A DNA stretch of 64,000 bases from Advenella incenata (GTDB lineage: Bacteria > Pseudomonadota > Gammaproteobacteria > Burkholderiales > Burkholderiaceae_B), in assembly GCF_004217095.1 (NCBI RefSeq), contig NZ_SHKO01000004.1, forward strand, positions 62,001-126,000, given 5' to 3'. The notes beneath the pieces were generated by a model. The model did no database searches. It saw nothing but the letters and a program-made list of their open reading frames with translations, and was not told where the DNA came from. Every line of letters starts with the position of its first letter. Positions within the stretch are counted from its first letter, which is position 1. Positions 1 through 64,000 of the stretch are shown here, piece after piece. A program made the translations under genes and the position numbers.

Positions 1-406
1 CGCTTTGTGTAAATTGTTCGACGACATTGAACGAGACTTGCATGACGGGTACGACGACCAGTTGCGCGATGCGCTCCATGGGTTTTAAAACAAAAGACGT
101 CTGGCTACGATTCCAGACCGACACCATCAAGGGACCCTGATAGTCGGCATCGATCAGCCCGACCAGATTGCCCAGCACGATGCCGTTTTTATGTCCCAGA
201 CCCGAACGTGGCAAAATCATGGCCGCATAGCCGGGATCCTGCAAATAAATGGAAATGCCGGTAGGCACCAGCAGCGAGGCGCCGGGCGCCAGGGTTTGTT
301 CCTGTTCTACGCAGGCACGCAAATCCAGTCCGGCCGAACCGGGAGTGGCATAAGTGGGCAACTGGTCGCGCATGCGCTCGTCTAAAATTTTGACATCAAG
401 TTTCAT
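1..406 (-). CDS. dut: dUTPase, 3' end outside window
   Basis: Deoxyuridine triphosphatase hydrolyses dUTP to dUMP and pyrophosphate, keeping uracil out of DNA and supplying dUMP for thymidylate synthesis. The first 135 residues are visible. They carry the trimeric dUTPase motifs: SAGLDL (about residues 24-29), [10 protein letters not shown] (66-75) and GLIDADYQG (83-91). The reading frame leaves the window without a stop, so the C-terminal glycine-rich motif is not seen; the family is usually about 149 residues. The ATG overlaps the stop of the upstream membrane-protein gene by 4 bp (ATGA), so the two are probably translationally coupled. It is the last visible gene of the ribF-ileS-lspA-coaBC operon. 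Confidence 0.95.
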
Positions 407-918
407 GTTTGTTTCTTGGTTTTGACCGAAGTGGGAAATCGTTTGGCGGCATTGCGAATCCGCCTGAAAATAATAAACAGGATCACCAGAATGAAGATCA
501 GCGGTCCGCCCATGCCGTCCATATTCAGGCCGCCAGGGCCCACGCCATTGGCCAGGATAAAAACGGCCACGGCAATCAATCCTGCCACCAGGGCAAAGGG
601 AAAGGGCTGGCTTTTTTTCGTGGCCGGTGCCGCAGGTCGGGTTTCAAACCCGGTGTGCTGCTTGCCGCTGGGTGGCACGGGAAAGCCGATATCAGCCTGA
701 GGGCTGATCGCCGTTGGCGCCCCGGCTCCGGCGTTGCGTGGCGTGCCGGCGGGCGTCGCTTTGCTCTTGCCTCGCGCTGTCGTATCAACCAACTGCGACG
801 GAAAGCCCGAAGAAAAATCCGGGTTTACTGCCTGTTCCTTCATATCAAAATGGCGACTGAGTTCTTCTACATAACTGGCAAAGTCGCCATTTCTGGGTTC
901 GCGGTAGTCCATATTCAT
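403..918 (-). CDS. Hypothetical membrane protein upstream of dut
   Basis: A 171-residue protein that I do not recognise. The N-terminal 105 residues are polar and rich in Pro, Ala and Gly, and likely disordered. Two hydrophobic segments follow at about residues 107-124 and 138-152, separated by a glycine-rich turn ([14 protein letters not shown]). The C-terminus is basic ([13 protein letters not shown]), suggesting two inner-membrane spans with both ends in the cytoplasm. It lies 55 bp after dedA and overlaps dut by 4 bp, so it is translated as part of the operon. No function is inferred. Confidence 0.75.
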
Positions 919-973
919 TGTTGCACTCCATTGGCTGTCACTGCGTGGATAGCTGCGTGCTGCTGCGCCGGCC

Positions 974-1597
974 TCACTGCTTGTCCAGCGGCTGGCGCGC
1001 AGCTCGCCGTCGTCTTGAAACGATAGCGATAATACACACTACTGCCAGTATCGCTAGTATGGCGACGCTGCCTGTGGCGCCCAGCGCATCGGCTCCGCGC
1101 ACGCCCAGATAACCGGGCAACAGCAACCATGGGAACCAGATCACTGCCGACAGTACATTGGCCAGCTGAAATCGCCCCTGTGGCATCTTCATTATGCCAG
1201 CCATGCCCGGGATTAGCGAGCGGAATGCGCCCATGAAGCGACCGGCAAATACTGCCAGAAAGCCATATCGGTAAAACAGCAGACGGGCACGCGCCACCGA
1301 GCGTCGGCGTTTGCGCAGGGCGTTGCTTTTAAGCAGGGCGGGGCCGTAGGCATTGCCGATCCAGTAGGAAATCGCATCGCCCAGGATGGCGCCGGCTATT
1401 CCCCACAACAGTACCCCGGTAAATTCGAGCGTACCGTTGGCAATCAGTATACCGGTCAGCGGCAGAATGACGGTCGCAGGCACAAATAACCCGACGATCA
1501 GCAGCGATTCTCCGAACGACACCAGGCCGATAACCGGCCCGGCCCAGTGTTGATGCAGGGTGATAAATGCAAGAATCTGATCAATATAGGGTTGCAT
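974..1597 (-). CDS. DedA family membrane protein
   Basis: A 207-residue DedA/SNARE-associated (VTT) family protein. These inner-membrane proteins take part in lipid carrier (undecaprenyl phosphate) recycling and membrane homeostasis. Visible family features are the re-entrant-type segment FGESLLIVGLFVPATVILPL (about residues 28-47), GDAISYWIGNAYG, and the FYRYGFLAVFAGRFMGAFRSLIPGMAG region with its conserved GRF and R..IP signature. Several hydrophobic spans and a basic C-terminus (SRRRRAAR) follow. It starts 33 bp after the coaBC stop in the same operon. The family assignment is firm; the substrate is not known from sequence. Confidence 0.9.
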   Translation of the reverse strand: MQPYIDQILAFITLHQHWAGPVIGLVSFGESLLIVGLFVPATVILPLTGILIANGTLEFTGVLLWGIAGAILGDAISYWIGNAYGPALLKSNALRKRRRSVARARLLFYRYGFLAVFAGRFMGAFRSLIPGMAGIMKMPQGRFQLANVLSAVIWFPWLLLPGYLGVRGADALGATGSVAILAILAVVCIIAIVSRRRRAARQPLDKQ

Positions 1598-1630
1598 CGG
1601 CGATCGGGGTGACGCGGCCAGGGCCGGCGA

Positions 1631-2848
1631 TCAAAGGCTTGTGGGGGCGTCAGACTTGACGGTGCGATTGGCGATCTCTGCGATCAGTCGGCGGGCGGCA
1701 TCCAGTTTATCCAGCACGGGCAGGGGGTGGCTACCCTGATCGTCGAACAGCACCATACGGGACTGATCCGACTCCATGGTTTCCTGGGCCAGATTGCCGA
1801 CCAGCAGGGGGATTTTTTTTCGTTTGCGCTTGGCTTCGGCATAGTCGTGCAGGTTTTCTGTTTCAGCGGCAAAACCAACGCACCATGGGCCATGGGCCAG
1901 GGCGGCCACTTCAGCCAAAATATCCGGATTTTCGGTCAGCGTCAGATCCAGGCCGCTTTGATTGCCGGTTTTTTTTACTTTCTGAGCTTGCGCATTGCTG
2001 ACTCGCCAGTCTGCCACCGCCGCTACAGAGATAAAGATATCCTGCTCTGGCGCCAATTGCATGACGTGAGCATGCATTTGCCGGGCCGTTTTTACATTGA
2101 TGCGATCAACACCGTATGGCGCATCCAGCGCGGTGGGACCGGACACCAGCGTCACGCGCGCGCCGGCTTCCCAGGCAGCGCGAGCAATGGCGTAACCCAT
2201 TTTGCCCGAGGAGCGGTTGCTGATAAAGCGCACCGGATCTATATCTTCCTGTGTCGGCCCGGCGGTCACCAGAATATTTTTGCCGGCAAGCGCTTTGTTC
2301 TGGAAAAAAGCGTGTGTTTCAAAAACGATTTGTTCAGGTTCCAGCATACGGCCATCGCCTACTTCACCGCAGGCCTGCGAGCCGCTGGCCGGCCCCCAGA
2401 GCCTTACGCCGTCATTGCGCAGTTGCGCCGCATTGCGTTGCGTTGCCGGGTGGCCCCACATTTCCCGATTCATGGCAGGGACAACCACCAGCGGACAAAG
2501 CCCGCGCGCCAGACACACCGTTGACAGCAGATCGTCTGCCAGGCCATGAGCCAGTTTGGCCATGAAGTCTGCACTGCCCGGCACAATCAGAATCAGGTCG
2601 GCCTGGCGGCTCAGGTTGATGTGCGCCATGCTGTTTTCCATGCGATCGTCCAGCGTTTCGGTGTAAACCGGATTGCCCGATAGCGCCTGGAACGTTGTGG
2701 GCGTGACAAACTGGGTTGCCGCATGCGTCATGGCAACGGTGATGGTCGCGCCGTGATCCTGCAGCCGGCGTACCAATTCTGCCGCCTTGTAGCAGGCAAT
2801 GCCGCCGGTGACGCCGATCAGGATACGCTTGCCGGAAAGCGGACTCAT
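1631..2848 (-). CDS. coaBC: Phosphopantothenoylcysteine synthetase/decarboxylase
   Basis: A bifunctional coenzyme A biosynthesis enzyme of 405 residues. The N-terminal CoaC flavoprotein half has [18 protein letters not shown] near the start, the PAMN substrate-binding motif and the [10 protein letters not shown] segment with the catalytic cysteine. The C-terminal CoaB half begins at about residue 190 with [20 protein letters not shown] and [10 protein letters not shown], and has KVKKTG and ENPDIL further on. Its ATG overlaps the lspA stop by 4 bp (ATGA). CoaB joins cysteine to phosphopantothenate using CTP, and CoaC then decarboxylates the product. Length and architecture are normal. Confidence 0.97.
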
Positions 2849-3363
2849 GTCTGTTGCTCCCTTTTGTTGCGCAGATAGCGCAGCAGTTCATCCAGGACCA
2901 GCAGTACGGCCCCGATGGTAATAAACGTGTCGGCCAGATTGAACGCCGGGAAATAGGCGTCGTTCCAGTAAAACAGCAGAAAATCAATGACATGCCCGTA
3001 AAGCGTTCTGTCGATGACGTTGCCGATGGCACCGGCCAGTATCAGCGCCAGTGACAGGCAAAAAAGCGGCTGCTCGCGGTGTTTGCGCAGCAGATACAGG
3101 ATGAACGCCGACGCGGCCAGGCCGAGCAACATGAAAAACCAGCGTTGCCAGCCGGCGCCGTCTGCCAGCATGCTAAAGGCTGCACCCTGATTGTAGATCA
3201 GAATGAAATCGAAGACCGGCAGCACGTTCACGCGTTGCAGATACTCGAAATTCTGCTCAAAGTACTGTTTGCTGATCTGGTCTGCACCGATCAGCACCAG
3301 CGCCAGCGCGATCCACATCAAATACGGCACAACGCGCGTTGCCGGCTGCACTGCCTTATGCAT
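2845..3363 (-). CDS. lspA: Lipoprotein signal peptidase II
   Basis: A 172-residue inner-membrane aspartyl protease that cleaves signal peptides from diacylglyceryl-prolipoproteins. It has four hydrophobic spans. The catalytic aspartates lie in GNVIDR and FNLADTFI, and the conserved NQGAAFS is present. The open frame extends 66 codons further upstream into ileS, but ATG 3363 gives the family-typical N-terminus ([10 protein letters not shown], then the first span) and overlaps the ileS stop by 8 bp, so it was chosen. The downstream coaBC ATG overlaps its stop. The ileS-lspA pairing is widely conserved in Proteobacteria. Confidence 0.95.
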
Positions 3364-6223
3364 AGTGCCTGTCCTCGCCACCGTGATGCAAATTGTCGTC
3401 ACAGCGTGAACAGATATCCGGATGGTCAGCAATGGTGCCCACTTCTTCGCGGTAATGCCAGCAGCGTTCACACTTGCGATGTTCGGACGGCGTGATGGTG
3501 AAATTGACGCCTTCGCCCGGCACCCCGGCGTGTACCGTTGCACGCGACACGATGAATACAAAACGCAGGTCGTCGTTCAGGCTTTGCAGATACTCCAGAT
3601 CCAGCCCGTCGGCAAATACGTCTACTTCGGCCTGTAGCGCTGAACCAATGCGACCGGCGCTGCGCACGTCTTCCAATTGCTTGTTCAGGTCGGCGCGAAT
3701 CTGCAGAATACGTTGCCACTTTTTGCTCAGCGCTGCGTGATCGGCGACCTCGGGCAGGGAGTGGAATACTTCGGTAAAAATCGTGACGGTGCTTGCACTG
3801 TCGGTGTTTTTCAGCGTTGATTTCTGCAGTTCCTGCCAGGCCTCTTCAGCTGTAAAGGACAACACCGGCGCCAGCAGCTTGAGCAGGCTCAGTGTGATGT
3901 GCAGCAGGGCCGTTTGCGCCGAGCGTCGCGCCAGGCTGTTGCGATCCGTGACGTACAGACGGTCCTTGAGCGTATCCAGATAGAACGATCCCAGATCTTC
4001 CGAGCAGAAAATCTGCAGGCGCGCCATGGCCGGATGGAAATTGAATTCGTCGTAATAGGCGGTCACTTCATTTTGCATATCCAGCGTTAACGCCAGCGCA
4101 TACTGGTCGACTTCGAACAGCTTGCCGGTTTCCACCATATCTTTTGCTGCATCGAAATCATTCAGATTGCCCAGCAGGAAACACACGGTATTGCGGATAC
4201 GGCGATAGCCTTCCACTACGCGCTTGAGGATTTGGTCGGAAATGGACAGTTCACCCGAATAATCGGTAGAGGCGGTCCACAGCCTGATGATCTCGGCGCC
4301 CAGCGAGTCGGATACTTTCTGCGGGGCAATCACGTTGCCCATCGACTTGCTCATCTTGCGTCCCTGACCGTCAACGACGAAGCCGTGGGTCAGCAGATTG
4401 CGATAGGGTGGCTCGCCAAACAGCATGGAGGAGGTCAGTAGCGACGAATGAAACCAGCCTCGGTGCTGATCCGACCCTTCCAGGTACAGATCGGCCGGCC
4501 AGCGCAGCGTATCGGAATGCGAACCGGTAGTTGCATTGTCCTTGCCGCCCAGGACCGTGAAGTGAGTGGTGCCTGAATCGAACCAGACGTCCAGTGTGTC
4601 GCGGTTTTTCTCGTAATGCACGGCGTCCTCGCCCAGCAGTTCTGCCGGATCCAGCGCCTGCCAGGCTTCAATGCCTTGCTTTTCGACGCGCTGTGCGATC
4701 TGTTCAAGCAGTTCAACCGTACGCGGATGCAACTGGCCGGTTTCCTTGTGCACGAAAAACGCCATGGGTACGCCCCATTGGCGTTGGCGCGACAAGGTCC
4801 AGTCAGGACGATTGGCAATCATGGCATGCAGGCGGGCGCGCCCCCAGGCCGGATAAAAGCCGGTGGCTTCGATGCCTGCCAGCGCCTTTTCGCGCAGTGT
4901 GCCGGTGTCATCATTGGGTTGGCGATCCATGCCGGCAAACCACTGGCTGGTTGCGCGATAGATAATGGGCGTTTTATGACGCCAGCAATGCATGTAGCTG
5001 TGCTTATGAGATTCCACGTGCAGCAATGTTCCGGCGTCCTGCATTGCCTTGACGATATCCGGGTTCGCTTCCCAGATTGTCTTGCCACCGAACAAAGGCA
5101 GGGAAGGCACATATTTGCCATCGCCCATGACGGGACTGATGATATCCGCATCCGGCATGCCGTTGGCCTTGCAGGACTGGAAATCCTCTACGCCGTACGC
5201 GGGCGCAGAGTGCACAATACCAGTGCCAGTGTCCACCGTGACATAGTCACCCAGGTAGATCGGAGACAGGCGGTCATAGCCGGCATCTGCAGTGGCCAGC
5301 GGATGGCGGAATGCAATGTGGTCCAGCGCCTGCCCGGTGCACTCGGCGATGACCGAGCCTTGCAACTGCCAGTGTTCCAGACAGGCCTGCACGCGATCCT
5401 TGGCCAGCAGCAACAATGGGCCAGTAGGCAGCGGCTCGCTCAGGCGTACCAGCGCATAGACCACTTCCGGATGAACGTTCAGGGCCTGATTGGAGGGAAT
5501 TGTCCAGGGCGTTGTGGTCCAGATGACGACGGCACCATCTTCTATACTATCGAGGCCGAAAGCGGCAGCCAATTTATCTTTTTGGGCAAAGGGGAAGGCC
5601 ACGTCGATAGCCGGATCCTTGCGGTCGGCATATTCCACTTCCGCTTCGGCCAGGGCCGAGCCGCAGTCAAAGCACCAGTTCACCGGTTTGAGGCCACGGA
5701 ACACGTAGCCTTTTTCCATGATGCGCGCCAGTGCTCGCAACTCGTTGGCTTCATTGCCGTAATTCATGGTCAGATAGGGGTTCTCCCAATCGCCCAATAC
5801 ACCCAGCCGCTTGAAATCGGCTCGCTGGCGGTCAATCTGCTCCAGGGCATAGGCGCGAGCCTTCGACTGGACTTCAGCCACCGGCAGGTTCTTGCCGTAT
5901 TTTTTTTCAATCTGAATCTCGATGGGCATGCCATGGCAGTCCCAGCCGGGGACATAAGGCGCGTCAAAGCCAGCCATCGTGCGACTTTTGAGAATAATGT
6001 CCTTGAGAATCTTGTTGACCGCATGACCGATATGAATATCGCCATTTGCATACGGCGGGCCGTCGTGCAAAATATAGGCAGGGCGACCAGCGCAGGCCTT
6101 GCGAATCGCCTGGTACACTTTCTTTTCCTCCCATTCAAGCACCCAGCCGGGTTCGCGTTTTGGCAGGTTTCCCCGCATCGGGAAGGGGGTTTCAGGCAGA
6201 TTCAGGGTGTTCTTATAATCCAT
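3356..6223 (-). CDS. ileS: Isoleucyl-tRNA synthetase
   Basis: Class I aminoacyl-tRNA synthetase of 955 residues that charges tRNA-Ile. The nucleotide-binding signature [10 protein letters not shown] (HIGH) and the KMSKS loop ([11 protein letters not shown]) are both intact. An editing (CP1) domain lies between them ([13 protein letters not shown]). The C-terminal zinc finger is present as [12 protein letters not shown] followed by CSRC. ATG 6223 ([18 protein letters not shown]) matches the usual family N-terminus. An upstream in-frame ATG at 6247 would add 8 residues inside ribF and is less likely. The start overlaps the ribF stop by 11 bp. Confidence 0.97.
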
Positions 6224-7178
6224 GGACAGCAAAGTAGTTGCGAGCAACGTCCGCGTCGTGGCGGATGGCGTCAGTCAGAGTTTGTAAATCGGGGAATTTT
6301 TCTTCGTCCCGCACGGCGTGCAAAAAGCTTATTGTAATAAGTTTACCGTATGCCGATACGTTTTTATCGAGAATATGCACTTCCAGCAGGACTTGCCCGT
6401 CCTCTTCGACGGTCGGGCGCACGCCAAGACTGGCAATCCCGGCCAGCGGCCCGGCCTCCAGTCCCTCTACCCTGACCACGTATATGCCTGAGCGCAAGGC
6501 GCAGCGCGGCATCACACGGATATTGAGCGTAGGAAAGCCGATCGTGCGCCCCAGCTTGCGCCCATGCACCACATGCCCGCTGATTTGATAGGGGTGACCA
6601 AGAAATTGGCCAGCGCGTTCAATATCTGCGTAGGCAAGCGCATGGCGCAATTCTGAACTGGAGTAGCGAATGCCGTGAGGATCCAGTACATCACGCAGCG
6701 TCTCTACCTCAAAGCCAAACCGTGCGCCGGCATCGCGCAGCAGGGCAATGTCGCCGCGTCGCTTGCTGCCGAAGCGAAAGTCTTCGCCGACATACAGCCA
6801 CTTGACCGCCAGTTGGCGTACCAGAATATCTTCAATGAACTGTTCAGGTGTCTGCTGGGCAAACGCCTGGTCAAAGCGCCGGATATGAATATGCCGGATG
6901 CCGCAACAGGACAGGGCGCGCACTTTGTCTCGCAAGGTCGAAATGCGCGTCGGTGCCAGTTCGGGACGTTGTTCGCGCAGGGCGAAGTATTCGCGAGGGT
7001 GGGGCACAAATGTCATAACTGAGGGCACCAGCATCTTGCTGGCTGCGGTTTGCACGACGTGCGAGAGCAACTGCTGATGACCTAGATGGACACCATCGAA
7101 ATTACCAATGGTAAGGGCGCTGCCGGTTTGGGCAGCCGAGGCAAAAGCCTGACGGGAGATTTGGAGAGGATTTTTCAC
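6213..7178 (-). CDS. ribF: Bifunctional riboflavin kinase / FAD synthetase
   Basis: A 321-residue enzyme that phosphorylates riboflavin to FMN and adenylylates FMN to FAD. The N-terminal FAD synthetase domain shows [14 protein letters not shown] (about residues 22-35). The C-terminal kinase domain shows the conserved [11 protein letters not shown]. Length is normal. It is the first gene of the minus-strand operon running to dut and is divergent from purN, with 49 bp between the two starts, so both promoters must lie in that gap or overlap the coding ends. Confidence 0.96.
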
Positions 7179-7227
7179 GCCATACAGTTTACAATTTTAA
7201 ACTTGCAAGCATTACGGAAGTGTTCAG

Positions 7228-7905
7228 TTGAAACCAACAAATCCTGCGGCGGCCCGGGTCGTTATCCTTATTTCCGGGCGCGGCTCCAATATGAAAGCCT
7301 TGGTGCATGCCGCAAGCCAAATGACAAATGTCAATATAAGCGCCGTCATCTCGCATAGCGCCAACAGTGAAGGATTGGCCTGGGCACGGGCACAGGGTAT
7401 TCAGACCGAACAACTGGTGTATGATGCGGCAGGCGGCCAGACCCGCGTTCAATATGATCAGGCGCTGGCCGAATGCATTGATCGGTACCAGCCCGATCTG
7501 GTGCTGCTAGCCGGGTTCATGCGCATTCTGAGCGATGAGTTCGTGCGGCACTACACCGGGAGGTTGGTCAATATACATCCTTCACTCCTGCCGCTGTTTC
7601 CAGGACTGCATACTCACCAGCAGGCACTGAATGCCGGGGTGCGTGTTCATGGCTGCAGCGTACACTTTGTTATTCCCGCGCTGGACCAGGGCCCCATCAT
7701 CGCTCAGGCGGTCGTTCCTGTCATGGCTGATGATACCGTCCAGAGTCTGGACCAGCGCGTGCTGGTCATGGAGCACAAGCTCTATCCCCAGGTCATGCGC
7801 TGGCTGGCGCAAAAAGCAGTGTTTCTGGATGAACAGGGCAAGGTAGGCTTTACAGAAAAACTGCCGTTACAGCAGTTTTACGCAGACACGGAATATGTCA
7901 GCTGA
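7228..7905 (+). CDS. purN: Phosphoribosylglycinamide formyltransferase
   Basis: GAR transformylase of 225 residues; it transfers a formyl group from 10-formyl-THF in the third step of purine synthesis. Visible motifs are ISGRGSNM (phosphate binding), the catalytic region VNIHPSLLPLFPGLHTHQQAL, GCSVHFV and DQGPII. The start is TTG (7228) with a GGAAG ribosome-binding site at 7216-7220, 7 nt upstream. No in-frame ATG lies before the first conserved strand, so the unusual start is well supported. It stands alone between ribF (divergent) and rsmB. Confidence 0.95.
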   Translation: MKPTNPAAARVVILISGRGSNMKALVHAASQMTNVNISAVISHSANSEGLAWARAQGIQTEQLVYDAAGGQTRVQYDQALAECIDRYQPDLVLLAGFMRILSDEFVRHYTGRLVNIHPSLLPLFPGLHTHQQALNAGVRVHGCSVHFVIPALDQGPIIAQAVVPVMADDTVQSLDQRVLVMEHKLYPQVMRWLAQKAVFLDEQGKVGFTEKLPLQQFYADTEYVS

Positions 7906-7915
7906 TATATCGCGT

Positions 7916-7987
7916 ATATCGTTTACGGATATCGTTTGCATCAGCATCGATATTTCACCATTGATATACCCCATTTGACATATCGTT
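7916..7987 (+). repeat. ATATCGTT short direct repeats before rsmB
   Basis: The 98-bp purN-rsmB gap holds three copies of ATATCGTT, at 7916-7923, 7929-7936 and 7980-7987, within a run rich in further GATAT/CGATAT words. The role is unknown; it may be a weak operator cluster or simply an AT-rich promoter segment for rsmB. Confidence 0.45.
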
Positions 7988-8003
7988 CAATCAGGCAAAA
8001 ATT

Positions 8004-9365
8004 ATGACAATCAAATCCGCTAGAAAAGACACAGGACGCCGTTCTGTCAAACCCGATTTCACCCGTCGCACGCAACGCGCGCCCCAGCCTGGCGCGCGCC
8101 AGCGCGGCATCTACACCACTCGCCTGAGCCAGATCCGCGACGTTCTGAACGAAGTGCTCAAGTGGAAACACCCGGCAGATGCCGTGCTGTCTGCCTGGTT
8201 TCGGGCCAACAAATCACTGGGCGGGCGCGATCGCAATGAAGTGGCCGAGGCGGTATTCGATGTGCTGCGTCATTTGCGCCGTTACCGGCAATACGCCGAA
8301 AGCGGCACCGGACCAGCATTGGAGCGTCTGGCCATTCTGGGGCTGGCCTCGGTGGTGGGCAAGGACACCATTGCCGGCCAGCTCTCTGAAGAAGAGAAAA
8401 GCTGGCTGCTGCGCATGGATACCATCGATCTGGCTTCGCTGGCCCCGGAAATACGCGCCAGCCTGCCCGACTGGCTGTATGAACATATGAGCCAGCTGGA
8501 CGAGTTCGAAAGCCTGATCGCAGCGCTCAACACCAAGGCGCCGCTTGATCTGCGTGTCAATCCCTTCAAGATCGACAGGGATACGGTACTGGCTCAATTA
8601 CAGGACACACCGGTGGCCGAGTTTGATCCGCAGCCCACACCGTATTCTCCCTGGGGCATTCGGTTGAACGGCAAGCCGGCAATTTCCCGGTGGGCCTTGT
8701 TCGAAAACGGTTCGCTCGAAGTGCAGGACGAAGGCAGCCAGCTGCTGGCGCTGCTGGTCGGACCAAAACGTACCGATATGGTGATTGATTTTTGCGCCGG
8801 CGCTGGCGGTAAAACGCTGTTGCTGGGCGCGTTGATGCGCTCGGCCGGCCGCCTTTATGCCTTCGATGTATCGGCCGCGCGTCTGGCCAAGGCCAAGCCT
8901 CGCATAGCCCGTAGCGGTCTCTCAAATGTGACGCCGATTGCCATATCGAACGAAAATGATACCCGTGTGAAACGCCTTGCCGGCAAGGCGGACAAGGTGC
9001 TGGTCGATGCGCCGTGCACCGGTGTCGGCACACTGCGTCGCAATCCAGATCTCAAGTGGCGCCAGTCTCCGGCCAGCGTGCAGGAACTGACCGAACTGCA
9101 GGCGCGCATTCTCAATAGTGCTGCTCGCTGCGTCGCCCCGGGCGGCCGGCTGGTGTACTCTACCTGCAGCGTGCTGCCGCATGAAAATGAACATCAGGTT
9201 GATGCCTTCCTGGCAGCCCATCCCGAATTCACGCTGCTCAATGCTCAGGAGGTATTGGGAGACCGATGTCCTGACCTGGGCATGACAACACCTTATCTAA
9301 GGCTGCGCCCGGATGTGCACGGCACCGACGGCTTTTTTGCCGCTGTGCTGGAACGCAGTAAATAA
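8004..9365 (+). CDS. rsmB: 16S rRNA m5C methyltransferase, RsmB/NOP family
   Basis: A 453-residue SAM-dependent RNA cytosine-5 methyltransferase (Sun/NOL1/NOP2 family), predicted to methylate C967 of 16S rRNA. The N-terminal 150 residues are the helical NusB-like region. The Rossmann fold shows DFCAGAGGKTLLLGALM (SAM binding). The two catalytic motifs are VLVDAPCTGVGTLRRNPD (PC motif) and YSTCSVLPHENE (TC motif). The N-terminus has about 35 extra basic residues. ATG 8004 has only a weak ribosome-binding site (CAGG). RsmB rather than another member of the family is an inference from domain layout. Confidence 0.88.
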   Translation: MTIKSARKDTGRRSVKPDFTRRTQRAPQPGARQRGIYTTRLSQIRDVLNEVLKWKHPADAVLSAWFRANKSLGGRDRNEVAEAVFDVLRHLRRYRQYAESGTGPALERLAILGLASVVGKDTIAGQLSEEEKSWLLRMDTIDLASLAPEIRASLPDWLYEHMSQLDEFESLIAALNTKAPLDLRVNPFKIDRDTVLAQLQDTPVAEFDPQPTPYSPWGIRLNGKPAISRWALFENGSLEVQDEGSQLLALLVGPKRTDMVIDFCAGAGGKTLLLGALMRSAGRLYAFDVSAARLAKAKPRIARSGLSNVTPIAISNENDTRVKRLAGKADKVLVDAPCTGVGTLRRNPDLKWRQSPASVQELTELQARILNSAARCVAPGGRLVYSTCSVLPHENEHQVDAFLAAHPEFTLLNAQEVLGDRCPDLGMTTPYLRLRPDVHGTDGFFAAVLERSK

Positions 9366-9627
9366 ATTTGCCGCTGCAGGGAACCAGTTGTTGTTAAAAT
9401 GGTCTTAAAATGGAGAAATAGGCGATTAACACCCGCTAATTTCTCTGTGGATGTGCGTTTGTAACCTTGCGCAACACAATCGGCGTATAAACCCGCATTG
9501 CAGTCTGAAAATAGGGCTATATTTAAAGAAAAGCAGCGGGTACTGTGTCAGAATAATGACATTCTGCTCACGACTTGCTCAAAATCAAGAAAAAAGGCAA
9601 TTAAATTTTTTCTTAGTTAAATCATAA

Positions 9628-9636
9628 TGTTATAAT
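9628..9636 (+). promoter_or_regulatory. Extended -10 promoter for desaturase gene
   Basis: TGTTATAAT at 9628-9636 is a perfect extended -10 element (TGnTATAAT) within an AT-rich stretch (9595-9640). No good -35 is present at 16-18 bp, as is usual for extended -10 promoters. Transcription would begin near 9643, giving a leader of about 105 nt before the ATG at 9748. The rest of the 382-bp gap after rsmB (9366-9627) shows no gene. Confidence 0.6.
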
Positions 9637-9666
9637 TTCTGCGCGATTCAATATCGCTCAGCATCC

Positions 9667-9725
9667 TGCCCGAATAAGGGCACAGTGCCCGCCGTAGCGG
9701 GCCAATGCCCGGTAATCTTGGGCAT
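9667..9725 (+). promoter_or_regulatory. Structured 5' leader with alternating hairpins
   Basis: Six complementary words alternate in 59 nt: TGCCC 9667-9671, GGGCA 9678-9682, TGCCC 9686-9690, GCGGGC 9697-9702, TGCCC 9706-9710 and GGGCA 9720-9724. They can pair as neighbouring hairpins in at least two exclusive registers, for example GGGCAC/GTGCCC (9678-9690), or GCCCGC/GCGGGC (9687-9702) together with ATGCCC/GGGCAT (9705-9725). The last stem ends 3 nt before the AGGAGA at 9729-9734. The layout suggests a conformational switch such as a thermosensor or attenuator; that is inference. Confidence 0.5.
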
Positions 9726-9747
9726 CTCAGGAGACCTTAAAGGGTAT

Positions 9748-10950
9748 ATGGATACAATTCTCGACTTTATTTCCGGTGGCTTTTTGCAACTTGGCTGGTG
9801 GCAGGTGATTCTTGTCACGCTAGTGCTTACTCACATCACCATTGCCGCGGTAACGATTTATCTGCACCGCAGTCAGGCTCACCGGGGGCTGGATCTGCAT
9901 CCGGCCGTGTCGCATTTCTTTCGCTTCTGGCTCTGGCTGACCACAGGAATGGTCACGCGTGAGTGGGTGGCTATCCACCGCAAGCACCATGCAAAATGCG
10001 AACGTGAAGGCGATCCTCACTCTCCCATGATTTACGGTATCGACCGGGTCTTGTGGAAAGGGGCAGAGCTGTATCGTGAAGAGGCTGCCAACGAGGAAAC
10101 CGTCAAGCGCTTCAGTCACGGCACGCCCGACGACTGGATGGAACGCAACGTTTATTCTCGCCATACCACGCTGGGCATTTTTACCATGCTGGCCATCGAC
10201 CTGCTGTTGTTCGGCGCACTCGGCCTGACCGTGTGGGCAGTGCAAATGGCATGGATCCCATTCTGGGCCGCCGGCGTGGTCAACGGTTTGGGTCACTATA
10301 TCGGATACCGGAATTTTTCCAGCCCCGATACCAGCACTAATTTATTCCCCATTGGCATTATCATCGGTGGCGAAGAGTTGCACAACAATCACCATGCCTA
10401 CGGTACGTCCGCCAAGTTTTCAAGCAAATGGTATGAGTTCGATATCGGCTGGGGTTATATCCGGATTTTGCAGGCACTACGCCTGGCTCAGGTCAAGAAG
10501 GTTGCGCCCAAGCTGAAACTGGTTCGTGAAAAGTCCGATTCTGTGACCGAGCAAACCCTGCAGGGTGTGATTACGCACCGCTATGAAATCATGGCGCGTT
10601 ACGCCAGCATGTTGCGCCAGTCCGTCCAGTCTGAAATCAAGCGTCTGACCCAGGCTGGCGCCAGCGACCAGGAACGTGAACTGCTGCAGAAAGTGCAATC
10701 GCGCCTTGGGCAGGCCGATCTGGCCTTGAATCCACAGGAAAAGCAGGAACTGGATAACATGTTGTCGCAAAACACGATGCTGGCCAAGCTGGTTCATATG
10801 CGCGAAGAATTGTATCGTGTATGGACAAGTTCCACAGCCAGCAGCGAGCAATTGCTTGGTGACTTGCAACAATGGTGCCAGCATGCGCAGCAAAGCGGTA
10901 TTCAGAGCCTTGAACAGTTTGCTCTACGTCTGCGCCGCTATGCCGCATGA
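9748..10950 (+). CDS. desA: DesA-type fatty acid desaturase
   Basis: A 400-residue membrane di-iron desaturase expected to introduce a double bond into acyl chains and adjust membrane fluidity. All three histidine boxes are present: HRSQAHR (about residues 37-43), HRKHHAK (about 77-83) and HNNHH (about 213-217). Hydrophobic spans flank them. The C-terminal 130 residues are helical and charged, as in Pseudomonas DesA. ATG 9748 gives the normal N-terminus; a GTG 63 bp upstream would extend into the hairpin leader. AGGAGA lies 13 nt upstream and AAAGGG 3 nt upstream, so ribosome-binding-site spacing is unusual. Its stop overlaps the helicase ATG by 4 bp. Confidence 0.88.
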   Translation: MDTILDFISGGFLQLGWWQVILVTLVLTHITIAAVTIYLHRSQAHRGLDLHPAVSHFFRFWLWLTTGMVTREWVAIHRKHHAKCEREGDPHSPMIYGIDRVLWKGAELYREEAANEETVKRFSHGTPDDWMERNVYSRHTTLGIFTMLAIDLLLFGALGLTVWAVQMAWIPFWAAGVVNGLGHYIGYRNFSSPDTSTNLFPIGIIIGGEELHNNHHAYGTSAKFSSKWYEFDIGWGYIRILQALRLAQVKKVAPKLKLVREKSDSVTEQTLQGVITHRYEIMARYASMLRQSVQSEIKRLTQAGASDQERELLQKVQSRLGQADLALNPQEKQELDNMLSQNTMLAKLVHMREELYRVWTSSTASSEQLLGDLQQWCQHAQQSGIQSLEQFALRLRRYAA

Positions 10951-13211
10951 TCGGGCAGTTAAATCCTGAGCAACTGGCGGCCGTTACCACAGCCAGTAAG
11001 CATACGCTTGTTCTGGCTGGTGCCGGTAGTGGTAAAACCAAAGTTCTAACCACCCGCATGGCCTGGCTTATCCAGAATGGAAAAGTCAGTCCATATGGTG
11101 TGCTGGCCGTCACCTTTACCAATAAAGCGGCGCGTGAAATGCTCACACGCCTGACGGCCATGTTGCCGGTGGACACCCGCGGCATGTGGGTCGGCACTTT
11201 CCATGGTTTATGCAACCGGCTTTTGCGCGCTCATTATCGCGATGCCGGTTTGCCACAAAATTTCCAAATCCTCGATATCGCAGATCAGCTGGCGGCCATC
11301 AAACGCCTGATCAAAGCCAATGATATCGACGACGAAAAGTTTCCCCCCAGGGATGTGCAGCGCTTCATCAATAATGCCAAGGAAAATGGCGAGCGGCCCG
11401 AGCACGTTGAGGTGTGGGATGCGCATCGCAAACGTCTGGCAGAAATTTATCAGTTGTACCAGGAACAGTGTCAGCGCGAAGGTGTCGTCGATTTTGCCGA
11501 ATTGCTGCTGCGCGCCTATGAGCTGTTGTCTCGCAATGCCCTGGTGCGTGAGCACTATCAGCGGCGCTTCCGGTATATTCTGGTTGACGAGTTTCAGGAC
11601 ACCAATACACTGCAATACAAATGGCTCTGTCTGCTGGCAGGCGGCGATGCGTCGCTGTTTGCCGTGGGTGACGATGATCAGTCCATCTATGCCTTCCGTG
11701 GCGCCAACGTGGGCAATATGTCCACCTTTGAGCGCGATTATGCCGGCAACAATATTATCCGGCTGGAGCAGAACTACCGATCTTTTGGCCACATTCTGGA
11801 TGCAGCCAATGCGCTGATCGAGCACAATACCGAGCGTCTTGGGAAAAATCTGTGGACCGACAGGGGCGAAGGCGAGCTGCTTCGGGTTGTTGAACAGCCT
11901 ACCGATCTGCTGGAGGCCCAATGGGTCGTGGACGAAATCCGCGCGCAGATCAATGAAGGCCGCATGCGCAGTGAAATTGCGGTTTTGTATCGCAGCAACG
12001 CGCAATCGCGGCCCATCGAACACGCTCTTTTTTCTGCGCACATTCCATACAAGGTATACGGCGGCTTGCGCTTTTTCGAGCGCCAGGAAATCAAGCATGT
12101 CCTGGCTTACCTCAGGTTAGTGGCCAGCGGCGATGATGATACCTCGTTCATGCGAGTTGTTAACTTTCCGGCGCGTGGTATCGGCGCCAGAACCCTGGAA
12201 AACCTCACCGACTCGGCGCGTCAGATTGGTTGCAATCTGATCCACGCCGTGGGGGCGGTGTCCGGCCGCAGCGGCGGCAAGCTGCTGGCCTTTGCCAAAC
12301 TGATCGAAACGTTACGCGAAGCGGCGCAAACCCTGACGCTTGCGGAACTGATCAAGCACGTTAACGACCTTTCCGGATTGACCACGCACTACGAAGCCGA
12401 ACGCGAAGGCGCAGAGCGGCTGGAAAACCTGGGTGAGCTTATTAACGCGGCCACTGCGTTCTGTGCCGAGGAAAATCTGGAAGGCAAAGCCGCCATGGCC
12501 CAGGTTGAGCGTTCGGTCGCGCCCGACGATCCCGATTCGCCTTTTGCCCAGGAACAGACAACACCGCTGGCGCTTTTTTTGTCCCATGCTTCGCTTGAGG
12601 CGGGTGACAACCAGGCACAGGCCGGACAGGATGCCGTTCAGCTCATGACCATTCATGCAGCCAAGGGGCTGGAGTTTGATTCGGTCTTTATCACCGGTGT
12701 GGAAGAGGGTCTGTTCCCACATGAAAATAGCATGATGGCCGAAGACGGACTGCAGGAAGAGCGCCGCCTGATGTATGTCGCCATTACGCGTGCCAAGGAA
12801 CGCTTGACTATCAGTCTGGCACATGCGCGCATGTTGCATGGACAGACGCGTTATTCGATGCGATCGCGCTTTCTGGACGAATTGCCCGAGGATCACCTGA
12901 AATGGCTGACGCCGCGCACCCGCGAACAAGCCGAGCCTTCCTGGGGCATGCGTTTGCATGTTGACGCGCATGCGCGTCCTTCCACTGGCAGAATAGAGCC
13001 ACGGGCGCCGCGCAGTGTAAGCTCGGGCGTTAGTGTCAGCGGCAAGCAATACCGGATTGGCCAGGGCGTGCGTCACGCGCGCTTTGGTGATGGAACGATC
13101 ATCAGATTAAGCGGGCAGGGCGCAGATGCCCAGGCGGAGATTGTCTTCAGGGATGCTGGCGCCAAAACGCTGGCCCTGGCAGTTGCTAAACTGGATATCA
13201 TTGCCGCCTGA
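10947..13211 (+). CDS. uvrD: UvrD/PcrA-type DNA helicase
   Basis: A superfamily 1A 3'-5' DNA helicase of 754 residues for excision and mismatch repair. Motifs in order: Q motif LNPEQLAAV, Walker A GAGSGKT, VDEFQDTN (II), AVGDDDQSIYAFRGA (III), EQNYRS (IV), LMTIHAAKGLEFDSVFI (V) and EERRLMYVAITRAKERL (VI). The C-terminus has the Tudor-like segment (YRIGQGVRHARFGDGTI) typical of UvrD/PcrA rather than Rep. Translation appears coupled to the desaturase gene through ATGA, an unusual pairing of membrane-lipid and DNA-repair genes. The protein is complete. Confidence 0.93.
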   Translation: MIGQLNPEQLAAVTTASKHTLVLAGAGSGKTKVLTTRMAWLIQNGKVSPYGVLAVTFTNKAAREMLTRLTAMLPVDTRGMWVGTFHGLCNRLLRAHYRDAGLPQNFQILDIADQLAAIKRLIKANDIDDEKFPPRDVQRFINNAKENGERPEHVEVWDAHRKRLAEIYQLYQEQCQREGVVDFAELLLRAYELLSRNALVREHYQRRFRYILVDEFQDTNTLQYKWLCLLAGGDASLFAVGDDDQSIYAFRGANVGNMSTFERDYAGNNIIRLEQNYRSFGHILDAANALIEHNTERLGKNLWTDRGEGELLRVVEQPTDLLEAQWVVDEIRAQINEGRMRSEIAVLYRSNAQSRPIEHALFSAHIPYKVYGGLRFFERQEIKHVLAYLRLVASGDDDTSFMRVVNFPARGIGARTLENLTDSARQIGCNLIHAVGAVSGRSGGKLLAFAKLIETLREAAQTLTLAELIKHVNDLSGLTTHYEAEREGAERLENLGELINAATAFCAEENLEGKAAMAQVERSVAPDDPDSPFAQEQTTPLALFLSHASLEAGDNQAQAGQDAVQLMTIHAAKGLEFDSVFITGVEEGLFPHENSMMAEDGLQEERRLMYVAITRAKERLTISLAHARMLHGQTRYSMRSRFLDELPEDHLKWLTPRTREQAEPSWGMRLHVDAHARPSTGRIEPRAPRSVSSGVSVSGKQYRIGQGVRHARFGDGTIIRLSGQGADAQAEIVFRDAGAKTLALAVAKLDIIAA

Positions 13212-13254
13212 CCATATCAGGCCAGTTGGTACTAAAGCAGATAAAGGAAATGTT

Positions 13255-13419
13255 ATGAAAGCGATGATATGTACTCTGGCCCTTTTTCTGGGTTTCGGGC
13301 TGCTTAGCGGGTGTGCGGGTAACGCGGCGGACAGTGGACGCAGTGGCAGTAAAGTTCAGATTTATGGCACTGTAGACTCCGGTGTTGGCTACCAATCAAA
13401 GCGCATATCCCGCGATTGA
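13255..13419 (+). CDS. Small lipoprotein with porin-like tail
   Basis: A 54-residue protein with a lipoprotein signal: MKAMICTLALFLGFGLLSGC with lipobox LLSG|C. The mature part is about 35 residues and ends KVQIYGTVDSGVGYQSKR. That segment resembles the first beta-strand of Gram-negative trimeric porins (family pattern: VTLYGxVDxGV). ATG 13255 has AAAGGA at 13243-13248. It could be a genuine small outer-membrane lipoprotein or the captured start of a porin gene; the good ribosome-binding site and intact lipobox favour a real gene. It lies 43 bp after uvrD. Confidence 0.7.
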   Translation: MKAMICTLALFLGFGLLSGCAGNAADSGRSGSKVQIYGTVDSGVGYQSKRISRD

Positions 13420-13505
13420 GACACGCTGAAGAAATTGTTCGCCTTTATGGTTCGAAGATGTGGACAAGCCGGGCAATACAGTGTTAGAATTCTCTTCTTT
13501 CTTAA

Positions 13506-13582
13506 AGGCGGTTAGCTCAGTTGGTTAGAGCGCTACGTTGACATCGTAGAGGTCGCTGGTTCGAATCCAGTACTGCCTACCA
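13506..13582 (+). tRNA. tRNA-Val (GAC)
   Basis: A 77-nt cloverleaf. The acceptor stem AGGCGGT/ACTGCCT has one G-T pair. The D arm is GCTC...GAGC. The anticodon stem CTACG/CGTAG encloses loop TTGACAT with anticodon GAC. The variable loop is AGGTC, and the T arm GCTGG/CCAGT encloses TTCGAAT. The 3' ACCA is encoded. It reads valine codons GUC and GUU. Confidence 0.97.
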
Positions 13583-13665
13583 GTTTTATCTGTCATTTAC
13601 CGGTAGAGTGTTTAAGTTTTCTTCAAAGACTTTTTAAGCTTTTTCACCGGCCAGACAATATCATC

Positions 13666-13698
13666 AAACCCGCAAGCATTTTGCCCTGCGGGTTTTTT
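13666..13698 (+). terminator. Rho-independent terminator after tRNA-Val
   Basis: The inverted repeat AACCCGCA (13667-13674) / TGCGGGTT (13687-13694) continues into a run of six T (13693-13698). It lies 84 nt after the tRNA end and would terminate the tRNA transcript. The remainder of the gap to 13881 shows no supported gene. Confidence 0.85.
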
Positions 13699-13881
13699 AT
13701 TGCCTGTTAATCTTTCAATTATCTGCCAGTCTGCCCTTCCGGTCTGTCTATCTCTTTATTTGTCCCGCAGGGGCCGCTACAGCCGCCATTGCTCAAAAAC
13801 CGCATTCCTGTCATCCGGCAATGGCACAATTGTATTTTCAGTTTTTACTCAAGGCGCGGGTGGGCTGCCACTCTGTCGCGC

Positions 13882-14214
13882 TCAGGGGCGCTGTTCGGCC
13901 CATTTGAGTAGCGAGTCCAGGGCAGGGCATAGCGCCTGGCCCCATTCGGTCAGGCCGTATTCCACTTTGGGCGGCACCTCTTGGTGATCGATGCGGCGCA
14001 CAATGCCGTCGGCCTCCAATTGGCGTAATTGCTGAATCAGCATCTTTTGGGAAATGCCAGGCAGTGTGCGTTCGAGTTCGGAAAAACGCAGTAAACGTCC
14101 ACCAAAAAGACGAAACAGAATAAGCAGTTTCCAGCGTCCTTCCAGCACGCGAATCGCCTGCTCAACGCCATCGGCCGCTGTATCGGCGGTATACACGGGT
14201 CGGGTTATGTTCAT
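13882..14214 (-). CDS. HxlR family transcriptional regulator
   Basis: A 110-residue winged-helix protein of the HxlR (MarR-like) family. The diagnostic segment LEGRWKLLILFRLFGGRLLRFSELERTLPGISQKMLIQQLRQLEADGIVRR is followed by the wing region VPPKVEYGLTEWGQAL. It probably acts as a dimer controlling the divergent NTF2-like/SDR unit. ATG 14214 was preferred over a TTG at 14235 that would add 7 residues. The 148-bp intergenic region holds matching inverted repeats. The only visible full-length partner is the NTF2-like gene, since the SDR is broken. Confidence 0.9.
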   Translation of the reverse strand: MNITRPVYTADTAADGVEQAIRVLEGRWKLLILFRLFGGRLLRFSELERTLPGISQKMLIQQLRQLEADGIVRRIDHQEVPPKVEYGLTEWGQALCPALDSLLKWAEQRP

Positions 14215-14251
14215 GGTTATTTCTTTACGGGTCAATGGTGCTTGCTGTTTA

Positions 14252-14296
14252 GCACTTACTTTTTAGTGCGTACTTGTTGAATAGTAAGTTTAGTGC
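14252..14296. promoter_or_regulatory. Probable HxlR operator between divergent genes
   Basis: GCACT at 14252-14256 is mirrored by AGTGC at 14265-14269 and again at 14292-14296. ACTTACT (14254-14260) is mirrored by AGTAAGT (14283-14289). The overlapping inverted repeats sit between the HxlR start (14214) and the NTF2-like start (14363), where an HxlR dimer would be expected to bind. Binding is inferred from position only. Confidence 0.5.
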
Positions 14297-14362
14297 CAGT
14301 ATGTTCAAAAATCAAATTAAAGCTGTCGATTTTTGTTTACCCCTCTTGCATGGAGAACTTGA

Positions 14363-14689
14363 ATGTCTGTCAATTTACCTGAACCGATCCAGGCCTATTT
14401 CAATGCCGACAAAGATAACGGCAAGGCGCTAGCCGATTGCTTTACCGAACAAGGTGTCGTTATAGATGAAAAGCAAACGTATAACGGACGCGCTGCCATT
14501 GAGCGCTGGCGCGCTGAAGCGACTGCAAAATATGTCTATACGTCCGAGCCTTTTGATGTGATCGAACAGGACCGGCAAATCATCGTCAGTAGTCGTCTGC
14601 AAGGCAATTTTCCAGGCAGCCCAATTAATATCCGCTATCGCTTCGTACTTGAAAACAATAAAATCGCCTCGCTGGAGATTGCCCCGTGA
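14363..14689 (+). CDS. NTF2/SnoaL-like protein
   Basis: A 108-residue single-domain protein of the NTF2-like (SnoaL) fold. Supporting pattern: an opening helix (PIQAYFNADKDNGKALADCFTEQGVVIDE), GRAAIERWRAEA, and then alternating strands with a C-terminal FVLENNKIASLEI. Members bind small hydrophobic molecules or act as isomerases; no specific substrate is evident. The start ATG 14363 follows TGGAGAAC. It is divergent from hxlR, and its stop overlaps (GTGA) the start of a truncated SDR oxidoreductase. The intact ancestor was probably a two-gene NTF2-like/SDR unit. Confidence 0.8.
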   Translation: MSVNLPEPIQAYFNADKDNGKALADCFTEQGVVIDEKQTYNGRAAIERWRAEATAKYVYTSEPFDVIEQDRQIIVSSRLQGNFPGSPINIRYRFVLENNKIASLEIAP

Positions 14690-14772
14690 GCTTTGACCTG
14701 AATATCAAAGGTTGTCGGGCGCTGGTTACCGGCGGTACCGCAGGGGTGGGTGCGGCGGGCAGGCGTCGCTAG
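14686..14772 (+). pseudogene. Truncated short-chain dehydrogenase remnant
   Basis: A GTG start overlapping the upstream stop opens a frame of 28 codons, MSFDLNIKGCRALVTGGTAG with the first codon read as Met, then VGAAGRRR and TAG. This is the N-terminus of an SDR oxidoreductase, with the first strand and the TGGTxGVG cofactor loop. The rest of the roughly 240-residue enzyme is missing. No SDR catalytic motif (YxxxK) appears in any frame before the next gene at 14874, so this looks like an internal deletion rather than a point frameshift. Confidence 0.75.
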
Positions 14773-14873
14773 ACAATGGCGCCTGCAGCTTGAGAAGAAC
14801 GCGTGCTCAGGCAGGCAGATAACGTGTTCGTTGTCAGGCAAGTCGTTCCTGGCGCAAACGGAAGGAAGTGGTG

Positions 14874-15575
14874 ATGCAATACAAAAATCGTGAACCCGTG
14901 ATGGCTCATTTGCGTTTTGAGCAATATCGCGAATCCTTGGAAGGCCTCTCGCTGGCAGAGCGGTTCAAGCTGATCGAGAAAATCAACATGTGGGGGGCCG
15001 GTGGTTCTGTTTCGGGGCCGGGCTCAGAGCGTCAGGCTACAGAGTCAATTCGCAACCGCCTGCCAGCACTCTTCGATCATCTGGGCGTGCAATCAATCCT
15101 GGACGCGCCCTGTGGTGATGCGAACTGGATAAGAGAGATAATAACGGGCATCGCGTATACCGGGATTGATATCGTTCCATCGCTCATCGAACAAAATATC
15201 CACCAATGGACAGGCAACGACGCCCATCGATTCACGGTGGCCGATATCACGGTGGATCCTTTGCCGAAAGCCGATTTAATACTTTGTCGTGACTGTCTGG
15301 TGCATTTGTCGTTCGCTCATATTGATGCTGCCGTCGCCAATTTCCGGGCTTCGGGTGCCCGATGGCTGCTTACGACTACTTTCCCTCTGATTGAAGAAAA
15401 TAACGATTGCGAAGATGGCGACTGGCGCGCACTGAACCTGACGCTGCCGCCGTTTTGCTGGCCGCAACCGCAAATGCTCATTGGCGAATCATGTCTGGAG
15501 GCCCATGGAACGTGGCGTGACAAAAGCCTCGGCTTATGGCCGCTTGCGGCACCCGTGGCCATGTCTGGACAGTGA
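14874..15575 (+). CDS. Class I SAM-dependent methyltransferase
   Basis: A 233-residue methyltransferase with motif I SILDAPCGDANWIREI (about residues 75-90), YTGIDIV as motif II, and an acidic TVADITVDPLPKADLILCRDCLVHLS block as motifs III/IV. The LCRDCLVHLSF segment resembles small-molecule or glycan methyltransferases seen in polysaccharide clusters, but no such cluster is nearby. Two GTG codons (14868, 14871) precede ATG 14874. The ATG is preferred because the GGAAGG at 14860-14865 is then well spaced. It is convergent with the hydrolase gene at 15600. Substrate unknown. Confidence 0.8.
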   Translation: MQYKNREPVMAHLRFEQYRESLEGLSLAERFKLIEKINMWGAGGSVSGPGSERQATESIRNRLPALFDHLGVQSILDAPCGDANWIREIITGIAYTGIDIVPSLIEQNIHQWTGNDAHRFTVADITVDPLPKADLILCRDCLVHLSFAHIDAAVANFRASGARWLLTTTFPLIEENNDCEDGDWRALNLTLPPFCWPQPQMLIGESCLEAHGTWRDKSLGLWPLAAPVAMSGQ

Positions 15576-15599
15576 TAATGTTGCCGGCGCGAGGGCGCC

Positions 15600-16544
15600 T
15601 CAGGTGCCCGGACGGGCCTCTTGTTTTCGTCGGTGGCTGATAATTGTGCCCCTTGCCGGCTCAATGGCTCCTTCAAGCAGCCAGTCAAAGGCAATGGGCC
15701 ATAGTGAATCAACGAAACGGCTGTGAAAGAACGCAAAGTGCCCGATTGCCTCAAGCCCAATACTGGTTGGTGATATCCGTAGGTGATATCGTTCGCAGCC
15801 GCTGTAGTAATCAAGTACCCGGTCCAGTGCAGCCGGTGTGCCAAAGGGGTCGTCACTGACACCCAGTGCCAGCACCGGTGCATTCACTTGCCCAAAGCGT
15901 GCTGGCAGCAGGCTGTTTTCGGCGACCGTTTTGCCATATTTGCGACCGATAGACAGTTCAAATCGTGGGCCCATGCCGGCCCAGTCCATGGCCACGCCTT
16001 TGGGCGTGTCTTCCATCCAGCCCAGGCGCCTGGCCGGTACAAATCCGAATGCCTTGTTAAGGATCGGCATGGCCACATGCCATTGCAGGAACATACTGGT
16101 GCGTGACCGGCGGGCATAGTCGCGCCAGTAGGCGTATTGCGCGCCCATGGTGAAAATGCGCTTGACCAAATGTGCCGATGGCGCCAGTCCGATCAGAAAT
16201 CCGCCAATCGAATGGCCTACGACGTAGATGGGAGATTGGCCAAATTGGGTGTGGGCATATTGAAGCACTGCTTCAAAATCCGCCTGGCCCCAATCGAGCC
16301 ATCCTGCAGCGAGGCTGCGCAATGACCCGTATTTGGAATCGCCGATGCCGCGATAGTCATAGGTCAGCACTGTGCAACCGCGGGTGTGCAATGCCTGGGC
16401 AAATCTGTCGTAGTATCGACAGCGTACCGATGTGGCGCTATTGATGATGACCACGGGGCCGGGCGAGCTGGTCTGCGCAAGGCGCCACAAGTTCGCCTGC
16501 AGCCGGTATCCATCGGTTGTGATAATTTGAATTGCCTGCGACAT
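15600..16544 (-). CDS. Alpha/beta hydrolase
   Basis: A 314-residue alpha/beta hydrolase. The nucleophile elbow is GHSIGG (VVGHSIGGFLIG). The oxyanion region is VVIINSATSV, and YDYRGIGDS is a typical strand-turn of the fold. A late histidine (EAIGHFAFFHSRF) is the probable catalytic base, with LGVSDDPFGTP supplying the acid region. ATG 16544 is preferred to a TTG at 16565 because AAGGACC precedes it. It lies 17 bp after the thioesterase gene on the same strand, so the two are probably co-transcribed. Substrate unknown. Confidence 0.85.
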   Translation of the reverse strand: MSQAIQIITTDGYRLQANLWRLAQTSSPGPVVIINSATSVRCRYYDRFAQALHTRGCTVLTYDYRGIGDSKYGSLRSLAAGWLDWGQADFEAVLQYAHTQFGQSPIYVVGHSIGGFLIGLAPSAHLVKRIFTMGAQYAYWRDYARRSRTSMFLQWHVAMPILNKAFGFVPARRLGWMEDTPKGVAMDWAGMGPRFELSIGRKYGKTVAENSLLPARFGQVNAPVLALGVSDDPFGTPAALDRVLDYYSGCERYHLRISPTSIGLEAIGHFAFFHSRFVDSLWPIAFDWLLEGAIEPARGTIISHRRKQEARPGT

Positions 16545-16561
16545 GGCAAAGGTCCTTCGGC

Positions 16562-16993
16562 TCAACCGCTATGCGCAACATTCACGATGGAGGCCTGGAT
16601 CAACGCAACGGTTTTGCCAACGCTGCCGTTGTCATCCAGCTTGCGGACTTCTCCCGTGCAAATGGTCAGCAGTTTACCGGCATTCTGTACTTTCCCGATT
16701 GCGATAAAGGCCGGGCCAAGCGCGGGGCGCAACAGATTGATTTTAAATTCGGCAGTCACCACTTCATATCCCGCCGGCGCCATGGTCAGGGCGGCATAAC
16801 CGCAAGCGCTGTCGACAATGCTGGTGACGGCCCCGGCATGCAAGTAGCCGTGTTGTTGTGACAGATGCGCCGAAAACGGCATTGTGATGTGCACCTCGCC
16901 TGCCTGTACCAAGGTCAAGCTGGCACCAAGGGTCTGCATTAATCCCTGTTTGTCGAAGCTGGCTGTTATTCGCTGCTGTATGTTGTTGTCCAT
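16562..16993 (-). CDS. PaaI-family hotdog thioesterase
   Basis: A 143-residue hotdog-fold protein of the PaaI/YbdB type that hydrolyses acyl- or aryl-CoA esters. The characteristic helix sequence QHGYLHAGAVTSIVDSACGYAA carries the conserved His-Gly and the acidic Asp region, followed by strands EFKINLLRPA and KVQNAGKLLTICTGEVRK. It is first in a two-gene unit with the downstream hydrolase. The upstream palindrome AGACA-GAT-TGTCT (17021-17033) may be an operator. Confidence 0.88.
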   Translation of the reverse strand: MDNNIQQRITASFDKQGLMQTLGASLTLVQAGEVHITMPFSAHLSQQHGYLHAGAVTSIVDSACGYAALTMAPAGYEVVTAEFKINLLRPALGPAFIAIGKVQNAGKLLTICTGEVRKLDDNGSVGKTVALIQASIVNVAHSG

Positions 16994-17586
16994 GACTTGT
17001 CATTAGTGAATTATTAATCAAGACAGATTGTCTCTCCAGTCCGATTATAGGAGAGGATTCGATGGCCAGTGCGGTTGTCTGGCATTGGCGCATCAATGTC
17101 GCTGACCGATTGATCAAGGGGCATTCGGCAATGCGATGGCGGTCTGCGGTTTGGGTGTAGGGTTTTTCTACGGGGCTATTGTCTCAGGGTTTTTATTTTT
17201 TATGTTTTGTTGGGAGCTGCCACGCGATCACTGGCTTTGGTGCTGGATATGACGATGCTATCCGAAGGCAAGGGGCAAAACATTACAGGTCTGATGTTGT
17301 TGACGCTCAGCACAGGATTGCGCTCACGCAGGCAAGGGCAACGCCAACTGTTCAGAGAACGCGGCTAAGGGAGGCAGTTCAGAGGCGGTTTAAGGGCAGT
17401 GCAGGATGAGCGGGGCAAAAGAGGGGGAGGCTGAAGACAGAGGCGGTAATAAAAACAGCGAAGACAGCAAGAGGCAGTGATGTCAAGCAAGATACCACAC
17501 GCAGGTAGCGACACGCAGGTGACAGCGACACAAGGGTTACAGGCGTCTGGCACGGCGATGCCTGGCGGTACTATTCAGAAGGCTGC
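16994..17586. other. 593-bp gap without a supported gene
   Basis: Apart from the short palindrome at 17021-17033, I find no credible coding frame, tRNA or terminator here. Frames of 60-76 codons are present but lack ribosome-binding sites and recognisable sequence. Confidence 0.6.
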
Positions 17587-17739
17587 TTATCTGCCAGCCT
17601 TGAAGGCGCGAATCAAATCCCGAACCTGTAGCATGTAACCTTTTGCCACGTTCTTGTTACCACAGGAACGAGCCAGTTTATACTTGGTCACTGCCTTTCG
17701 GATCAGGCCGATATGGACCTGTTGGTATGCTGCGTTCAT
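17587..17739 (-). CDS. Small basic protein of 50 residues, unknown
   Basis: A 50-residue basic protein starting MNAAYQQVHIGLIRKAVTKY and ending LIRAFKAGR. Two amphipathic helices rich in Lys and Arg are predicted by eye, with one Cys (ARSCGN). I do not recognise it. Expression signals are unusually good: GGAGA (17745-17749 on the complement) 5 nt before ATG, and a promoter TTGTAA-17 bp-TATAAA just upstream. It stands alone, with no partner gene within 300 bp. It could be a nucleic-acid-binding or ribosome-associated small protein; that is speculation. Confidence 0.65.
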   Translation of the reverse strand: MNAAYQQVHIGLIRKAVTKYKLARSCGNKNVAKGYMLQVRDLIRAFKAGR

Positions 17740-17756
17740 ACACATCTCCAAGTGAA

Positions 17757-17785
17757 TTTATACCGATTTTACATTTTTATTACAA
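17757..17785 (-). promoter_or_regulatory. Sigma-70 promoter of small basic protein
   Basis: On the minus strand the -35 TTGTAA (17785-17780) and the -10 TATAAA (17762-17757) are separated by exactly 17 bp. The predicted transcription start near 17750 gives a very short leader containing the GGAGA ribosome-binding site. Confidence 0.65.
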
Positions 17786-17867
17786 GTTGATGCAAACGGT
17801 GAAAACCACTATATGTTGCTTAATATCCACAGGTACTTATATGGATACGGGAGCATAAACGCAGGGC

Positions 17868-17895
17868 AAAAAAAAAGCCAGCTGCAATAGCTGGC
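17868..17895 (-). terminator. Rho-independent terminator, minus strand
   Basis: GCCAGCT (17877-17883) / AGCTGGC (17889-17895) with a 5-nt loop is followed, on the minus strand, by nine T (17876-17868). It terminates the transcript of the membrane-protein gene at 18046-18384 and insulates the small-protein promoter at 17757-17785. Confidence 0.88.
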
Positions 17896-18045
17896 GAGTT
17901 CACCCAAAAGCAATGAGTTAACGCCATTATAGGGAGAGGGCGCCCAAAGCACAATTTAATAAATGTCAAGTTTGCATCGTTTGGCGCAATAGTGCAGCGA
18001 AGGTGCTCAGTAAAGGCAGCTCGAGCAGGGGCAGTCCCGGCAGCA

Positions 18046-18384
18046 TCAGCTAAGCAGCAGCAGTCCCAGCCTTGCCAGTACGTAGAAACCCAGCCCGGCA
18101 GCGACGATGCATGCAATGTACGGGGGCGTGCTGAGCCAGGGCCGCCGGCCTACGATAACGCGGCTGGTAAAACCTGCGAGGGACAGGCTATACAGGATGC
18201 AGGCAATATGCAGCACCGTAGAGTTTGACAGCGAAAACCCCAGCATGAACAGGGCAGTGCCGATCATGAACGAAGGCAGCGCCACGGCAAAGCTGACTGC
18301 ACGGTACATGGCTGCGCCATCAATCTCCCATTGCGGGTCCTGTGCGGGCGTGGTATCTGCAGAATCAGTGTTGTGTGGTTTCAT
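18046..18384 (-). CDS. Hypothetical three-span membrane protein
   Basis: A 112-residue protein with a polar 25-residue N-terminus followed by hydrophobic spans at about 29-50 (VSFAVALPSFMIGTALFMLGF), 56-72 and 88-111 (PPYIACIVAAGLGFYVLARLGLLLL). I do not recognise a family. It lies 45 bp after the LysR gene on the same strand, ahead of a strong terminator, so it may be the distal gene of that transcript. Confidence 0.65.
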   Translation of the reverse strand: MKPHNTDSADTTPAQDPQWEIDGAAMYRAVSFAVALPSFMIGTALFMLGFSLSNSTVLHIACILYSLSLAGFTSRVIVGRRPWLSTPPYIACIVAAGLGFYVLARLGLLLLS

Positions 18385-18429
18385 GCGAGCGAGCTTTTAG
18401 GGCGGTAACGGGACGGATACCTATTTGTT

Positions 18430-19317
18430 TTATTCAGGAGCCAGAAGATGTTGCATTAGCGCCGTTACATAGGCGGGCAATTGTTCGCTGTTTCGCACGC
18501 ATAACACCAGGTTGCGGCAGGCCCAGGCGTCAGAAAGTGCAATGATATTCAATTTTAACGCCCGCCGGTGCCGTTTGGCCGCAGCCAGCGGCACGATGGC
18601 AATCCCGACTCCATTGCCTACCATTCTGCAGACTGCGTCGATGCTGCGTACCCGCACCCGGTAATGTAGCTGCCTGCCCGCCTGGCGACCGTGCGCCGCA
18701 ATATGCTCTTGCAAGGCGCTGCCTGCGACCAGGCCGGCAAAGTCCAGATGGCTGATTTGGGCAAGACTGGCCGGGTTCTCAATGGCTTCAGGATACTCGG
18801 GCCCGGTGATGACAACAAGTCGGTCTTCGCCTACCGGGAAACTTTGAAGGTCGTGCAGATCAGCCGAATCGGCAACCAGCCCGATATCGGCCATGCCCTG
18901 ACGGATCAGATCGGCAATATCAGTACTGGTGCGTTCCTCCAGATCAATCGAAATATCGGGGTGACGCTCCAGGAAGCTGCCCAGCAACGCTGGCAAGTGT
19001 TCATTGCAGGCCGATGTGTTGCCCAACAGCCTGACATGCCCTTTGATCCCGCTGCTGTACTGCCCAAGGTCGCCGTGCATGCGTTCCATTTGCTGCACAA
19101 CAACGCTGGCATGATGCAGTAGCGTGCGTCCGGCGGGCGTCAGTTGCACCCCTTTGTGACTGCGGTTGAGCAAAAGCACGCCCAGCGCGTCTTCCATTCC
19201 CTTTATGCGCTCACTGGCCGATGCCGTGGTGATGTGGCAGCGGCGCGCAGCTTCGGTGATGGTGCCCGTTTCGTGCACGCTCAGGAACAGGCGAAGGTCG
19301 GTTAGGTCAAAGCGCAT
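18430..19317 (-). CDS. LysR family transcriptional regulator
   Basis: A 295-residue LysR-type regulator. The N-terminal winged helix (LTDLRLFLSVHETGTITEAARRCHITTASASERIKGMEDALGVLLLNR) is complete. The periplasmic-binding-protein-like effector domain follows from about residue 90. It is divergent from the TSUP transporter gene, so that transporter is the probable target. The intergenic region has AGTCTG (19354-19359) and CAGACT (19381-19386) as a possible long inverted repeat. The effector is unknown. Confidence 0.92.
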   Translation of the reverse strand: MRFDLTDLRLFLSVHETGTITEAARRCHITTASASERIKGMEDALGVLLLNRSHKGVQLTPAGRTLLHHASVVVQQMERMHGDLGQYSSGIKGHVRLLGNTSACNEHLPALLGSFLERHPDISIDLEERTSTDIADLIRQGMADIGLVADSADLHDLQSFPVGEDRLVVITGPEYPEAIENPASLAQISHLDFAGLVAGSALQEHIAAHGRQAGRQLHYRVRVRSIDAVCRMVGNGVGIAIVPLAAAKRHRRALKLNIIALSDAWACRNLVLCVRNSEQLPAYVTALMQHLLAPE

Positions 19318-19569
19318 GTTCGCAGTATAACAGGCTGGTTATGGAAATTCCTTAGTCTGCAATCGAGATTTCCTGATTTTCAGACTGTGGATCGGTCCCT
19401 ACAATGGGGACGTGTTGCGATTTTATCCCTATGTAGCCGGCAAAGCTTTGGGCAATGGTTGCGAACACTGGTCGGGCATGAGTCTATGTTCTCACTGCCG
19501 GTATCAGGTATTTCCTAAGGTGTGCTCCTGCTTGAGCACGCACTCACACTTTTTATGGCGCGCAAATCC

Positions 19570-20355
19570 ATGGTTTTTTTCACTGACTATCTCTCTATCT
19601 TCAACGCGAGTGCAGCCTATTCATTCGGCGTGCTGGCGCTGGTGACAATCGTTTTCATACTTGCCGGCGCAGTCAAGGGGGTTGTGGGACTGGGTCTGCC
19701 AACCATTTCCATGGCGTTGTTGGCGTTGTTGATGTCGCCAGCCCAGGCCGCAGCATTGCTGGTGATTCCATCGCTGTTGACCAATATCTGGCAAATGCGG
19801 CCCTTTGATGTGGTGCCTCAATTATGCCGCAGTATTGGCACAATGCAGATTGGGATATTTGTCGGCACGATTGCGGGTGCCTGGCTGCTGGGGGCGCCGG
19901 CCGGACACGCAGCGGGCGTGGCCCTGGGCGTGGCGCTGGTCGCCTATGCATGTTGGGGGCTGACCGGGCGCTCAATTGTTATTTCACCTGCTGCGCGAAT
20001 CTGGATGGGACCGTTGGTCGGCTTTGTGACGGGATTCATTACCGCGGCAACCGGTGTCTTCGTTGTGCCGGCAGTACCCTATCTGCAGGCGCTGGAACTG
20101 TCACGTGATCGCCTGATTCAGGCGATGGGGGTTTCCTTTACTGTATCAACCATTGCTTTGGCCCTGGGACTGTGGCTTAACCACAGTTACGCCCCAGGCG
20201 CCGCTGGGCTATCACTACTGATGCTGATCCCCGCGCTGGTGGGTATGTCCTTGGGTCAATTGCTCAGGCAAAGGCTGCCTGTAGGCTTGTTCAAGAAGGT
20301 ATTCTTTTGCAGTCTGATCGTACTGGGTCTTTATCAAGTGGCTGCCGCTGTCTGA
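19570..20355 (+). CDS. TSUP (TauE/SafE) family anion exporter
   Basis: A membrane protein of about 261 residues in the sulfite/organosulfonate TauE/SafE family. It has roughly eight hydrophobic spans. The duplicated motif is visible as AGAVKGVVGLGLPTISMALLALLMSPAQAAALLVIPSLLTNIWQ in the first half and VGFVTGFITAATGVFVVPAVPYLQALELSRDRLIQAMG in the second. The start is uncertain: GTG 19522, ATG 19555 and ATG 19570 are all in frame and none has a good ribosome-binding site. 19570 places 18 residues before the first span. It is probably controlled by the divergent LysR. Cargo is unknown. Confidence 0.85.
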   Translation: MVFFTDYLSIFNASAAYSFGVLALVTIVFILAGAVKGVVGLGLPTISMALLALLMSPAQAAALLVIPSLLTNIWQMRPFDVVPQLCRSIGTMQIGIFVGTIAGAWLLGAPAGHAAGVALGVALVAYACWGLTGRSIVISPAARIWMGPLVGFVTGFITAATGVFVVPAVPYLQALELSRDRLIQAMGVSFTVSTIALALGLWLNHSYAPGAAGLSLLMLIPALVGMSLGQLLRQRLPVGLFKKVFFCSLIVLGLYQVAAAV

Positions 20356-20483
20356 TAAGCGCCGGTCTGCGTGGTCCGATCATGGTTCGCGCCATTGTTC
20401 TGCAATCGGCATATAATAGGCACAAACAATAAAACGATTGATGTCCTTTTCACGCTAGCCTGTACAAACAGGCCGTCACCTAT

Positions 20484-21254
20484 ATGCCACTCCGATATAC
20501 CCGAACACTGACAGATTCTGTTCGCACACAGAAAGCCGATAAACAGATCGGCACGCTGCTGGCCTTTGTGGCCGGCGCAATCAATGCTGGTGGATTCCTG
20601 GCGGTTCATCAATATACCTCGCACATGACCGGTATTGTTTCGACCATGGCCGATCAGTTGATTCTGGGCGCGTACGACCTGGTTCTGGCGGGATTGGCAG
20701 CCTTGATCTGTTTTATGTGCGGCAGCGTCTGCACCACCATCATGGTCAATTACGCCAGGGTGCACCATATGCGCAGCGAGTATGCCTTGCCGCTTTTGCT
20801 CGAAGCGGTGTTGCTGTTGTGTTTCGGCATGTTGGGGGCCAGGATTGCCCAGATGCACGGTCTGTTTGTGCCAATCACAGTCATGATTCTGTCGTTTCTC
20901 ATGGGCTTGCAAAACGCCTTGATCACCAAGCTTTCTCGTTCTGTTATCCGCACCACCCATGTGACGGGGATCGTTACCGATATCGGCATTGAGCTGGGCA
21001 AGCTGTTCTATTGGAATCGGGGGCGCATGCGAGAAGATAGCCATTTTGTGATGGCGGATCGGGCTCGACTGCGGTTGCATTGCGCACTGCTGGTTGCTTT
21101 TTTTGCAGGCGGCACACTGGGGGCCTGGGGGTTCAATCATATTGGCTATATCGCGACGGTGCCGCTGGCTTGCTTGCTGGTACTTATTTCCGGCATACCG
21201 GCATTTGACGATGCGCGCGCCTGGCTCACCAACAGGCGGCGCCCGGCCGAGTAA
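20484..21254 (+). CDS. DUF1275 (YoaK) family membrane protein
   Basis: A 256-residue inner-membrane protein of the DUF1275 family. The characteristic opening LAFVAGAINAGGFLAVHQYTSHMTG and the central FLMGLQNALITKLSRSVIRTTHVTGIVTDIGIELG are both intact. About six hydrophobic spans are visible. The molecular function of the family is not established. ATG 20484 lies 128 bp after the TSUP gene with no clear terminator between, so co-transcription is possible. Confidence 0.88.
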   Translation: MPLRYTRTLTDSVRTQKADKQIGTLLAFVAGAINAGGFLAVHQYTSHMTGIVSTMADQLILGAYDLVLAGLAALICFMCGSVCTTIMVNYARVHHMRSEYALPLLLEAVLLLCFGMLGARIAQMHGLFVPITVMILSFLMGLQNALITKLSRSVIRTTHVTGIVTDIGIELGKLFYWNRGRMREDSHFVMADRARLRLHCALLVAFFAGGTLGAWGFNHIGYIATVPLACLLVLISGIPAFDDARAWLTNRRRPAE

Positions 21255-21490
21255 ACTGCCTCCCTTGTGGCGTTCATGCCGGGCTGTTGGCCATTGGCCT
21301 GTCGCTGGACTTTCTTACCCCCTGGGCTAAACGATCAGCGCCACTCGTATCGATTAGGTTGGCAGCAGTCAGGACCAAGGCACGAGAACGGGACCCAACA
21401 TTGAGGCCAGGATGGCTTTGCAGATGAAGGGCGCGCATTTGCAACATGGGGCTGGCGTTTACAACACGGCAGGCCATAATGGTGTATAAG

Positions 21491-21510
21491 TACTGTATAA
21501 ATTTACAGTG
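21491..21510 (+). promoter_or_regulatory. LexA (SOS) box upstream of DnaQ/GIY-YIG gene
   Basis: TACTGTATAAATTTACAGTG matches the E. coli-type LexA consensus CTGT-N8-ACAG exactly (CTGT 21493-21496, ACAG 21505-21508) with an AT-rich core. It ends 13 bp before the ATG at 21524, where repressor would block transcription. Betaproteobacterial LexA is known to use this E. coli-like motif. Confidence 0.85.
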
Positions 21511-21523
21511 AATAACCTTTACT

Positions 21524-22936
21524 ATGTCCAGCTGCGTTCCTACCACTCCTACTGCAGACAGGCCCTTTGCTTTTGTCGATGTAGAAACCACCGGCGGGTC
21601 GGCTTCAACCGATCGTCTGACCGAGATCGCCATTGTGCGCTATGACGGGCACACCGTCAGCACCTGGCAAAGCCTCATCAATCCTGAATGTCGTATCCCG
21701 GGCTATATTGAAAGCCTGACAGGGATTACCAGCCAGATGGTGGCCAATGCGCCCACCTTCGCGCAACTGGCAGAGCACATTCAGCAATTGCTTGCCGGCC
21801 ACATTTTTGTCGCCCATAACGCCCGCTTTGATTACGGATTTATCAAGAATGCCTTTCGGCGGGTAGGGCAGGATTTCAAGGCAAATATGCTATGCACCGT
21901 CAAGCTTTCGCGCCGACTCTATCCGCAGCATCGGCGCCATGGGCTCGACTACCTGATTCAGCGGCATGGCCTGATCATGCAGGACAGACACCGCGCCTAT
22001 GACGATGCCTACGCATTGCTGCAGTTCTGGCAATGCGTCTGCCGAGAACATGACCGTAAAATCGTTGATGACATTGTGCAGGGCCTGATAGCACGGCCTT
22101 CGTTGCCGGCGCATATTGACCCGGCCGTGATCGACGACTTGCCCAATAGTTTTGGCGTCTATGTGTTTTATGGCGAAAACGAACTGCCGATATATATCGG
22201 TAAAAGCAATCGTTTGCGACAGCGAGTGCTATCGCATTTTGCCAGCGACCATACGGCGCCCAAGGAAATGAAAATTTCCATGCAGATTCGGCGGATCGAG
22301 CATATTCGCTGTGCCGGCGAAGTGGATGCGCTGCTGACCGAGTCGCGCTTGATCAAGGAACGCATGCCCACCTTGAATCGCCAGTTGCGCCGACAAAAAG
22401 ACGTTTTCACCTGGCAACTGATTGAGAAATCTGCCGGCCTGTGGGTTCCTGTCCTCGTGGGCGGGAATGACATTGCGATTGGGCAGGGCCTGCATCTGTA
22501 CGGTTTGTTCTCATCGGCCCGGGATGCCAAAGAGGCGCTACTGGCTATCATCAAAACCGAAAAACTATGCAAGGCCACGCTGGGCCTGGAAAAAGTACAC
22601 AACGCCAGCCCGTGTTTTGCACGGCAATTGAAGTCTTGCGCCGGCGCCTGCGTCGGGCAAGAGTCGCTCATTGTCCATTCGGCCCGCTTGATGACCGCCT
22701 TGTCCGCGTTAAGACTGCGCGACTGGCCGTTCGAGGGGGCGGCACTGCTGCGCGAAGGCAGTCTTGTTCATGTTATTCATCAGTGGTGTTATTTGGGAAC
22801 GGCCCGGGACGAAACTGAACTGCAGGCGCTCATAGGCTGTGGCAAAGGTGACTTTTCCCGGGATACCTATCGAATATTGGTCAAGCATCGGGACAAACTG
22901 CTGGATGCCAGGGCAGTCAGCCTGGCCTTGGAGTAA
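21524..22936 (+). CDS. DnaQ exonuclease / GIY-YIG (Cho-like) fusion
   Basis: A 470-residue two-domain nuclease. Residues 9-170 form a DEDDh 3'-5' exonuclease related to Pol III epsilon: FAFVDVETTGG (Exo I), GHIFVAHNARFDYGFI (Exo II) and HRAYDDAYALLQ (Exo III). Residues 205-290 form a GIY-YIG domain like UvrC and Cho: SFGVYVFYGENELPIYIGKSNRLRQRVLSHF. The C-terminus carries a cysteine group (ARQLKSCAGACVGQ). Such fusions are known in several phyla and are thought to act in excision repair. The LexA box at 21491-21510 supports damage-induced expression, as for E. coli cho. Length is full. Confidence 0.88.
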   Translation: MSSCVPTTPTADRPFAFVDVETTGGSASTDRLTEIAIVRYDGHTVSTWQSLINPECRIPGYIESLTGITSQMVANAPTFAQLAEHIQQLLAGHIFVAHNARFDYGFIKNAFRRVGQDFKANMLCTVKLSRRLYPQHRRHGLDYLIQRHGLIMQDRHRAYDDAYALLQFWQCVCREHDRKIVDDIVQGLIARPSLPAHIDPAVIDDLPNSFGVYVFYGENELPIYIGKSNRLRQRVLSHFASDHTAPKEMKISMQIRRIEHIRCAGEVDALLTESRLIKERMPTLNRQLRRQKDVFTWQLIEKSAGLWVPVLVGGNDIAIGQGLHLYGLFSSARDAKEALLAIIKTEKLCKATLGLEKVHNASPCFARQLKSCAGACVGQESLIVHSARLMTALSALRLRDWPFEGAALLREGSLVHVIHQWCYLGTARDETELQALIGCGKGDFSRDTYRILVKHRDKLLDARAVSLALE

Positions 22937-23092
22937 CGGCAGACCGGCAGGATCTGTTTGACGGTTGGAGAGCAAAGCGCCGTATAATTTTGCGAGCCGG
23001 CGCAATGGTGCGTAAGTGTATTCAGAATAAACGTATACATCGGTCAGGCTGTCACAGGCTGCAAATGGGGTTGTCTGCGTCAGGAGCAGAAA

Positions 23093-23545
23093 ATGGAAAT
23101 TTGGGTGGATGCGGACGCGTGCCCGGTTGTGATCAAAAATATTCTGTTCAGGGCCGCAGTGCGCTGGCAGGTGAAAACGACGCTGGTGGCCAACCAAATG
23201 CTCAATGTCCCTCCGTCTGTTTATATTCAGTCACGTCAGGTACCGCGGGGGTTCGATGTTGCTGATGCCTATATCAGCCAGCATGCCAGCGCCGGCGACC
23301 TGGTGATCACAGCAGATATCCCGCTGGCTGCCGAAGTGCTGGAAAAGGGGGTTCAGGCATTGAATCCCCGCGGGGAGCTATATTCAACGGAAACCATCCG
23401 CGAGCGCCTGGCCATGCGCGACATGATGGAAGAGTTGCGCAGTGCCGGCATCGAGACCGGCGGCCCCCGGTCTTTTGATCAGGCAGACACCCGTGCGTTT
23501 GCCGGCCAGCTTGACAAACTGCTGGCGCGTTACGCCAAAGCGTGA
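23093..23545 (+). CDS. YaiI/YqxD family protein (DUF188)
   Basis: A 150-residue protein of the UPF0178/DUF188 family with a PIN-like fold. The N-terminus [22 protein letters not shown] is diagnostic, followed by [40 protein letters not shown] with acidic residues typical of the family. The family may be a nuclease, but activity is not established. The start ATG 23093 follows AGGAGCAGAAA. The 3' end overlaps the convergent flavoprotein gene by 16 bp. Confidence 0.9.
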
Positions 23546-24705
23546 TTGGCCGCCGGCGCGGTATTGCCCGTTAGCAGATACTGAATGGTGTCGTACACGC
23601 TGCGAATCTGCCGGCCAAATGGCAGCGGATCCTTGCCGCGGAAAAACAATCCCTTGCGCACATCGCCGTTGAACGCGTCGGTCAAGCGCTGGTCGATGCA
23701 GAATTGACCGATTTTTGAAATCCCGTCCCGCAGCCCGCACACCTGCAGGCAATTCATGCTTTGTACACAGCGGCGCGGATCGGCTTTAGCCGATGCCTGT
23801 AGCTTTTGCTCGTTGCGCAGGTATTTCTGTAAATAGGGTGTCATCACCGCCCGCGCCGGGAGCCCGGCGACGGACATGAATTCGACAATATCCTCGTCGC
23901 GGGCGCCAGCCAGTATTTGCTTGAAATTGTCATGCGCGTCGCCCTCGCGAGTGACGGCGAAGGCGGTGCCGATCTGTACCGCGGAGGCTCCCCATTGTCG
24001 CAGTGCGGTACTGATCTTGCGAACATTTGCCATTCCACCGGCCAGAATGAGCGGAATTTTCTCGCCCTCCAGCCCCAGTTGTCGAAACACCTGTGCGGTT
24101 TCTTCCAGCACCCGGGCAAAAGAGAAGCGATCACTGCCCAAATCGTCAATGGTCGTTGCGCCCAAATGGCCGCCGGCGTGATTGGGATGCTCGATCACAA
24201 TGGCATCGGGCAGGCGGTTTTTCTTCATCCAGCGCTTGAGCACAATCTGTATGCCGCGCGATTCGGACAGAATCGGAATGAGCGCGACCTTGGGATGCTC
24301 CCGGGTCAGGTCCGGCAACTCCAGTGGTAGCCCTGCCCCCATGACAATCGCTTGCGCTCCGGATTCGCAGGCCTGCTGTACAAGGGCCGCGTAGTCGCTG
24401 ACTGCCTTCATCACGTTGACGGCAATCATGCCCTGACCGTTAGCTTGTTTTAAAGCCTTTTTCACCTCCCGGTCCAGGGCGATCCGGTTGAGCCGATCAT
24501 AGTGTTCCTGACTGGCCAGTGCCCTGGATTGCTCCAGCAGGTCCGGGTGCAGGTGGCGCAGGTCGATGCTGGCGATGGTGCCCATGGCATTTTCACGCGC
24601 GACGGCGGCCGACAGGCTGCTGGCCGAAATACCGACGCCCATGCCGCCTTGCACAATTGGCAACAATGTATGATTTTTGATTCGTAGGGGCGCGAAGGAA
24701 TGCAT
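23530..24705 (-). CDS. Nitronate monooxygenase-like flavoprotein (YrpB)
   Basis: A 391-residue FMN-dependent TIM-barrel enzyme of the nitronate monooxygenase/FabK family. Visible features are [19 protein letters not shown] at the N-terminus, [20 protein letters not shown] and the phosphate-binding [12 protein letters not shown] plus VQIGTAF. The C-terminal 80 residues add a cysteine cluster ([16 protein letters not shown], then FCID) that is not part of the minimal barrel and could bind metal. The open frame continues 52 codons upstream, but ATG 24705 gives the family-typical N-terminus. It is convergent with yaiI, with a 16-bp overlap. Substrate uncertain. Confidence 0.88.
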
Positions 24706-25179
24706 ACGGGTTTCCTGGTTGGATTGAGCACAATGCTGCCTTGCGGGTCTGCGTGATATTGACAGGTGCGACGTGGCGCTTGTGTATATCTCATTGTGCG
24801 GGTTCTGGTCTGTTGTCCAGTTGACAAAAATCAATATCAATTGAATTAGACAGCACGCCACAGGACGGCCATGTTCAGTGGAATCGGCAACGTCAGCGCT
24901 TGCTGCCTAAGCACATCCAGCAGTCTTTGAAAATACTGAAAAACACCGCTTTGCAATGATTCTTGCCAGAGGTGCAAGTGGCGCGGCGTGCATCTGAAGG
25001 CGAAATAAGCCGTTTCTGAAACCGATCGAAATTGACCGGGGTCCGAATCGAAACCCTGCGAAATGCCAGTCATATTTAGTAATAGCAATCACCCGGGCAG
25101 CCCATTACTATCGAATCGTGTATTTCATACACATGGTTCCGGCACCACAACGGTATGCCGTTAAGAAAGGAGTATGACT
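24706..25179. other. 474-bp gap without a supported gene
   Basis: This lies between the flavoprotein start and the small secreted protein. An 80-codon minus-strand frame at 24846-25088 has no recognisable sequence or ribosome-binding site. Promoters for both flanking genes must lie here, but I see no consensus box that I would assign. Confidence 0.55.
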
Positions 25180-25485
25180 ATGGTCTCCATCAAAAAAATG
25201 CTTGCTATCGTTCTTGCGTCCCTGTCATTGGGCGCGGCTACGTCTGCGCTGGCAAACGAGCGTCCTTACGAGCGTGGGTATAGCAGCCACCCTTATTCAA
25301 TGCAGGTTGACCACCGCCATTATGGCGATCGTCATTACCGCAGGGATAACCCACGTTATCGCCACCATGGCTGGCGCAACAAGCCACATTATTACAGTGA
25401 TCATCGTAGATACGACCGGGGCCATCGCTGGGACCGCCGCTATGACTCACATCGCAGGCATTATCGTTCCCGCGACGTATGGTAA
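25180..25485 (+). CDS. Secreted His/Arg/Tyr-rich small protein
   Basis: A 101-residue exported protein. The signal peptide is MVSIKKMLAIVLASLSLGAA with TSALA|NE as the likely cleavage site. The mature part of about 75 residues is dominated by His, Arg, Tyr and Asp (for example DHRHYGDRHYRRDNPRYRHH), with little hydrophobic core. The histidine density suggests metal binding or a polyelectrolyte role in the periplasm; that is inference. ATG 25180 is preferred over ATG 25174 because GGAG at 25169-25172 is then 7 nt away instead of 1. Confidence 0.75.
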   Translation: MVSIKKMLAIVLASLSLGAATSALANERPYERGYSSHPYSMQVDHRHYGDRHYRRDNPRYRHHGWRNKPHYYSDHRRYDRGHRWDRRYDSHRRHYRSRDVW

Positions 25486-25632
25486 TATTCACGTGCAGTC
25501 TTTATTTAAATAAATCGTGAGTACATGCAGTGCCCGATTTCAGTTGAATTAAAGATCAGAATACTCAACCGTAAATGCAGTACGGGCCTGCTGTTTGATT
25601 ATTAATAACCAACAATGTAGCAGGAGAAGCCT

Positions 25633-25794
25633 ATGTTGCACTATGCTGTCGTGTTTTTCATTATTGCCATCATCGCCGCGGTTCTGGGCTTTGGTGGTAT
25701 TGCGGCCGGCGCCGCATCCATCGCCAAGATCCTGTTCGTTGTCTTTATTGTATTGGCCATTTTGTCGCTGGTATTCGGCGGCAGATTTAAGTAG
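25633..25794 (+). CDS. DUF1328 (YtjA) small membrane protein
   Basis: A 53-residue protein with two hydrophobic spans, starting [20 protein letters not shown] and ending [10 protein letters not shown]. It matches the DUF1328/YtjA family, whose members run to about 53-60 residues. AGGAG at 25622-25626 is 6 nt before ATG 25633. The family is often linked to envelope or osmotic stress, but its function is unknown. It is convergent with the MFS gene; an imperfect hairpin (GCCTGAA 25808-25814 / TTCAGGC 25840-25846) in the gap may serve as a terminator. Confidence 0.9.
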
Positions 25795-25840
25795 GGCAGT
25801 ACTGCGTGCCTGAAACGTTCGTTTTCTTCAAGCGTTCGGT

Positions 25841-27082
25841 TCAGGCCGTATCCGGTTCGGCGACTATGCTCGTTTGCCTGAAAAGCAATGCTGCGGCAAG
25901 GAGCATGACCGCCCCGGTCATCACGAATACCGCTGTAAACCCTGCCTGATTGGTGACCAGTCCTCCGGCCAGCGGTCCCAACACCAGGCCGGCATATTGC
26001 GTGGAAGTTGCATATCCGAGTACGCCGCCAGCCGCATCGGCCGGTACATTGTGTCGGATCATGGCTGTAAGCGCCGGCATAATGCCGCAAAGCGTCATTC
26101 CCATCAGAAAACGCAAGGCGATAAATTGCCAGTCGGTTTGGGCCAGTCCTTGCAGCAGTAACAGAACAGCGGTCGCGACAAAGCTGGCTATCAGCATTTT
26201 AAGGTGACCGTGCGTGTCGCCCCAGCGTCCGGCCCTGGAAGAAAATAGCATGCTGCCGAAGGCCGTGGCGGACATGGCAATGCCTGCCAGCAAGGGAATC
26301 TGGTCGGTCAAGGTATGCAGTGACGCCAGATAAAGCGTAATAATGGGCTCTACCGACATATTGGCAAACATCAGCAGGGTGCCGGCCAATAGCATCAGCA
26401 ACACCAGATTGCGCTGCCGACCCGATTTCCAGAACGAGTAGGGCAGTGCATTTTTTGGCAACGTCGCGCGTGGCTTGTGGGTCTCGCGGATCATGAACAC
26501 GGTACAGAAAAACGCGATCAGAATAATACCTGCGGCAACAAAAAATGTCAGGCGGATTCCCAGTAACGCGGGCATGATGCCGCCGACCAGCGGCCCCAGC
26601 AGGTTACCGGCCAGCGTGCCCGAGGCCAGCATACCCACGGCCCAGCCGGTATGGGCGCGTGGCGTTTGGGTGGCCACCAGAATAGTGGCGCCGGAAGCGT
26701 AGCCGCCCAGTAGTCCGACCAGCAGTCGCAGCCAGAACAGCTGCCAGACCGTTTGCGCGCAACCGATAAGGGCAATGCCAATGGCCATGCCAAGGCTGGC
26801 GCGAATCAGAATGATTTTCCTGCCATAGCGATCGGCAAACCGGCCCCACACCGGTGCCATCAGGCCCGCGGCCAGAAATGTGATGCTGAAGATCCAGCCC
26901 GACCAGCTGACAACCGCCTCGGGATCGGTGACGCCCAGGTTCTGAATATATACCGGTAGGATCGGCAGTATCAGCGTCATCGCCAATATGGTGGTAAAGG
27001 AGCCAAAAAGGCAGACATACAGATTCTGTTTCCAGGCAATCTGCTGGACTTCATTGTCGCTGGCGCTGTGTGGGGTAGTCAT
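25841..27082 (-). CDS. MFS multidrug-type transporter
   Basis: A 413-residue major facilitator superfamily transporter with twelve hydrophobic spans. The loop 2-3 signature GRFADRYGRKIILI and the drug:H+ antiporter-type motif C region (GTLAGNLLGPLVGG) are visible, followed by the repeat SRAGRWGDTHGHLKML in the second half. The architecture resembles MdtG/TetA-like efflux pumps. ATG 27082 (MTTPHSASDNEV) is preferred over a start 48 bp upstream. It is divergent from the PIG-L gene across a 378-bp gap. Cargo unknown. Confidence 0.88.
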   Translation of the reverse strand: MTTPHSASDNEVQQIAWKQNLYVCLFGSFTTILAMTLILPILPVYIQNLGVTDPEAVVSWSGWIFSITFLAAGLMAPVWGRFADRYGRKIILIRASLGMAIGIALIGCAQTVWQLFWLRLLVGLLGGYASGATILVATQTPRAHTGWAVGMLASGTLAGNLLGPLVGGIMPALLGIRLTFFVAAGIILIAFFCTVFMIRETHKPRATLPKNALPYSFWKSGRQRNLVLLMLLAGTLLMFANMSVEPIITLYLASLHTLTDQIPLLAGIAMSATAFGSMLFSSRAGRWGDTHGHLKMLIASFVATAVLLLLQGLAQTDWQFIALRFLMGMTLCGIMPALTAMIRHNVPADAAGGVLGYATSTQYAGLVLGPLAGGLVTNQAGFTAVFVMTGAVMLLAAALLFRQTSIVAEPDTA

Positions 27083-27460
27083 AAACGGAACTTCGCTAGA
27101 GGGGCAACTTGCGAATGGTCCGCTGCCCAAGACTGTCTAAGAGGCGCGACTCGTTGCAAACTGCCCGATGTTGAGCCGGACAGCGATACGAAACGCAGGA
27201 GTCTCACTTTAAACACAATTGCGATAATGTGGCTGAAAAATGCCTGAAAAATGCCGAAATTCATGCTCATTTAACCCTTGCTTTCTCGCCGCTGCCACAC
27301 GATGTGTCTTATTTTTGCGACGGCACCGGGCGATTGAAATGCAGCGACACAAACGCAATGGCTTTTTCTTATACAATCGCCTCACGCTGCAATATCCCTC
27401 AGTTTCTTAAGGCTGCGCCATACCTGGTAAGCGGCTGATTATCAAGGACATACTGCACAG
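27083..27460. other. Divergent intergenic region with tandem 11-mer
   Basis: The gap between the divergent MFS and PIG-L genes carries no supported gene. It holds a perfect tandem repeat, TGAAAAATGCC at 27234-27244 and again at 27245-27255, roughly in the middle, which is a plausible regulator site for either gene. TATACAAT at 27370-27377 is a possible -10 for the PIG-L gene. Confidence 0.5.
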
Positions 27461-29914
27461 ATGAATGTGCCCCGATCGCACCTGTTTCAGGGACGGCTGC
27501 TAAAGAAGTGCCTGACGACTGCGTTGCTGGTCGCCATTGCGCTCGCGCAGGCTGCGCATGCCGCGCCTGAGCGGGGCGCAACTCTATCGCCATCTGCCGA
27601 TATTGTGCCCTCACCGCTTCATACGAGCCCTGGTGCATTCGAGTCAACCCCGATAGCACCCACTTCCGATACGCGTGAGCACGTGTTGGCGCCTGTACTC
27701 GCAGATCAACCTGCTTCGGGTACCGGTCAGGTCTTGCGCAATGCTCCCATGGGCCGCGGCTTGGCTGCCGGCCGTTCTGTGACTGGAACTGCGTCCGCGG
27801 GCGCCCCGGTGTTTTCCCTTCTGGCGGCCAACGCCATTACTGCAGAACCGGTTATGCCCTCAGGTTCAGGGATGCCTGCAGCACCGGGGTCCTCGTTCAA
27901 ATCTTCTGCGTCACCGGCTCTTGTGCCGCCGATCACATCGCACATTGGCGTCGCACCGGCAGACCGGAATAAAGCACAGACGCAATGTCATGGCAGACGC
28001 GACCAGGTTTTCGTGGCGCATGAAGATGATGATCTGCTTTTCATGAACCCCGATATTTTCGACACGATCAGGGCTGGCGGTTGTATCCAGGTTGTCTATC
28101 TGACGGCAGGTGAACGAGGTGAAGGTGTGGGATATATGTCTCAGCGTGAAAATGGCGTACGCGCCGCCTATGCCCTGATGGCGGGCGCGGCCAACACCTG
28201 GGTGCAATCCCCGCTACTGCTGAACAAGGTGCACATCGCCCAGTATTCATTATGGAAAAATCCGCGCATCTCGCTGGTGTTCCTCAGAATTAAGGACCCG
28301 TGGCTGGATAAGGGGTGGGGCGATCTGACACCATTATCCCGGCTGGAAATTCAACCTGAGCAGATGGCCCAGGCGTTGGGTGAGTATTTCGAAACCTACA
28401 CGCGAGCATCATTGGTCAAGACGCTTTCGGCCCTGATCCTGCGTTTTGAGCCAGGCAAGATCCGTTTGATGGACGACAGCGTGGAAACACCATATAACAA
28501 ACTGTGCTGGCGCTGCACCGGACATGATCACCCTGATCACATTGCTTCTGCCAGACTGGTCCGCGATGCGATGGCAGTTACAGCGGGCAATTATGAAGCA
28601 GTCTCTTACGTTAACTATCCCAATCAGGAGCGCCCGCTGACCCTGACATTGCGGCAATTATCAGAAAAATCGCGGATTTTCAATGTGTACGCGCAATATG
28701 ACTACCGTTATTGCAACGTACCCCTCAATTGCAGGGAGCCGATAGGACCGGCAGCGCTGTGGGCCGAGCGCATGTACTATTCCAGCCAGTCAAATACAGC
28801 TGTGGTCTCGCTGTACACCGAGGCCGCCGGCCTTGGTCTGTTCACACGCGGCGAGTACAGCAACGCAGCAGTGTACTGGAACGGCCGAAAGAAGACCTGG
28901 ACAGTGTTGGGGGGGCTGGCGTTCACAGGGGTCAAGCCCTTTTTGACGCCCTCGGGCCACCTTGCGGTATTTGCCCGTGACGGACAGGGGCAGCTGTATT
29001 TCCGACGCGCCAGCGTGGCCACGCCCGAAAATGACGCTTCCTGGTCTGCATGGTATCGCCTGCCGGTGCTGTTGACCACCCAGCCACAGGTGGTCACGGT
29101 CGGCAAGCAGGTCAGGGTGGTGGGCATGGGCGCCGATGGCTACTATTATTATCTGCGCTCCACCGACATGCGTTCATGGCAAAAAAGCCGCTTGCCGGTA
29201 TTAAAAACGGCGAGCCAGACTTTTGCTTTGTTGCAGCATGGAACGCAGCTCTGGATGCTGGCGCAGACACTGAAGGGCGAATTGTGGATCAGCGTTCATC
29301 ACGAAAAATCGGGTTGGGGGCCATGGAGCGTGGCCGCCGGCCCGGACAGCCAGGGCGGTCTGACCGCGCTGGTCACCGATAAAAAAATCTTGCTGGCATA
29401 CTATCGCAACCGTGCCGATGGACATCTTTATCTGGCACAGGGACGGCTGGGCGACGATGCCCGTTCGGCATTGCGCTGGACATCGGTCACCGATCAGGGG
29501 CCTGAGTTCCAGGATGCGCCAGCCGTATTGAAAACCCGATCCGGCAGTATGGTGATAGCGACGATGAGTCGCACCGGAAAGTCAATCTGGACTCGGATTG
29601 ATGATGCGCCAACGCGTATCAAGGGGCCGTTTGCATCGGCACCGACGCTGGTTGACACCGCCGACGGCGTTATGCTGTATGCACGCAAGGCCAGTGATAA
29701 TCGGTGGATCCAGCAGTACTCGGCCCTGCATCTGGTTGACAAACAGTGGCAGGATAGCGAGCCGGTTATTGCCCCGCCATTTTATGGCGGGCACACCTTT
29801 GATGGTTCTACCGATATCCCCGAACAGGAGCAGGCGCAACTGCAGATGCAGCAGCGGCAACCACCACAGCAACGACCACAGCAACCATCACAGCAACCAT
29901 CACAGCAACAGTGA
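27461..29914 (+). CDS. Secreted PIG-L deacetylase with large C-terminal domain
   Basis: An 817-residue exported protein. A signal peptide ends at about residue 34 (ALAQAAHA|AP). Residues 35-175 are Pro/Ser/Ala-rich linker. The PIG-L/LmbE deacetylase domain covers about 180-390, with the metal motif AHEDDD (186-191; family AHPDDE) and a distal GHDHPDH (about 354-360). From about 400 to 790 a repeated Trp/Tyr-rich pattern (for example WSAWYRLPVLL, WGPWSVAAGPDSQGG) looks like a beta-propeller resembling the PLL-type sugar-binding fold. The tail is Gln/Pro-rich. Members remove N-acetyl groups from sugars. An extracellular glycan substrate is inferred. Confidence 0.82.
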   Translation: MNVPRSHLFQGRLLKKCLTTALLVAIALAQAAHAAPERGATLSPSADIVPSPLHTSPGAFESTPIAPTSDTREHVLAPVLADQPASGTGQVLRNAPMGRGLAAGRSVTGTASAGAPVFSLLAANAITAEPVMPSGSGMPAAPGSSFKSSASPALVPPITSHIGVAPADRNKAQTQCHGRRDQVFVAHEDDDLLFMNPDIFDTIRAGGCIQVVYLTAGERGEGVGYMSQRENGVRAAYALMAGAANTWVQSPLLLNKVHIAQYSLWKNPRISLVFLRIKDPWLDKGWGDLTPLSRLEIQPEQMAQALGEYFETYTRASLVKTLSALILRFEPGKIRLMDDSVETPYNKLCWRCTGHDHPDHIASARLVRDAMAVTAGNYEAVSYVNYPNQERPLTLTLRQLSEKSRIFNVYAQYDYRYCNVPLNCREPIGPAALWAERMYYSSQSNTAVVSLYTEAAGLGLFTRGEYSNAAVYWNGRKKTWTVLGGLAFTGVKPFLTPSGHLAVFARDGQGQLYFRRASVATPENDASWSAWYRLPVLLTTQPQVVTVGKQVRVVGMGADGYYYYLRSTDMRSWQKSRLPVLKTASQTFALLQHGTQLWMLAQTLKGELWISVHHEKSGWGPWSVAAGPDSQGGLTALVTDKKILLAYYRNRADGHLYLAQGRLGDDARSALRWTSVTDQGPEFQDAPAVLKTRSGSMVIATMSRTGKSIWTRIDDAPTRIKGPFASAPTLVDTADGVMLYARKASDNRWIQQYSALHLVDKQWQDSEPVIAPPFYGGHTFDGSTDIPEQEQAQLQMQQRQPPQQRPQQPSQQPSQQQ
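29855..29911 (+). repeat. 12-bp tandem repeat coding Gln/Pro tail
   Basis: About 4.7 units of a 12-bp repeat. The last full units, CAGCAACCATCA at 29879-29890 and 29891-29902, are identical; earlier units are degenerate. In frame it encodes QQPS-type tetrapeptides at the end of the PIG-L protein. Such tracts change length by slippage in whole codons. Confidence 0.85.
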
Positions 29915-30043
29915 CCCTGCTGACGCCAGACAGAGGCAGCGGTAGTGCGCGGTAACCCAAGTCTGGTGCGGGGCAGGCATGGCAATAATTGGTACAATTC
30001 GGTTTTTCACCTACCAATACGGCGCTTGGTGCCGCTAAACCAC

Positions 30044-30715
30044 ATGACTGAAGTCGTCCAAAGCTGGGCCGATGCCATCGGGTCCGAAAAGCAAAAGCCT
30101 TATTTCATATCGCTGCGCGAGCGTGTTCACCAGGCCCGGGAAAACGGCAATACGATTTACCCATCTGAACACGACACGTTCAATGCCTTTCGGCTAACGC
30201 CGCTGGAGCAGGTCAAAGTCGTCATTTTGGGGCAGGATCCCTATCATGGACCAGATCAGGCACACGGCCTGGCATTTTCGGTCAAACCGTCTGTGCGCAT
30301 TCCGCCGTCACTACTGAATATTTACAAGGAACTCAGAACCGATATTGCCGGATTTACCATGCCCAACCATGGCTATCTTGAAAAATGGGCACAGCAGGGT
30401 GTGCTGCTTCTGAATACGGTCCTTACCGTCCAGGCGGGTATGGCACATTCACATGCTGCCTGGGGGTGGGAGACCTTCACCGACCAGGTGATCCGTACGC
30501 TCAATGACAAACGCGAACATCTGGTGTTCATGCTTTGGGGCAATCATGCCAAAAAGAAAGGCGAGTTCATAGACAAAAAGCGTCATCTGGTGCTGACAGG
30601 CGTTCATCCCTCTCCACTGTCTGCCAGCCGTGGATTTTTTGGCTGCCGGCATTTTTCAAAAGCCAATGACTATCTCCAGGCCCACGGGCAGGCACCGATC
30701 GATTGGCAGGTCTAA
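30044..30715 (+). CDS. ung: Uracil-DNA glycosylase
   Basis: Family 1 uracil-DNA glycosylase of 223 residues that excises uracil from DNA in base-excision repair. The catalytic water-activating motif [18 protein letters not shown] and the C-terminal [21 protein letters not shown] are intact. ATG 30044 ([13 protein letters not shown]) matches the usual N-terminus; the frame is open 33 codons further upstream without family similarity. It shares with dut, in this same window, the job of keeping uracil out of DNA. Confidence 0.96.
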
Positions 30716-30744
30716 GAAAATTTGATCGAAATGATGAGATTTTA

Positions 30745-30758
30745 TTGACTTGTATCAA
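30745..30758 (+). promoter_or_regulatory. FNR/DNR-type box before Crp/Fnr gene
   Basis: TTGAC-TTGT-ATCAA at 30745-30758 matches TTGAT-N4-ATCAA at 9 of 10 positions. It lies 59 bp before the ATG of the Crp/Fnr regulator, whose recognition helix has the E-x-x-S-R pattern that reads TTGAT. Autoregulation, or control by another FNR family member, is the likely meaning. Confidence 0.7.
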
Positions 30759-30817
30759 AATGTATTTTCATTAATGCTTTCACAATAGCGCTTATTCTCA
30801 TTGGAAGGATTAAGCCT

Positions 30818-31522
30818 ATGGTCAGAGGTGGTCTATCTGTTTGTGAATTCCTGGCGCGCTTGCCCATGTTCGAAGGCTTGACGCCGGCTGCAGTCAAGAC
30901 AATAGCCCTGTCAGTTACGCATCGCTCGTTCCACAAGGGCGCACTCATTCATGACATCATTGAAAAAGGCGCAACCCGCAAAGGGTTTCACATTGTCGTC
31001 AACGGCAGTGTCAAGCTGTTGTTTGTAGCCCCCAATGGTGGCGAAAAAGTCATACGTACGCTGGGACCGGGAGATAGTTTCGGAGAAGAGGGCGTCTTTT
31101 TGGAGAATATGGAAAATCTGGTGTCGGCGCAGGCCACCAGCAGTCTGTTTTTAGTGCATATTGCAAAGGACGGTATGCTTGCCTTGCTTGAACGCGAGCC
31201 GGCATTTGCCATGCGCATGCTCAGCAACATGAGTCGCCGGGTATATGGGTTGCTTAAGGACATTGAATCTTACACGCTCAAATCGGCTACTCAGCGTGTG
31301 GTCGACTATTTTCTTGAGCATGCGCAGCTTCAGGACGGCGGGCAGTTCTACTTTGACACGAATAAGGCGTTGGTTGCTTCGCTGCTGAACATCACCCCAG
31401 AGCATTTTTCGCGTATCATGCGCGATCTGTGTGTGCGCAACCTTATCACGGTAGAAGGCAGGAACGTTTATATCCCTGATCCGGCCCGGCTGCAGGCCTA
31501 CGAAACCCTGGGCAGCAGTTAA
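30818..31522 (+). CDS. Crp/Fnr family transcriptional regulator (DNR-like)
   Basis: A 234-residue regulator. The cyclic-nucleotide-binding-like sensor domain covers about residues 14-130 (GFHIVVNGSVKLLF, LGPGDSFGEEGVF). A long dimer helix follows, then a C-terminal HTH (NKALVASLLNITPEHFSRIMRDL). The recognition helix PEHFSR shows the E-x-x-S-R pattern of FNR, ANR and DNR. The N-terminal cysteine set of oxygen-sensing FNR is missing (only one early Cys), so a DNR/NnrR-like NO or redox sensor is more likely than true FNR. GGAAGGA precedes ATG 30818. No denitrification gene is in the window. Confidence 0.88.
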   Translation: MVRGGLSVCEFLARLPMFEGLTPAAVKTIALSVTHRSFHKGALIHDIIEKGATRKGFHIVVNGSVKLLFVAPNGGEKVIRTLGPGDSFGEEGVFLENMENLVSAQATSSLFLVHIAKDGMLALLEREPAFAMRMLSNMSRRVYGLLKDIESYTLKSATQRVVDYFLEHAQLQDGGQFYFDTNKALVASLLNITPEHFSRIMRDLCVRNLITVEGRNVYIPDPARLQAYETLGSS

Positions 31523-31648
31523 CGTTATGTACCCGCCCGCCAGCGATGTCTCATCACATGTGAGTAATGTGTCTTGGCTACTGTGTCCTGGCAGCAGGAT
31601 TTTATATGCCCATGCACACAGCCTTTGCCTCGACGTTTAAATCGCCGC

Positions 31649-32215
31649 TCAGACCTGGGTTTGTCTTGTGAGCTGCGCCTGCGCGCCTTCAGGCAGTCCC
31701 ACTTCAAAAACATTCAAGGTCATTGATATCAGGGTGTAGTACCCGGCCAGCCCAACCAGGTCCACGACGTTGTCCTGACCCAGCGTGTCGATTGCTTTGT
31801 CGTACAGCCGCTGAGGTATCTGACGGGTGGTCACCAGCGTGTGCACAAAATCATGTACAACCTGCTCGTCTTCCTGCGCAAAGGGGATGGGTTGATGATT
31901 ATTCATCAGCGCGTCAATGGTGTCCTGTGAAATACCCGCTTTGAGCGCGATTGGCTTGTGCGCCCACCACTCAAATTCAGATTGCCACAGCACCGCCATC
32001 GTCAAAATAGCCAGTTCAGACAAGCGGGTGCACAGGCTCGAGTCATAGCGGCAGTATTGACCCAGTGCCTGCGCATGTTCGGCCAGACCGGGTCGGTTCA
32101 GCCAGATGGCTAGTGGCCCGCGTACCTGACCGCGTGGGCCTGCGGCAATAGCAGCATATACCTGCTTTTGATGGTCGTTCATATTGGCCGGATCCGGCGC
32201 TGATAGGCGGGTCAT
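31649..32215 (-). CDS. Carboxymuconolactone decarboxylase family protein
   Basis: A 188-residue all-helical protein of the CMD family. The core LSELAILTMAVLWQSEFEWWAHKPIALKAGI is typical of gamma-CMD-like members. It lacks the CxxC of the AhpD peroxidase branch, so peroxidase activity is unlikely. ATG 32215 (MTRLSAPDPANMN) was chosen over an upstream frame extension inside the neighbouring gene. It follows the DUF4286-like gene by 8 bp and is last of a three-gene operon with an amidohydrolase, suggesting a step in catabolism of an aromatic-derived acid. Confidence 0.82.
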   Translation of the reverse strand: MTRLSAPDPANMNDHQKQVYAAIAAGPRGQVRGPLAIWLNRPGLAEHAQALGQYCRYDSSLCTRLSELAILTMAVLWQSEFEWWAHKPIALKAGISQDTIDALMNNHQPIPFAQEDEQVVHDFVHTLVTTRQIPQRLYDKAIDTLGQDNVVDLVGLAGYYTLISMTLNVFEVGLPEGAQAQLTRQTQV

Positions 32216-32223
32216 CGCGTTCC

Positions 32224-32835
32224 TTACTTGATAATGTTGAACATGGTGCGTTTGGTGTTTTTGAAGTGCGGGCGTACCCGGCTGCTCCATTCGGTGCCCC
32301 GGACTGTGAGCCATTGCGGTGAACCAAAGGTGTCTTGTGTCTGCAGCAAATAGAGCGCGTGGTAGCGCGGCGCGCCATCAGAGTTGTATAGGCGCATGGC
32401 CCTGACGGTGCCTGGTACGGCCGCCAGGCCAGGCATATGTTCTTGCGTATACCAGTCATTGAAGTCGGCCTCGGCGGCGGGGTCAACATCGGTTTCCACA
32501 ACGTAGTGCCAGGCCGCTGTTTTGTCCCAGGCCTGGCCACGCAGATCCAGCGTCAGTTGCAGCAGGTCTGTGCTCGCATTGGGGTAGTACTGCGCAATGG
32601 CAGCTGCCAGTGCACCGGTCGACATGACCTCGCTTGTGATTTTCGTTGACCCTTGCAGCATGGCGCGATCCAGGGCATCTGCAAGATAGATATAAGTCTC
32701 GGGCGCGTCAACGGCATGGCACAGGTGGGCACGGTTGTCACTGGCGCCCAGCACGTTACTGAGCAACGCATCGCAGTGCTCTCGGGTTAGCCGAATGCCG
32801 GGAATACGGATGACTATGACAGTTGATATAGTCAT
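32224..32835 (-). CDS. DUF4286-like protein
   Basis: A 203-residue protein built of two ferredoxin-like (alpha-beta barrel) halves. The second half carries DFNDWYTQEHMPGLAAVPGTVRAMRLY, the EHxP-type segment of DUF4286 and related dimeric alpha-beta barrel proteins found in aromatic catabolic operons. The ATG overlaps the stop of the amidohydrolase gene by 4 bp. No catalytic role can be read directly; it may bind a pathway intermediate. Confidence 0.65.
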   Translation of the reverse strand: MTISTVIVIRIPGIRLTREHCDALLSNVLGASDNRAHLCHAVDAPETYIYLADALDRAMLQGSTKITSEVMSTGALAAAIAQYYPNASTDLLQLTLDLRGQAWDKTAAWHYVVETDVDPAAEADFNDWYTQEHMPGLAAVPGTVRAMRLYNSDGAPRYHALYLLQTQDTFGSPQWLTVRGTEWSSRVRPHFKNTKRTMFNIIK

Positions 32836-33722
32836 TCGGCCGCTCCGGTTGCCTGGTTATCATCGAATCGATAAAGCACCTGGGGGTTGTCAACCAGGAT
32901 TTTCTTGCGCAGTGCGGGATTCTCGCACACGGCGCCGAAGATATTGAGCAACAGGCCATCATCAGGCACCTCGCCTGTGACATTTGGGTGCGGCCAGTCG
33001 CTGCCCCATAGCGTACGATCGGGCATGGCGTCGATAATGGCTTTCATGAACACATGGCCTGTCGTATAAGGCGCGGCGCCGCCGGCCAGTCGATCCACTC
33101 CTGAAATCTTGACCCAGGCCTGCTGACAGTGACGCAGTTGCAGCAGCGTTTCAAAGGCTTCACTATGTAAGCCTTTATTCGTGTCGATTCGCCCCATATG
33201 ATCAATCACAAAGGGGACAGGGAGATTTTTAAGGTCCGGCAGCAGGCGCAGCAGTGAAATCTCATCGGCGTGAATACAGATATGCCAGCCCAAATCGGCA
33301 ATTTTTCCGGCCATGGCCGTCACGTCGTCGATGGTTGCGCCAGCCAGATGCGCAACGAAATTGAAGCGCACGCCTCGAATGCCGGCCTGGTCCAGTTGTT
33401 GCAACTGTTCCCGGCTCACGTGTGCCGGCAATAGCGCCACCCCGCGATATTGACCCCGGCTTCGTCCTATGGCGTCTGTGATCGCTGCCATATCATAACC
33501 ATGGCAGTTGGGCTGGACCAGTACGGCGCGGCCCAGACCCAGATTGGCCTGTTTGGTATTCAGATCGTCAAAGCCAGCATCGGGTGGCGTATAGGAGCGA
33601 TTGGCATCAAATGGAAAGCGCTCGGCCGGGCCGAAGATATGACAATGGCTGTCGCAGGCATTGACGGGAACATCGAAGGTGATCTTTTCGGTGTGCTTTT
33701 TTGCCGGCGCACAGTCAAACAT
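32832..33722 (-). CDS. Amidohydrolase-2 family hydrolase (LigI-like)
   Basis: A 296-residue TIM-barrel metal-dependent hydrolase of the amidohydrolase-2 family. Metal and substrate motifs are ACDSHCHIFGP (about residues 22-32), HICIHAD, VIDHMGR and WGSDWPHPN near the C-terminus. The closest known functional relative by layout is 2-pyrone-4,6-dicarboxylate lactonase (LigI) of the protocatechuate 4,5-cleavage pathway. Together with the downstream CMD protein this suggests a lactone hydrolysis step in aromatic catabolism; the exact substrate is inferred. It is the first gene of the operon, divergent from the Tad locus. Confidence 0.82.
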   Translation of the reverse strand: MFDCAPAKKHTEKITFDVPVNACDSHCHIFGPAERFPFDANRSYTPPDAGFDDLNTKQANLGLGRAVLVQPNCHGYDMAAITDAIGRSRGQYRGVALLPAHVSREQLQQLDQAGIRGVRFNFVAHLAGATIDDVTAMAGKIADLGWHICIHADEISLLRLLPDLKNLPVPFVIDHMGRIDTNKGLHSEAFETLLQLRHCQQAWVKISGVDRLAGGAAPYTTGHVFMKAIIDAMPDRTLWGSDWPHPNVTGEVPDDGLLLNIFGAVCENPALRKKILVDNPQVLYRFDDNQATGAAE

Positions 33723-33995
33723 GGGTCGCGTTCCTTGGTGATATTCAAAGGCGGTATTTTAGAGGTGGTATTTCAAGTGGCATATTAGCTCGCTTGCTGC
33801 TCATGTTAGTAGGCTGTGGCTGCAAGCGCAATGGGCCGGTTTTGAATTCTGTTATGCATAAAACGTATACACCGGCAGGCAGGGGCGATTGCGCAAGGCG
33901 CGGCATATGGAAATGTCGCTGTCGGATTCTGCGAATTGCACCGGTTCCCGCTGCACGGCACACTATCTGCCTCATCAATCAATCGGAGGACAGGT

Positions 33996-34280
33996 ATGCA
34001 GGAACGTTTAAAAGCACAACGCGGGCAGGGCATGACCGAGTACATTATTGTTGTTGCCCTGGTGGCTATTTCTGCTATTGCAGTGTTTCAGCTGTTTGGT
34101 CAAACGCTGCGTTCGCAGACCGCAGCCATTGCCAGGGAACTGGCCGGCGAAGACGGCTCCGCCGAATCCCAGGCCGCCCGCAGCGCGGCTGAGCGCGCAG
34201 CAGGGCAAACGGCAGCCAAATCGCTCAAAAGCTTTACGGGCAATGCAGACGCTGCCGGTGGCGGCTCAACCGGGCAGTAA
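33996..34280 (+). CDS. Flp-type pilin
   Basis: A 94-residue prepilin of the Flp/Tad system. A short basic leader MQERLKAQRG is followed by the processing motif G|QGMTEY, with Glu at +5 and Tyr at +6, the hallmark of Flp pilins. A hydrophobic assembly helix (IIVVALVAISAIAVFQLFG) follows. The C-terminal 50 residues are Ala/Ser/Gln-rich and longer than in a minimal Flp. GGAGGA (33985-33990) lies 5 nt before ATG 33996. The cognate prepilin peptidase (TadV) is not in this locus. It is the first gene of the Tad cluster. Confidence 0.85.
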   Translation: MQERLKAQRGQGMTEYIIVVALVAISAIAVFQLFGQTLRSQTAAIARELAGEDGSAESQAARSAAERAAGQTAAKSLKSFTGNADAAGGGSTGQ

Positions 34281-34291
34281 TTGCATTTGTC

Positions 34292-35704
34292 ATGAGCGGG
34301 ATGTACTTGAAACATCGGCTGAACATGCGGCTTGACACTCAGCGAGGTCAGGCGCTGGTGCTTGGCCTTTTTCTGATCATGCTGCTGGCCGTGGCGCTGA
34401 TCTATCAGTTCGGTGTCGGGCAGGTCGTCGGGCGTAAGGCGCGACTGATGCATGCGGCCGACGCGGCGGCCTATTCAGGCGCGTTGGTACAGGCCCGGGC
34501 GCTGAATATGCAAGCATATATCAATCTTACGCAGACTGCGCACCAGGTGGCAATGGCGCATCTGGTGACACTCGGGTCCTGGAGCCAGTTTGCGGCAGCA
34601 CAGGGTCAGCAGCTGGCGACGTTCAATCCGCCTGCCCATGTGATCGGCATGATGTTCGGCGCGCAGCACCTGGCAGGGTACACCGCTTCCGCCGCTGCTT
34701 TGGCGTTACGAGATATGGCCCGCACAGGGGGCGAACTGCCACGTCTTTTTGCAGAACATGACCGGATCGTCCGGCATGTGCTGCAGGCGGCCTCTGTAGC
34801 GGTTCATCACAGCATGCAAAGCGCCAGGGACCAGGCGATCACGCAGGTTCTTGAGCAGAATTTCCCGCAAAGTTCTGTTTCGCACAAAGCGCTATTAACA
34901 CAGGGCGGACCGGTTCGTGAGCCGGCAACGGTCGTGCCTGTCAGCTATCCGGCGGATCAATCTGCGCCGTTGTCATGGACGGCTCGCAATCACCTCGACA
35001 AGCCCTATACAACACGTTACCGGCCAGCCGCAGGCTATCGACGGTTTCTTGAAGACGTGGTGGCGCTTTATGATTTTCTGGATGCTCGCGACCATGTGCA
35101 TCGCAACAACTGGATGGTGCAGTATCAATGCCCGCAACTGCGTCACGAGCTGCGGCGGCGCGGCCGAACAGTGCTCGATAGCAGCGGCAACTGGCAATCG
35201 ACAGATACTCAGTCCTATCATGCGCTCAGAAGCAATCAATATATCGGCTGCTACTACCGGGAATACCCCATGGGCTGGGGCTGGATCCCAGGCCGCGCGA
35301 ACAAGCCGGGGGCCGATATGCCTTACTCAGAAAACGCACCAGATAACTTTGGCGATATTGATTTTTGGCGCTGGGTTACCCGGGCCACAAATTGGGATAT
35401 TTTTTCCGGCAGCGCCAATCCGCTGGCAAACTCAAGGGCCGTTGCCGGCAAGCCTAAATGGGAGGGTGGCGGCCTGGTCCCTTTTTACGATGTGCGTGAG
35501 GCTTATCGCCGTCGCCCGTTGGGGTTCACGATTACAGTCAGGCAGCATTTTGCCGATCAGCCCACACTTGTCGTATCGGCCTCGGCAGAGACGTTCTTTG
35601 AGCCCGCCAGTGAAAAAAGGCAGTATCGCAGTGAACAACCGGGAATGTGGCATCCGTTCTGGCAGGCTCATCTAGTCCCGAACCCGGCCCAAAAGGAAGG
35701 CTGA
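34292..35704 (+). CDS. TadG-like Tad pilus assembly protein
   Basis: A 470-residue protein with a single N-terminal membrane helix (about residues 22-42, QALVLGLFLIMLLAVALIYQFG), preceded by the TadG/TadE-like RGQA. An Ala-rich helical segment (ADAAAYSGALVQARALNMQAYINL) follows, then a large periplasmic region. This is the layout of the TadG N-terminal-like family (PF13400 type). It lacks the +5 Glu of true pseudopilins, so cleavage by the prepilin peptidase is doubtful. It begins 11 bp after the pilin gene. It probably anchors or initiates the pilus. Confidence 0.75.
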   Translation: MSGMYLKHRLNMRLDTQRGQALVLGLFLIMLLAVALIYQFGVGQVVGRKARLMHAADAAAYSGALVQARALNMQAYINLTQTAHQVAMAHLVTLGSWSQFAAAQGQQLATFNPPAHVIGMMFGAQHLAGYTASAAALALRDMARTGGELPRLFAEHDRIVRHVLQAASVAVHHSMQSARDQAITQVLEQNFPQSSVSHKALLTQGGPVREPATVVPVSYPADQSAPLSWTARNHLDKPYTTRYRPAAGYRRFLEDVVALYDFLDARDHVHRNNWMVQYQCPQLRHELRRRGRTVLDSSGNWQSTDTQSYHALRSNQYIGCYYREYPMGWGWIPGRANKPGADMPYSENAPDNFGDIDFWRWVTRATNWDIFSGSANPLANSRAVAGKPKWEGGGLVPFYDVREAYRRRPLGFTITVRQHFADQPTLVVSASAETFFEPASEKRQYRSEQPGMWHPFWQAHLVPNPAQKEG

Positions 35705-35705
35705 T

Positions 35706-36410
35706 ATGAAACACCAGCAAGGACAGGCACTCACGGAAGGCTTGATTGTGCTTTTATGCATGCTCATTTTTTTTGCAGCAGCGACTGGGCTGGGGCGACT
35801 GCAGGATGTGGCGTTGTATGAGCAACATGCCAGCCGTTTTGGTGCGTTTGAGCTTGCCAGAGCAGGCGATATCGACAACGCCAAATTGTCGACCCGGTTT
35901 TTCCAGGGGCGGCATGCGGGCTGGCGTAACCGGCAGGGCAATGCGCTGGTGGTCGATGACCGGATACAGATCGGGTACAACAGGCAAGCCCTGCTTGATC
36001 CTCAAAGCCAGCCCGGTGCGGTTGACAGGAACGCGACCATTTTACGTAAGGAGTGGGAACTGCAGGACCGCGGCATCGCCAATGTGTCATTGCGCATTCG
36101 TCCGCGAGCGACTACGCCATCCGAACGAACACATACTGAATGGGCAGGGCAGGCACAGAAATTTTTGGGCAGTCTGGTAGTGTCGCTACGCAGGCATACC
36201 GCAATTCTGGTCGATGCCGGGCACGCCATCAATGCGCGGTCTGCGCACGAGCGTGCTGCCCGTTCCAATACCGCATGGCAGCAGGCCGCGCGCGCGTCGT
36301 ATGCGGCGGGAAAAAAAATTGCAGCTGCTGCCATGCCGGTTGATGCACCCTGGGGGCGGGCGGCACCCGTTTTTGACTGGTTCATGCCCTGGGCCGGCAA
36401 AAAACCATAA
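35706..36410 (+). CDS. TadE-like pseudopilin
   Basis: A 234-residue protein with an N-terminal QG|QALTEG site (Glu at +5, as in pseudopilins) followed by the hydrophobic helix LIVLLCMLIFFAAATGLGRL. The C-terminal 200 residues are periplasmic and not recognisable. The start is 1 bp after the TadG-like stop. The TadE/F group are minor pseudopilins needed for Flp assembly. A Gly replaces the usual Tyr at +6. Confidence 0.7.
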   Translation: MKHQQGQALTEGLIVLLCMLIFFAAATGLGRLQDVALYEQHASRFGAFELARAGDIDNAKLSTRFFQGRHAGWRNRQGNALVVDDRIQIGYNRQALLDPQSQPGAVDRNATILRKEWELQDRGIANVSLRIRPRATTPSERTHTEWAGQAQKFLGSLVVSLRRHTAILVDAGHAINARSAHERAARSNTAWQQAARASYAAGKKIAAAAMPVDAPWGRAAPVFDWFMPWAGKKP

Positions 36411-36448
36411 GTCCCTTTGTTGTTGCTTGAATTTTTCTGGACCATTGT

Positions 36449-37168
36449 ATGCAGGTTTTATTCGTCAAAATCGTCTTTGTATTTACATCGCTGCTGTGGT
36501 GCGGCGATATGGCTGCAGCCAATGCTGCAGAGAATGCTCCCGTTGCATCGCTGCGTAATGTATGTCGGCAATTGAAGCTGTGCGTCAATCTGTCGCCGGT
36601 GTCATTTCAGTTGTTTGGCATGCCCTCGGCGTTTTTGGTGCTCAATCTGCAGGAACCGCCGGGGCAGTTCATGCAGCGATTGCATGGCACGTCTTCACCG
36701 TTTTCGCGGTTCACCCGCGTGGGGAACCAGGTTTTCTACAGTGGTTCGTTTGGCCAGACGAGCCTGCAGTTGGTAGTTGACGTGCTCCAAGCAGATACCA
36801 CTCATGCACTGTTGAGTGCGACGACGCTGCCGCCTGCCGGTACCGGTTCGAATCCAGCAATAGACTCAATGCACTTGCCAGGGCGCCGCATGCTGCAACT
36901 GTTGCCCGATGGCGCCAGGCTGCTCATGGACGTCTGCTACCCCGATCGCGAGCGCACCTGCCATCAAGTCTATGCTTATGCGGGTTTGAGTACCGAGCAG
37001 CTTGCCAGTGCATTGAAAGCGACGCTTATCGCTGCCAACTGGCAAGCGCAAAGCATAGCAGCAGGTCTTGCGACCTGGATTCGCCATGGTCGAACGCTTC
37101 AATACTTCCTGGCCAACGTCAATGGCAATACAACGCTCTATCTGACGGCGCCTGCAATCCTGTGGTAG
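36449..37168 (+). CDS. Secreted protein of Tad locus, unknown
   Basis: A 239-residue exported protein with signal peptide MQVLFVKIVFVFTSLLWCGD ending near ANAAEN. The mature protein has paired cysteines (VCRQLKLCV; VCYPDRERTC), suggesting two periplasmic disulfides. I do not recognise a family. Its position between the TadE-like gene and cpaB suggests a periplasmic assembly or minor structural role. It does not resemble RcpB or CpaD lipoproteins, as no lipobox is visible. Confidence 0.7.
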   Translation: MQVLFVKIVFVFTSLLWCGDMAAANAAENAPVASLRNVCRQLKLCVNLSPVSFQLFGMPSAFLVLNLQEPPGQFMQRLHGTSSPFSRFTRVGNQVFYSGSFGQTSLQLVVDVLQADTTHALLSATTLPPAGTGSNPAIDSMHLPGRRMLQLLPDGARLLMDVCYPDRERTCHQVYAYAGLSTEQLASALKATLIAANWQAQSIAAGLATWIRHGRTLQYFLANVNGNTTLYLTAPAILW

Positions 37169-37181
37169 AGCGGGAGGAAAA

Positions 37182-38225
37182 ATGCGAATTTTCAGATTAA
37201 GCCGCAACGCCTTGCTATTGTTTGCGGCTATTGCGGCAGGGCTGGCGGCGGCCTGGTTTGCACGGCGCTATATACAGGATCATATCCGGGCGCTGGACGA
37301 GCAGGCCAAAGTGCGAACGGTCAGCCGGATCGTCGCCGATTTTGATTTGCCTGAAGGATTGCGACTGGAGCGCTTGCATCTGGCGGTCATGCAGGTTCCA
37401 GTCAGTTGGGCTCCCAGTGGCAGCATTGCACCCGAAGAGGTGCAAAGTATCGAAGGCAAGGTGGTGACAACCGCCGTGAGCAAAGGCGATATTTTGTTGC
37501 GTGCCAATCTGGCGCCCCAGCGTCACCACGCATTTTCACAGAAAGTGCGAAGCGGCCGACGCGCTATTACCATTCCGGTGGATGCCATCAATTCGGTCTC
37601 GGGCATGCTGGTGCCGGGCGATCTGATCGATCTTTACGTGTCGTTCGAATACCGCCGCAAACGGATTACGGCGCCGCTATTGCAGGGCGTATTGGTGCTG
37701 GCCACCGGTAGTGACAGCCAACAGGCAGGTGACGGGGATGAACCCGCTCAAGGCGCAGCCTTTTCAACGGTCACGCTGGACACGGCACCGGAGGAAGCAG
37801 CCAGACTGGTGGCGGCGCGGCAGGCCGGCACCATTACAGCCTTGTTGCGACATCCCGATGACGCCAAGGCAAGCAACAAGGGGGTACAGGGGGATCTGGC
37901 GACGCTGCTTGGCATTGCAAAACCCTCATCCGTTACACGGACCAGACCGGCCGTCATTTATGGCAACCAGCCGCAGCACAAGCTACCGGCGCTGGCGGCC
38001 GACCCAGGGCCGGGCATGCCCGAGTTGTCCAAAGGGCTTATTGAACTGCCCGAGACAGAGGACATCGTGAGTGCATGGATCAACTCACTTGCCGATGTCA
38101 GAAAATCTGGCAGCGCCTCGCCGGTTGGACCAATAGCGGCCGAAGAAGAGGCGTTCGTTGTCGCCGATGACATGCGTGATATGGGATCGGCCCAGGCTCA
38201 AACGCCAGCAGTACCCAGTAATTAG
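37182..38225 (+). CDS. cpaB: CpaB/RcpC pilus assembly protein
   Basis: A 347-residue inner-membrane-anchored periplasmic protein of the CpaB/RcpC family. An N-terminal span (about residues 8-25, ALLLFAAIAAGLAAAWFA) is followed by an SAF-type domain (RIVADFDLPEGLRLERLHL..., EGKVVTTAVSKGDILLRANL). The RcpC core is RRAITIPVDAINSVSGMLVPGDLIDLYVSF. The C-terminal 110 residues are low in order and variable. It couples the secretin to the inner-membrane machinery. It starts 13 bp after the preceding gene. Confidence 0.88.
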   Translation: MRIFRLSRNALLLFAAIAAGLAAAWFARRYIQDHIRALDEQAKVRTVSRIVADFDLPEGLRLERLHLAVMQVPVSWAPSGSIAPEEVQSIEGKVVTTAVSKGDILLRANLAPQRHHAFSQKVRSGRRAITIPVDAINSVSGMLVPGDLIDLYVSFEYRRKRITAPLLQGVLVLATGSDSQQAGDGDEPAQGAAFSTVTLDTAPEEAARLVAARQAGTITALLRHPDDAKASNKGVQGDLATLLGIAKPSSVTRTRPAVIYGNQPQHKLPALAADPGPGMPELSKGLIELPETEDIVSAWINSLADVRKSGSASPVGPIAAEEEAFVVADDMRDMGSAQAQTPAVPSN

Positions 38226-38236
38226 CAGGAAGCGCC

Positions 38237-39766
38237 ATGAAGTTTATTTATGCATTTTCATTTTTTGTAGCACTGCAAATTGGCGCCATGGTGCCGTCTT
38301 GCGCAAACGAGCAGCCTATCGCGCAGATCACCTTGCAGGTTGGTGACGTCAAGGTGTTGCCGTTTGTCGATCTGGCCCGTGTGGCCGTGGGTGACGGCAA
38401 AATTGTCAACGCGGTCACCGACGGTGAAAATGAACTGGTGCTGTTTGCCCGGGAGCCGGGACAAACCGTGCTGAACATCTGGGACAAATCACATCGAAGC
38501 CAGCAGTTTCATGTATTTGTTCGTGCAGCCGGGGAACAAAAACTGCAATACGAAATACAACGTATGCTCAGTACGATCGGGCGGATCAAAACGACGCAGG
38601 TTGGCGATAAGATCATTGTCGAAGGAGACAATCTGAGCGATGCAGATCGTGAGCGCCTGCTGGTGCTTGCCAGGCATTTCCCACAAATTGTGGATATGAC
38701 TAGCCAGATTGGCTGGGATCAAATGGTACTGCTCGATGTACAGATTCTGGAGCTGCCCCGCAATGTATTGCAGGAGCTCGGTGTTAAATGGGGCACACAT
38801 GCTGGCGGGTTTTCCATGGGGGCTGTCTGGGACACCGGGTCCTCACGTCTGTCCACCAGGCCAGGCAATAGTGTGCTCGACATTCCCTTCAGGGCAATCT
38901 CACCCGCCGGCTATTTTGGTCTGAATGCGCTATTGTCTGCCTCCCTTCAGACTTTGGCCGAGGAAGGACAGGCAGTTGTATTGGCCCAACCGCAATTGAT
39001 GGCGCGTAGCGGGGCGACGGCAGAGTTTCTGGCCGGCGGCGAGGTCCCTTATGTCACGACCGACAAGAACGGACAGAACCAGACCGTGTTCAAGCCTTAC
39101 GGTGTGAGTCTGCATATTACGCCGCGCATCCAGAAAAATGGCAACGTGCGATCAAAAATAGACGTTGAGGTCAGCTCGGTCGATGGCTCCATGGCGCTCA
39201 ATGGCGGGCCCGCACTCAAAACACGCCGCACTTCCACCGAGTTCAACGTACAGTCCGGCCAAACGCTTGTGCTGGCAGGCTTTGTGTCCCGTGACCAGTT
39301 TCGCAATGCCGACAAGTTGCCCGGCATGGGTGATCTGCCTATTCTTGGCGCACTCTTTCGGTCAAACCGGTTTCAGCGCAATGAAACTGAACTGGCCATC
39401 TTTGTACGACCTGTTGTGGTCTCGGCAGATAACCGTGATTTACAGAAACGCGCAGCCCGTTCACGCGCCATCATTGACGAGACGTTCAACAGCGCGCCGA
39501 TACTGAATACGCCGGTAGCAGCGGACAGATCCGATGAGTCGCAAGCTGCGCGGGCATCGGTCAAACGCCATTACCCAATCTGGATCCCCGCAGGGCAGCG
39601 GTGGCAGTATTCGCGCAAATTGCCGGCTGCGGACCGTGCCGGTCGTTTGGCAAGGGACCGTACCGACGGGGCTCGACACCAGCGCCCTGTGCCGATACGG
39701 GTGCGCCACTCCCGATGGAAGCCGATTCTACGACTGCGGTTATCCGATATAGATCAAGCTTTCTGA
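38237..39766 (+). CDS. cpaC: CpaC/RcpA outer-membrane secretin
   Basis: A 509-residue secretin for pilus exit. A signal peptide (MKFIYAFSFFVALQIGAMV) precedes an N0-type BON-like domain (ITLQVGDVKVLPFVDLARVAVGDGKIVNA). The secretin core shows VLAQPQLMARSGATAEFLAGGEVPY, YGVSLHITPRI and GQTLVLAGFVSRDQ, and ends FVRPVVVSAD. After about residue 445 the sequence becomes unusually Arg-rich. All three frames are open over 39540-39750, so the true C-terminus is uncertain; one alternative frame ends in ATGA overlap with tadA. Confidence 0.88.
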   Translation: MKFIYAFSFFVALQIGAMVPSCANEQPIAQITLQVGDVKVLPFVDLARVAVGDGKIVNAVTDGENELVLFAREPGQTVLNIWDKSHRSQQFHVFVRAAGEQKLQYEIQRMLSTIGRIKTTQVGDKIIVEGDNLSDADRERLLVLARHFPQIVDMTSQIGWDQMVLLDVQILELPRNVLQELGVKWGTHAGGFSMGAVWDTGSSRLSTRPGNSVLDIPFRAISPAGYFGLNALLSASLQTLAEEGQAVVLAQPQLMARSGATAEFLAGGEVPYVTTDKNGQNQTVFKPYGVSLHITPRIQKNGNVRSKIDVEVSSVDGSMALNGGPALKTRRTSTEFNVQSGQTLVLAGFVSRDQFRNADKLPGMGDLPILGALFRSNRFQRNETELAIFVRPVVVSADNRDLQKRAARSRAIIDETFNSAPILNTPVAADRSDESQAARASVKRHYPIWIPAGQRWQYSRKLPAADRAGRLARDRTDGARHQRPVPIRVRHSRWKPILRLRLSDIDQAF

Positions 39767-39776
39767 AGGTGGAACA

Positions 39777-41762
39777 ATGATTGTGATTGACATGCATTTT
39801 GAGGATGGAACATTGCAAAGTCGCCAATATGCGTTGCCGGCCATTGTGGGAAGGCAAAAGGACTGCCACATTTGCTTGCGCAGCTGGCGCGTGGCCCGGC
39901 AACATGCCCGTCTGGTTCATCGGCAGGCGGGGATCTTTGTAGAAGATATGGGGTCACTTGCCGGTACGATTGTCAATGGCATACGTATCACCGAGTACGG
40001 GCCATTGACTGGCGCCGACGAAATACTGATCGGCCCGTGTCGCATGCTCATACGTGATGTATTTGATGCTGATTCGGTCTACACGCGCGGCAACGTCGCT
40101 GTCGAGCCTGGCCACGAGCAAGGTCGGGCCAACAGCGCCCCGGCAGAACAGAGGCCGCAACATCAGGGACAACATGTGCTGCCTCATCTGCCAACTGACG
40201 AGTCACTTCATCAACCAGCGCATAAACCATTTGATACCGCAGTTCATACCCTACAAAATGATCGATACAAAGAACCACCAGAGGGCGTGTCCGTAACGCA
40301 GGCGGGCATTGTTTCTGTCCTAAACCCAATTGGGCCGCAGGGCACACCGGCGTCTATTTCCCGGCAGCAGGCCCGTGCCGTATGTGATCAGAGGCAACAA
40401 TCAGACCCTACCCATGCTGCGTGCGATCAGCGGTGGTATCAGCAATGGCAAATGCAGCTGCATGCCCGCCTGCTGCAGGCGCTTGATTTGCGGCGCAAGG
40501 ACGTATCCCATATGACAGACTCGGCGTTACGGCTCGAAGCTGCCGCGATGCTTGACCGGATCCTGGCCGAAAACCAGGAACTGCCGGCAGATATCGACCA
40601 TGAACGCCTGAAGCAGAATGTACTGGACGAAGTGATCGGGCTCGGGCCGCTGGAGCCCTTGTTGGCAGACCCGGCCATAACCGAAATCATGGTGAATCGC
40701 TACGACGAACTGTTCATAGAAAAGGCCGGACGACTGATCCGCTATAACGGCACATTCAGCAGCGAAAAATCGGTGCTTGGGGTCATCGAGCGCATCGTGA
40801 CGCCATTGGGACGCCGGGTCGACGAAAGCTCGCCAATGGTCGATGCCCGTCTCAAGGACGGTTCGCGCGTCAATGCCATCATCCCGCCGGTTGCCCTGCG
40901 CGGGGCCAGTCTGACCATTCGCAAGTTTCCACACTTTCGACCCGGCATGCAGGATCTGCTGCGTCTTGGCTCGCTTGATGCAGCCATGCAGCAATTTCTT
41001 ACGCTCTGCATCCAGCATCGCAAGAATCTCATTGTCTCGGGTGGAACCGGTTCCGGTAAAACCACCTTGCTCAACATCCTGTCTAACTGCATACCAGAAC
41101 ACGAGAGAATTATCACAATAGAGGATGCGGCAGAGCTACGCCTGAATCATGAGCATCTGGTCGCGCTTGAAGCCCGTCCGGCCAACCTTGAAGGCAAAGG
41201 CCAGGTGCAGATCCGCGATCTGGTCAGAAACGCCTTGCGCATGCGGCCAGACAGAATCGTGGTGGGCGAATGTAGAGGGGCGGAAGCATTTGACATGCTC
41301 TGGGCCATGAATACTGGCCACGAAGGCTCCCTGACAACCTTGCATGCCAATACCCCAAGGGATGCACTTGCGCGCCTGGAGACCATGATACTGATGGCCG
41401 GCATGGACTTGCCTTTGGCTGCAGTCCGGGAGCATATTGCTGGTAGTATCAATTTCATAGTGCAACAAAGCCGCCTTTCTTGCGGCCGGCGCGTGATCAC
41501 GTCGATTACTGAAATTTGTGGGCTGGAAAGCGGCGTCATCAAATCACAGGAAATTTTTCGCTTCGAGCGCAAAGGCACGGGCGCCTTTATGGGTTTGGGG
41601 ATTGCGCCTGAATGCTTTGATGCCTTGCGCGTGCAGGGCGTCCCGATCGATATGCAGATGTTCAGCCAGTACACGCCAGCCACTTCCGGGGCCAATGCCT
41701 TTGTGTCCTCTGACGGTCAGTTGCCTGAATCACAAACGCAGTTGCAGGAGTGTTCACAATGA
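39777..41762 (+). CDS. tadA: FHA-domain TadA/CpaF secretion ATPase fusion
   Basis: A 661-residue hexameric type II/IV secretion ATPase powering Flp pilus assembly, with an unusual N-terminal FHA domain. FHA (about residues 20-90): VGRQKDCHICL, RQHARLVHR and GTIVNGIRI. A polar linker of about 150 residues follows. The CpaF core runs from about 270 to 640: LEPLLADPAITEIMVN, Walker A GGTGSGKTTLLN (about 422), Asp box ITIEDAAEL, HEGSLTTLHANTPRDAL and the Walker B region RPDRIVVGE. The FHA domain may dock a phosphothreonine protein, so kinase input is possible. No kinase is in the locus. Confidence 0.9.
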   Translation: MIVIDMHFEDGTLQSRQYALPAIVGRQKDCHICLRSWRVARQHARLVHRQAGIFVEDMGSLAGTIVNGIRITEYGPLTGADEILIGPCRMLIRDVFDADSVYTRGNVAVEPGHEQGRANSAPAEQRPQHQGQHVLPHLPTDESLHQPAHKPFDTAVHTLQNDRYKEPPEGVSVTQAGIVSVLNPIGPQGTPASISRQQARAVCDQRQQSDPTHAACDQRWYQQWQMQLHARLLQALDLRRKDVSHMTDSALRLEAAAMLDRILAENQELPADIDHERLKQNVLDEVIGLGPLEPLLADPAITEIMVNRYDELFIEKAGRLIRYNGTFSSEKSVLGVIERIVTPLGRRVDESSPMVDARLKDGSRVNAIIPPVALRGASLTIRKFPHFRPGMQDLLRLGSLDAAMQQFLTLCIQHRKNLIVSGGTGSGKTTLLNILSNCIPEHERIITIEDAAELRLNHEHLVALEARPANLEGKGQVQIRDLVRNALRMRPDRIVVGECRGAEAFDMLWAMNTGHEGSLTTLHANTPRDALARLETMILMAGMDLPLAAVREHIAGSINFIVQQSRLSCGRRVITSITEICGLESGVIKSQEIFRFERKGTGAFMGLGIAPECFDALRVQGVPIDMQMFSQYTPATSGANAFVSSDGQLPESQTQLQECSQ

Positions 41763-42604
41763 TCTGGGCAGTGCTGCTGTTTGTCGTGATTTTTATTGCA
41801 GTTGTCTTTATATTGCTGCAGCAAATATTTGGCCGTATCTTTAAAAACTGGGAAGATCGGGTCAAGACCGATACAACCCGCAGGCTGCAGGATTTCTTTC
41901 TGTTCATCGATCCGTCGGCGCTTTGGTCGGGCAATGTCGTGCTGGCGGTATCACTGGCTTTTATCGCCTGGGCGCTCAGTGGCATGTGGTGGGTGGGCAT
42001 GATAATCGGCTTGCTCCTCTTTCTGGCCCCCAACTGGTTGGTAGCCAGGTTGCGCCGGCGGCGTCTCGCAAAATTTGACGGTCAATTGCCCACTATGCTA
42101 CTGGCGCTTGCTGGTGCCCTGCGGGCCGGGGCAGGCGTTCAGGCGGCTATCGCTCAGATAACGGTTCAAGCGGCTGCGCCGCTTTCTCAGGAGTTTGGTC
42201 TTGTACAGCGACAGCAAAGATTGGGCATCTCCTTTGAACAAAGCCTTGATGATCTCTTTGTGCGCATGCCCTCAGAGTCTACCGGTCTGCTGGTCTCGGC
42301 GTTGAAAATCGCGACCCAAAGTGGCGGTAATCTGGCCGAGGCCCTTGAGCGGATCGCCCAGACCTTGCAGGCACGCCAGCAGATACAGGGACGAATTCGG
42401 GCGTTGACCTCACAGGGGAAAATGCAGGCCTGGGTGATGGCGGGATTGCCGTTGCTGTTGATGATAGTGCTCAATATGCTGGACCCGGCAGCCATGTCCC
42501 CGATGTGGTTTCATCCGGCAGGATGGATCGTGCTGGGCATTATCTTCCTGTTGGAAGCACTGGGTATTTGGTTGATTCTAAAAATCGTGAATATCGATAT
42601 TTAG
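41759..42604 (+). CDS. tadB: TadB inner-membrane platform protein
   Basis: A 281-residue T2SS-F/GspF-like platform protein. N-terminal spans (WAVLLFVVIFIAVVFILLQQIF; VVLAVSLAFIAWALSGMWWVGMIIGLLL) precede the cytoplasmic T2SF domain (FDGQLPTMLLALAGALRAGAGVQAAIAQI..., GGNLAEALERIAQTLQARQQIQGRI). Two C-terminal spans follow. The ATG overlaps the tadA stop by 4 bp; a GTG 9 bp upstream is less likely. It partners with TadC. Confidence 0.92.
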   Translation: MIWAVLLFVVIFIAVVFILLQQIFGRIFKNWEDRVKTDTTRRLQDFFLFIDPSALWSGNVVLAVSLAFIAWALSGMWWVGMIIGLLLFLAPNWLVARLRRRRLAKFDGQLPTMLLALAGALRAGAGVQAAIAQITVQAAAPLSQEFGLVQRQQRLGISFEQSLDDLFVRMPSESTGLLVSALKIATQSGGNLAEALERIAQTLQARQQIQGRIRALTSQGKMQAWVMAGLPLLLMIVLNMLDPAAMSPMWFHPAGWIVLGIIFLLEALGIWLILKIVNIDI

Positions 42605-42617
42605 GAATGAACAGAAA

Positions 42618-43493
42618 ATGGCATTCTGGATCAGTTGCATCTTCACGGGTATTTCCATTTGTCTTGGTCTTTATCTGTTGCTTTCACCTGCAAGCACCAA
42701 GGTCGTTGTGCCACAGGTCTATCAGGACAAAAGAGTATTAGTCTTGCTCTGGCCGTGGGTTCATGTGCTGGGCCGCACCATCATTCCCTTTATATCATGG
42801 AGATATCGCGCGCGTTTGCTGTCATTGCTGCGTAGTGCAGGGCTCGAGCAGGTGGCGCAGATCGATCATGTTGCCGGCATACAATGCCTGTTCGCCTGTT
42901 GTGCCTTTGCCGGTACCGTTCTTGTGCAAGTGCCGCAACTGAATGCACGTCCCATATCTGTGCTGTTGATTGCACTTGTCATGGCGCTGGCAGGCTTACT
43001 GTTGCCACTGATGTGGTTGCGCGAACGCGGGGCCAGGCGCCGGCAGCAGATCTTGCGTGAGTTGCCGTTCCTGCTGGATATGACTACTTTGTGCGTAGAG
43101 GCCGGCCACAACTTGCAAGGCGCCCTGTATTGCACGGCAAACCTGTGTTCACCAGGTATTTTGCGCAATGAATTGAGTTATTGCTTGAGTGAAATACGCA
43201 CGGGCAAGCCCCGCATTGATGCGCTGAGGGCCATGGCCGCGCGTACTGGTACTGCGGAGGTTTCCCTATGGGTCGCTTCCATTGCGCAAGCGGAAAGCAT
43301 GGGCATGTCGCTCGGCCCGCTATTGCGTTCGCAATCAGATCAGCGCCGACAGGAGCGTTTTAACCGTGCTGAAAAGCTGGCGCTGGAAGCGCCGGTAAAA
43401 ATGCTGCTGCCGTTGATTTTCTGTATCTTTCCCTGCACCTTTATCGTTCTGGCGTTTCCCATTGCGATAAAAATCCTGCAATCCGGAGTGTGA
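42618..43493 (+). CDS. tadC: TadC inner-membrane platform protein
   Basis: A 291-residue second platform subunit. Spans at the N-terminus (FWISCIFTGISICLGLYLLL) and in the middle (PISVLLIALVMALAGLLLPLMWL) precede the T2SF domain (ILRELPFLLDMTTLCVEAGHNLQGALY..., SLWVASIAQAESMGMSLGPLLRSQSDQRRQERFNRAEKLALEAPVKMLLPLIFCIFPCTFIVL). The AEKLALEAPVKMLLPL stretch is diagnostic of TadC. It follows tadB by 13 bp and precedes the DUF192 gene with no gap. Confidence 0.92.
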   Translation: MAFWISCIFTGISICLGLYLLLSPASTKVVVPQVYQDKRVLVLLWPWVHVLGRTIIPFISWRYRARLLSLLRSAGLEQVAQIDHVAGIQCLFACCAFAGTVLVQVPQLNARPISVLLIALVMALAGLLLPLMWLRERGARRRQQILRELPFLLDMTTLCVEAGHNLQGALYCTANLCSPGILRNELSYCLSEIRTGKPRIDALRAMAARTGTAEVSLWVASIAQAESMGMSLGPLLRSQSDQRRQERFNRAEKLALEAPVKMLLPLIFCIFPCTFIVLAFPIAIKILQSGV

Positions 43494-43826
43494 ATGCGAC
43501 TCTCGTCCACCTATACCTTAATTACGTTTGACCGTTTTTTTCAACGACTTGTAGGCTTAATGGGAAGAAAGGGCATTGATCCCCGACATGTTTTCCACTT
43601 GGTTCCGTGCAACAGTATCCATACCTTTGGCATGACTGTTCCGCTCACAGTTATCTTTCTGGACAAGCAGTTGCGTGTCCTGCATGTGATCGATTATCTG
43701 GCGCCTGCGCGCGTGGCCTGGTACCGGCAGGCGTGGTCGGTGCTTGAACTTCGCGCTGGGTCCATTACGTCGAACAGGCAAGCGCAGGAGCTTGTCGCTG
43801 CGCTATTGCCCGTGAATATCGTCTGA
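43494..43826 (+). CDS. DUF192 family protein at end of Tad locus
   Basis: A 110-residue DUF192 protein. The family core FQRLVGLMGRK, FHLVPCNSIHTFGMTVPLTVIFLDKQLRVLHVI and SVLELRAGSI is complete. Members usually carry a signal peptide; this one starts without a clear one, so it may be cytoplasmic. ATG 43494 directly abuts the tadC stop, placing it in the pilus operon. Family function is unknown. Confidence 0.85.
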   Translation: MRLSSTYTLITFDRFFQRLVGLMGRKGIDPRHVFHLVPCNSIHTFGMTVPLTVIFLDKQLRVLHVIDYLAPARVAWYRQAWSVLELRAGSITSNRQAQELVAALLPVNIV

Positions 43827-43920
43827 AAAAACGAAAATACGATCATCAACAAATGGACAACGCTGAACAAGCTCAAGACCGCTGGTCAGTTCAGCCAACA
43901 GCCAACGAAACCGGGGACCT

Positions 43921-44805
43921 TTACGTGGCGTCATAGTACGCAATAATGCGCTCAATGGCATGACTGACGATCGGATCCTGTTTTTTTCTCGACCATATAA
44001 CAGATGTAATAGAGCGCTGGGTGTGCGCAAACTCCAGAAACTGCAAATCGGGCAGACCGCAGTGCTGCATGCAGGCCGGTACCAGTGATACGCCCATGTT
44101 CTGGGACACCATGCTCAGTATACTCAGCCAGTGACGCGTTTCGTCTACAGCCTTGGGAAAGAACCCGGCACTGATGCACATGGACAAGAGTATTTCATAA
44201 TAAACCGGTGATACATGACGCGAAAAAAAGATGAACCGCTGCGCGCTGAAGTCGGCCAGGGCAGGGGCCTTTCTTTGCAGTATCGGATTATCCTTGTGGG
44301 CGCATAGCAGGAATGGCTCGGTGACAATCACCTTGTCCTGCAGTTCAGCAGGCAGGCGATTACTGTGGATAAATCCCACATCAACATGGCCCATGGCAAC
44401 TTTATCGACAATGTCGCCTGAATTGGATTCGGCCAGCTCAATATCGATCTGCTCGCCTTCACGCCCCAATAGCTGCAGTAATGCTGGCAGGCCGCGATAG
44501 ACCATGGATCCCACAAAGCCGATGCGCAGGCGACCGCGTTCTGTCGTGTGGGCAAGGCGATTTTTGAGCGAGCCGGCGTGACTGATCAGGAAAAGCGCTT
44601 CCTTATAGAGCACGGCGCCCGCAGGCGTCAGGCTGACATGCCGACTGTTGCGTTCAAACAGCTGTGCACCCATTTTTGCTTCAAGCTGCCGGATGGCCAG
44701 GCTTAACGGCGGCTGCGAAATGTTCAGACGTGCCGCAGCTTTGCTGAAATTGAGCGTTTCGGCAACGGCGACAAAATAGCGAAGGGCACGAAGTTCCAGG
44801 TCCAT
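43921..44805 (-). CDS. LysR family transcriptional regulator
   Basis: A 294-residue LysR regulator. The HTH (LRALRYFVAVAETLNFSKAAARLNISQPPLSLAIRQLEAKMGAQLFER) and effector domain are complete. It is divergent from the AidB-like dehydrogenase/Bug/CoA-transferase genes, its likely targets. A perfect 10-bp inverted repeat at 44806-44828 abuts its start codon. No Shine-Dalgarno sequence fits between that repeat and ATG 44805, and the TATAAT inside the repeat would place transcription start almost on the ATG, so the mRNA may be leaderless. Confidence 0.92.
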   Translation of the reverse strand: MDLELRALRYFVAVAETLNFSKAAARLNISQPPLSLAIRQLEAKMGAQLFERNSRHVSLTPAGAVLYKEALFLISHAGSLKNRLAHTTERGRLRIGFVGSMVYRGLPALLQLLGREGEQIDIELAESNSGDIVDKVAMGHVDVGFIHSNRLPAELQDKVIVTEPFLLCAHKDNPILQRKAPALADFSAQRFIFFSRHVSPVYYEILLSMCISAGFFPKAVDETRHWLSILSMVSQNMGVSLVPACMQHCGLPDLQFLEFAHTQRSITSVIWSRKKQDPIVSHAIERIIAYYDAT

Positions 44806-44828
44806 ATCTATACATTATATGTATAGAT
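44806..44828. promoter_or_regulatory. LysR operator overlapping lysR promoter
   Basis: ATCTATACAT (44806-44815) and ATGTATAGAT (44819-44828) form a perfect 10-bp inverted repeat around a 3-bp spacer. They contain ATAC-N7-GTAT (44810-44824), close to the T-N11-A class of LysR sites. On the minus strand TATAAT (44819-44814) lies inside it as a -10 element, so bound regulator would block its own transcription. The site is 80-100 bp before the divergent dehydrogenase start. Confidence 0.75.
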
Positions 44829-44907
44829 CTAAATAAAAATAGTATTTCCATATATACATTGTTTTATTTACGCTGTGAATATTATTTAAGTTCACAAAGG
44901 CCAGGAC

Positions 44908-46581
44908 ATGGAGACAAATAATATTCCGGATAGCCGGGGCAGCAATTTTTTTACGCTGGATCCTTATTCCGGCGCCTTGTTGAAAACTTATCTGCCGGCG
45001 CCGCTCTATACCCACCTGTTGCCGGTTTTCAATGAACTGGGCGCAGCAGTGGGGTCACGCCTGGATGAGCAGGCCGATACGGCCGATAAAAATCCGCCCC
45101 AACTGTCCGTGCGCAACCGCCAGGGCCAGGATGCCTGCGCGGTTACCAAGCATCCGGCTTATGTGGAACTGGAAAAAATGGCCTATGAAAAACTTGGGCT
45201 GGCAGCCATGTCGCACCGGCCGGGGGTTCTGGGCTGGAAAGAACCCTTTCCGCCCGCGGCCAAGTACGCGTTGTCGCATTTATTCGTGCAGGCCGAGTTC
45301 GGCCTGTGCTGCCCGGTCAGCATGACCGACTCTCTGGCGCGAACGCTGAAAAAATTCGGCAATCCTGCGTTGGTCGAACAAGTGTTGCCGCAAGTGACGG
45401 CAACTGAATTTGCCGATCTGCAACAGGGGGCCATGTTCATGACTGAGCAGGCCGCCGGGTCCGATGTTAGCGCTACGCAGGTGATCGCACAGCCCCACGA
45501 AGATGGGCACTGGCGGCTGACAGGAGACAAGTGGTTCTGCTCCAATCCCGATGCGGGCTTTGCCATGGTGCTGGCGCGCAGCGAAGCGGCTGACGGGCTC
45601 AAGGGCGTGTCGCTATTTCTGCTACCCAGAATATGTCCTGACGGAGCGCCTAATCAGTATCGAATATTGCGGTTGAAAGACAAGCTGGGTACCCGCTCTA
45701 TGGCCAGTGGTGAAATCAGGCTCGAAGGCGCCTTCGCATGGCTGATCGGCGAGCGTGGCAAAGGCTTTCAACAGATGGCCGATATGATCAACAACTCCAG
45801 GCTGTCAAATGGGATGCGTGCCGCCGGCCTGATGCGCCGTGCAGTCAGCGAGGCGGTCTATTTCTGCAGTCACAGAAAAGCGTTCGGCAAGCGGCTCATC
45901 GAAATGCCTTTGATGCAAAGGCAACTGGTCAAGATGATGACACGGGCCGAGCAGGCCCGCTCGGTCATGTTCCAAACAGCAACGGCGCTGGAAAAGGCCG
46001 ACGGCGGTGATGCGTTTGCAAGGGATTTGCTGCGCATCCTTACGCCACTGATCAAGTTTCGCGCCTGCCGCGATGCTCGCGTGGTAACCGGAGACGCCAT
46101 GGAAGTGCGGGGTGGCTGTGGCTATATCGAAGAGTGGGTTGAGCCGCGCCTCATGCGCGATGCCCACCTGGGCTCTATCTGGGAGGGTACCAGCAACATC
46201 GTGGCGCTCGACGTATTGCGTGCGATACGCAAGAGCAATGGGCTGGCTGCGCTGCAGACCCATGTACAGACATTGCTGGAAACAGGCAAGCCATGCGAGG
46301 AATCACTGGCCGTGCTGCAGGCAAACTGTATTGAAAATACATTTGCACTTGCACGGCGTGTGGCAGATAGTGAAGACGCCGTCATGGCGCGACAGGTTGC
46401 ATCGGCACTGTATCACGTGGCAGCGCTTGCTGGCATGCGCTGGGAAGCCGCCCATGCCGGATTGGAATCACGGGCCATGCTGGCCGATCAGGTCTTGATC
46501 CATCGTCTGGCGCCGCGTGATCCGTTATCACAGACGAAATACGAGGGTGCAATGAAGGCCCTGTTGGCGTACGCGCTGTAA
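44908..46581 (+). CDS. AidB-like acyl-CoA dehydrogenase
   Basis: A 557-residue FAD-dependent acyl-CoA dehydrogenase of the AidB branch. Features are FMTEQAAGSDVSATQ (FAD/substrate loop), LGTRSMASGEIRLEGAFAWLIGERGKGFQQM and the C-terminal YIEEWVEPRLMRDAHLGSIWEGTSNIVALDVLRAI, where EGT corresponds to the flavin-contacting segment. In E. coli AidB belongs to the alkylation response, but here the neighbours (Bug protein, CoA-transferase) point to CoA-ester catabolism. AAAGG (44896-44900) precedes ATG 44908. It is probably controlled by the divergent LysR. Confidence 0.88.
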   Translation: METNNIPDSRGSNFFTLDPYSGALLKTYLPAPLYTHLLPVFNELGAAVGSRLDEQADTADKNPPQLSVRNRQGQDACAVTKHPAYVELEKMAYEKLGLAAMSHRPGVLGWKEPFPPAAKYALSHLFVQAEFGLCCPVSMTDSLARTLKKFGNPALVEQVLPQVTATEFADLQQGAMFMTEQAAGSDVSATQVIAQPHEDGHWRLTGDKWFCSNPDAGFAMVLARSEAADGLKGVSLFLLPRICPDGAPNQYRILRLKDKLGTRSMASGEIRLEGAFAWLIGERGKGFQQMADMINNSRLSNGMRAAGLMRRAVSEAVYFCSHRKAFGKRLIEMPLMQRQLVKMMTRAEQARSVMFQTATALEKADGGDAFARDLLRILTPLIKFRACRDARVVTGDAMEVRGGCGYIEEWVEPRLMRDAHLGSIWEGTSNIVALDVLRAIRKSNGLAALQTHVQTLLETGKPCEESLAVLQANCIENTFALARRVADSEDAVMARQVASALYHVAALAGMRWEAAHAGLESRAMLADQVLIHRLAPRDPLSQTKYEGAMKALLAYAL

Positions 46582-46655
46582 TCTACATACATACTCAATT
46601 CTTACAATATGCGCCACCGGTTATGCTGCACGGCGCGCGCAACAGGAGCATACTC

Positions 46656-47636
46656 ATGAAAAAATCAAGGATATATGTCCTGGCAGGCTTGCTTGCCTGT
46701 CTGGCGGTTCCTGGCGCTGCGGTTGCTGCAGATAAATTTCCATCCGAAGTGGTCAAGCTCGTAGTGCCTTATCCGCCGGGCGGCCCTACCGATGCGTTGG
46801 CACGCCGGCTGGCACAGGGCGCCGGGGAAAAACTGGGTACCACGATCGTGGTTGAAAACAAGGCTGGGGCCAATGGCAATATCGGCGCCGAGTATGTGGC
46901 GCGCGCCAAGCCTGACGGCTATACCATTATGTTCGGCACGTCCGGGCCGCTGGCGATCAACAGCAGCATGTACAAAAACCTCGGGTACCAACCGGAAACA
47001 AGCTTTACACCGATCATGAAAATCGGCCATTTGCCCAACATTCTTGTCGTCAATCCCAAGGTCCCGGTAAAAAATGTACAGGAGCTGATTGCCTATGCCA
47101 AGGCCAACCCCGATAAGGTGACCTATGCTTCCTCTGGTACCGGGGCGTCGTCTCATCTGGCAGGCGTGTTGTTCAATACCATGGCTGGCACGCGTATATT
47201 GCATGTGCCATATAAAGGGACGGGACCGGCGCTCAATGACTTACTGGGCGGACAGGTTTCCATGGCCTTTACCGATGTTCTGACTGCGTTGCCGCATATT
47301 CGCGAACACAAATTGAATGCCTTGGGGCTGGCTGCAGGGCAGCGTTCCAAGGCGCTGCCCGAGCTGCCGACCATTGCGCAGCAGGGGCTGGACGGCTACG
47401 ACGTCAGTGTCTTTTTCGGCATTGTCGGACCGGCAGGCATGTCCGATCAGGTTGTCTCATCATTGAACGAAGCGTTCAAAAGCGCCATGGCAGAACCCGA
47501 CATTCAGGCTACCCTGGGTAGCCAGGGCATTGTGCAAGCAGACCAAAAGACGCCCGAAGAGCTGGCCCAATTTATTCACAGTGAAGTGAAAAAGTGGCAC
47601 GACGTCATCACCAACGCATCCATCAAACTCGATTGA
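46656..47636 (+). CDS. Bug-family periplasmic substrate-binding protein
   Basis: A 326-residue tripartite tricarboxylate transporter (TctC/Bug) receptor. The signal peptide MKKSRIYVLAGLLACLAVPG ends near AAVAA|DKFPS. The family marks are VKLVVPYPPGGPTDALARRLA, VVENKAGANGNIGAEYVARAKPDGYT and HVPYKGTGPALNDLLGGQ. AGGAG (46644-46648) precedes ATG 46656; an in-frame start at 46623 is less likely. It binds an organic acid in the periplasm. The membrane subunits TctA/TctB are not in the window, as is common for Bug orphans in Alcaligenaceae. Confidence 0.93.
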   Translation: MKKSRIYVLAGLLACLAVPGAAVAADKFPSEVVKLVVPYPPGGPTDALARRLAQGAGEKLGTTIVVENKAGANGNIGAEYVARAKPDGYTIMFGTSGPLAINSSMYKNLGYQPETSFTPIMKIGHLPNILVVNPKVPVKNVQELIAYAKANPDKVTYASSGTGASSHLAGVLFNTMAGTRILHVPYKGTGPALNDLLGGQVSMAFTDVLTALPHIREHKLNALGLAAGQRSKALPELPTIAQQGLDGYDVSVFFGIVGPAGMSDQVVSSLNEAFKSAMAEPDIQATLGSQGIVQADQKTPEELAQFIHSEVKKWHDVITNASIKLD

Positions 47637-47638
47637 TT

Positions 47639-48781
47639 ATGACCGAATCACAGACCCTTACTCCTCCAGCCTCGCTTACTGGCATTCGCGTTGTCGACCT
47701 GACACGGGTACTGGGCGGGCCGTACTGCACGCAGATTCTGGCTGATCATGGCGCAGAGGTGCTCAAGATCGAGCCGCCGACGGGCGACGAAACGCGAGGC
47801 TGGGGACCGCCGTTTATCGACGACACGGCAGCCTATTTCATGGGCGTCAACCGTAACAAGAAAGGCCTTGTCGCCGATTTGTCTACCGAGGACGGACAGC
47901 ATTTTCTGCGCGAGCTGTTGTCGCAGGCGGATGTTCTGATTGAAAACTTCAAGCCTGGGACACTGGAAAAATGGGGGCTTGGCAAGGATGCGCTGCAAAA
48001 GGAATTTCCGCAGCTTATCCATTGCTGCATTAGCGGCTTTGGTGCGGATGGCCCGCTGGGGGGCTTGCCCGGCTATGATGCCTGCGCCCAGGCTTTGTGT
48101 GGATTGATGAGTGTTAATGGAGAAAAGGGCGGCGCCCCGACGCGCGTGGGTCTGCCAGTAGTCGATATGGTGACGGGCCTGAACGCGGCCATCGGGGTGC
48201 TTCTTGCCGTGAACGAGCGCCGAACCAGCGGCCAGGGACAATATCTGGATATTTCTCTATTCGATTGCGCCGTCTCGCTGCTGCACCCGCATGCGCCCAA
48301 TTATTTTGCCAGCGGCAAGGTGCCCGGCCTGACCGGCAATGCACATCCGAACATCGCCCCATATGAAAGTTTTCCCACCGCCAGCGGCGAGTTATTTCTG
48401 GCCGTCGGCAACAACCGGCAATTTGCAACGCTGTGCAAAGTGCTCGAGCGCCCTGATATTGCCCAGGACGCGCGTTTTATCGATAATGCCCAACGGCTGG
48501 CGCATCGACAGATTCTACATGAGACACTGTGTGCAGTGCTGGCGGTGCATCAGGCAGCCGGGCTGGCCGATAAGCTGATGAAGTCTGGTGTGCCCGCTTC
48601 GCCGATAAACAACGTGGCTCAACTGCTGGCGCATCCGCACACCAATCATAGAAAGATGGTGATTGAGCAGGGCAGCTATCGCGCCATTAATACACCTATC
48701 AAACTGTCGCGCACGCCTGCACAATTTCGGTCACTCCCCCCGGGCTTTGGTGAGCATAACCAGGAGTACGGCGTAAAGTGA
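47639..48781 (+). CDS. CaiB/BaiF-type (family III) CoA-transferase
   Basis: A 380-residue formyl-CoA/carnitine CoA-transferase-like enzyme. Family marks are GIRVVDLTRVLGGPYCTQILADHGAEVLKIEPPTGDETRGWGPPF, with the catalytic Asp expected in the region of GLPGYDACAQALCGLMSVNG (PGYD), and VGLPVVDMVTGLNAA. It moves CoA between carboxylic acids. ATG 47639 is 2 bp after the Bug gene stop. It completes the AidB-like dehydrogenase/Bug/CoA-transferase unit, which reads as uptake, activation and oxidation of an organic acid. Confidence 0.92.
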   Translation: MTESQTLTPPASLTGIRVVDLTRVLGGPYCTQILADHGAEVLKIEPPTGDETRGWGPPFIDDTAAYFMGVNRNKKGLVADLSTEDGQHFLRELLSQADVLIENFKPGTLEKWGLGKDALQKEFPQLIHCCISGFGADGPLGGLPGYDACAQALCGLMSVNGEKGGAPTRVGLPVVDMVTGLNAAIGVLLAVNERRTSGQGQYLDISLFDCAVSLLHPHAPNYFASGKVPGLTGNAHPNIAPYESFPTASGELFLAVGNNRQFATLCKVLERPDIAQDARFIDNAQRLAHRQILHETLCAVLAVHQAAGLADKLMKSGVPASPINNVAQLLAHPHTNHRKMVIEQGSYRAINTPIKLSRTPAQFRSLPPGFGEHNQEYGVK

Positions 48782-48931
48782 TTTGTTCAAACACGGTTTA
48801 AATCGCACCGTCTGGTTACGGTTTTGCGGATAGTGTAATATTGATTTGACAGGCTTTGCCCGGGCGCCAATCACGCTTGCGCCGCAGCAGGCTCGCCAAT
48901 ATTCAATTTAATACGACACAACGAGACAGAC

Positions 48932-50725
48932 ATGACATACAAAACCCCTCTTGACGATATTTTCTTCAACCTTAAGGATATGGGCCTGCTTGAACAGGTG
49001 CTGGCCCTGCCAGGGTATGAGGAAATCAGCGACGATATTGTTGACGCTGTATTGCATGAAAACGCAAAATTCGTCCAGGAGGTGGTGGCGCCAACCAACC
49101 GGGATGGCGATCAGCAAGGTGCCAAATGGGATAACGGCAAAGTTACCACGCCAGCCTCGTTTGCCCAGGCGTTCAAGGCGTTCGCCGAAGGCGGCTGGCA
49201 GGGTTTGCAGCATTCACCAGAGCTCGGAGGTCAAGGTTTTCCGAAACTGATATCGGCCGTTATCTCCGAAAACCTGAACGCGGCCAATCTGGCCTTTGCC
49301 TTATGCCCGTTGCTCACAGACGGCTGCGTCGAGGCCATCACGCAGGCGGGCAGCGAGCAGCTCAAGCAGACGTTTATACCGCCCATGCTTGAAGGGCGGT
49401 GGACCGGCACCATGAATCTGACCGAGCCCCAGGCGGGCTCCGATCTGGCATTGCTTACTACCAAGGCTATTGCCCAGGGCGACGGCACCTACCGCATCAG
49501 TGGTCAGAAAATTTTCATCACTTATGGTGAACATGATCTGGCGGAAAATATCGTGCATCTGGTCCTGGCCCGTACCCCTGACGCACCCAAAGGCGTCAAG
49601 GGCATTTCCCTGTTCGTGGTGCCCAAGTTCCTGGTCAATGACGACGGTTCCCTGGGCAAACGCAACGACGTCTGGTGCGCCTCCATCGAAGAGAAGCTGG
49701 GCATTCATGGCAGTCCTACCGCCGTGCTTTTGTACGGCGCCGACAAAGGCGAGGTGGGCGAGGGCGCCATCGGGTATCTGGTCGGCCAGGAAAACTACGG
49801 GCTGCAATATATGTTCATCATGATGAACGCAGCCAGATACAACGTGGGCATCCAAGGTATATCCGTATCCGAGCGCGCGTTGCAGCAGGCCCGCGCCTAT
49901 GCGGCCGACAGGGTGCAGGGCAATGCGCTGGAAGGCTCGGCCGGGCCGGTCACCATCGACCACCATCCGGATGTGCAGCGCCTGCTGATGACCATGCGCG
50001 GCCTGACCGAAGGTGGTCGCGCCGTGGCGCTGTTCGCGGCCATGTGCAATGATGTCGCGCATCAGCACGCAGATGAAAAAACAGCTGATTTGCATCGTGC
50101 CCAGTATGAATACCTGGTTCCCATCGTCAAAGCCTTCAGTACCGAAAACTCGGTCGAAGTGGCTTCATTGGGCATGCAGGTGCATGGTGGAATGGGTTAC
50201 ATTGAAGAGACCGGCGCGGCCCAGTATTATCGCGATGCCCGAATTTTGCCCATATATGAAGGGACGACCGCCATCCAGGCCAATGACTTTATCGGGCGCA
50301 AAATCCTGCGTGACGGCGGCGCAGTCAGTCGCGGCTTTATCGCCGCCATGTGTGACACGGTTAATGCGCTGAATCAGCACCAGGATGATCCGGCACTTGC
50401 CTTTATTGGTACGCAGCTGGAAGTGGCAGTCCAGGCCTATCAGAATGCCCTGGATGCCACGCTTGAGTTCGCTGCCAGGGGACAGATGCGCAGTGCGTTT
50501 GCCGGGAGCGTGCCGCTTCTTATGCTTGCCGGTTATGTACATGCTGGCTGGCATCTGGCTAACGCTGCGCTCAAAAGCCGTGAGCGACAATCGGATATTC
50601 ATCGGCAGAAACAGGCCACTGCGGTATTTTATGCCGCTCATCTATTGCCCAGAGCACTGTCATTGTCATCTGCAGTCAAGGCGGGCGACAATGTGCAGGA
50701 AGCATTTTCAGCCGTATTTTCCTAA
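48932..50725 (+). CDS. Large acyl-CoA dehydrogenase (C-terminal-like domain)
   Basis: A 597-residue acyl-CoA dehydrogenase with an extended N-terminus and the extra C-terminal domain seen in long FadE/DmdC-like members. Features are MNLTEPQAGSDLALLTTKA, KIFITYGEHDL, LGIHGSPTAVLLYG and the catalytic-region YRDARILPIYEGTTAIQANDFIGRK. It is a different branch from the AidB-like enzyme upstream. It is transcribed alone after a 150-bp gap. Substrate is probably a medium or branched acyl-CoA; this is inferred. Confidence 0.92.
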   Translation: MTYKTPLDDIFFNLKDMGLLEQVLALPGYEEISDDIVDAVLHENAKFVQEVVAPTNRDGDQQGAKWDNGKVTTPASFAQAFKAFAEGGWQGLQHSPELGGQGFPKLISAVISENLNAANLAFALCPLLTDGCVEAITQAGSEQLKQTFIPPMLEGRWTGTMNLTEPQAGSDLALLTTKAIAQGDGTYRISGQKIFITYGEHDLAENIVHLVLARTPDAPKGVKGISLFVVPKFLVNDDGSLGKRNDVWCASIEEKLGIHGSPTAVLLYGADKGEVGEGAIGYLVGQENYGLQYMFIMMNAARYNVGIQGISVSERALQQARAYAADRVQGNALEGSAGPVTIDHHPDVQRLLMTMRGLTEGGRAVALFAAMCNDVAHQHADEKTADLHRAQYEYLVPIVKAFSTENSVEVASLGMQVHGGMGYIEETGAAQYYRDARILPIYEGTTAIQANDFIGRKILRDGGAVSRGFIAAMCDTVNALNQHQDDPALAFIGTQLEVAVQAYQNALDATLEFAARGQMRSAFAGSVPLLMLAGYVHAGWHLANAALKSRERQSDIHRQKQATAVFYAAHLLPRALSLSSAVKAGDNVQEAFSAVFS

Positions 50726-50879
50726 TACGCATGAGTGCCGCAGTTTTGTTTTAATATGCAAATTGGGTATATCAAAATTATTATTTATTCTTTTAGGGAA
50801 TAAATAATCTTTGCCATAATCCCGGTATACAGTCCGATGCATTGCATCGGACATTCCCCACGCTTACCAAGGAGATACC

Positions 50880-51524
50880 ATGAGCACAACACTGCGTTTG
50901 GGCGATACCGCCCCCGATTTTGAACAGAATTCGTCCACTGGCCCCATCAAGTTTCACGAGTTTCTGGGCGACAGCTGGGGTGTTCTGTTTTCTCACCCGG
51001 CCGACTTCACGCCTGTTTGCACCACCGAGCTTGGTTATACGGCAAAGCTGGCCGACGAATTTGCAAAGCGTAATGTAAAAGTACTGGCTGTCTCTGTAGA
51101 TGATGCCGATTCACACAACAAATGGATCGAAGACATCAACGATACGCAGAATACAACAGTGAATTTTCCGATTCTGGCCGATGATGATCGCAAAGTGTCT
51201 ACGCTTTACGACATGATCCATCCCAACGCCAGCGCAACGGTCACTGTACGCTCTGTATTCATTATTGATCCGGCAAAGAAAATTCGCCTGACCATTACTT
51301 ACCCGGCCAGTACCGGCCGCAATTTCAATGAAATCCTGCGCGTTATTGATTCATTGCAACTGACCGATTCCCATAGCGTGGCCACGCCGGTCAACTGGGT
51401 AGACGGCGATGACGTAATCATTGTTCCGTCATTGAAAGATCCTGAGGTGCTGAAACAGAAATTCCCCAAAGGTTTTACAGAAGTACGCCCCTATTTGCGT
51501 ACGACGCCACAGCCAAATAAATAA
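50880..51524 (+). CDS. 1-Cys peroxiredoxin
   Basis: A 214-residue Prx6-type peroxiredoxin that reduces peroxides. The peroxidatic Cys lies in HPADFTPVCTTELGYTAKL, and the Arg of the active site in VRSVFIIDPAKKIRLTITYP. No second (resolving) Cys is present, placing it in the 1-Cys class. The extended C-terminal domain (VNWVDGDDVIIVPSLKDPEVLKQKFPKGF) is typical. AAGGAG just upstream is a strong ribosome-binding site. A bidirectional terminator follows. Confidence 0.94.
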   Translation: MSTTLRLGDTAPDFEQNSSTGPIKFHEFLGDSWGVLFSHPADFTPVCTTELGYTAKLADEFAKRNVKVLAVSVDDADSHNKWIEDINDTQNTTVNFPILADDDRKVSTLYDMIHPNASATVTVRSVFIIDPAKKIRLTITYPASTGRNFNEILRVIDSLQLTDSHSVATPVNWVDGDDVIIVPSLKDPEVLKQKFPKGFTEVRPYLRTTPQPNK

Positions 51525-51600
51525 TCGGCCCTGTGGGCATGTTCTGATTGTGCTTTGTCACAGCCAGAACGCCTCACCTTCCTTTGGGCGGTGATTCGAC

Positions 51601-51635
51601 AAAAAAGCCATGACGGTTCAAGTCATGGCTTTTTT
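51601..51635. terminator. Bidirectional terminator after peroxiredoxin gene
   Basis: GCCATGAC (51607-51614) / GTCATGGC (51622-51629) with a 7-nt loop is flanked by six A (51601-51606) and six T (51630-51635). It ends the peroxiredoxin transcript and isolates the downstream SOS-controlled gene. From here to 51930 I see no gene. Confidence 0.92.
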
Positions 51636-51933
51636 ACATGTGGCCAAGGCGTTCATGCTGCCGCATCCAGGGACCATGGCTTTTCGGGCCCAGGGAGGCA
51701 CCTCTCGGTAAAGCGGTACTCGTCTAAAGAGGGCATGTCTGTTTGGCAACCGTGGTGGCCGCAAGTGATATGGATCAGTTGATTGGCAGCGCCACAGGTT
51801 TTGCGCGGGCAGAGTAGGGACGAGGGGACTTTTAATCTTCTGATGTAAAAGAAGAAAATATTTTTGGGGGTGTGATATCGAAGATGGAATACAACACAGG
51901 GGTGTAACGGGCTGAAATTGCGCTTGCAAAATA

Positions 51934-51953
51934 TACTGTATGGATATACAGTA
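51934..51953 (+). promoter_or_regulatory. LexA (SOS) box overlapping a promoter
   Basis: TACTGTATGGATATACAGTA contains CTGT-N8-ACAG (51936-51951) and has 8-bp perfect arms (ATACTGTA/TACAGTAT, 51933-51954). It fits the E. coli LexA consensus almost base for base. It lies between and over -35 TTGCAA (51924-51929) and -10 TACAGT (51947-51952), which are 17 bp apart, so LexA would occlude RNA polymerase. The downstream gene is the 70-residue membrane protein at 52106. Confidence 0.85.
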
Positions 51954-51980
51954 TGACTTATCGCAATGCATAGTCGCGAT

Positions 51981-52080
51981 ATAACTAGATTAGGGTCCTA
52001 GTTATCGCCTGCCCGCCGTTGAATGTGGTTCCAGTTTGGTGTTTTCCAGCATTCAGATTGTCATTCGGCCCGGGCGGGCA
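51981..52080 (+). promoter_or_regulatory. Structured leader of SOS-box gene
   Basis: Between the promoter and ATG 52106 lies a leader of about 145 nt with two pairing segments. ATAACTAG (51981-51988) pairs with CTAGTTAT (51998-52005). TGCCCGCC (52010-52017) pairs with GGCGGGCA (52073-52080). The second stem closes 13 nt before the GGAG (52095-52098) and could control ribosome access. Both arms are perfect 8-bp complements. Confidence 0.55.
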
Positions 52081-52105
52081 CCTCTTAACTCTTGGAGAAT
52101 TCATC

Positions 52106-52318
52106 ATGACAACCCAAATTCGCAAGCCCGGTGCCCCTTCTGCTTCAACTATATCAGCCTGCCGTCAGTTCGACCAGTCCTTTGCTACGCTTTATCGTAA
52201 AAAAAGCAGCAAAATACAGCGCAGCAGTCATGTGCTGGCCGATATTTGCATGGTGGCCGCTTGGTTTGCATTAATTCCGGTTATGAATCTTTTGGGTACG
52301 GCAGCCGGTCTGGCTTAA
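52106..52318 (+). CDS. SOS-controlled 70-residue membrane protein, unknown
   Basis: A 70-residue protein I do not recognise. The first 45 residues are polar and basic (MTTQIRKPGAPSASTISACR..., LYRKKSSKIQRSSH). The C-terminus has one hydrophobic span of about 22 residues (VLADICMVAAWFALIPVMNLL). The expected topology is N-in, single span. GGAG (52095-52098) is 7 nt before ATG 52106. The only promoter seen upstream is covered by a LexA box, so expression should rise on DNA damage. By size and control it recalls SOS-induced toxins (TisB) or division inhibitors (SidA), but there is no sequence match. Confidence 0.7.
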   Translation: MTTQIRKPGAPSASTISACRQFDQSFATLYRKKSSKIQRSSHVLADICMVAAWFALIPVMNLLGTAAGLA

Positions 52319-52900
52319 TGGCCATATCGTTACGGCGTCAAGGACGGGGCCGGGAGCTGCATATCGCCAATCGATTATATTGCTGATCGACCGCCGCCGC
52401 TTCCCAAACATACCGTTGCTTCCTTGTTGTTTCTTTGCCGTTTTCCATATATCACGGTTTTGCATACACCTCGGTCTTCTAAATCGTCGGTTCACCTACA
52501 GCGTTTTATCCTATCTATCGCTGTGTCCATAGGCTGCGGTTAGCAGGCTGTTACTCTCGTAAAAACCGCCGTTTAAATAACACCGTTGCGGGCCGGTCGT
52601 CGCCTGCCCTGGGTTGTCCTCAGGCGGTGTTGCACCCCGGTGGCCTCGCGCACAGCATGCGATGGCGCGGGGCGACGAAGCTGGTTTTGCTGGGGTTTTG
52701 TTGCTTTTTTATTGAATTCAATAACTTAAGCGCAATTGTTTACGCAAAAAGGGCCAGATTGCTGGTCAGCTTATCTCTAATAAGTTATACTTGCGAGTTC
52801 TATTTATCCTCTGTCGGCGAACGCACCTGAATGGGTCGGTGCAATCACAAATAATGTGACGTTATTCTAAACAGCCGTTCATGATGAACCGGAGTCTATT
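52319..52900. other. 582-bp non-coding region before rplS
   Basis: No supported gene. AACAC (52580-52584) and CGCCTG (52601-52606) together mirror CAGGCGGTGTT (52621-52631), forming a bulged stem of about 11 bp that could be a small RNA or leader element. GTTCAT-G-ATGAAC (52877-52889) is a palindrome just before the rplS ribosome-binding site and may be an r-protein autoregulatory hairpin. A promoter for rplS lies at 52763-52791. Confidence 0.45.
52763..52791 (+). promoter_or_regulatory. Probable rplS promoter
   Basis: TGGTCA (52763-52768) and TATACT (52786-52791) are separated by 17 bp. Transcription would start near 52798, giving a leader of about 100 nt before rplS at 52901. Confidence 0.45.
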
Positions 52901-53287
52901 ATGAATCTTATCGAAAAACTCGAGCAGGAAGAAATCCAGCGTCTGACTGGTGGCACTCCTGTTACTGAATTTGCACCCGGCGACACCGTTGTGGTTAGCG
53001 TGAATGTAGTTGAAGGCACGCGTAAACGTACTCAGGCGTACGAAGGCGTGGTCATTGCCAAGCGCAACCGCGGTCTGAATTCTGCTTTCATTGTCCGCAA
53101 AATTTCTTCAGGCGAAGCCGTTGAACGGACATTCCAGCTGTATTCTCCACAAATTGCATCTATCGTCGTTAAACGTCGCGGTGATGTACGTCGTGCGAAA
53201 CTGTATTACCTGCGCAATCGTTCTGGTAAAGCTGCGCGTATCAAAGAAAAATTGGTACGCAAGGCCGATAAACAGGCAACTGCATAA
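52901..53287 (+). CDS. rplS: 50S ribosomal protein L19
   Basis: A 128-residue L19 of the large subunit, located at the 30S-50S interface. The sequence [20 protein letters not shown]..., [60 protein letters not shown] is unmistakable. GGAG precedes ATG 52901. The usual rpsP-rimM-trmD partners are not upstream in this window; the gene has its own promoter region and terminator and appears monocistronic. Confidence 0.98.
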
Positions 53288-53363
53288 GCGGTTTTCAGTT
53301 ACTGCTTTATCCAGTTTTACCCTGTTGGCGTCGCCAGGTGTCTTATGGTGGCGTAAATGGGTT

Positions 53364-53392
53364 GAAAAAAGCCGGCATTGCCGGCTTTTTTC
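53364..53392. terminator. Bidirectional terminator after rplS
   Basis: GAAAAAAGCCGGC (53364-53376) and GCCGGCTTTTTTC (53380-53392) are perfect complements around a 3-nt loop. The T run gives a strong rho-independent terminator for rplS. Confidence 0.95.
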
Positions 53393-53507
53393 AATGGGCG
53401 TTTATCACGCCTTCCAGTTTCATTTTGTTCCGGATGGACAGCAGCGATGCTTACGTGCCGTAAAATGGACATGTTGATAACTATAATCGATTCCATAGGA
53501 CACTGTT

Positions 53508-54227
53508 TTGACTGAACCACTAAGAAAGCCTATTACGCCCGGTTTTGACGTGCAGGCACAAAAATGGACGGTGGCCAATGAGAACCTGCACGCTATTTCT
53601 CCTTCTGTGCTGACGGCTTCGCTCATCGAGCGCGCCTTTGATCATGGGCTGGTCTGGTCTGCCGATGCGCTGGTTCACCAATGGAACGAAGCAAAAATCA
53701 TTCAATACCAGTCAGAGTCCTATATTGACTCTGCGGTACTTATGCCTCTGGTAAAGCGCGATGATGAAATTTTCGTGCTGTTGACCAAGCGCTCTGAAAA
53801 ACTGTATCACCACCCGGGGCAGGTCAGTTTCCCCGGCGGACGGGTAGAAGAGGGCGATATCAATCCACAGCACACAGCATTGCGGGAAACCTTTGAAGAA
53901 ATTGGTGTGCCTACGCAGGCGGTTACGATGCTCGGTCAATTGCCGGAATTTTATACTGGCACGGGCTTTCTGCTGCGCCCCTACGTTGGCTGGCTCGCTA
54001 ATACGGTTGAAATAAAAACTGACCAGGTGGAGGTCGCAGAAGTCTTTCAGGTGCCACTGGCGTTTCTGATGGATCCGGCCAATCATCGTCTGCATCATGC
54101 CATCGCCCCGGACGGCAATGAAAGATATTATTACTCCATGCCCTGGAACGGTTATTTTATTTGGGGTGCCACTGCAAACGTGATCAGAAATTTCTACCAT
54201 CGCCTGTTGGCCGTGGTTCAGGCCTGA
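53508..54227 (+). CDS. NUDIX CoA pyrophosphatase (NudL-like)
   Basis: A 239-residue NUDIX hydrolase of the CoA pyrophosphatase group. The NUDIX box is complete: GGRVEEGDINPQHTALRETFEEIGV (GX5EX7REUXEEXGU). The preceding TKRSEKLYHHPGQVSFPGG matches the NudL/Nudt7-type CoA motif (LLTxRSxxLxxHxGQVxFPGG). The start is TTG 53508, with AGGA about 8 nt upstream. It hydrolyses CoA or acyl-CoA to phosphopantetheine and 3',5'-ADP. The rplS-NUDIX-rsgA-M48-orn order suits betaproteobacteria. Confidence 0.9.
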   Translation: MTEPLRKPITPGFDVQAQKWTVANENLHAISPSVLTASLIERAFDHGLVWSADALVHQWNEAKIIQYQSESYIDSAVLMPLVKRDDEIFVLLTKRSEKLYHHPGQVSFPGGRVEEGDINPQHTALRETFEEIGVPTQAVTMLGQLPEFYTGTGFLLRPYVGWLANTVEIKTDQVEVAEVFQVPLAFLMDPANHRLHHAIAPDGNERYYYSMPWNGYFIWGATANVIRNFYHRLLAVVQA

Positions 54228-54301
54228 TCTGTCCAGTTTTGCCTTCAGTGAAAATATTCCCAAATGAGTGAGAATGCAATTTCATTGTTGGAGTCAAGAT
54301 G

Positions 54302-54832
54302 TCATAAACGAAACTTGCCGGTTTGCATGGCGCTAATGATCATCTCAAGCGTCTCCTGTCGGGTTTTGCCGTCAACAGACAGAACATGGTGTTCCAGTTC
54401 GCCGAGCAAAGAAAACTGTTGATGCAGGGCAGCGATAGGTTCTGGGTCTGTCAACGTGTCGTTACCACGTTGCTGACAGCGAGCGATTGCCAGCGCTAAC
54501 GAAGGGCGCAGGACAATGTAATGTACAGGCGTGGCAATCGTCTGGAAAGAAGGTAAAAACCATGGGCCGATAATGCCATCAACAACAACAAAATAGCCGC
54601 CATGCGCATAGCTTTGCGCCACGCCAGAGAGCGCGTTCATGACTACATTGTTTTGTATATGCGCACTGGGCAGATAGGGCGCAATGGCGCCATTTTTGAT
54701 GAAGCGCCAGAAATCGTCGGTATGCAGGTGAACCTTTGCAGACCCTGCTTGTTCGGTCAGGGCCAGCGCAGCGGTTGTTTTTCCTGAGCCGGGTGGCCCA
54801 GTAAGAATTAGAATTTCGCCAGCGTGTTCCAT
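54302..54832 (-). CDS. P-loop NTPase/kinase-like protein
   Basis: A 176-residue AAA-type P-loop protein. Walker A GPPGSGKTT lies near the N-terminus (LILTGPPGSGKTTAALAL). LHTDDFWRFIK and YFVVVDGIIGPWFLP are the DxD and Walker B-like regions of the gluconate-kinase/zeta-toxin-like group, and ARCQQRGNDTL gives the lid arginines. ATG 54832 (MEHAGEILIL) has GGA 7 nt upstream; an alternative ATG at 54946 adds 38 residues. It likely phosphorylates a small molecule. No antitoxin-like partner is adjacent, so a toxin role is not supported. Confidence 0.75.
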   Translation of the reverse strand: MEHAGEILILTGPPGSGKTTAALALTEQAGSAKVHLHTDDFWRFIKNGAIAPYLPSAHIQNNVVMNALSGVAQSYAHGGYFVVVDGIIGPWFLPSFQTIATPVHYIVLRPSLALAIARCQQRGNDTLTDPEPIAALHQQFSLLGELEHHVLSVDGKTRQETLEMIISAMQTGKFRL

Positions 54833-55137
54833 AACAATTCCGTTTGCATGCAACCGCTTCCGATTTTCGATGACGGTTGACGGTGTTTTGCTGCTTTGAA
54901 AATAGTCAGGCCAATTGTGAAACAAAATCGAGATATTTGCATTCATTGTGCAATTCCGGCAGGATGCAAATTCCCAATTGATGTAAAAAAGTTAAATCAA
55001 GACAGCCATTTTACTGAATTTTCAGCAGGGCATAATGACCGGGATTCGGGGTAACGCCGTTCAGGGCCAGCGCCCCGATGTCACTGGCTCTGCTAATGCT
55101 ACTTTGCACGCGCAAACTCAGCGGCGGCAGGGTATAT

Positions 55138-56028
55138 TCAATATTTCTGCGGTGCGGTCGACTCGGCTAAGATACGCAAGTAAAGTTCATGCCGCTTGAT
55201 GCTGATTAACCCCTGTTCTTTGGCAGCCAGCACACCGCAGCCGGGTTCGTGCCGATGTGTGCAATTGTAGAATCGGCAATTCTGGCTGTACGGGCCAAAT
55301 TCGGGAAAGCCCTGCTCAACTTCTGTCTGGCCCAGGTGTTTCAGGCCAAAGGCCTGGAAACCCGGGGAATCGATCAGATCCCCTCCTGCATCGGGCAGGT
55401 GGTACAGGCGCGACGAGGTTGTTGTATGTTTACCGGTGCCCAGCGCAATGGAGTGCGCTTGCGTATCAGCGCGAGCTTCCGGAACCAGGATGTTCAAAAT
55501 ACTGGATTTTCCCATACCGCTCTGGCCAAGCAGCAGGCTGGTTTTGTCTGCCAATAGCGGCAAAAGACTGTCACGCAACGCCTGCGGCTGCAGGGTGCTG
55601 GTTTCAATAATGCGCACGCCCAATGCGCTCATATCCGAGAGCAGGGCGCGTGCACGCGGCAGGCTTTCGGTCAGATCGCATTTGTTCAGAATAATGACGG
55701 GCGTGATGTCGGCGCTGAATGCGCCAGCCAGTGCGCGCCCGGTCAGGTCTTCGGAAAACAGCGGCTCGACTGCGATCACAATCAGCAACTGATCGACATT
55801 GGCGGCAAATTGCTTGGCTCGCATTTCATCTGAGCGGTACAGTAAATTGCGCCGCTCGTGCACTCGTTCAATCCGTCCCTCGTCCTGCCCCTGGGGTTCA
55901 ATGTCTACATAGTCGCCAACACAAATGCCGGTTTTCTTGCCACGCGTATAGCATTGACGCAGCTGTCCGTCGTCCAGCTCCACCTGATAATGACGGCCGT
56001 GAGCGGCAATAACGCGCCCGGCCATCAT
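55138..56028 (-). CDS. rsgA: Ribosome small-subunit-dependent GTPase A
   Basis: A 296-residue circularly permuted GTPase that aids late 30S maturation. The OB-fold N-terminus (GRVIAAHGRHYQVEL) is followed by permuted G motifs: LNKCDLT (G4), then GQSGMGKSSILN (G1) and DSPGF (G3). The C-terminal zinc finger is NCRFYNCTHRHEPGC. ATG 56028 overlaps the stop of the M48 peptidase gene by 4 bp, so the two are coupled. Confidence 0.96.
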   Translation of the reverse strand: MMAGRVIAAHGRHYQVELDDGQLRQCYTRGKKTGICVGDYVDIEPQGQDEGRIERVHERRNLLYRSDEMRAKQFAANVDQLLIVIAVEPLFSEDLTGRALAGAFSADITPVIILNKCDLTESLPRARALLSDMSALGVRIIETSTLQPQALRDSLLPLLADKTSLLLGQSGMGKSSILNILVPEARADTQAHSIALGTGKHTTTSSRLYHLPDAGGDLIDSPGFQAFGLKHLGQTEVEQGFPEFGPYSQNCRFYNCTHRHEPGCGVLAAKEQGLISIKRHELYLRILAESTAPQKY

Positions 56029-57296
56029 CCGTTTGTTGCCTGCAACTCTTGAAGCCGCCGAATGCGTAAGGAGGCCGGAGGATGGCTGTCGTAAAACGCC
56101 GAATGCACAGGGTCTGGCGTCAGGGTCGACGCGTTGTCATTGTAAAGCTTGACCAGCGCAGAAATCAGTGCCTCGGAGCTGGCCTGTGTGTGTGCGTAAT
56201 GGTCGGCTTCGAACTCGTCCTTACGGGAAAAGAAGCTGAATATAGGGGCAAAGAAGAATGTGAAGACAGGCATCGCCATAAAGAACAGCAGCAGCGCCAT
56301 GGCGTCATTGGAACCATTGATGACAGGGGAAACGCCCAGCCCCTGGTAGAACCAGATCTGGTTTTTCAGGAAACCCAGCACCGCAAAAAACACCAGCGCC
56401 AGCAAAAAACTGAAAATCATGCGTTTTTGCACATGCTTATGGCTGAAATGCCCCAGTTCATGAGCCAGTACGGCTTCGATCTCTTCAGGGTTCAGTTTGC
56501 CCAGCAGGGTATCGAAAAAAACAATCCGGCGTGATTTGCCAAACCCGGTGAAATAGGCATTGCCATGGGCTGAGCGCTTGGAGCCGTCCATGACAAACAG
56601 CCCCTTGAGGGCAAAGTGGCAGCGCAGCGCCAGATTGTTGATGCGATCGGCCAGTTCGGGATTGTCCAGTGGCGTAAATTTATTGAAAAGCGGGGCAATC
56701 CAGGTCGGAAATACAAACAGAATGAATGCGTTGAACGCCACCCACACCATCCATGCCCAAAGCCACCACAGGGGCCCGGAGGCCGCCATCAGCCAGAGCG
56801 TGACAGCAGCCAGCGGCAGGCCCAGCACCACGCTGACCAACAAGCCCTTGATCGTGTCGTTTACAAACAGGCCCAGTGTCATGCGGTTAAAGCCGAATTT
56901 CTGTTCCAGTCTGAATTGCTTCCACAAGCTAAAGGGCAGTTGCAGCGCGCCGGAAATCAACAGGACTGAACCCAGCAGCAGAATCTGGCGCCAGAAATCG
57001 TTGGGAATAATGCTGATCAGAAACCCATTGATCATTTGCAGGCCGCCAAGCAGGGTGAAGGCGATGAGCACCATTGCGTCAAAGACCCGCCGGGTCACGG
57101 ACAGTTTCATGCGCTCGACCGTGTAGTCGGCGGCGCGCTGGTGACTTTGCAGCCCGATTTTTTCGGCAAATTCGTCCGGCACCCTGGCGCGATGGCGCGT
57201 AACATGGCGTGCCTGACGGCTTGCCAGCCACAAATGGGTGATCGTCTCTAGAAGAAGGAAAAGGACAAATAAAAGCGTAAACGGGGTTGGGGACAT
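56025..57296 (-). CDS. M48 (Ste24-type) membrane metallopeptidase
   Basis: A 423-residue integral-membrane zinc protease of the M48 Ste24/CAAX family. The zinc motif HELGH (VLAHELGHFSHKH) and the downstream third ligand region (SRKDEFEADHYAH) are intact. Several hydrophobic spans surround the catalytic core, and the N-terminal CAAX-protease-type region is present (FGFNRMTLGLFVNDTIKG). It probably takes part in membrane-protein quality control. It is divergent from orn and coupled to rsgA downstream. Confidence 0.92.
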   Translation of the reverse strand: MSPTPFTLLFVLFLLLETITHLWLASRQARHVTRHRARVPDEFAEKIGLQSHQRAADYTVERMKLSVTRRVFDAMVLIAFTLLGGLQMINGFLISIIPNDFWRQILLLGSVLLISGALQLPFSLWKQFRLEQKFGFNRMTLGLFVNDTIKGLLVSVVLGLPLAAVTLWLMAASGPLWWLWAWMVWVAFNAFILFVFPTWIAPLFNKFTPLDNPELADRINNLALRCHFALKGLFVMDGSKRSAHGNAYFTGFGKSRRIVFFDTLLGKLNPEEIEAVLAHELGHFSHKHVQKRMIFSFLLALVFFAVLGFLKNQIWFYQGLGVSPVINGSNDAMALLLFFMAMPVFTFFFAPIFSFFSRKDEFEADHYAHTQASSEALISALVKLYNDNASTLTPDPVHSAFYDSHPPASLRIRRLQELQATNG

Positions 57297-57349
57297 TTCT
57301 ATTGTGTGCTCTGTGCGAAAATAATGTTTCTGAACAATAAGGATCGAAA

Positions 57350-57895
57350 ATGGCGGTAAATGATCTGCGACTGGTATGGCTGGACATGGAAATGAGCGGC
57401 CTTGATCCCGAAAAAGAACGTATTCTGGAAGTGGCTGTTGTGGTCACCGAACCTGATCTCACGCTGGTAGCGGAAGGCCCGGTTCTGGTTATCCACCAAT
57501 CCGATGAGGTTCTGGCGGGCATGGATAAATGGAATACATCCACCCATGGCCGCAGCGGCCTAACCGAAAAAGTGCGCACCTCTGTACTCACCGAAGAACA
57601 GGCGGAAGACATCCTGCTCGAGTTTCTTGCGCCGCTGGTACCCAAAGGCGCGTCGCCGCTTTGCGGCAATACGATCAGTCAGGACCGGCGTTTCATGTAC
57701 AAGTACATGCCGCGCTTCGAAAGCTACTTTCATTACCGCAATCTGGATGTAAGTACGCTTAAGGAACTGTCCCGTCGCTGGAAACCAGAGGTCTACAAAG
57801 GATTCGACAAGAAGAGCCGGCACGAGGCACTGGCCGATATTTACGAATCCATTGATGAACTCAAGTACTACCGAGAACATTTTATCAAGCTTTAG
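57350..57895 (+). CDS. orn: Oligoribonuclease
   Basis: A 181-residue DEDDh 3'-5' exoribonuclease that degrades 2-5 nt RNAs and pGpG from c-di-GMP turnover. Visible: [24 protein letters not shown] (Exo I), [16 protein letters not shown] (Exo II) and [26 protein letters not shown] (Exo III). Length is normal. It starts 53 bp from the divergent M48 gene and precedes acpS by 20 bp. Confidence 0.97.
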
Positions 57896-57915
57896 CACTT
57901 CACGGTGAAATGCCC

Positions 57916-58341
57916 ATGGCTAACGAAGTCACGCTGCCTGCAGCGATTGCCGGTATCGGTACAGATCTGATCCATATCCATCGAATCGCCCAGGCGTACG
58001 AGCGCTTTGGCGATCGTTTTGTCGTCCGGATTCTGGGGCCGCAGGAGCGGGAGAAGTTTCTGCGCAGACACGCGCGTGACCCCGAGCGCGGAATTCGCTT
58101 TCTGGCGACCCGCTTTGCCGCCAAAGAGGCATTTTCCAAGGCAATCGGGCTGGGCATGCGAGCGCCCATGACGTGGTCGCGCATGCAGACGCTCAATGCG
58201 CCCAGCGGACAGCCGCTGGTGGTGCTGGCTTCACCCTTGAAAGACTGGTACGAATCACGCTTCGGACCGGCCCATATTTCCCTGACCGATGAATCCGATC
58301 TGGCCATGGCCTTTGCCATGGTGGAACGTAAACCGGTTTAA
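57916..58341 (+). CDS. acpS: Holo-[acyl-carrier-protein] synthase
   Basis: A 141-residue 4'-phosphopantetheinyl transferase that activates acyl carrier protein using CoA. Conserved marks are [22 protein letters not shown] (with the metal-binding Asp), [20 protein letters not shown] (WxxKEAxxKA-like) and [21 protein letters not shown] 57916 is preferred over ATG 57910 because GGTGA (57904-57908) is then 7 nt away rather than 1. It is about 15 residues longer than the E. coli enzyme. Confidence 0.95.
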
Positions 58342-58376
58342 CCAACCTGTTGCCCAACACCCAAAAAGGAGTCCAG

Positions 58377-59477
58377 GTGCCTGTTGCCCAATCCCGTCCT
58401 GCCCGCCGATCTGCTCGATCTGCCGCCACCGCAACCGCTGCTCGGCAAATGCCTGGCCCGGTGATGCTTGATGTTGCCGGCCACCGCCTGACCAGTCAGG
58501 AACGGGATCGCCTGGCGCATCCACTGACCGGTGCAGTTATCCTGTTTGCCCGCAATTACGAAAACCCCCGGCAACTAGCCGAGTTGACTGCACAAATTCA
58601 CGAAGCCAGAGATGAACCGCTGCTGATTGCAGTTGATCATGAAGGTGGGCGGGTACAGCGGTTTCGCGATAACGGTTTTACGCAACTGCCATCCATGCAG
58701 GATCTGGGCCGTTATTGGGAGCGTAACCCGCTGCAGGCCATGCGCGCCGCGACCGAGATCGGTTATGTCCTGGCCGCCGAATTGCGCGCCTGCGGCGTCG
58801 ATTTCAGCTTTACACCGGTTCTGGATCTGGACTATGGCGTGAGCAAGGTTGTTGGCACCCGTGCCTTTCATCGTGATCCGCGGGTTGTTGCGATGCTGGC
58901 GCGTGCCCTGATTCAGGGTTTGAGTCTGGCCGGCATGCGTTCCTGCGGCAAGCATTTTCCCGGCCATGGTTTTGTCGATGCCGATTCTCATGTCGCCATT
59001 CCGGTAGATGAGCGGGATCTGGAGCAGATCATGGCAGACGATGCCATGCCTTATGACTGGCTGGGCGCACCGGTGCTGTCGGCCGTGATGCCGGCACATG
59101 TCATCTATCCCAAGGTGGATGCCTTGCCTGCCGGTTTTTCCAAAGTATGGGTGCAGCAAATATTGCGCCAGCGCCTGAAGTATGATGGCGTGGTTTTTTC
59201 GGACGACTTGACCATGCAAGGGGCATCGGTTGCCGGCGACATCACGGCCCGCGCCGAAGCGGCACTATCTGCCGGATGTGATATGGTATTGGTATGCAAC
59301 CGTCCCGATCTGGCCGATACTGTGCTCTCCTGCCTGAAAGTCGCGCCGTCGGCCTCATCGGTTTCCCGAATCCGTGCCCTGAAGCCGGCTGTGCCGTTCA
59401 TGGACTGGAATACCTTGCAATCAGACTCACGATATCAGTATGCCCGAGACTTTCGATCTCAAATCCTTTCTGAGTGA
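58377..59477 (+). CDS. nagZ: Beta-N-acetylhexosaminidase (NagZ)
   Basis: A 366-residue glycoside hydrolase family 3 enzyme that removes GlcNAc from 1,6-anhydro-muropeptides in peptidoglycan recycling. Marks: [35 protein letters not shown] (the catalytic His region), and [13 protein letters not shown] with the nucleophile Asp. The GTG start 58377 has AGGAG (58367-58371) well placed; a TTG at 58350 is less likely. Residues 1-30 are a basic Ala-rich extension. Its end overlaps uvrC by 38 bp. Confidence 0.94.
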
Positions 59478-61269
59478 CCTGCCGCATCTGCCTGGCGTTT
59501 ACCGTCATCTGGATGCGGAAGGCACGGTATTGTATGTCGGCAAGGCCCGGGATCTGAAGAAACGCGTTTCTTCCTACTTTCAGAAAACGCCTGACAGCCC
59601 GCGTATTGCGCTAATGGTCGCACGGGTCTGGCGCGTGGAAGTCACGGTGACACGTTCGGAGGCCGAGGCGCTGATCCTGGAAAACAACCTGATCAAAAGC
59701 CTGCGGCCGCGTTACAACATCCTGTTTCGTGACGATAAGTCGTACCCGTACCTGATGATCAGTGCGCATGACTATCCGCGGATTGCGTACTATCGTGGCA
59801 TTACCAGTCGCAAGGGACGTTTTTTCGGGCCATATCCGAATTCCTGGGCCGTACGCGAAACCATACAGATCCTGCAGAAGGTCTTTCGCCTGCGCACCTG
59901 TGAGGACACCGTTTTTGCCAATCGCTCGCGACCCTGTCTGCAGTATCAGATCGGACGGTGTACTGCGCCTTGCGTCAACTTTATCGACGAAGAAGATTAC
60001 AAGCGTGATGTGCAGCAAGCCGTGCGTTTTCTGGATGGCGAGGCCGACGACGTGGTTAACGACCTGCAGGCACGCATGCAGCAGGCCTCTGACCAACTGC
60101 GTTTTGAGCAGGCCGCCGCGTTGCGGGACCAGATGCATGCATTGGCAACCGTACTGCATCAGCAATCGATGGAAGAGGTGGACAAGACCGATGTCGATAT
60201 CATTGCCGTGGCGCAGGCAGCCGACAAGGCGTGTGTCAACCTGGCCATGGTGCGCGGTGGCCGGCATCTGGGCGACCGCTCGTTTTTTCCGACGCAGGCC
60301 GATGGTGAAAGTCGCGCCGATGTGATGACGGCGTTCATTGCGCAGCATTATCTGGAAAATCCATTGCCGCCGGTGCTGGTATGCTCCGAGGCATTGGCAG
60401 ATGAAAATCTGCTGGCGCTGCTCAACGAGCAGCAGCCATCCCGGATCAAAACCCGTTTGCAGACGCGCCCGCAGGGGGTACGCCGTACCTGGCTGGATCA
60501 GGCTTTGCGCAATGCCGAGTTTTCCCTGGCGCGCACGCTTTCCGAGTCGGTCTCGCGTGCTGCGCGCACCCGTGCGCTGGCCGAGCTGCTGCAACTGGAT
60601 ACCGATGATGAATCGCTCGATGCGTTGCGCATCGAATGCTTTGACATCAGTCATACCGCTGGCGAGGCAACTCAGGCATCCTGTGTGGTATACCACCATC
60701 ATGATATGCAGCCTTCTTTGTATCGTCGTTATAACATCGCCGGCATCACCGAAGGAGATGATTACGCGGCAATGCGCCAGGTGCTGATCCGCCGCTTTTC
60801 CAAGGTGGCAGACGGCGAGGCGCCGCTACCGGAAGTGGTGCTGATTGACGGCGGCAAGGGACAAGTGGAAATCGCCCGCCAGGTTTTTGTGGAATTTGGC
60901 CTGGATACCCGTGTGATTGTCGGGGTGGCCAAGGGGGAAGGGCGCAAGGTCGGCCTGGAAACCCTGGTGTTTACGGACGAACGCGAGTCGGTGGCGCTTG
61001 GGTTGGGATCGGCTGCGCTGATGCTGGTGGCTCAGGTACGTGATGAAGCCCACCGGTTCGCCATCACCGGCATGCGGGCGCGCCGCGCCAAGGCCAGAAA
61101 TGTGTCGCGACTGGAGGAAATCGAAGGCGTGGGCGCTAAACGCCGACAAAAACTGCTTGCGCGCTTCGGCGGATTTTCCGGCGTGGCAGCGGCAAGCATC
61201 GATGACTTGCGTTCGGTAGAAGGTATTTCCAGGGAACTTGCGGAACGCATCTATGAATCTTTGCGTTAG
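59440..61269 (+). CDS. uvrC: Excinuclease ABC subunit C
   Basis: A 609-residue nucleotide-excision-repair endonuclease. Domains: GIY-YIG (about residues 13-95, [31 protein letters not shown]), UVR motif (about 205-240), UvrC RNase H-like nuclease ([35 protein letters not shown]) and C-terminal HhH ([21 protein letters not shown]). It overlaps nagZ by 38 bp. No LexA box is visible upstream because the start lies inside nagZ. Confidence 0.97.
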
Positions 61270-61319
61270 TGGTAGGATTACACATAATGCCTCCGCCGTA
61301 TTTTGTGTATTAAAGCCCT

Positions 61320-61892
61320 ATGCCACTGAACATACCTATTATCCTGACCTGGATGCGGATCGCCATGATTCCGCTGGTCATTGCGCTTTACTATCTGCCA
61401 CTGAACTGGATTGACGTTCCTTTGCGCGACACCATCGGTGCGCTGGCCTTTATTTTTGCGGCGCTGACAGACTGGTTTGATGGCTGGCTGGCGCGGCGCT
61501 GGAATCAGACATCATCATTTGGCGCCTTTCTGGACCCGGTCGCAGACAAACTTATGGTGTGCGCGGCCCTGTTGATCCTGCTTGACCTGAACCGGCTTGA
61601 TTCCTTTATTGCACTTATCATTATCGGACGTGAAATAACCATTTCGGCGCTGCGCGAATGGATGGCAACCATCGGCGCGCGCGATAGCGTGGCGGTGCAT
61701 TGGCTGGGTAAATTCAAAACCGCTGCGCAAATGACCGCCATTCCCTGCCTGCTGTTTTATCAGGATTGGCATGCGATTCCGTTTGCGCCCATCGGAACAG
61801 TACTGGTCTATATTGCTGCCATTCTGACGATCTGGTCCATGTTCTACTACATGAAAAAAGCCTGGCCCATCATCAAGCAGCAGCAAAACTGA
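61320..61892 (+). CDS. pgsA: CDP-diacylglycerol-glycerol-3-P phosphatidyltransferase
   Basis: A 190-residue inner-membrane phosphatidylglycerophosphate synthase. The CDP-alcohol phosphotransferase motif DGWLARRWNQTSSFGAFLDPVADK matches DG(x2)AR(x7-8)G(x3)D(x3)D. Four to six spans are visible. ATG 61320 follows uvrC by 50 bp; the uvrC-pgsA order is classic in Proteobacteria. It commits lipid flux to PG and cardiolipin. Confidence 0.96.
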   Translation: MPLNIPIILTWMRIAMIPLVIALYYLPLNWIDVPLRDTIGALAFIFAALTDWFDGWLARRWNQTSSFGAFLDPVADKLMVCAALLILLDLNRLDSFIALIIIGREITISALREWMATIGARDSVAVHWLGKFKTAAQMTAIPCLLFYQDWHAIPFAPIGTVLVYIAAILTIWSMFYYMKKAWPIIKQQQN

Positions 61893-61935
61893 CTGGTTTT
61901 TTCTGGCATATTAATCCGGCTATCACAGGTATCAT

Positions 61936-63255
61936 ATGACTTCGCAGGTTCTGACTTCTTCAAGCAGGGCTCCCAATGCAGATGGGGATCCACGCGACTG
62001 GAAGGTGATTGCGCTGATTGGGCTGCTGCATGGCGGTTCGCATTTTTATCAACTGGTGTTGCCGTCACTGTACCTGTCGCTCAATCGTGATTTTGGCTAT
62101 AGTTTTGCAGAACTCGGCTTTCTGGCCACGGTATTTTTTGTAGTCTCGGGTGTCGGACAGGCCTCATCAGGCTTTGTCGTAGACCATCTGGGCGCGCGCC
62201 CCGTATTGCGTTTCGGATTGGCCTGTATGGTGATCTCTGCGTTGCTGATTGCAGTCGCGGACGCCTATTGGGTTTTTATCATTGCTGCTTTTATTGGCGG
62301 GGCCGGCAATTCGGTCTTTCACCCGGTCGATTTTTCCATTATCAATCAGAATGTAAGCCAGCGGCGTCTGGGCCATGCTTTCAGTATTCATGGCGTCTCA
62401 GGCAACCTGGGCTGGGCACTGGCGCCAATCTTCATTACCTTTTTTATTGTTCAGACCGGCTCGTGGCGCTTTGCTGCGGCCGCCGCAGCTGTCGTGCTTT
62501 TTGCCCTGTTTCTGGCAACCTTTCTCGGGGCGTCGCTGCTGGCTACGCCGGCGGCGCAGACCGATACCAAGAGCGATAAACATACCGATAAGCAGGCCCA
62601 GGAACGCCCCCGGGCTGCTGAACCGGGCTTTGCCGCCAAGCTGCGCCTACTGTTAAAAAACCCGGCGCTGTGGGGCGCATTCCTGTTCTTTGCATTTACC
62701 TCCGGCTCAATGTCGTCGGTACAGAATTTCACCATTCCCATTCTTGGATCGCTTTATGGCATTGGCAAGGAATGGGCCAGTTCCGCGCTTTCGCTGTATA
62801 TGGTTTCAGCGGGTGTAGGGCTGCTTATTGGCGGTTTTCTGGCCAGCAGCACCGACAGGACCGAACGCATTGTGGCCGGCTCGCTGGCAACCTCGGGGCT
62901 GGTTTTCATTTTGCTGGCCATGGGCATGCTTCCCTCCGGGCTGGCAGTAGCCGGGCTGTGTGTGGCCGGATTCCTGAGCGGCATGGCTGGACCGTCCCGC
63001 GATATGCTGGTTCGACGTGTTACGCCCAAAGGCGCCCTTGGCTCCGTTTACGGTCTGGTCTATTCCGGCATGGATGTGGGTTCTGCTTTGGGACCCGTCG
63101 TATATGGCTTTATGCTGGATCACCAAACGTATCGTGGTCCCTGGCTGGTGTCCGGTCTGGCGCTGTTTGGCGCGGTGTTGGCGGCGCTCTGGGTTGCCCA
63201 TTGCGCCCGCAGGCAGCAGCAAGTGAGCTCTGTTGCCCAGGGCAGTGCGGCATGA
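61936..63255 (+). CDS. MFS transporter, fosmidomycin-resistance-like
   Basis: A 439-residue major facilitator resembling the Fsr (fosmidomycin resistance) family. The opening GLLHGGSHFYQLVLPSLYLSLNRDFGYSFAELGFLATVFFVVSGVGQASSGFVVDHLGARPVL is typical of that branch, as is GAGNSVFHPVDFSIINQNVSQRRLGHAFSIHGVSGNLGWALAP. A central hydrophilic loop of about 45 residues (TDTKSDKHTDKQAQERPR) separates the halves. Cargo cannot be read from sequence. Confidence 0.87.
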   Translation: MTSQVLTSSSRAPNADGDPRDWKVIALIGLLHGGSHFYQLVLPSLYLSLNRDFGYSFAELGFLATVFFVVSGVGQASSGFVVDHLGARPVLRFGLACMVISALLIAVADAYWVFIIAAFIGGAGNSVFHPVDFSIINQNVSQRRLGHAFSIHGVSGNLGWALAPIFITFFIVQTGSWRFAAAAAAVVLFALFLATFLGASLLATPAAQTDTKSDKHTDKQAQERPRAAEPGFAAKLRLLLKNPALWGAFLFFAFTSGSMSSVQNFTIPILGSLYGIGKEWASSALSLYMVSAGVGLLIGGFLASSTDRTERIVAGSLATSGLVFILLAMGMLPSGLAVAGLCVAGFLSGMAGPSRDMLVRRVTPKGALGSVYGLVYSGMDVGSALGPVVYGFMLDHQTYRGPWLVSGLALFGAVLAALWVAHCARRQQQVSSVAQGSAA

Positions 63256-63518
63256 GCGCCTGAATCGCCAGGCGTCCCCATGCATCCTGGTGGCTTTGAT
63301 GCCGGATTTCAACCTGCTTCAGACTGCCTATAAGCCAAAAGCCAACCTTTGCACAGGCGGTCATTGGCAGACAGGCAATTGACCTGCGGGCATTCTGGCG
63401 TATACTGGTCAGATCATCCTTGGATATAGCGTCAAGGCGACAATATATTCATACTGGCAATCACTTGTTTCATCCAAGGCGCCAACATGCGCGCCGTTAC
63501 ATTTTCAGGGAGGCTCCC

Positions 63519-63668
63519 ATGATGACAAATGTCAAGCTAAGCGTTAAACGATTGGCTGGATACGGCCTGGCCCTGGCGGCGCTCCTGTTTGTGTTTTCCC
63601 TGTATACCAATCCGGACCTGTACGTGTCTGTCTCCAATCTTTTCTGGTCCTGCTTCGGGGCTATTTAG
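63519..63668 (+). CDS. Small membrane protein of 49 residues, unknown
   Basis: A 49-residue protein with a basic N-terminus (MMTNVKLSVKRLAGYG) and one hydrophobic stretch (LALAALLFVFSLYTNPDLYVSVSNLFWSCFGAI). GGGAGG (63508-63513) is a strong ribosome-binding site, 5 nt before ATG 63519 or 8 nt before ATG 63522. I do not recognise it. It lies alone 263 bp after the MFS gene. Confidence 0.65.
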   Translation: MMTNVKLSVKRLAGYGLALAALLFVFSLYTNPDLYVSVSNLFWSCFGAI

Positions 63669-64000
63669 TAAACACCATCGCCACTGTTTGCCATGCGTCG
63701 TTCTCGGCCGAATGTGAACGCAATGCCGTGTTCCCGGTTCCCTGATCATGCGCCCATGCGCAGCTTCCCTGGGGCACCTGTCGGTAAGCTGTGGATCCTG
63801 TCGCGCGCACATATCCGCGTACGCATGCGTACTTATTTGCTTGGCACCTCGCATATGCTGGCTGTTAACAGCCAGGACAAGATCAGCGGCCGGCACCACA
63901 TCAAGGTTTCCAAATTCAGCGATGCTGCGGGTGTCGTTGCGCCGGGACAGCAAGGAGCCGACAGATTCTATGGGAAAAGCATCAGGCGATGCGAGCCAGT
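63669..64000. other. Right edge, no gene supported
   Basis: A 138-codon minus-strand frame (63537-63953) overlaps the small membrane protein and lacks recognisable sequence. I see nothing else supportable before the window ends. Confidence 0.55.

Follow-up and report, generated by a model that had tools for sequence, protein, structure and literature searches.

A small membrane protein gene, apparently under LexA control, in most genera of the bacterial family of Advenella, with a folded leader RNA in a few of them

What does a bacterium gain from a 70-residue membrane protein placed behind a LexA box? The question is raised by a locus in the 64,000-nucleotide stretch of DNA that was analysed here as a whole and is referred to as the window. 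Its host is an Advenella genome, and the 70-aa protein shares 97% identity with its counterpart in Advenella sp. FME57 and 84% with the A. kashmirensis W13003 and Advenella sp. S44 proteins. The original prediction had read the locus as an SOS-controlled gene with a folded, inhibitory leader. The observation itself holds and is stronger than was claimed, and its interpretation is partly supported. The features of the locus, in window coordinates, are the following.

51924..51929, plus strand: -35 hexamer TTGCAA, read directly; 4/6 to consensus, 17-bp spacer
51934..51953, no strand assigned: LexA (SOS) box TACTGTATGGATATACAGTA, conserved at orthologues
51947..51952, plus strand: -10 hexamer TACAGT within the LexA box, read directly; 4/6 to consensus
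51959..51981, plus strand: hairpin H0, where the mRNA is expected to begin (putative start site), from folding and covariation
51968-51974, plus strand: invariant H0 loop GCATAGT, from aligned rows
51981..52005, plus strand: hairpin H1 (ATAACTAG/CTAGTTAT), from folding, with an exact stem
51991-51996, plus strand: invariant H1 loop TAGGGT, from aligned rows
52007..52080, plus strand: hairpin H2 with a G+C-rich outer stem, from folding, with an exact 8-bp stem
52094..52097, plus strand: Shine-Dalgarno GGAG, 8 nt before the ATG, predicted to be mostly paired with CUCU just upstream
52106..52318, plus strand: open reading frame (ORF) of 70 aa, putative SOS-controlled small membrane protein (predicted N-in, C-terminal anchor)
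52232..52303, plus strand: predicted transmembrane segment, about residues 43-66, with the motif D-x6-W-x3-IP, from hydropathy and family alignment

LexA boxes follow the palindrome consensus TACTGTATATATATACAGTA, and TACTGTATGGATATACAGTA matches this palindrome at 18 of 20 positions with a perfect CTGT-N8-ACAG core. The near-perfect box had been predicted to sit over a 17-bp-spaced promoter, and it does overlie the -10 region and the spacer of one; TTGCAA and TACAGT each agree with consensus at only 4/6 positions, so this promoter lies below the threshold of a 9-of-12 hexamer scan and is not listed there. At the loci of genus g43 (genus labels are arbitrary numbers), TTGCAA occurs at the same distance from the LexA box as in the window. 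Perfect LexA cores number two in the 64-kb window against 0.62 expected, and 11 of 100 shuffles reach two. A perfect core alone is not remarkable in a single window, and the weight rests on its conservation. In the whole genome, the pattern ACTGTN8ACAGT occurs at nine sites, compared with five for the reversed pattern. Six of the nine belong to lexA, imuA, a Cho-like nuclease gene that also lies in the window, the present gene and two umuDC-like operons (the operons judged by eye from translations, ImuA by a model over its cut-off); at the other three no SOS gene is evident.

The ORF is a real gene, because it is under purifying selection in Advenella, with dN/dS of 0.02-0.18 in all 15 pairs among six sequences; the synonymous bias expected of a conserved ORF is thus present. 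Identity to five other Advenella loci is 86-97% in the box region and 90-99% in the leader, against 42-66% in the 200-nt flanks. A single-sequence search matched six Advenella genomes (its own included) at 84-100% and many genera weakly. A family profile (A1) built from 18 members was searched against 268 genomes of the bacterial family and an even, order-wide sample of 399 genomes. At E 0.001 it matches 201 of the 268 family genomes and 34 of the 43 genera, twice each in G228, G240 and G258; the remaining 67 family genomes have no profile match. The order-wide sample yielded eight convincing matches (the window's own genome included), all within the family of Advenella. Genome G636, outside the family, appeared at E 0.0042; its locus (L042) failed E 0.001 in a repeat and was taken as chance. 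A mobile or phage origin is not supported, as phage records gave no match and plasmids one weak partial match with one relative as the query. As far as sampled, the gene is chromosomal and specific to this bacterial family, which is the restriction that had been proposed. A literature search, judged on titles and the beginnings of abstracts, found no paper on it.

The gene adjoins a peroxiredoxin gene in the window; among 129 fetched loci, which include some duplicates and many stretches that are too short, rplS is found in 95 and peroxiredoxin in 55. Position was also used to spot members below the threshold, judged by eye, in g39, g13 (L185) and possibly g6 (L187). The g39 gene is very diverged and points away from rplS, and in G221 the diverged, turned-away gene has nonetheless kept its LexA box. 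In g39 and g6 (L190:2106-2686, L181, L184, L187), the gene region faces away from rplS, so that the boxes lie between the two and could also touch rplS transcription. In g22, g25, g31 and g37, ten genomes with lexA have neither the gene nor a box before rplS, and the tiny genomes of g21 and G108 show no match to the gene and no lexA match. Two g27 genomes (L178, L183) retain the box upstream of rplS; the ORF that follows, of about 55 codons and without a membrane helix, is perhaps decaying or perhaps encodes a tail-only product.

How widely the box accompanies the gene was read from 134 member-bearing genomes, one locus each, picked from the listed matches to span genera; a box was scored when a perfect core with at least 13/20 agreement lay in the 600 nt preceding the last 35 codons. 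In 28 genera, 99 of 103 genomes carry such a box and 67 carry two or more, compared with 0.1% when each upstream stretch was shuffled 20 times. The exceptions are G064 and three g5 genomes, the latter with 7/8-core boxes. Seven further genera (g2, g7, g8, g9, g26, g38, g41) have a box in 1 of 31 genomes; the split between 28 and seven genera was drawn after the counts were seen, and the overall figure is 100 of 134. Left out of this count were G001 (the contig ends upstream of the gene), G236 (no match in the fetched stretch), the second copies in G228 and G240, and G121, G219, G222, G223 and G225; among these, G121 and G222 have a box and G223 has a box-like site that departs from the core at one letter. 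The conservation of the box at orthologues supports LexA control, and the gene is apparently part of the SOS response, from which we infer that LexA binds here and that damage induces the gene.

In the seven box-poor genera, all nine lexA promoters that were read, from six of the genera, carry a LexA box. Here the membrane helix is kept (e.g., L016, L031, L071) and the open frame is often longer, as measured between stop codons, a measure that high G+C inflates. The promoter may lie farther upstream than the scanned stretch. Because 30 of the 31 genomes keep the gene without a box, the job of the protein seems not to be tied to SOS everywhere. Where boxes are repeated, neighbours are mostly spaced by 18 or 31-33 bp (7/8-core boxes also counted). 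At L019, L023, L121, L122, L127 and L128, up to three boxes or box-like sites form an overlapping head-to-tail series with an 18-bp period and shared ends.

The protein of the window has one hydrophobic segment, with a Kyte-Doolittle maximum of 1.91 from residue 42. Family features were collected from 75 distinct members with a box, 7/8-core boxes included, the start codons being picked by rule (that of L028, at least, looks miscalled). The motif D-x6-[WF]-x3-[IV]P is present in all 75, the last 20 positions are free of charged residues in all 75, and 74 have an N-terminal part of net positive charge; with automatic start choice, lengths range from 44 to 115 aa. WPF occurs in the tail of 34 of the 75. 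From the hydrophobic maximum and the motif and charge pattern of these members, a tail anchor with its N-terminus inside is predicted, that is, a basic N-terminal part followed by a single C-terminal membrane helix. The 70-residue protein with one predicted span, a ribosome-binding site (GGAG) and no recognised family has been confirmed as ORF 52106-52318: in Pfam no model scores over its cut-off (best E 0.078, chance-like), and NCBIfam, PHROGs, PADLOC and PDB gave no match. The SulA model (PF03846) does not match the protein in the Pfam scan and finds nothing in the window's own genome.

The leader spans about 147 nt between the putative transcription start and the ATG of the ORF. Its two announced 8-bp stems are both exact (51981-51988/51998-52005 and 52010-52017/52073-52080), and a third hairpin, H0, is found in addition (stem 51959-51964/51976-51981). 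The leader folds more stably than shuffled sequences (z -2.27; 1 of 200 as stable). It is kept in four further Advenella genomes (L160-L163), in which the protein has diverged, and the sequence of H2 varies between groups while a stem is present in each (L160-L163, L211-L213; by eye or folded). A covariance model of H0-H1 from seven Advenella rows, run on the 268 genomes with filters that lose weak matches, matches once each in all ten Advenella genomes and in three of the seven g39 genomes (E 0.0012 or better); the element is convincing in these 13 of 268 genomes and nowhere else. Ten extra matches in eight genomes (E 0.04-0.41) were taken as chance, and the two that were opened (L214, L220) have no box. 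In g39, H0-H1 follows the box (with one core letter changed in G223), and in G221 and G223 a diverged member comes after it; the ORF downstream in G222 (L211) is not confirmed as a member.

Covariation supports these folds. Across nine aligned rows, double changes are seen at two pairs of H0 (A-U/G-C; C-G/U-A/U-G) and at two of H1 (C-G/U-A; U-A/C-G), with pairing kept in 9/9, and the loops GCAUAGU and UAGGGU are unchanged in all nine. These counts come from a hand-set alignment that leans towards structure and holds few independent events; it was chosen since MAFFT misaligned the second hairpin and one H1 side between groups. In row L213 one letter is counted twice, which affects the outermost H1 pair only. 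The g43 leader is of its own type, with two hairpins; among 18 distinct sequences picked by a shared loop motif, double changes occur at 6 of 17 pairs and 97.7% of cells pair. Its double-change counts are reached by 0 of 500 shuffles, and the second hairpin holds five of the six changed pairs. The H1 loop of this leader, UUCYAGGUC, is similar to UUAGGGUC, and a common origin of the two is a guess. The leader is a conserved RNA in Advenella and part of g39, with a separate covarying leader in g43; against Rfam 15 it matches only below the gathering score.

A folded leader is not a general feature of the gene family. Across the 75 distinct promoters, with automatic starts, the distance from the last box to the ATG runs from 6 to 190 nt, being below 50 nt in 25 and below 100 nt in 51. 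Joint conservation of box, leader and ORF had been proposed as a check; box and ORF go together in 99 of 103 genomes of 28 genera (1 of 31 in the seven others), and the leader is confined to few genera. An inhibitory role had also been claimed for the leader, of which the structure is supported. The Shine-Dalgarno is predicted to be more paired than free in 9 of 9 folded leaders (P unpaired 0.03-0.45), and this modelled pairing is a hint of damped translation. A leader peptide was rejected. The 11-codon frame at 51966-52001 ends in GP-stop, an ending reminiscent of stalling peptides; its ATG is AGG in G048, and later codons differ in L160-L163.

Our tentative reading, for which the case falls somewhat short of even, is that the gene encodes an SOS-induced, tail-anchored membrane protein that inhibits division or envelope function, most likely by pausing division or septal synthesis during DNA repair. 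In the undamaged cell, LexA would cover the -10 region and the spacer and keep the gene off; many genera would use two or three boxes in tandem for this. Upon damage, LexA would be cleaved and a short mRNA made; in Advenella and a few relatives its 5' end would form two or three hairpins that make it more stable or adjust how it is translated. The protein would insert into the inner membrane through its single C-terminal helix, leaving the basic N-terminal tail on the cytoplasmic side. There it would most likely act on a membrane partner and so hold up division or septal synthesis for as long as DNA repair goes on. The protein would then fill the role held in E. coli by SulA. SulA is a cytoplasmic FtsZ inhibitor; its physiological role is possibly shared here, and the two proteins are unrelated. 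Over the Pfam cut-off, SulA is found in 1 of the 268 family genomes, and at E 0.001 in 3 of 268, with the E. coli control detected; ImuA shows weak, sub-threshold SulA-like similarity. This near-absence favours division inhibition and, as an argument for such a role, is only suggestive. The sole genome with SulA over cut-off, G214 (g37; L177), has no such gene before rplS, which is a single case.

Division inhibition is also favoured because damage-induced inhibitors of similar build are known. SidA of Caulobacter is a 29-aa, SOS/LexA-induced, single-span inner-membrane division inhibitor, and DidA, of 71 aa and one span, is damage-induced independently of SOS (PMC4211646). SosA of Staphylococcus is a small SOS-induced membrane division inhibitor acting via an extracellular C-terminal domain (PMC6851548), and YneA of Bacillus is reported to be another (PMC13396833). 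The protein described here, known from its sequence, shares very small size and a single span with SidA and DidA, and the small membrane format and SOS-type control (here predicted) with YneA and SosA. Unlike SidA and DidA, however, it has its helix at the C-terminus with almost nothing behind it, and it ends at the helix where SosA continues into its acting domain. The parallel drawn with TisB and SidA holds for architecture, and the library scans showed no likeness beyond that.

Ranking second to the division inhibitor, and unlikely in our view, is a depolarising peptide like TisB or DinQ, whose helix would lower the proton motive force and bring about a tolerant state while the folded leader, perhaps with an antisense RNA, holds translation low until mRNA accumulates. 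The LexA box, small size, single hydrophobic helix and structured leader are all as expected of such a peptide, as is the predicted pairing of the Shine-Dalgarno in all nine folded leaders. Precedents exist: TisB, of 29 aa, is LexA-controlled, with a regulatory 5' UTR, a sequestered ribosome-binding site and an adjoining antitoxin RNA gene (PMC4147584), and DinQ of the E. coli DinQ-AgrB system is a LexA-controlled hydrophobic peptide (PMC3567139). With both systems the present locus shares a LexA-box promoter and a hydrophobic helix, and with tisB, in some genera, a candidate regulatory leader. However, the gene is retained in 34 genera under purifying selection, with polar or kinking positions (D, P) of the helix that do not vary, phage and plasmid records gave nothing beyond the one weak partial plasmid match obtained with one relative as query, and in 51 of 75 promoters the last box stands less than 100 nt from the ATG. 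Unlike TisB-IstR, the members have 44-115 aa (75 members) and a basic tail, and the long leader is found in a minority. The antisense RNA that had been suggested was not found. Because the flanks are only 42-66% identical among Advenella, no conserved antitoxin RNA would adjoin the gene within 200 nt, and the minus strand of the leader has no terminator-like site; one site lies inside the ORF (52237-52222), in a number no higher than in shuffles. An antisense RNA may lie within the leader or ORF or act in trans. TisB is an analogy only, because 25 of 75 promoters have less than 50 nt from box to ATG and no antitoxin was found.

Given less credit again, and improbable, is a damage-induced membrane anchor or adaptor that inhibits nothing, its variable cytoplasmic tail (often with KWPFP) tethering a repair, nucleoid or protease factor. 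The WPF of 34 of the 75 distinct members and the very different tail lengths (44-115 aa for the whole proteins) would suit such a role, and the often longer frames of the box-less genera (stop to stop and G+C-inflated) look as if the tail were the business end. Conservation sits in the helix, however, and not in the tail, which argues for a specific partner within the membrane. That the leader RNA is itself the functional product, as a small RNA or peptide-sensing leader with a secondary ORF, is highly improbable: H0-H1 is indeed 98-100% identical to the window in five other Advenella loci, where the coding region is 83-95% identical, but it occurs in 13 of 268 genomes against 201 for an ORF strongly purified by selection, and the 11-codon frame within it is not conserved (AGG for ATG in G048). 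Returning to the division inhibitor, the boxless genera, the genera without the gene and the helix-less ORF of g27 would each agree better with a dispensable modulator than with a strict checkpoint.

A bolder reading, which we hold to be doubtful, is a family-wide membrane SOS checkpoint without a known relative. In three genera its mRNA would carry a new RNA switch, built of paired hairpins whose stems covary and whose loops are fixed. The switch would respond to a second signal (a protein, the state of the ribosome or a small RNA), so that the effector is made only when damage and this signal coincide. The fixed loops of the proposed switch would be GCAUAGU and UAGGGU in two genera and UUCYAGGUC in the third.

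Overall, a gene apparently of the SOS response, retained in most genera of a large family, has no family model over cut-off in the scanned libraries, and the canonical SOS division inhibitor is nearly missing from that family. Its leader is a candidate RNA element with covariation and no Rfam match over the gathering score. If the protein is the missing checkpoint effector, it would explain the post-damage pause in these bacteria and add an unrelated solution to a recurrent problem. The genera with the protein and without LexA boxes would provide a natural experiment on SOS rewiring.

Finally, the second perfect core of the window belongs to a further LexA box upstream of a long ORF.

21491-21510: second LexA box TACTGTATAAATTTACAGTG, upstream of an ORF from about 21524

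With nuclease models that stay below their cut-offs, including a Cho model at E 7e-68, the 470-aa product of this ORF reads as a DnaQ-like exonuclease domain fused to a Cho/UvrC-like GIY-YIG nuclease.
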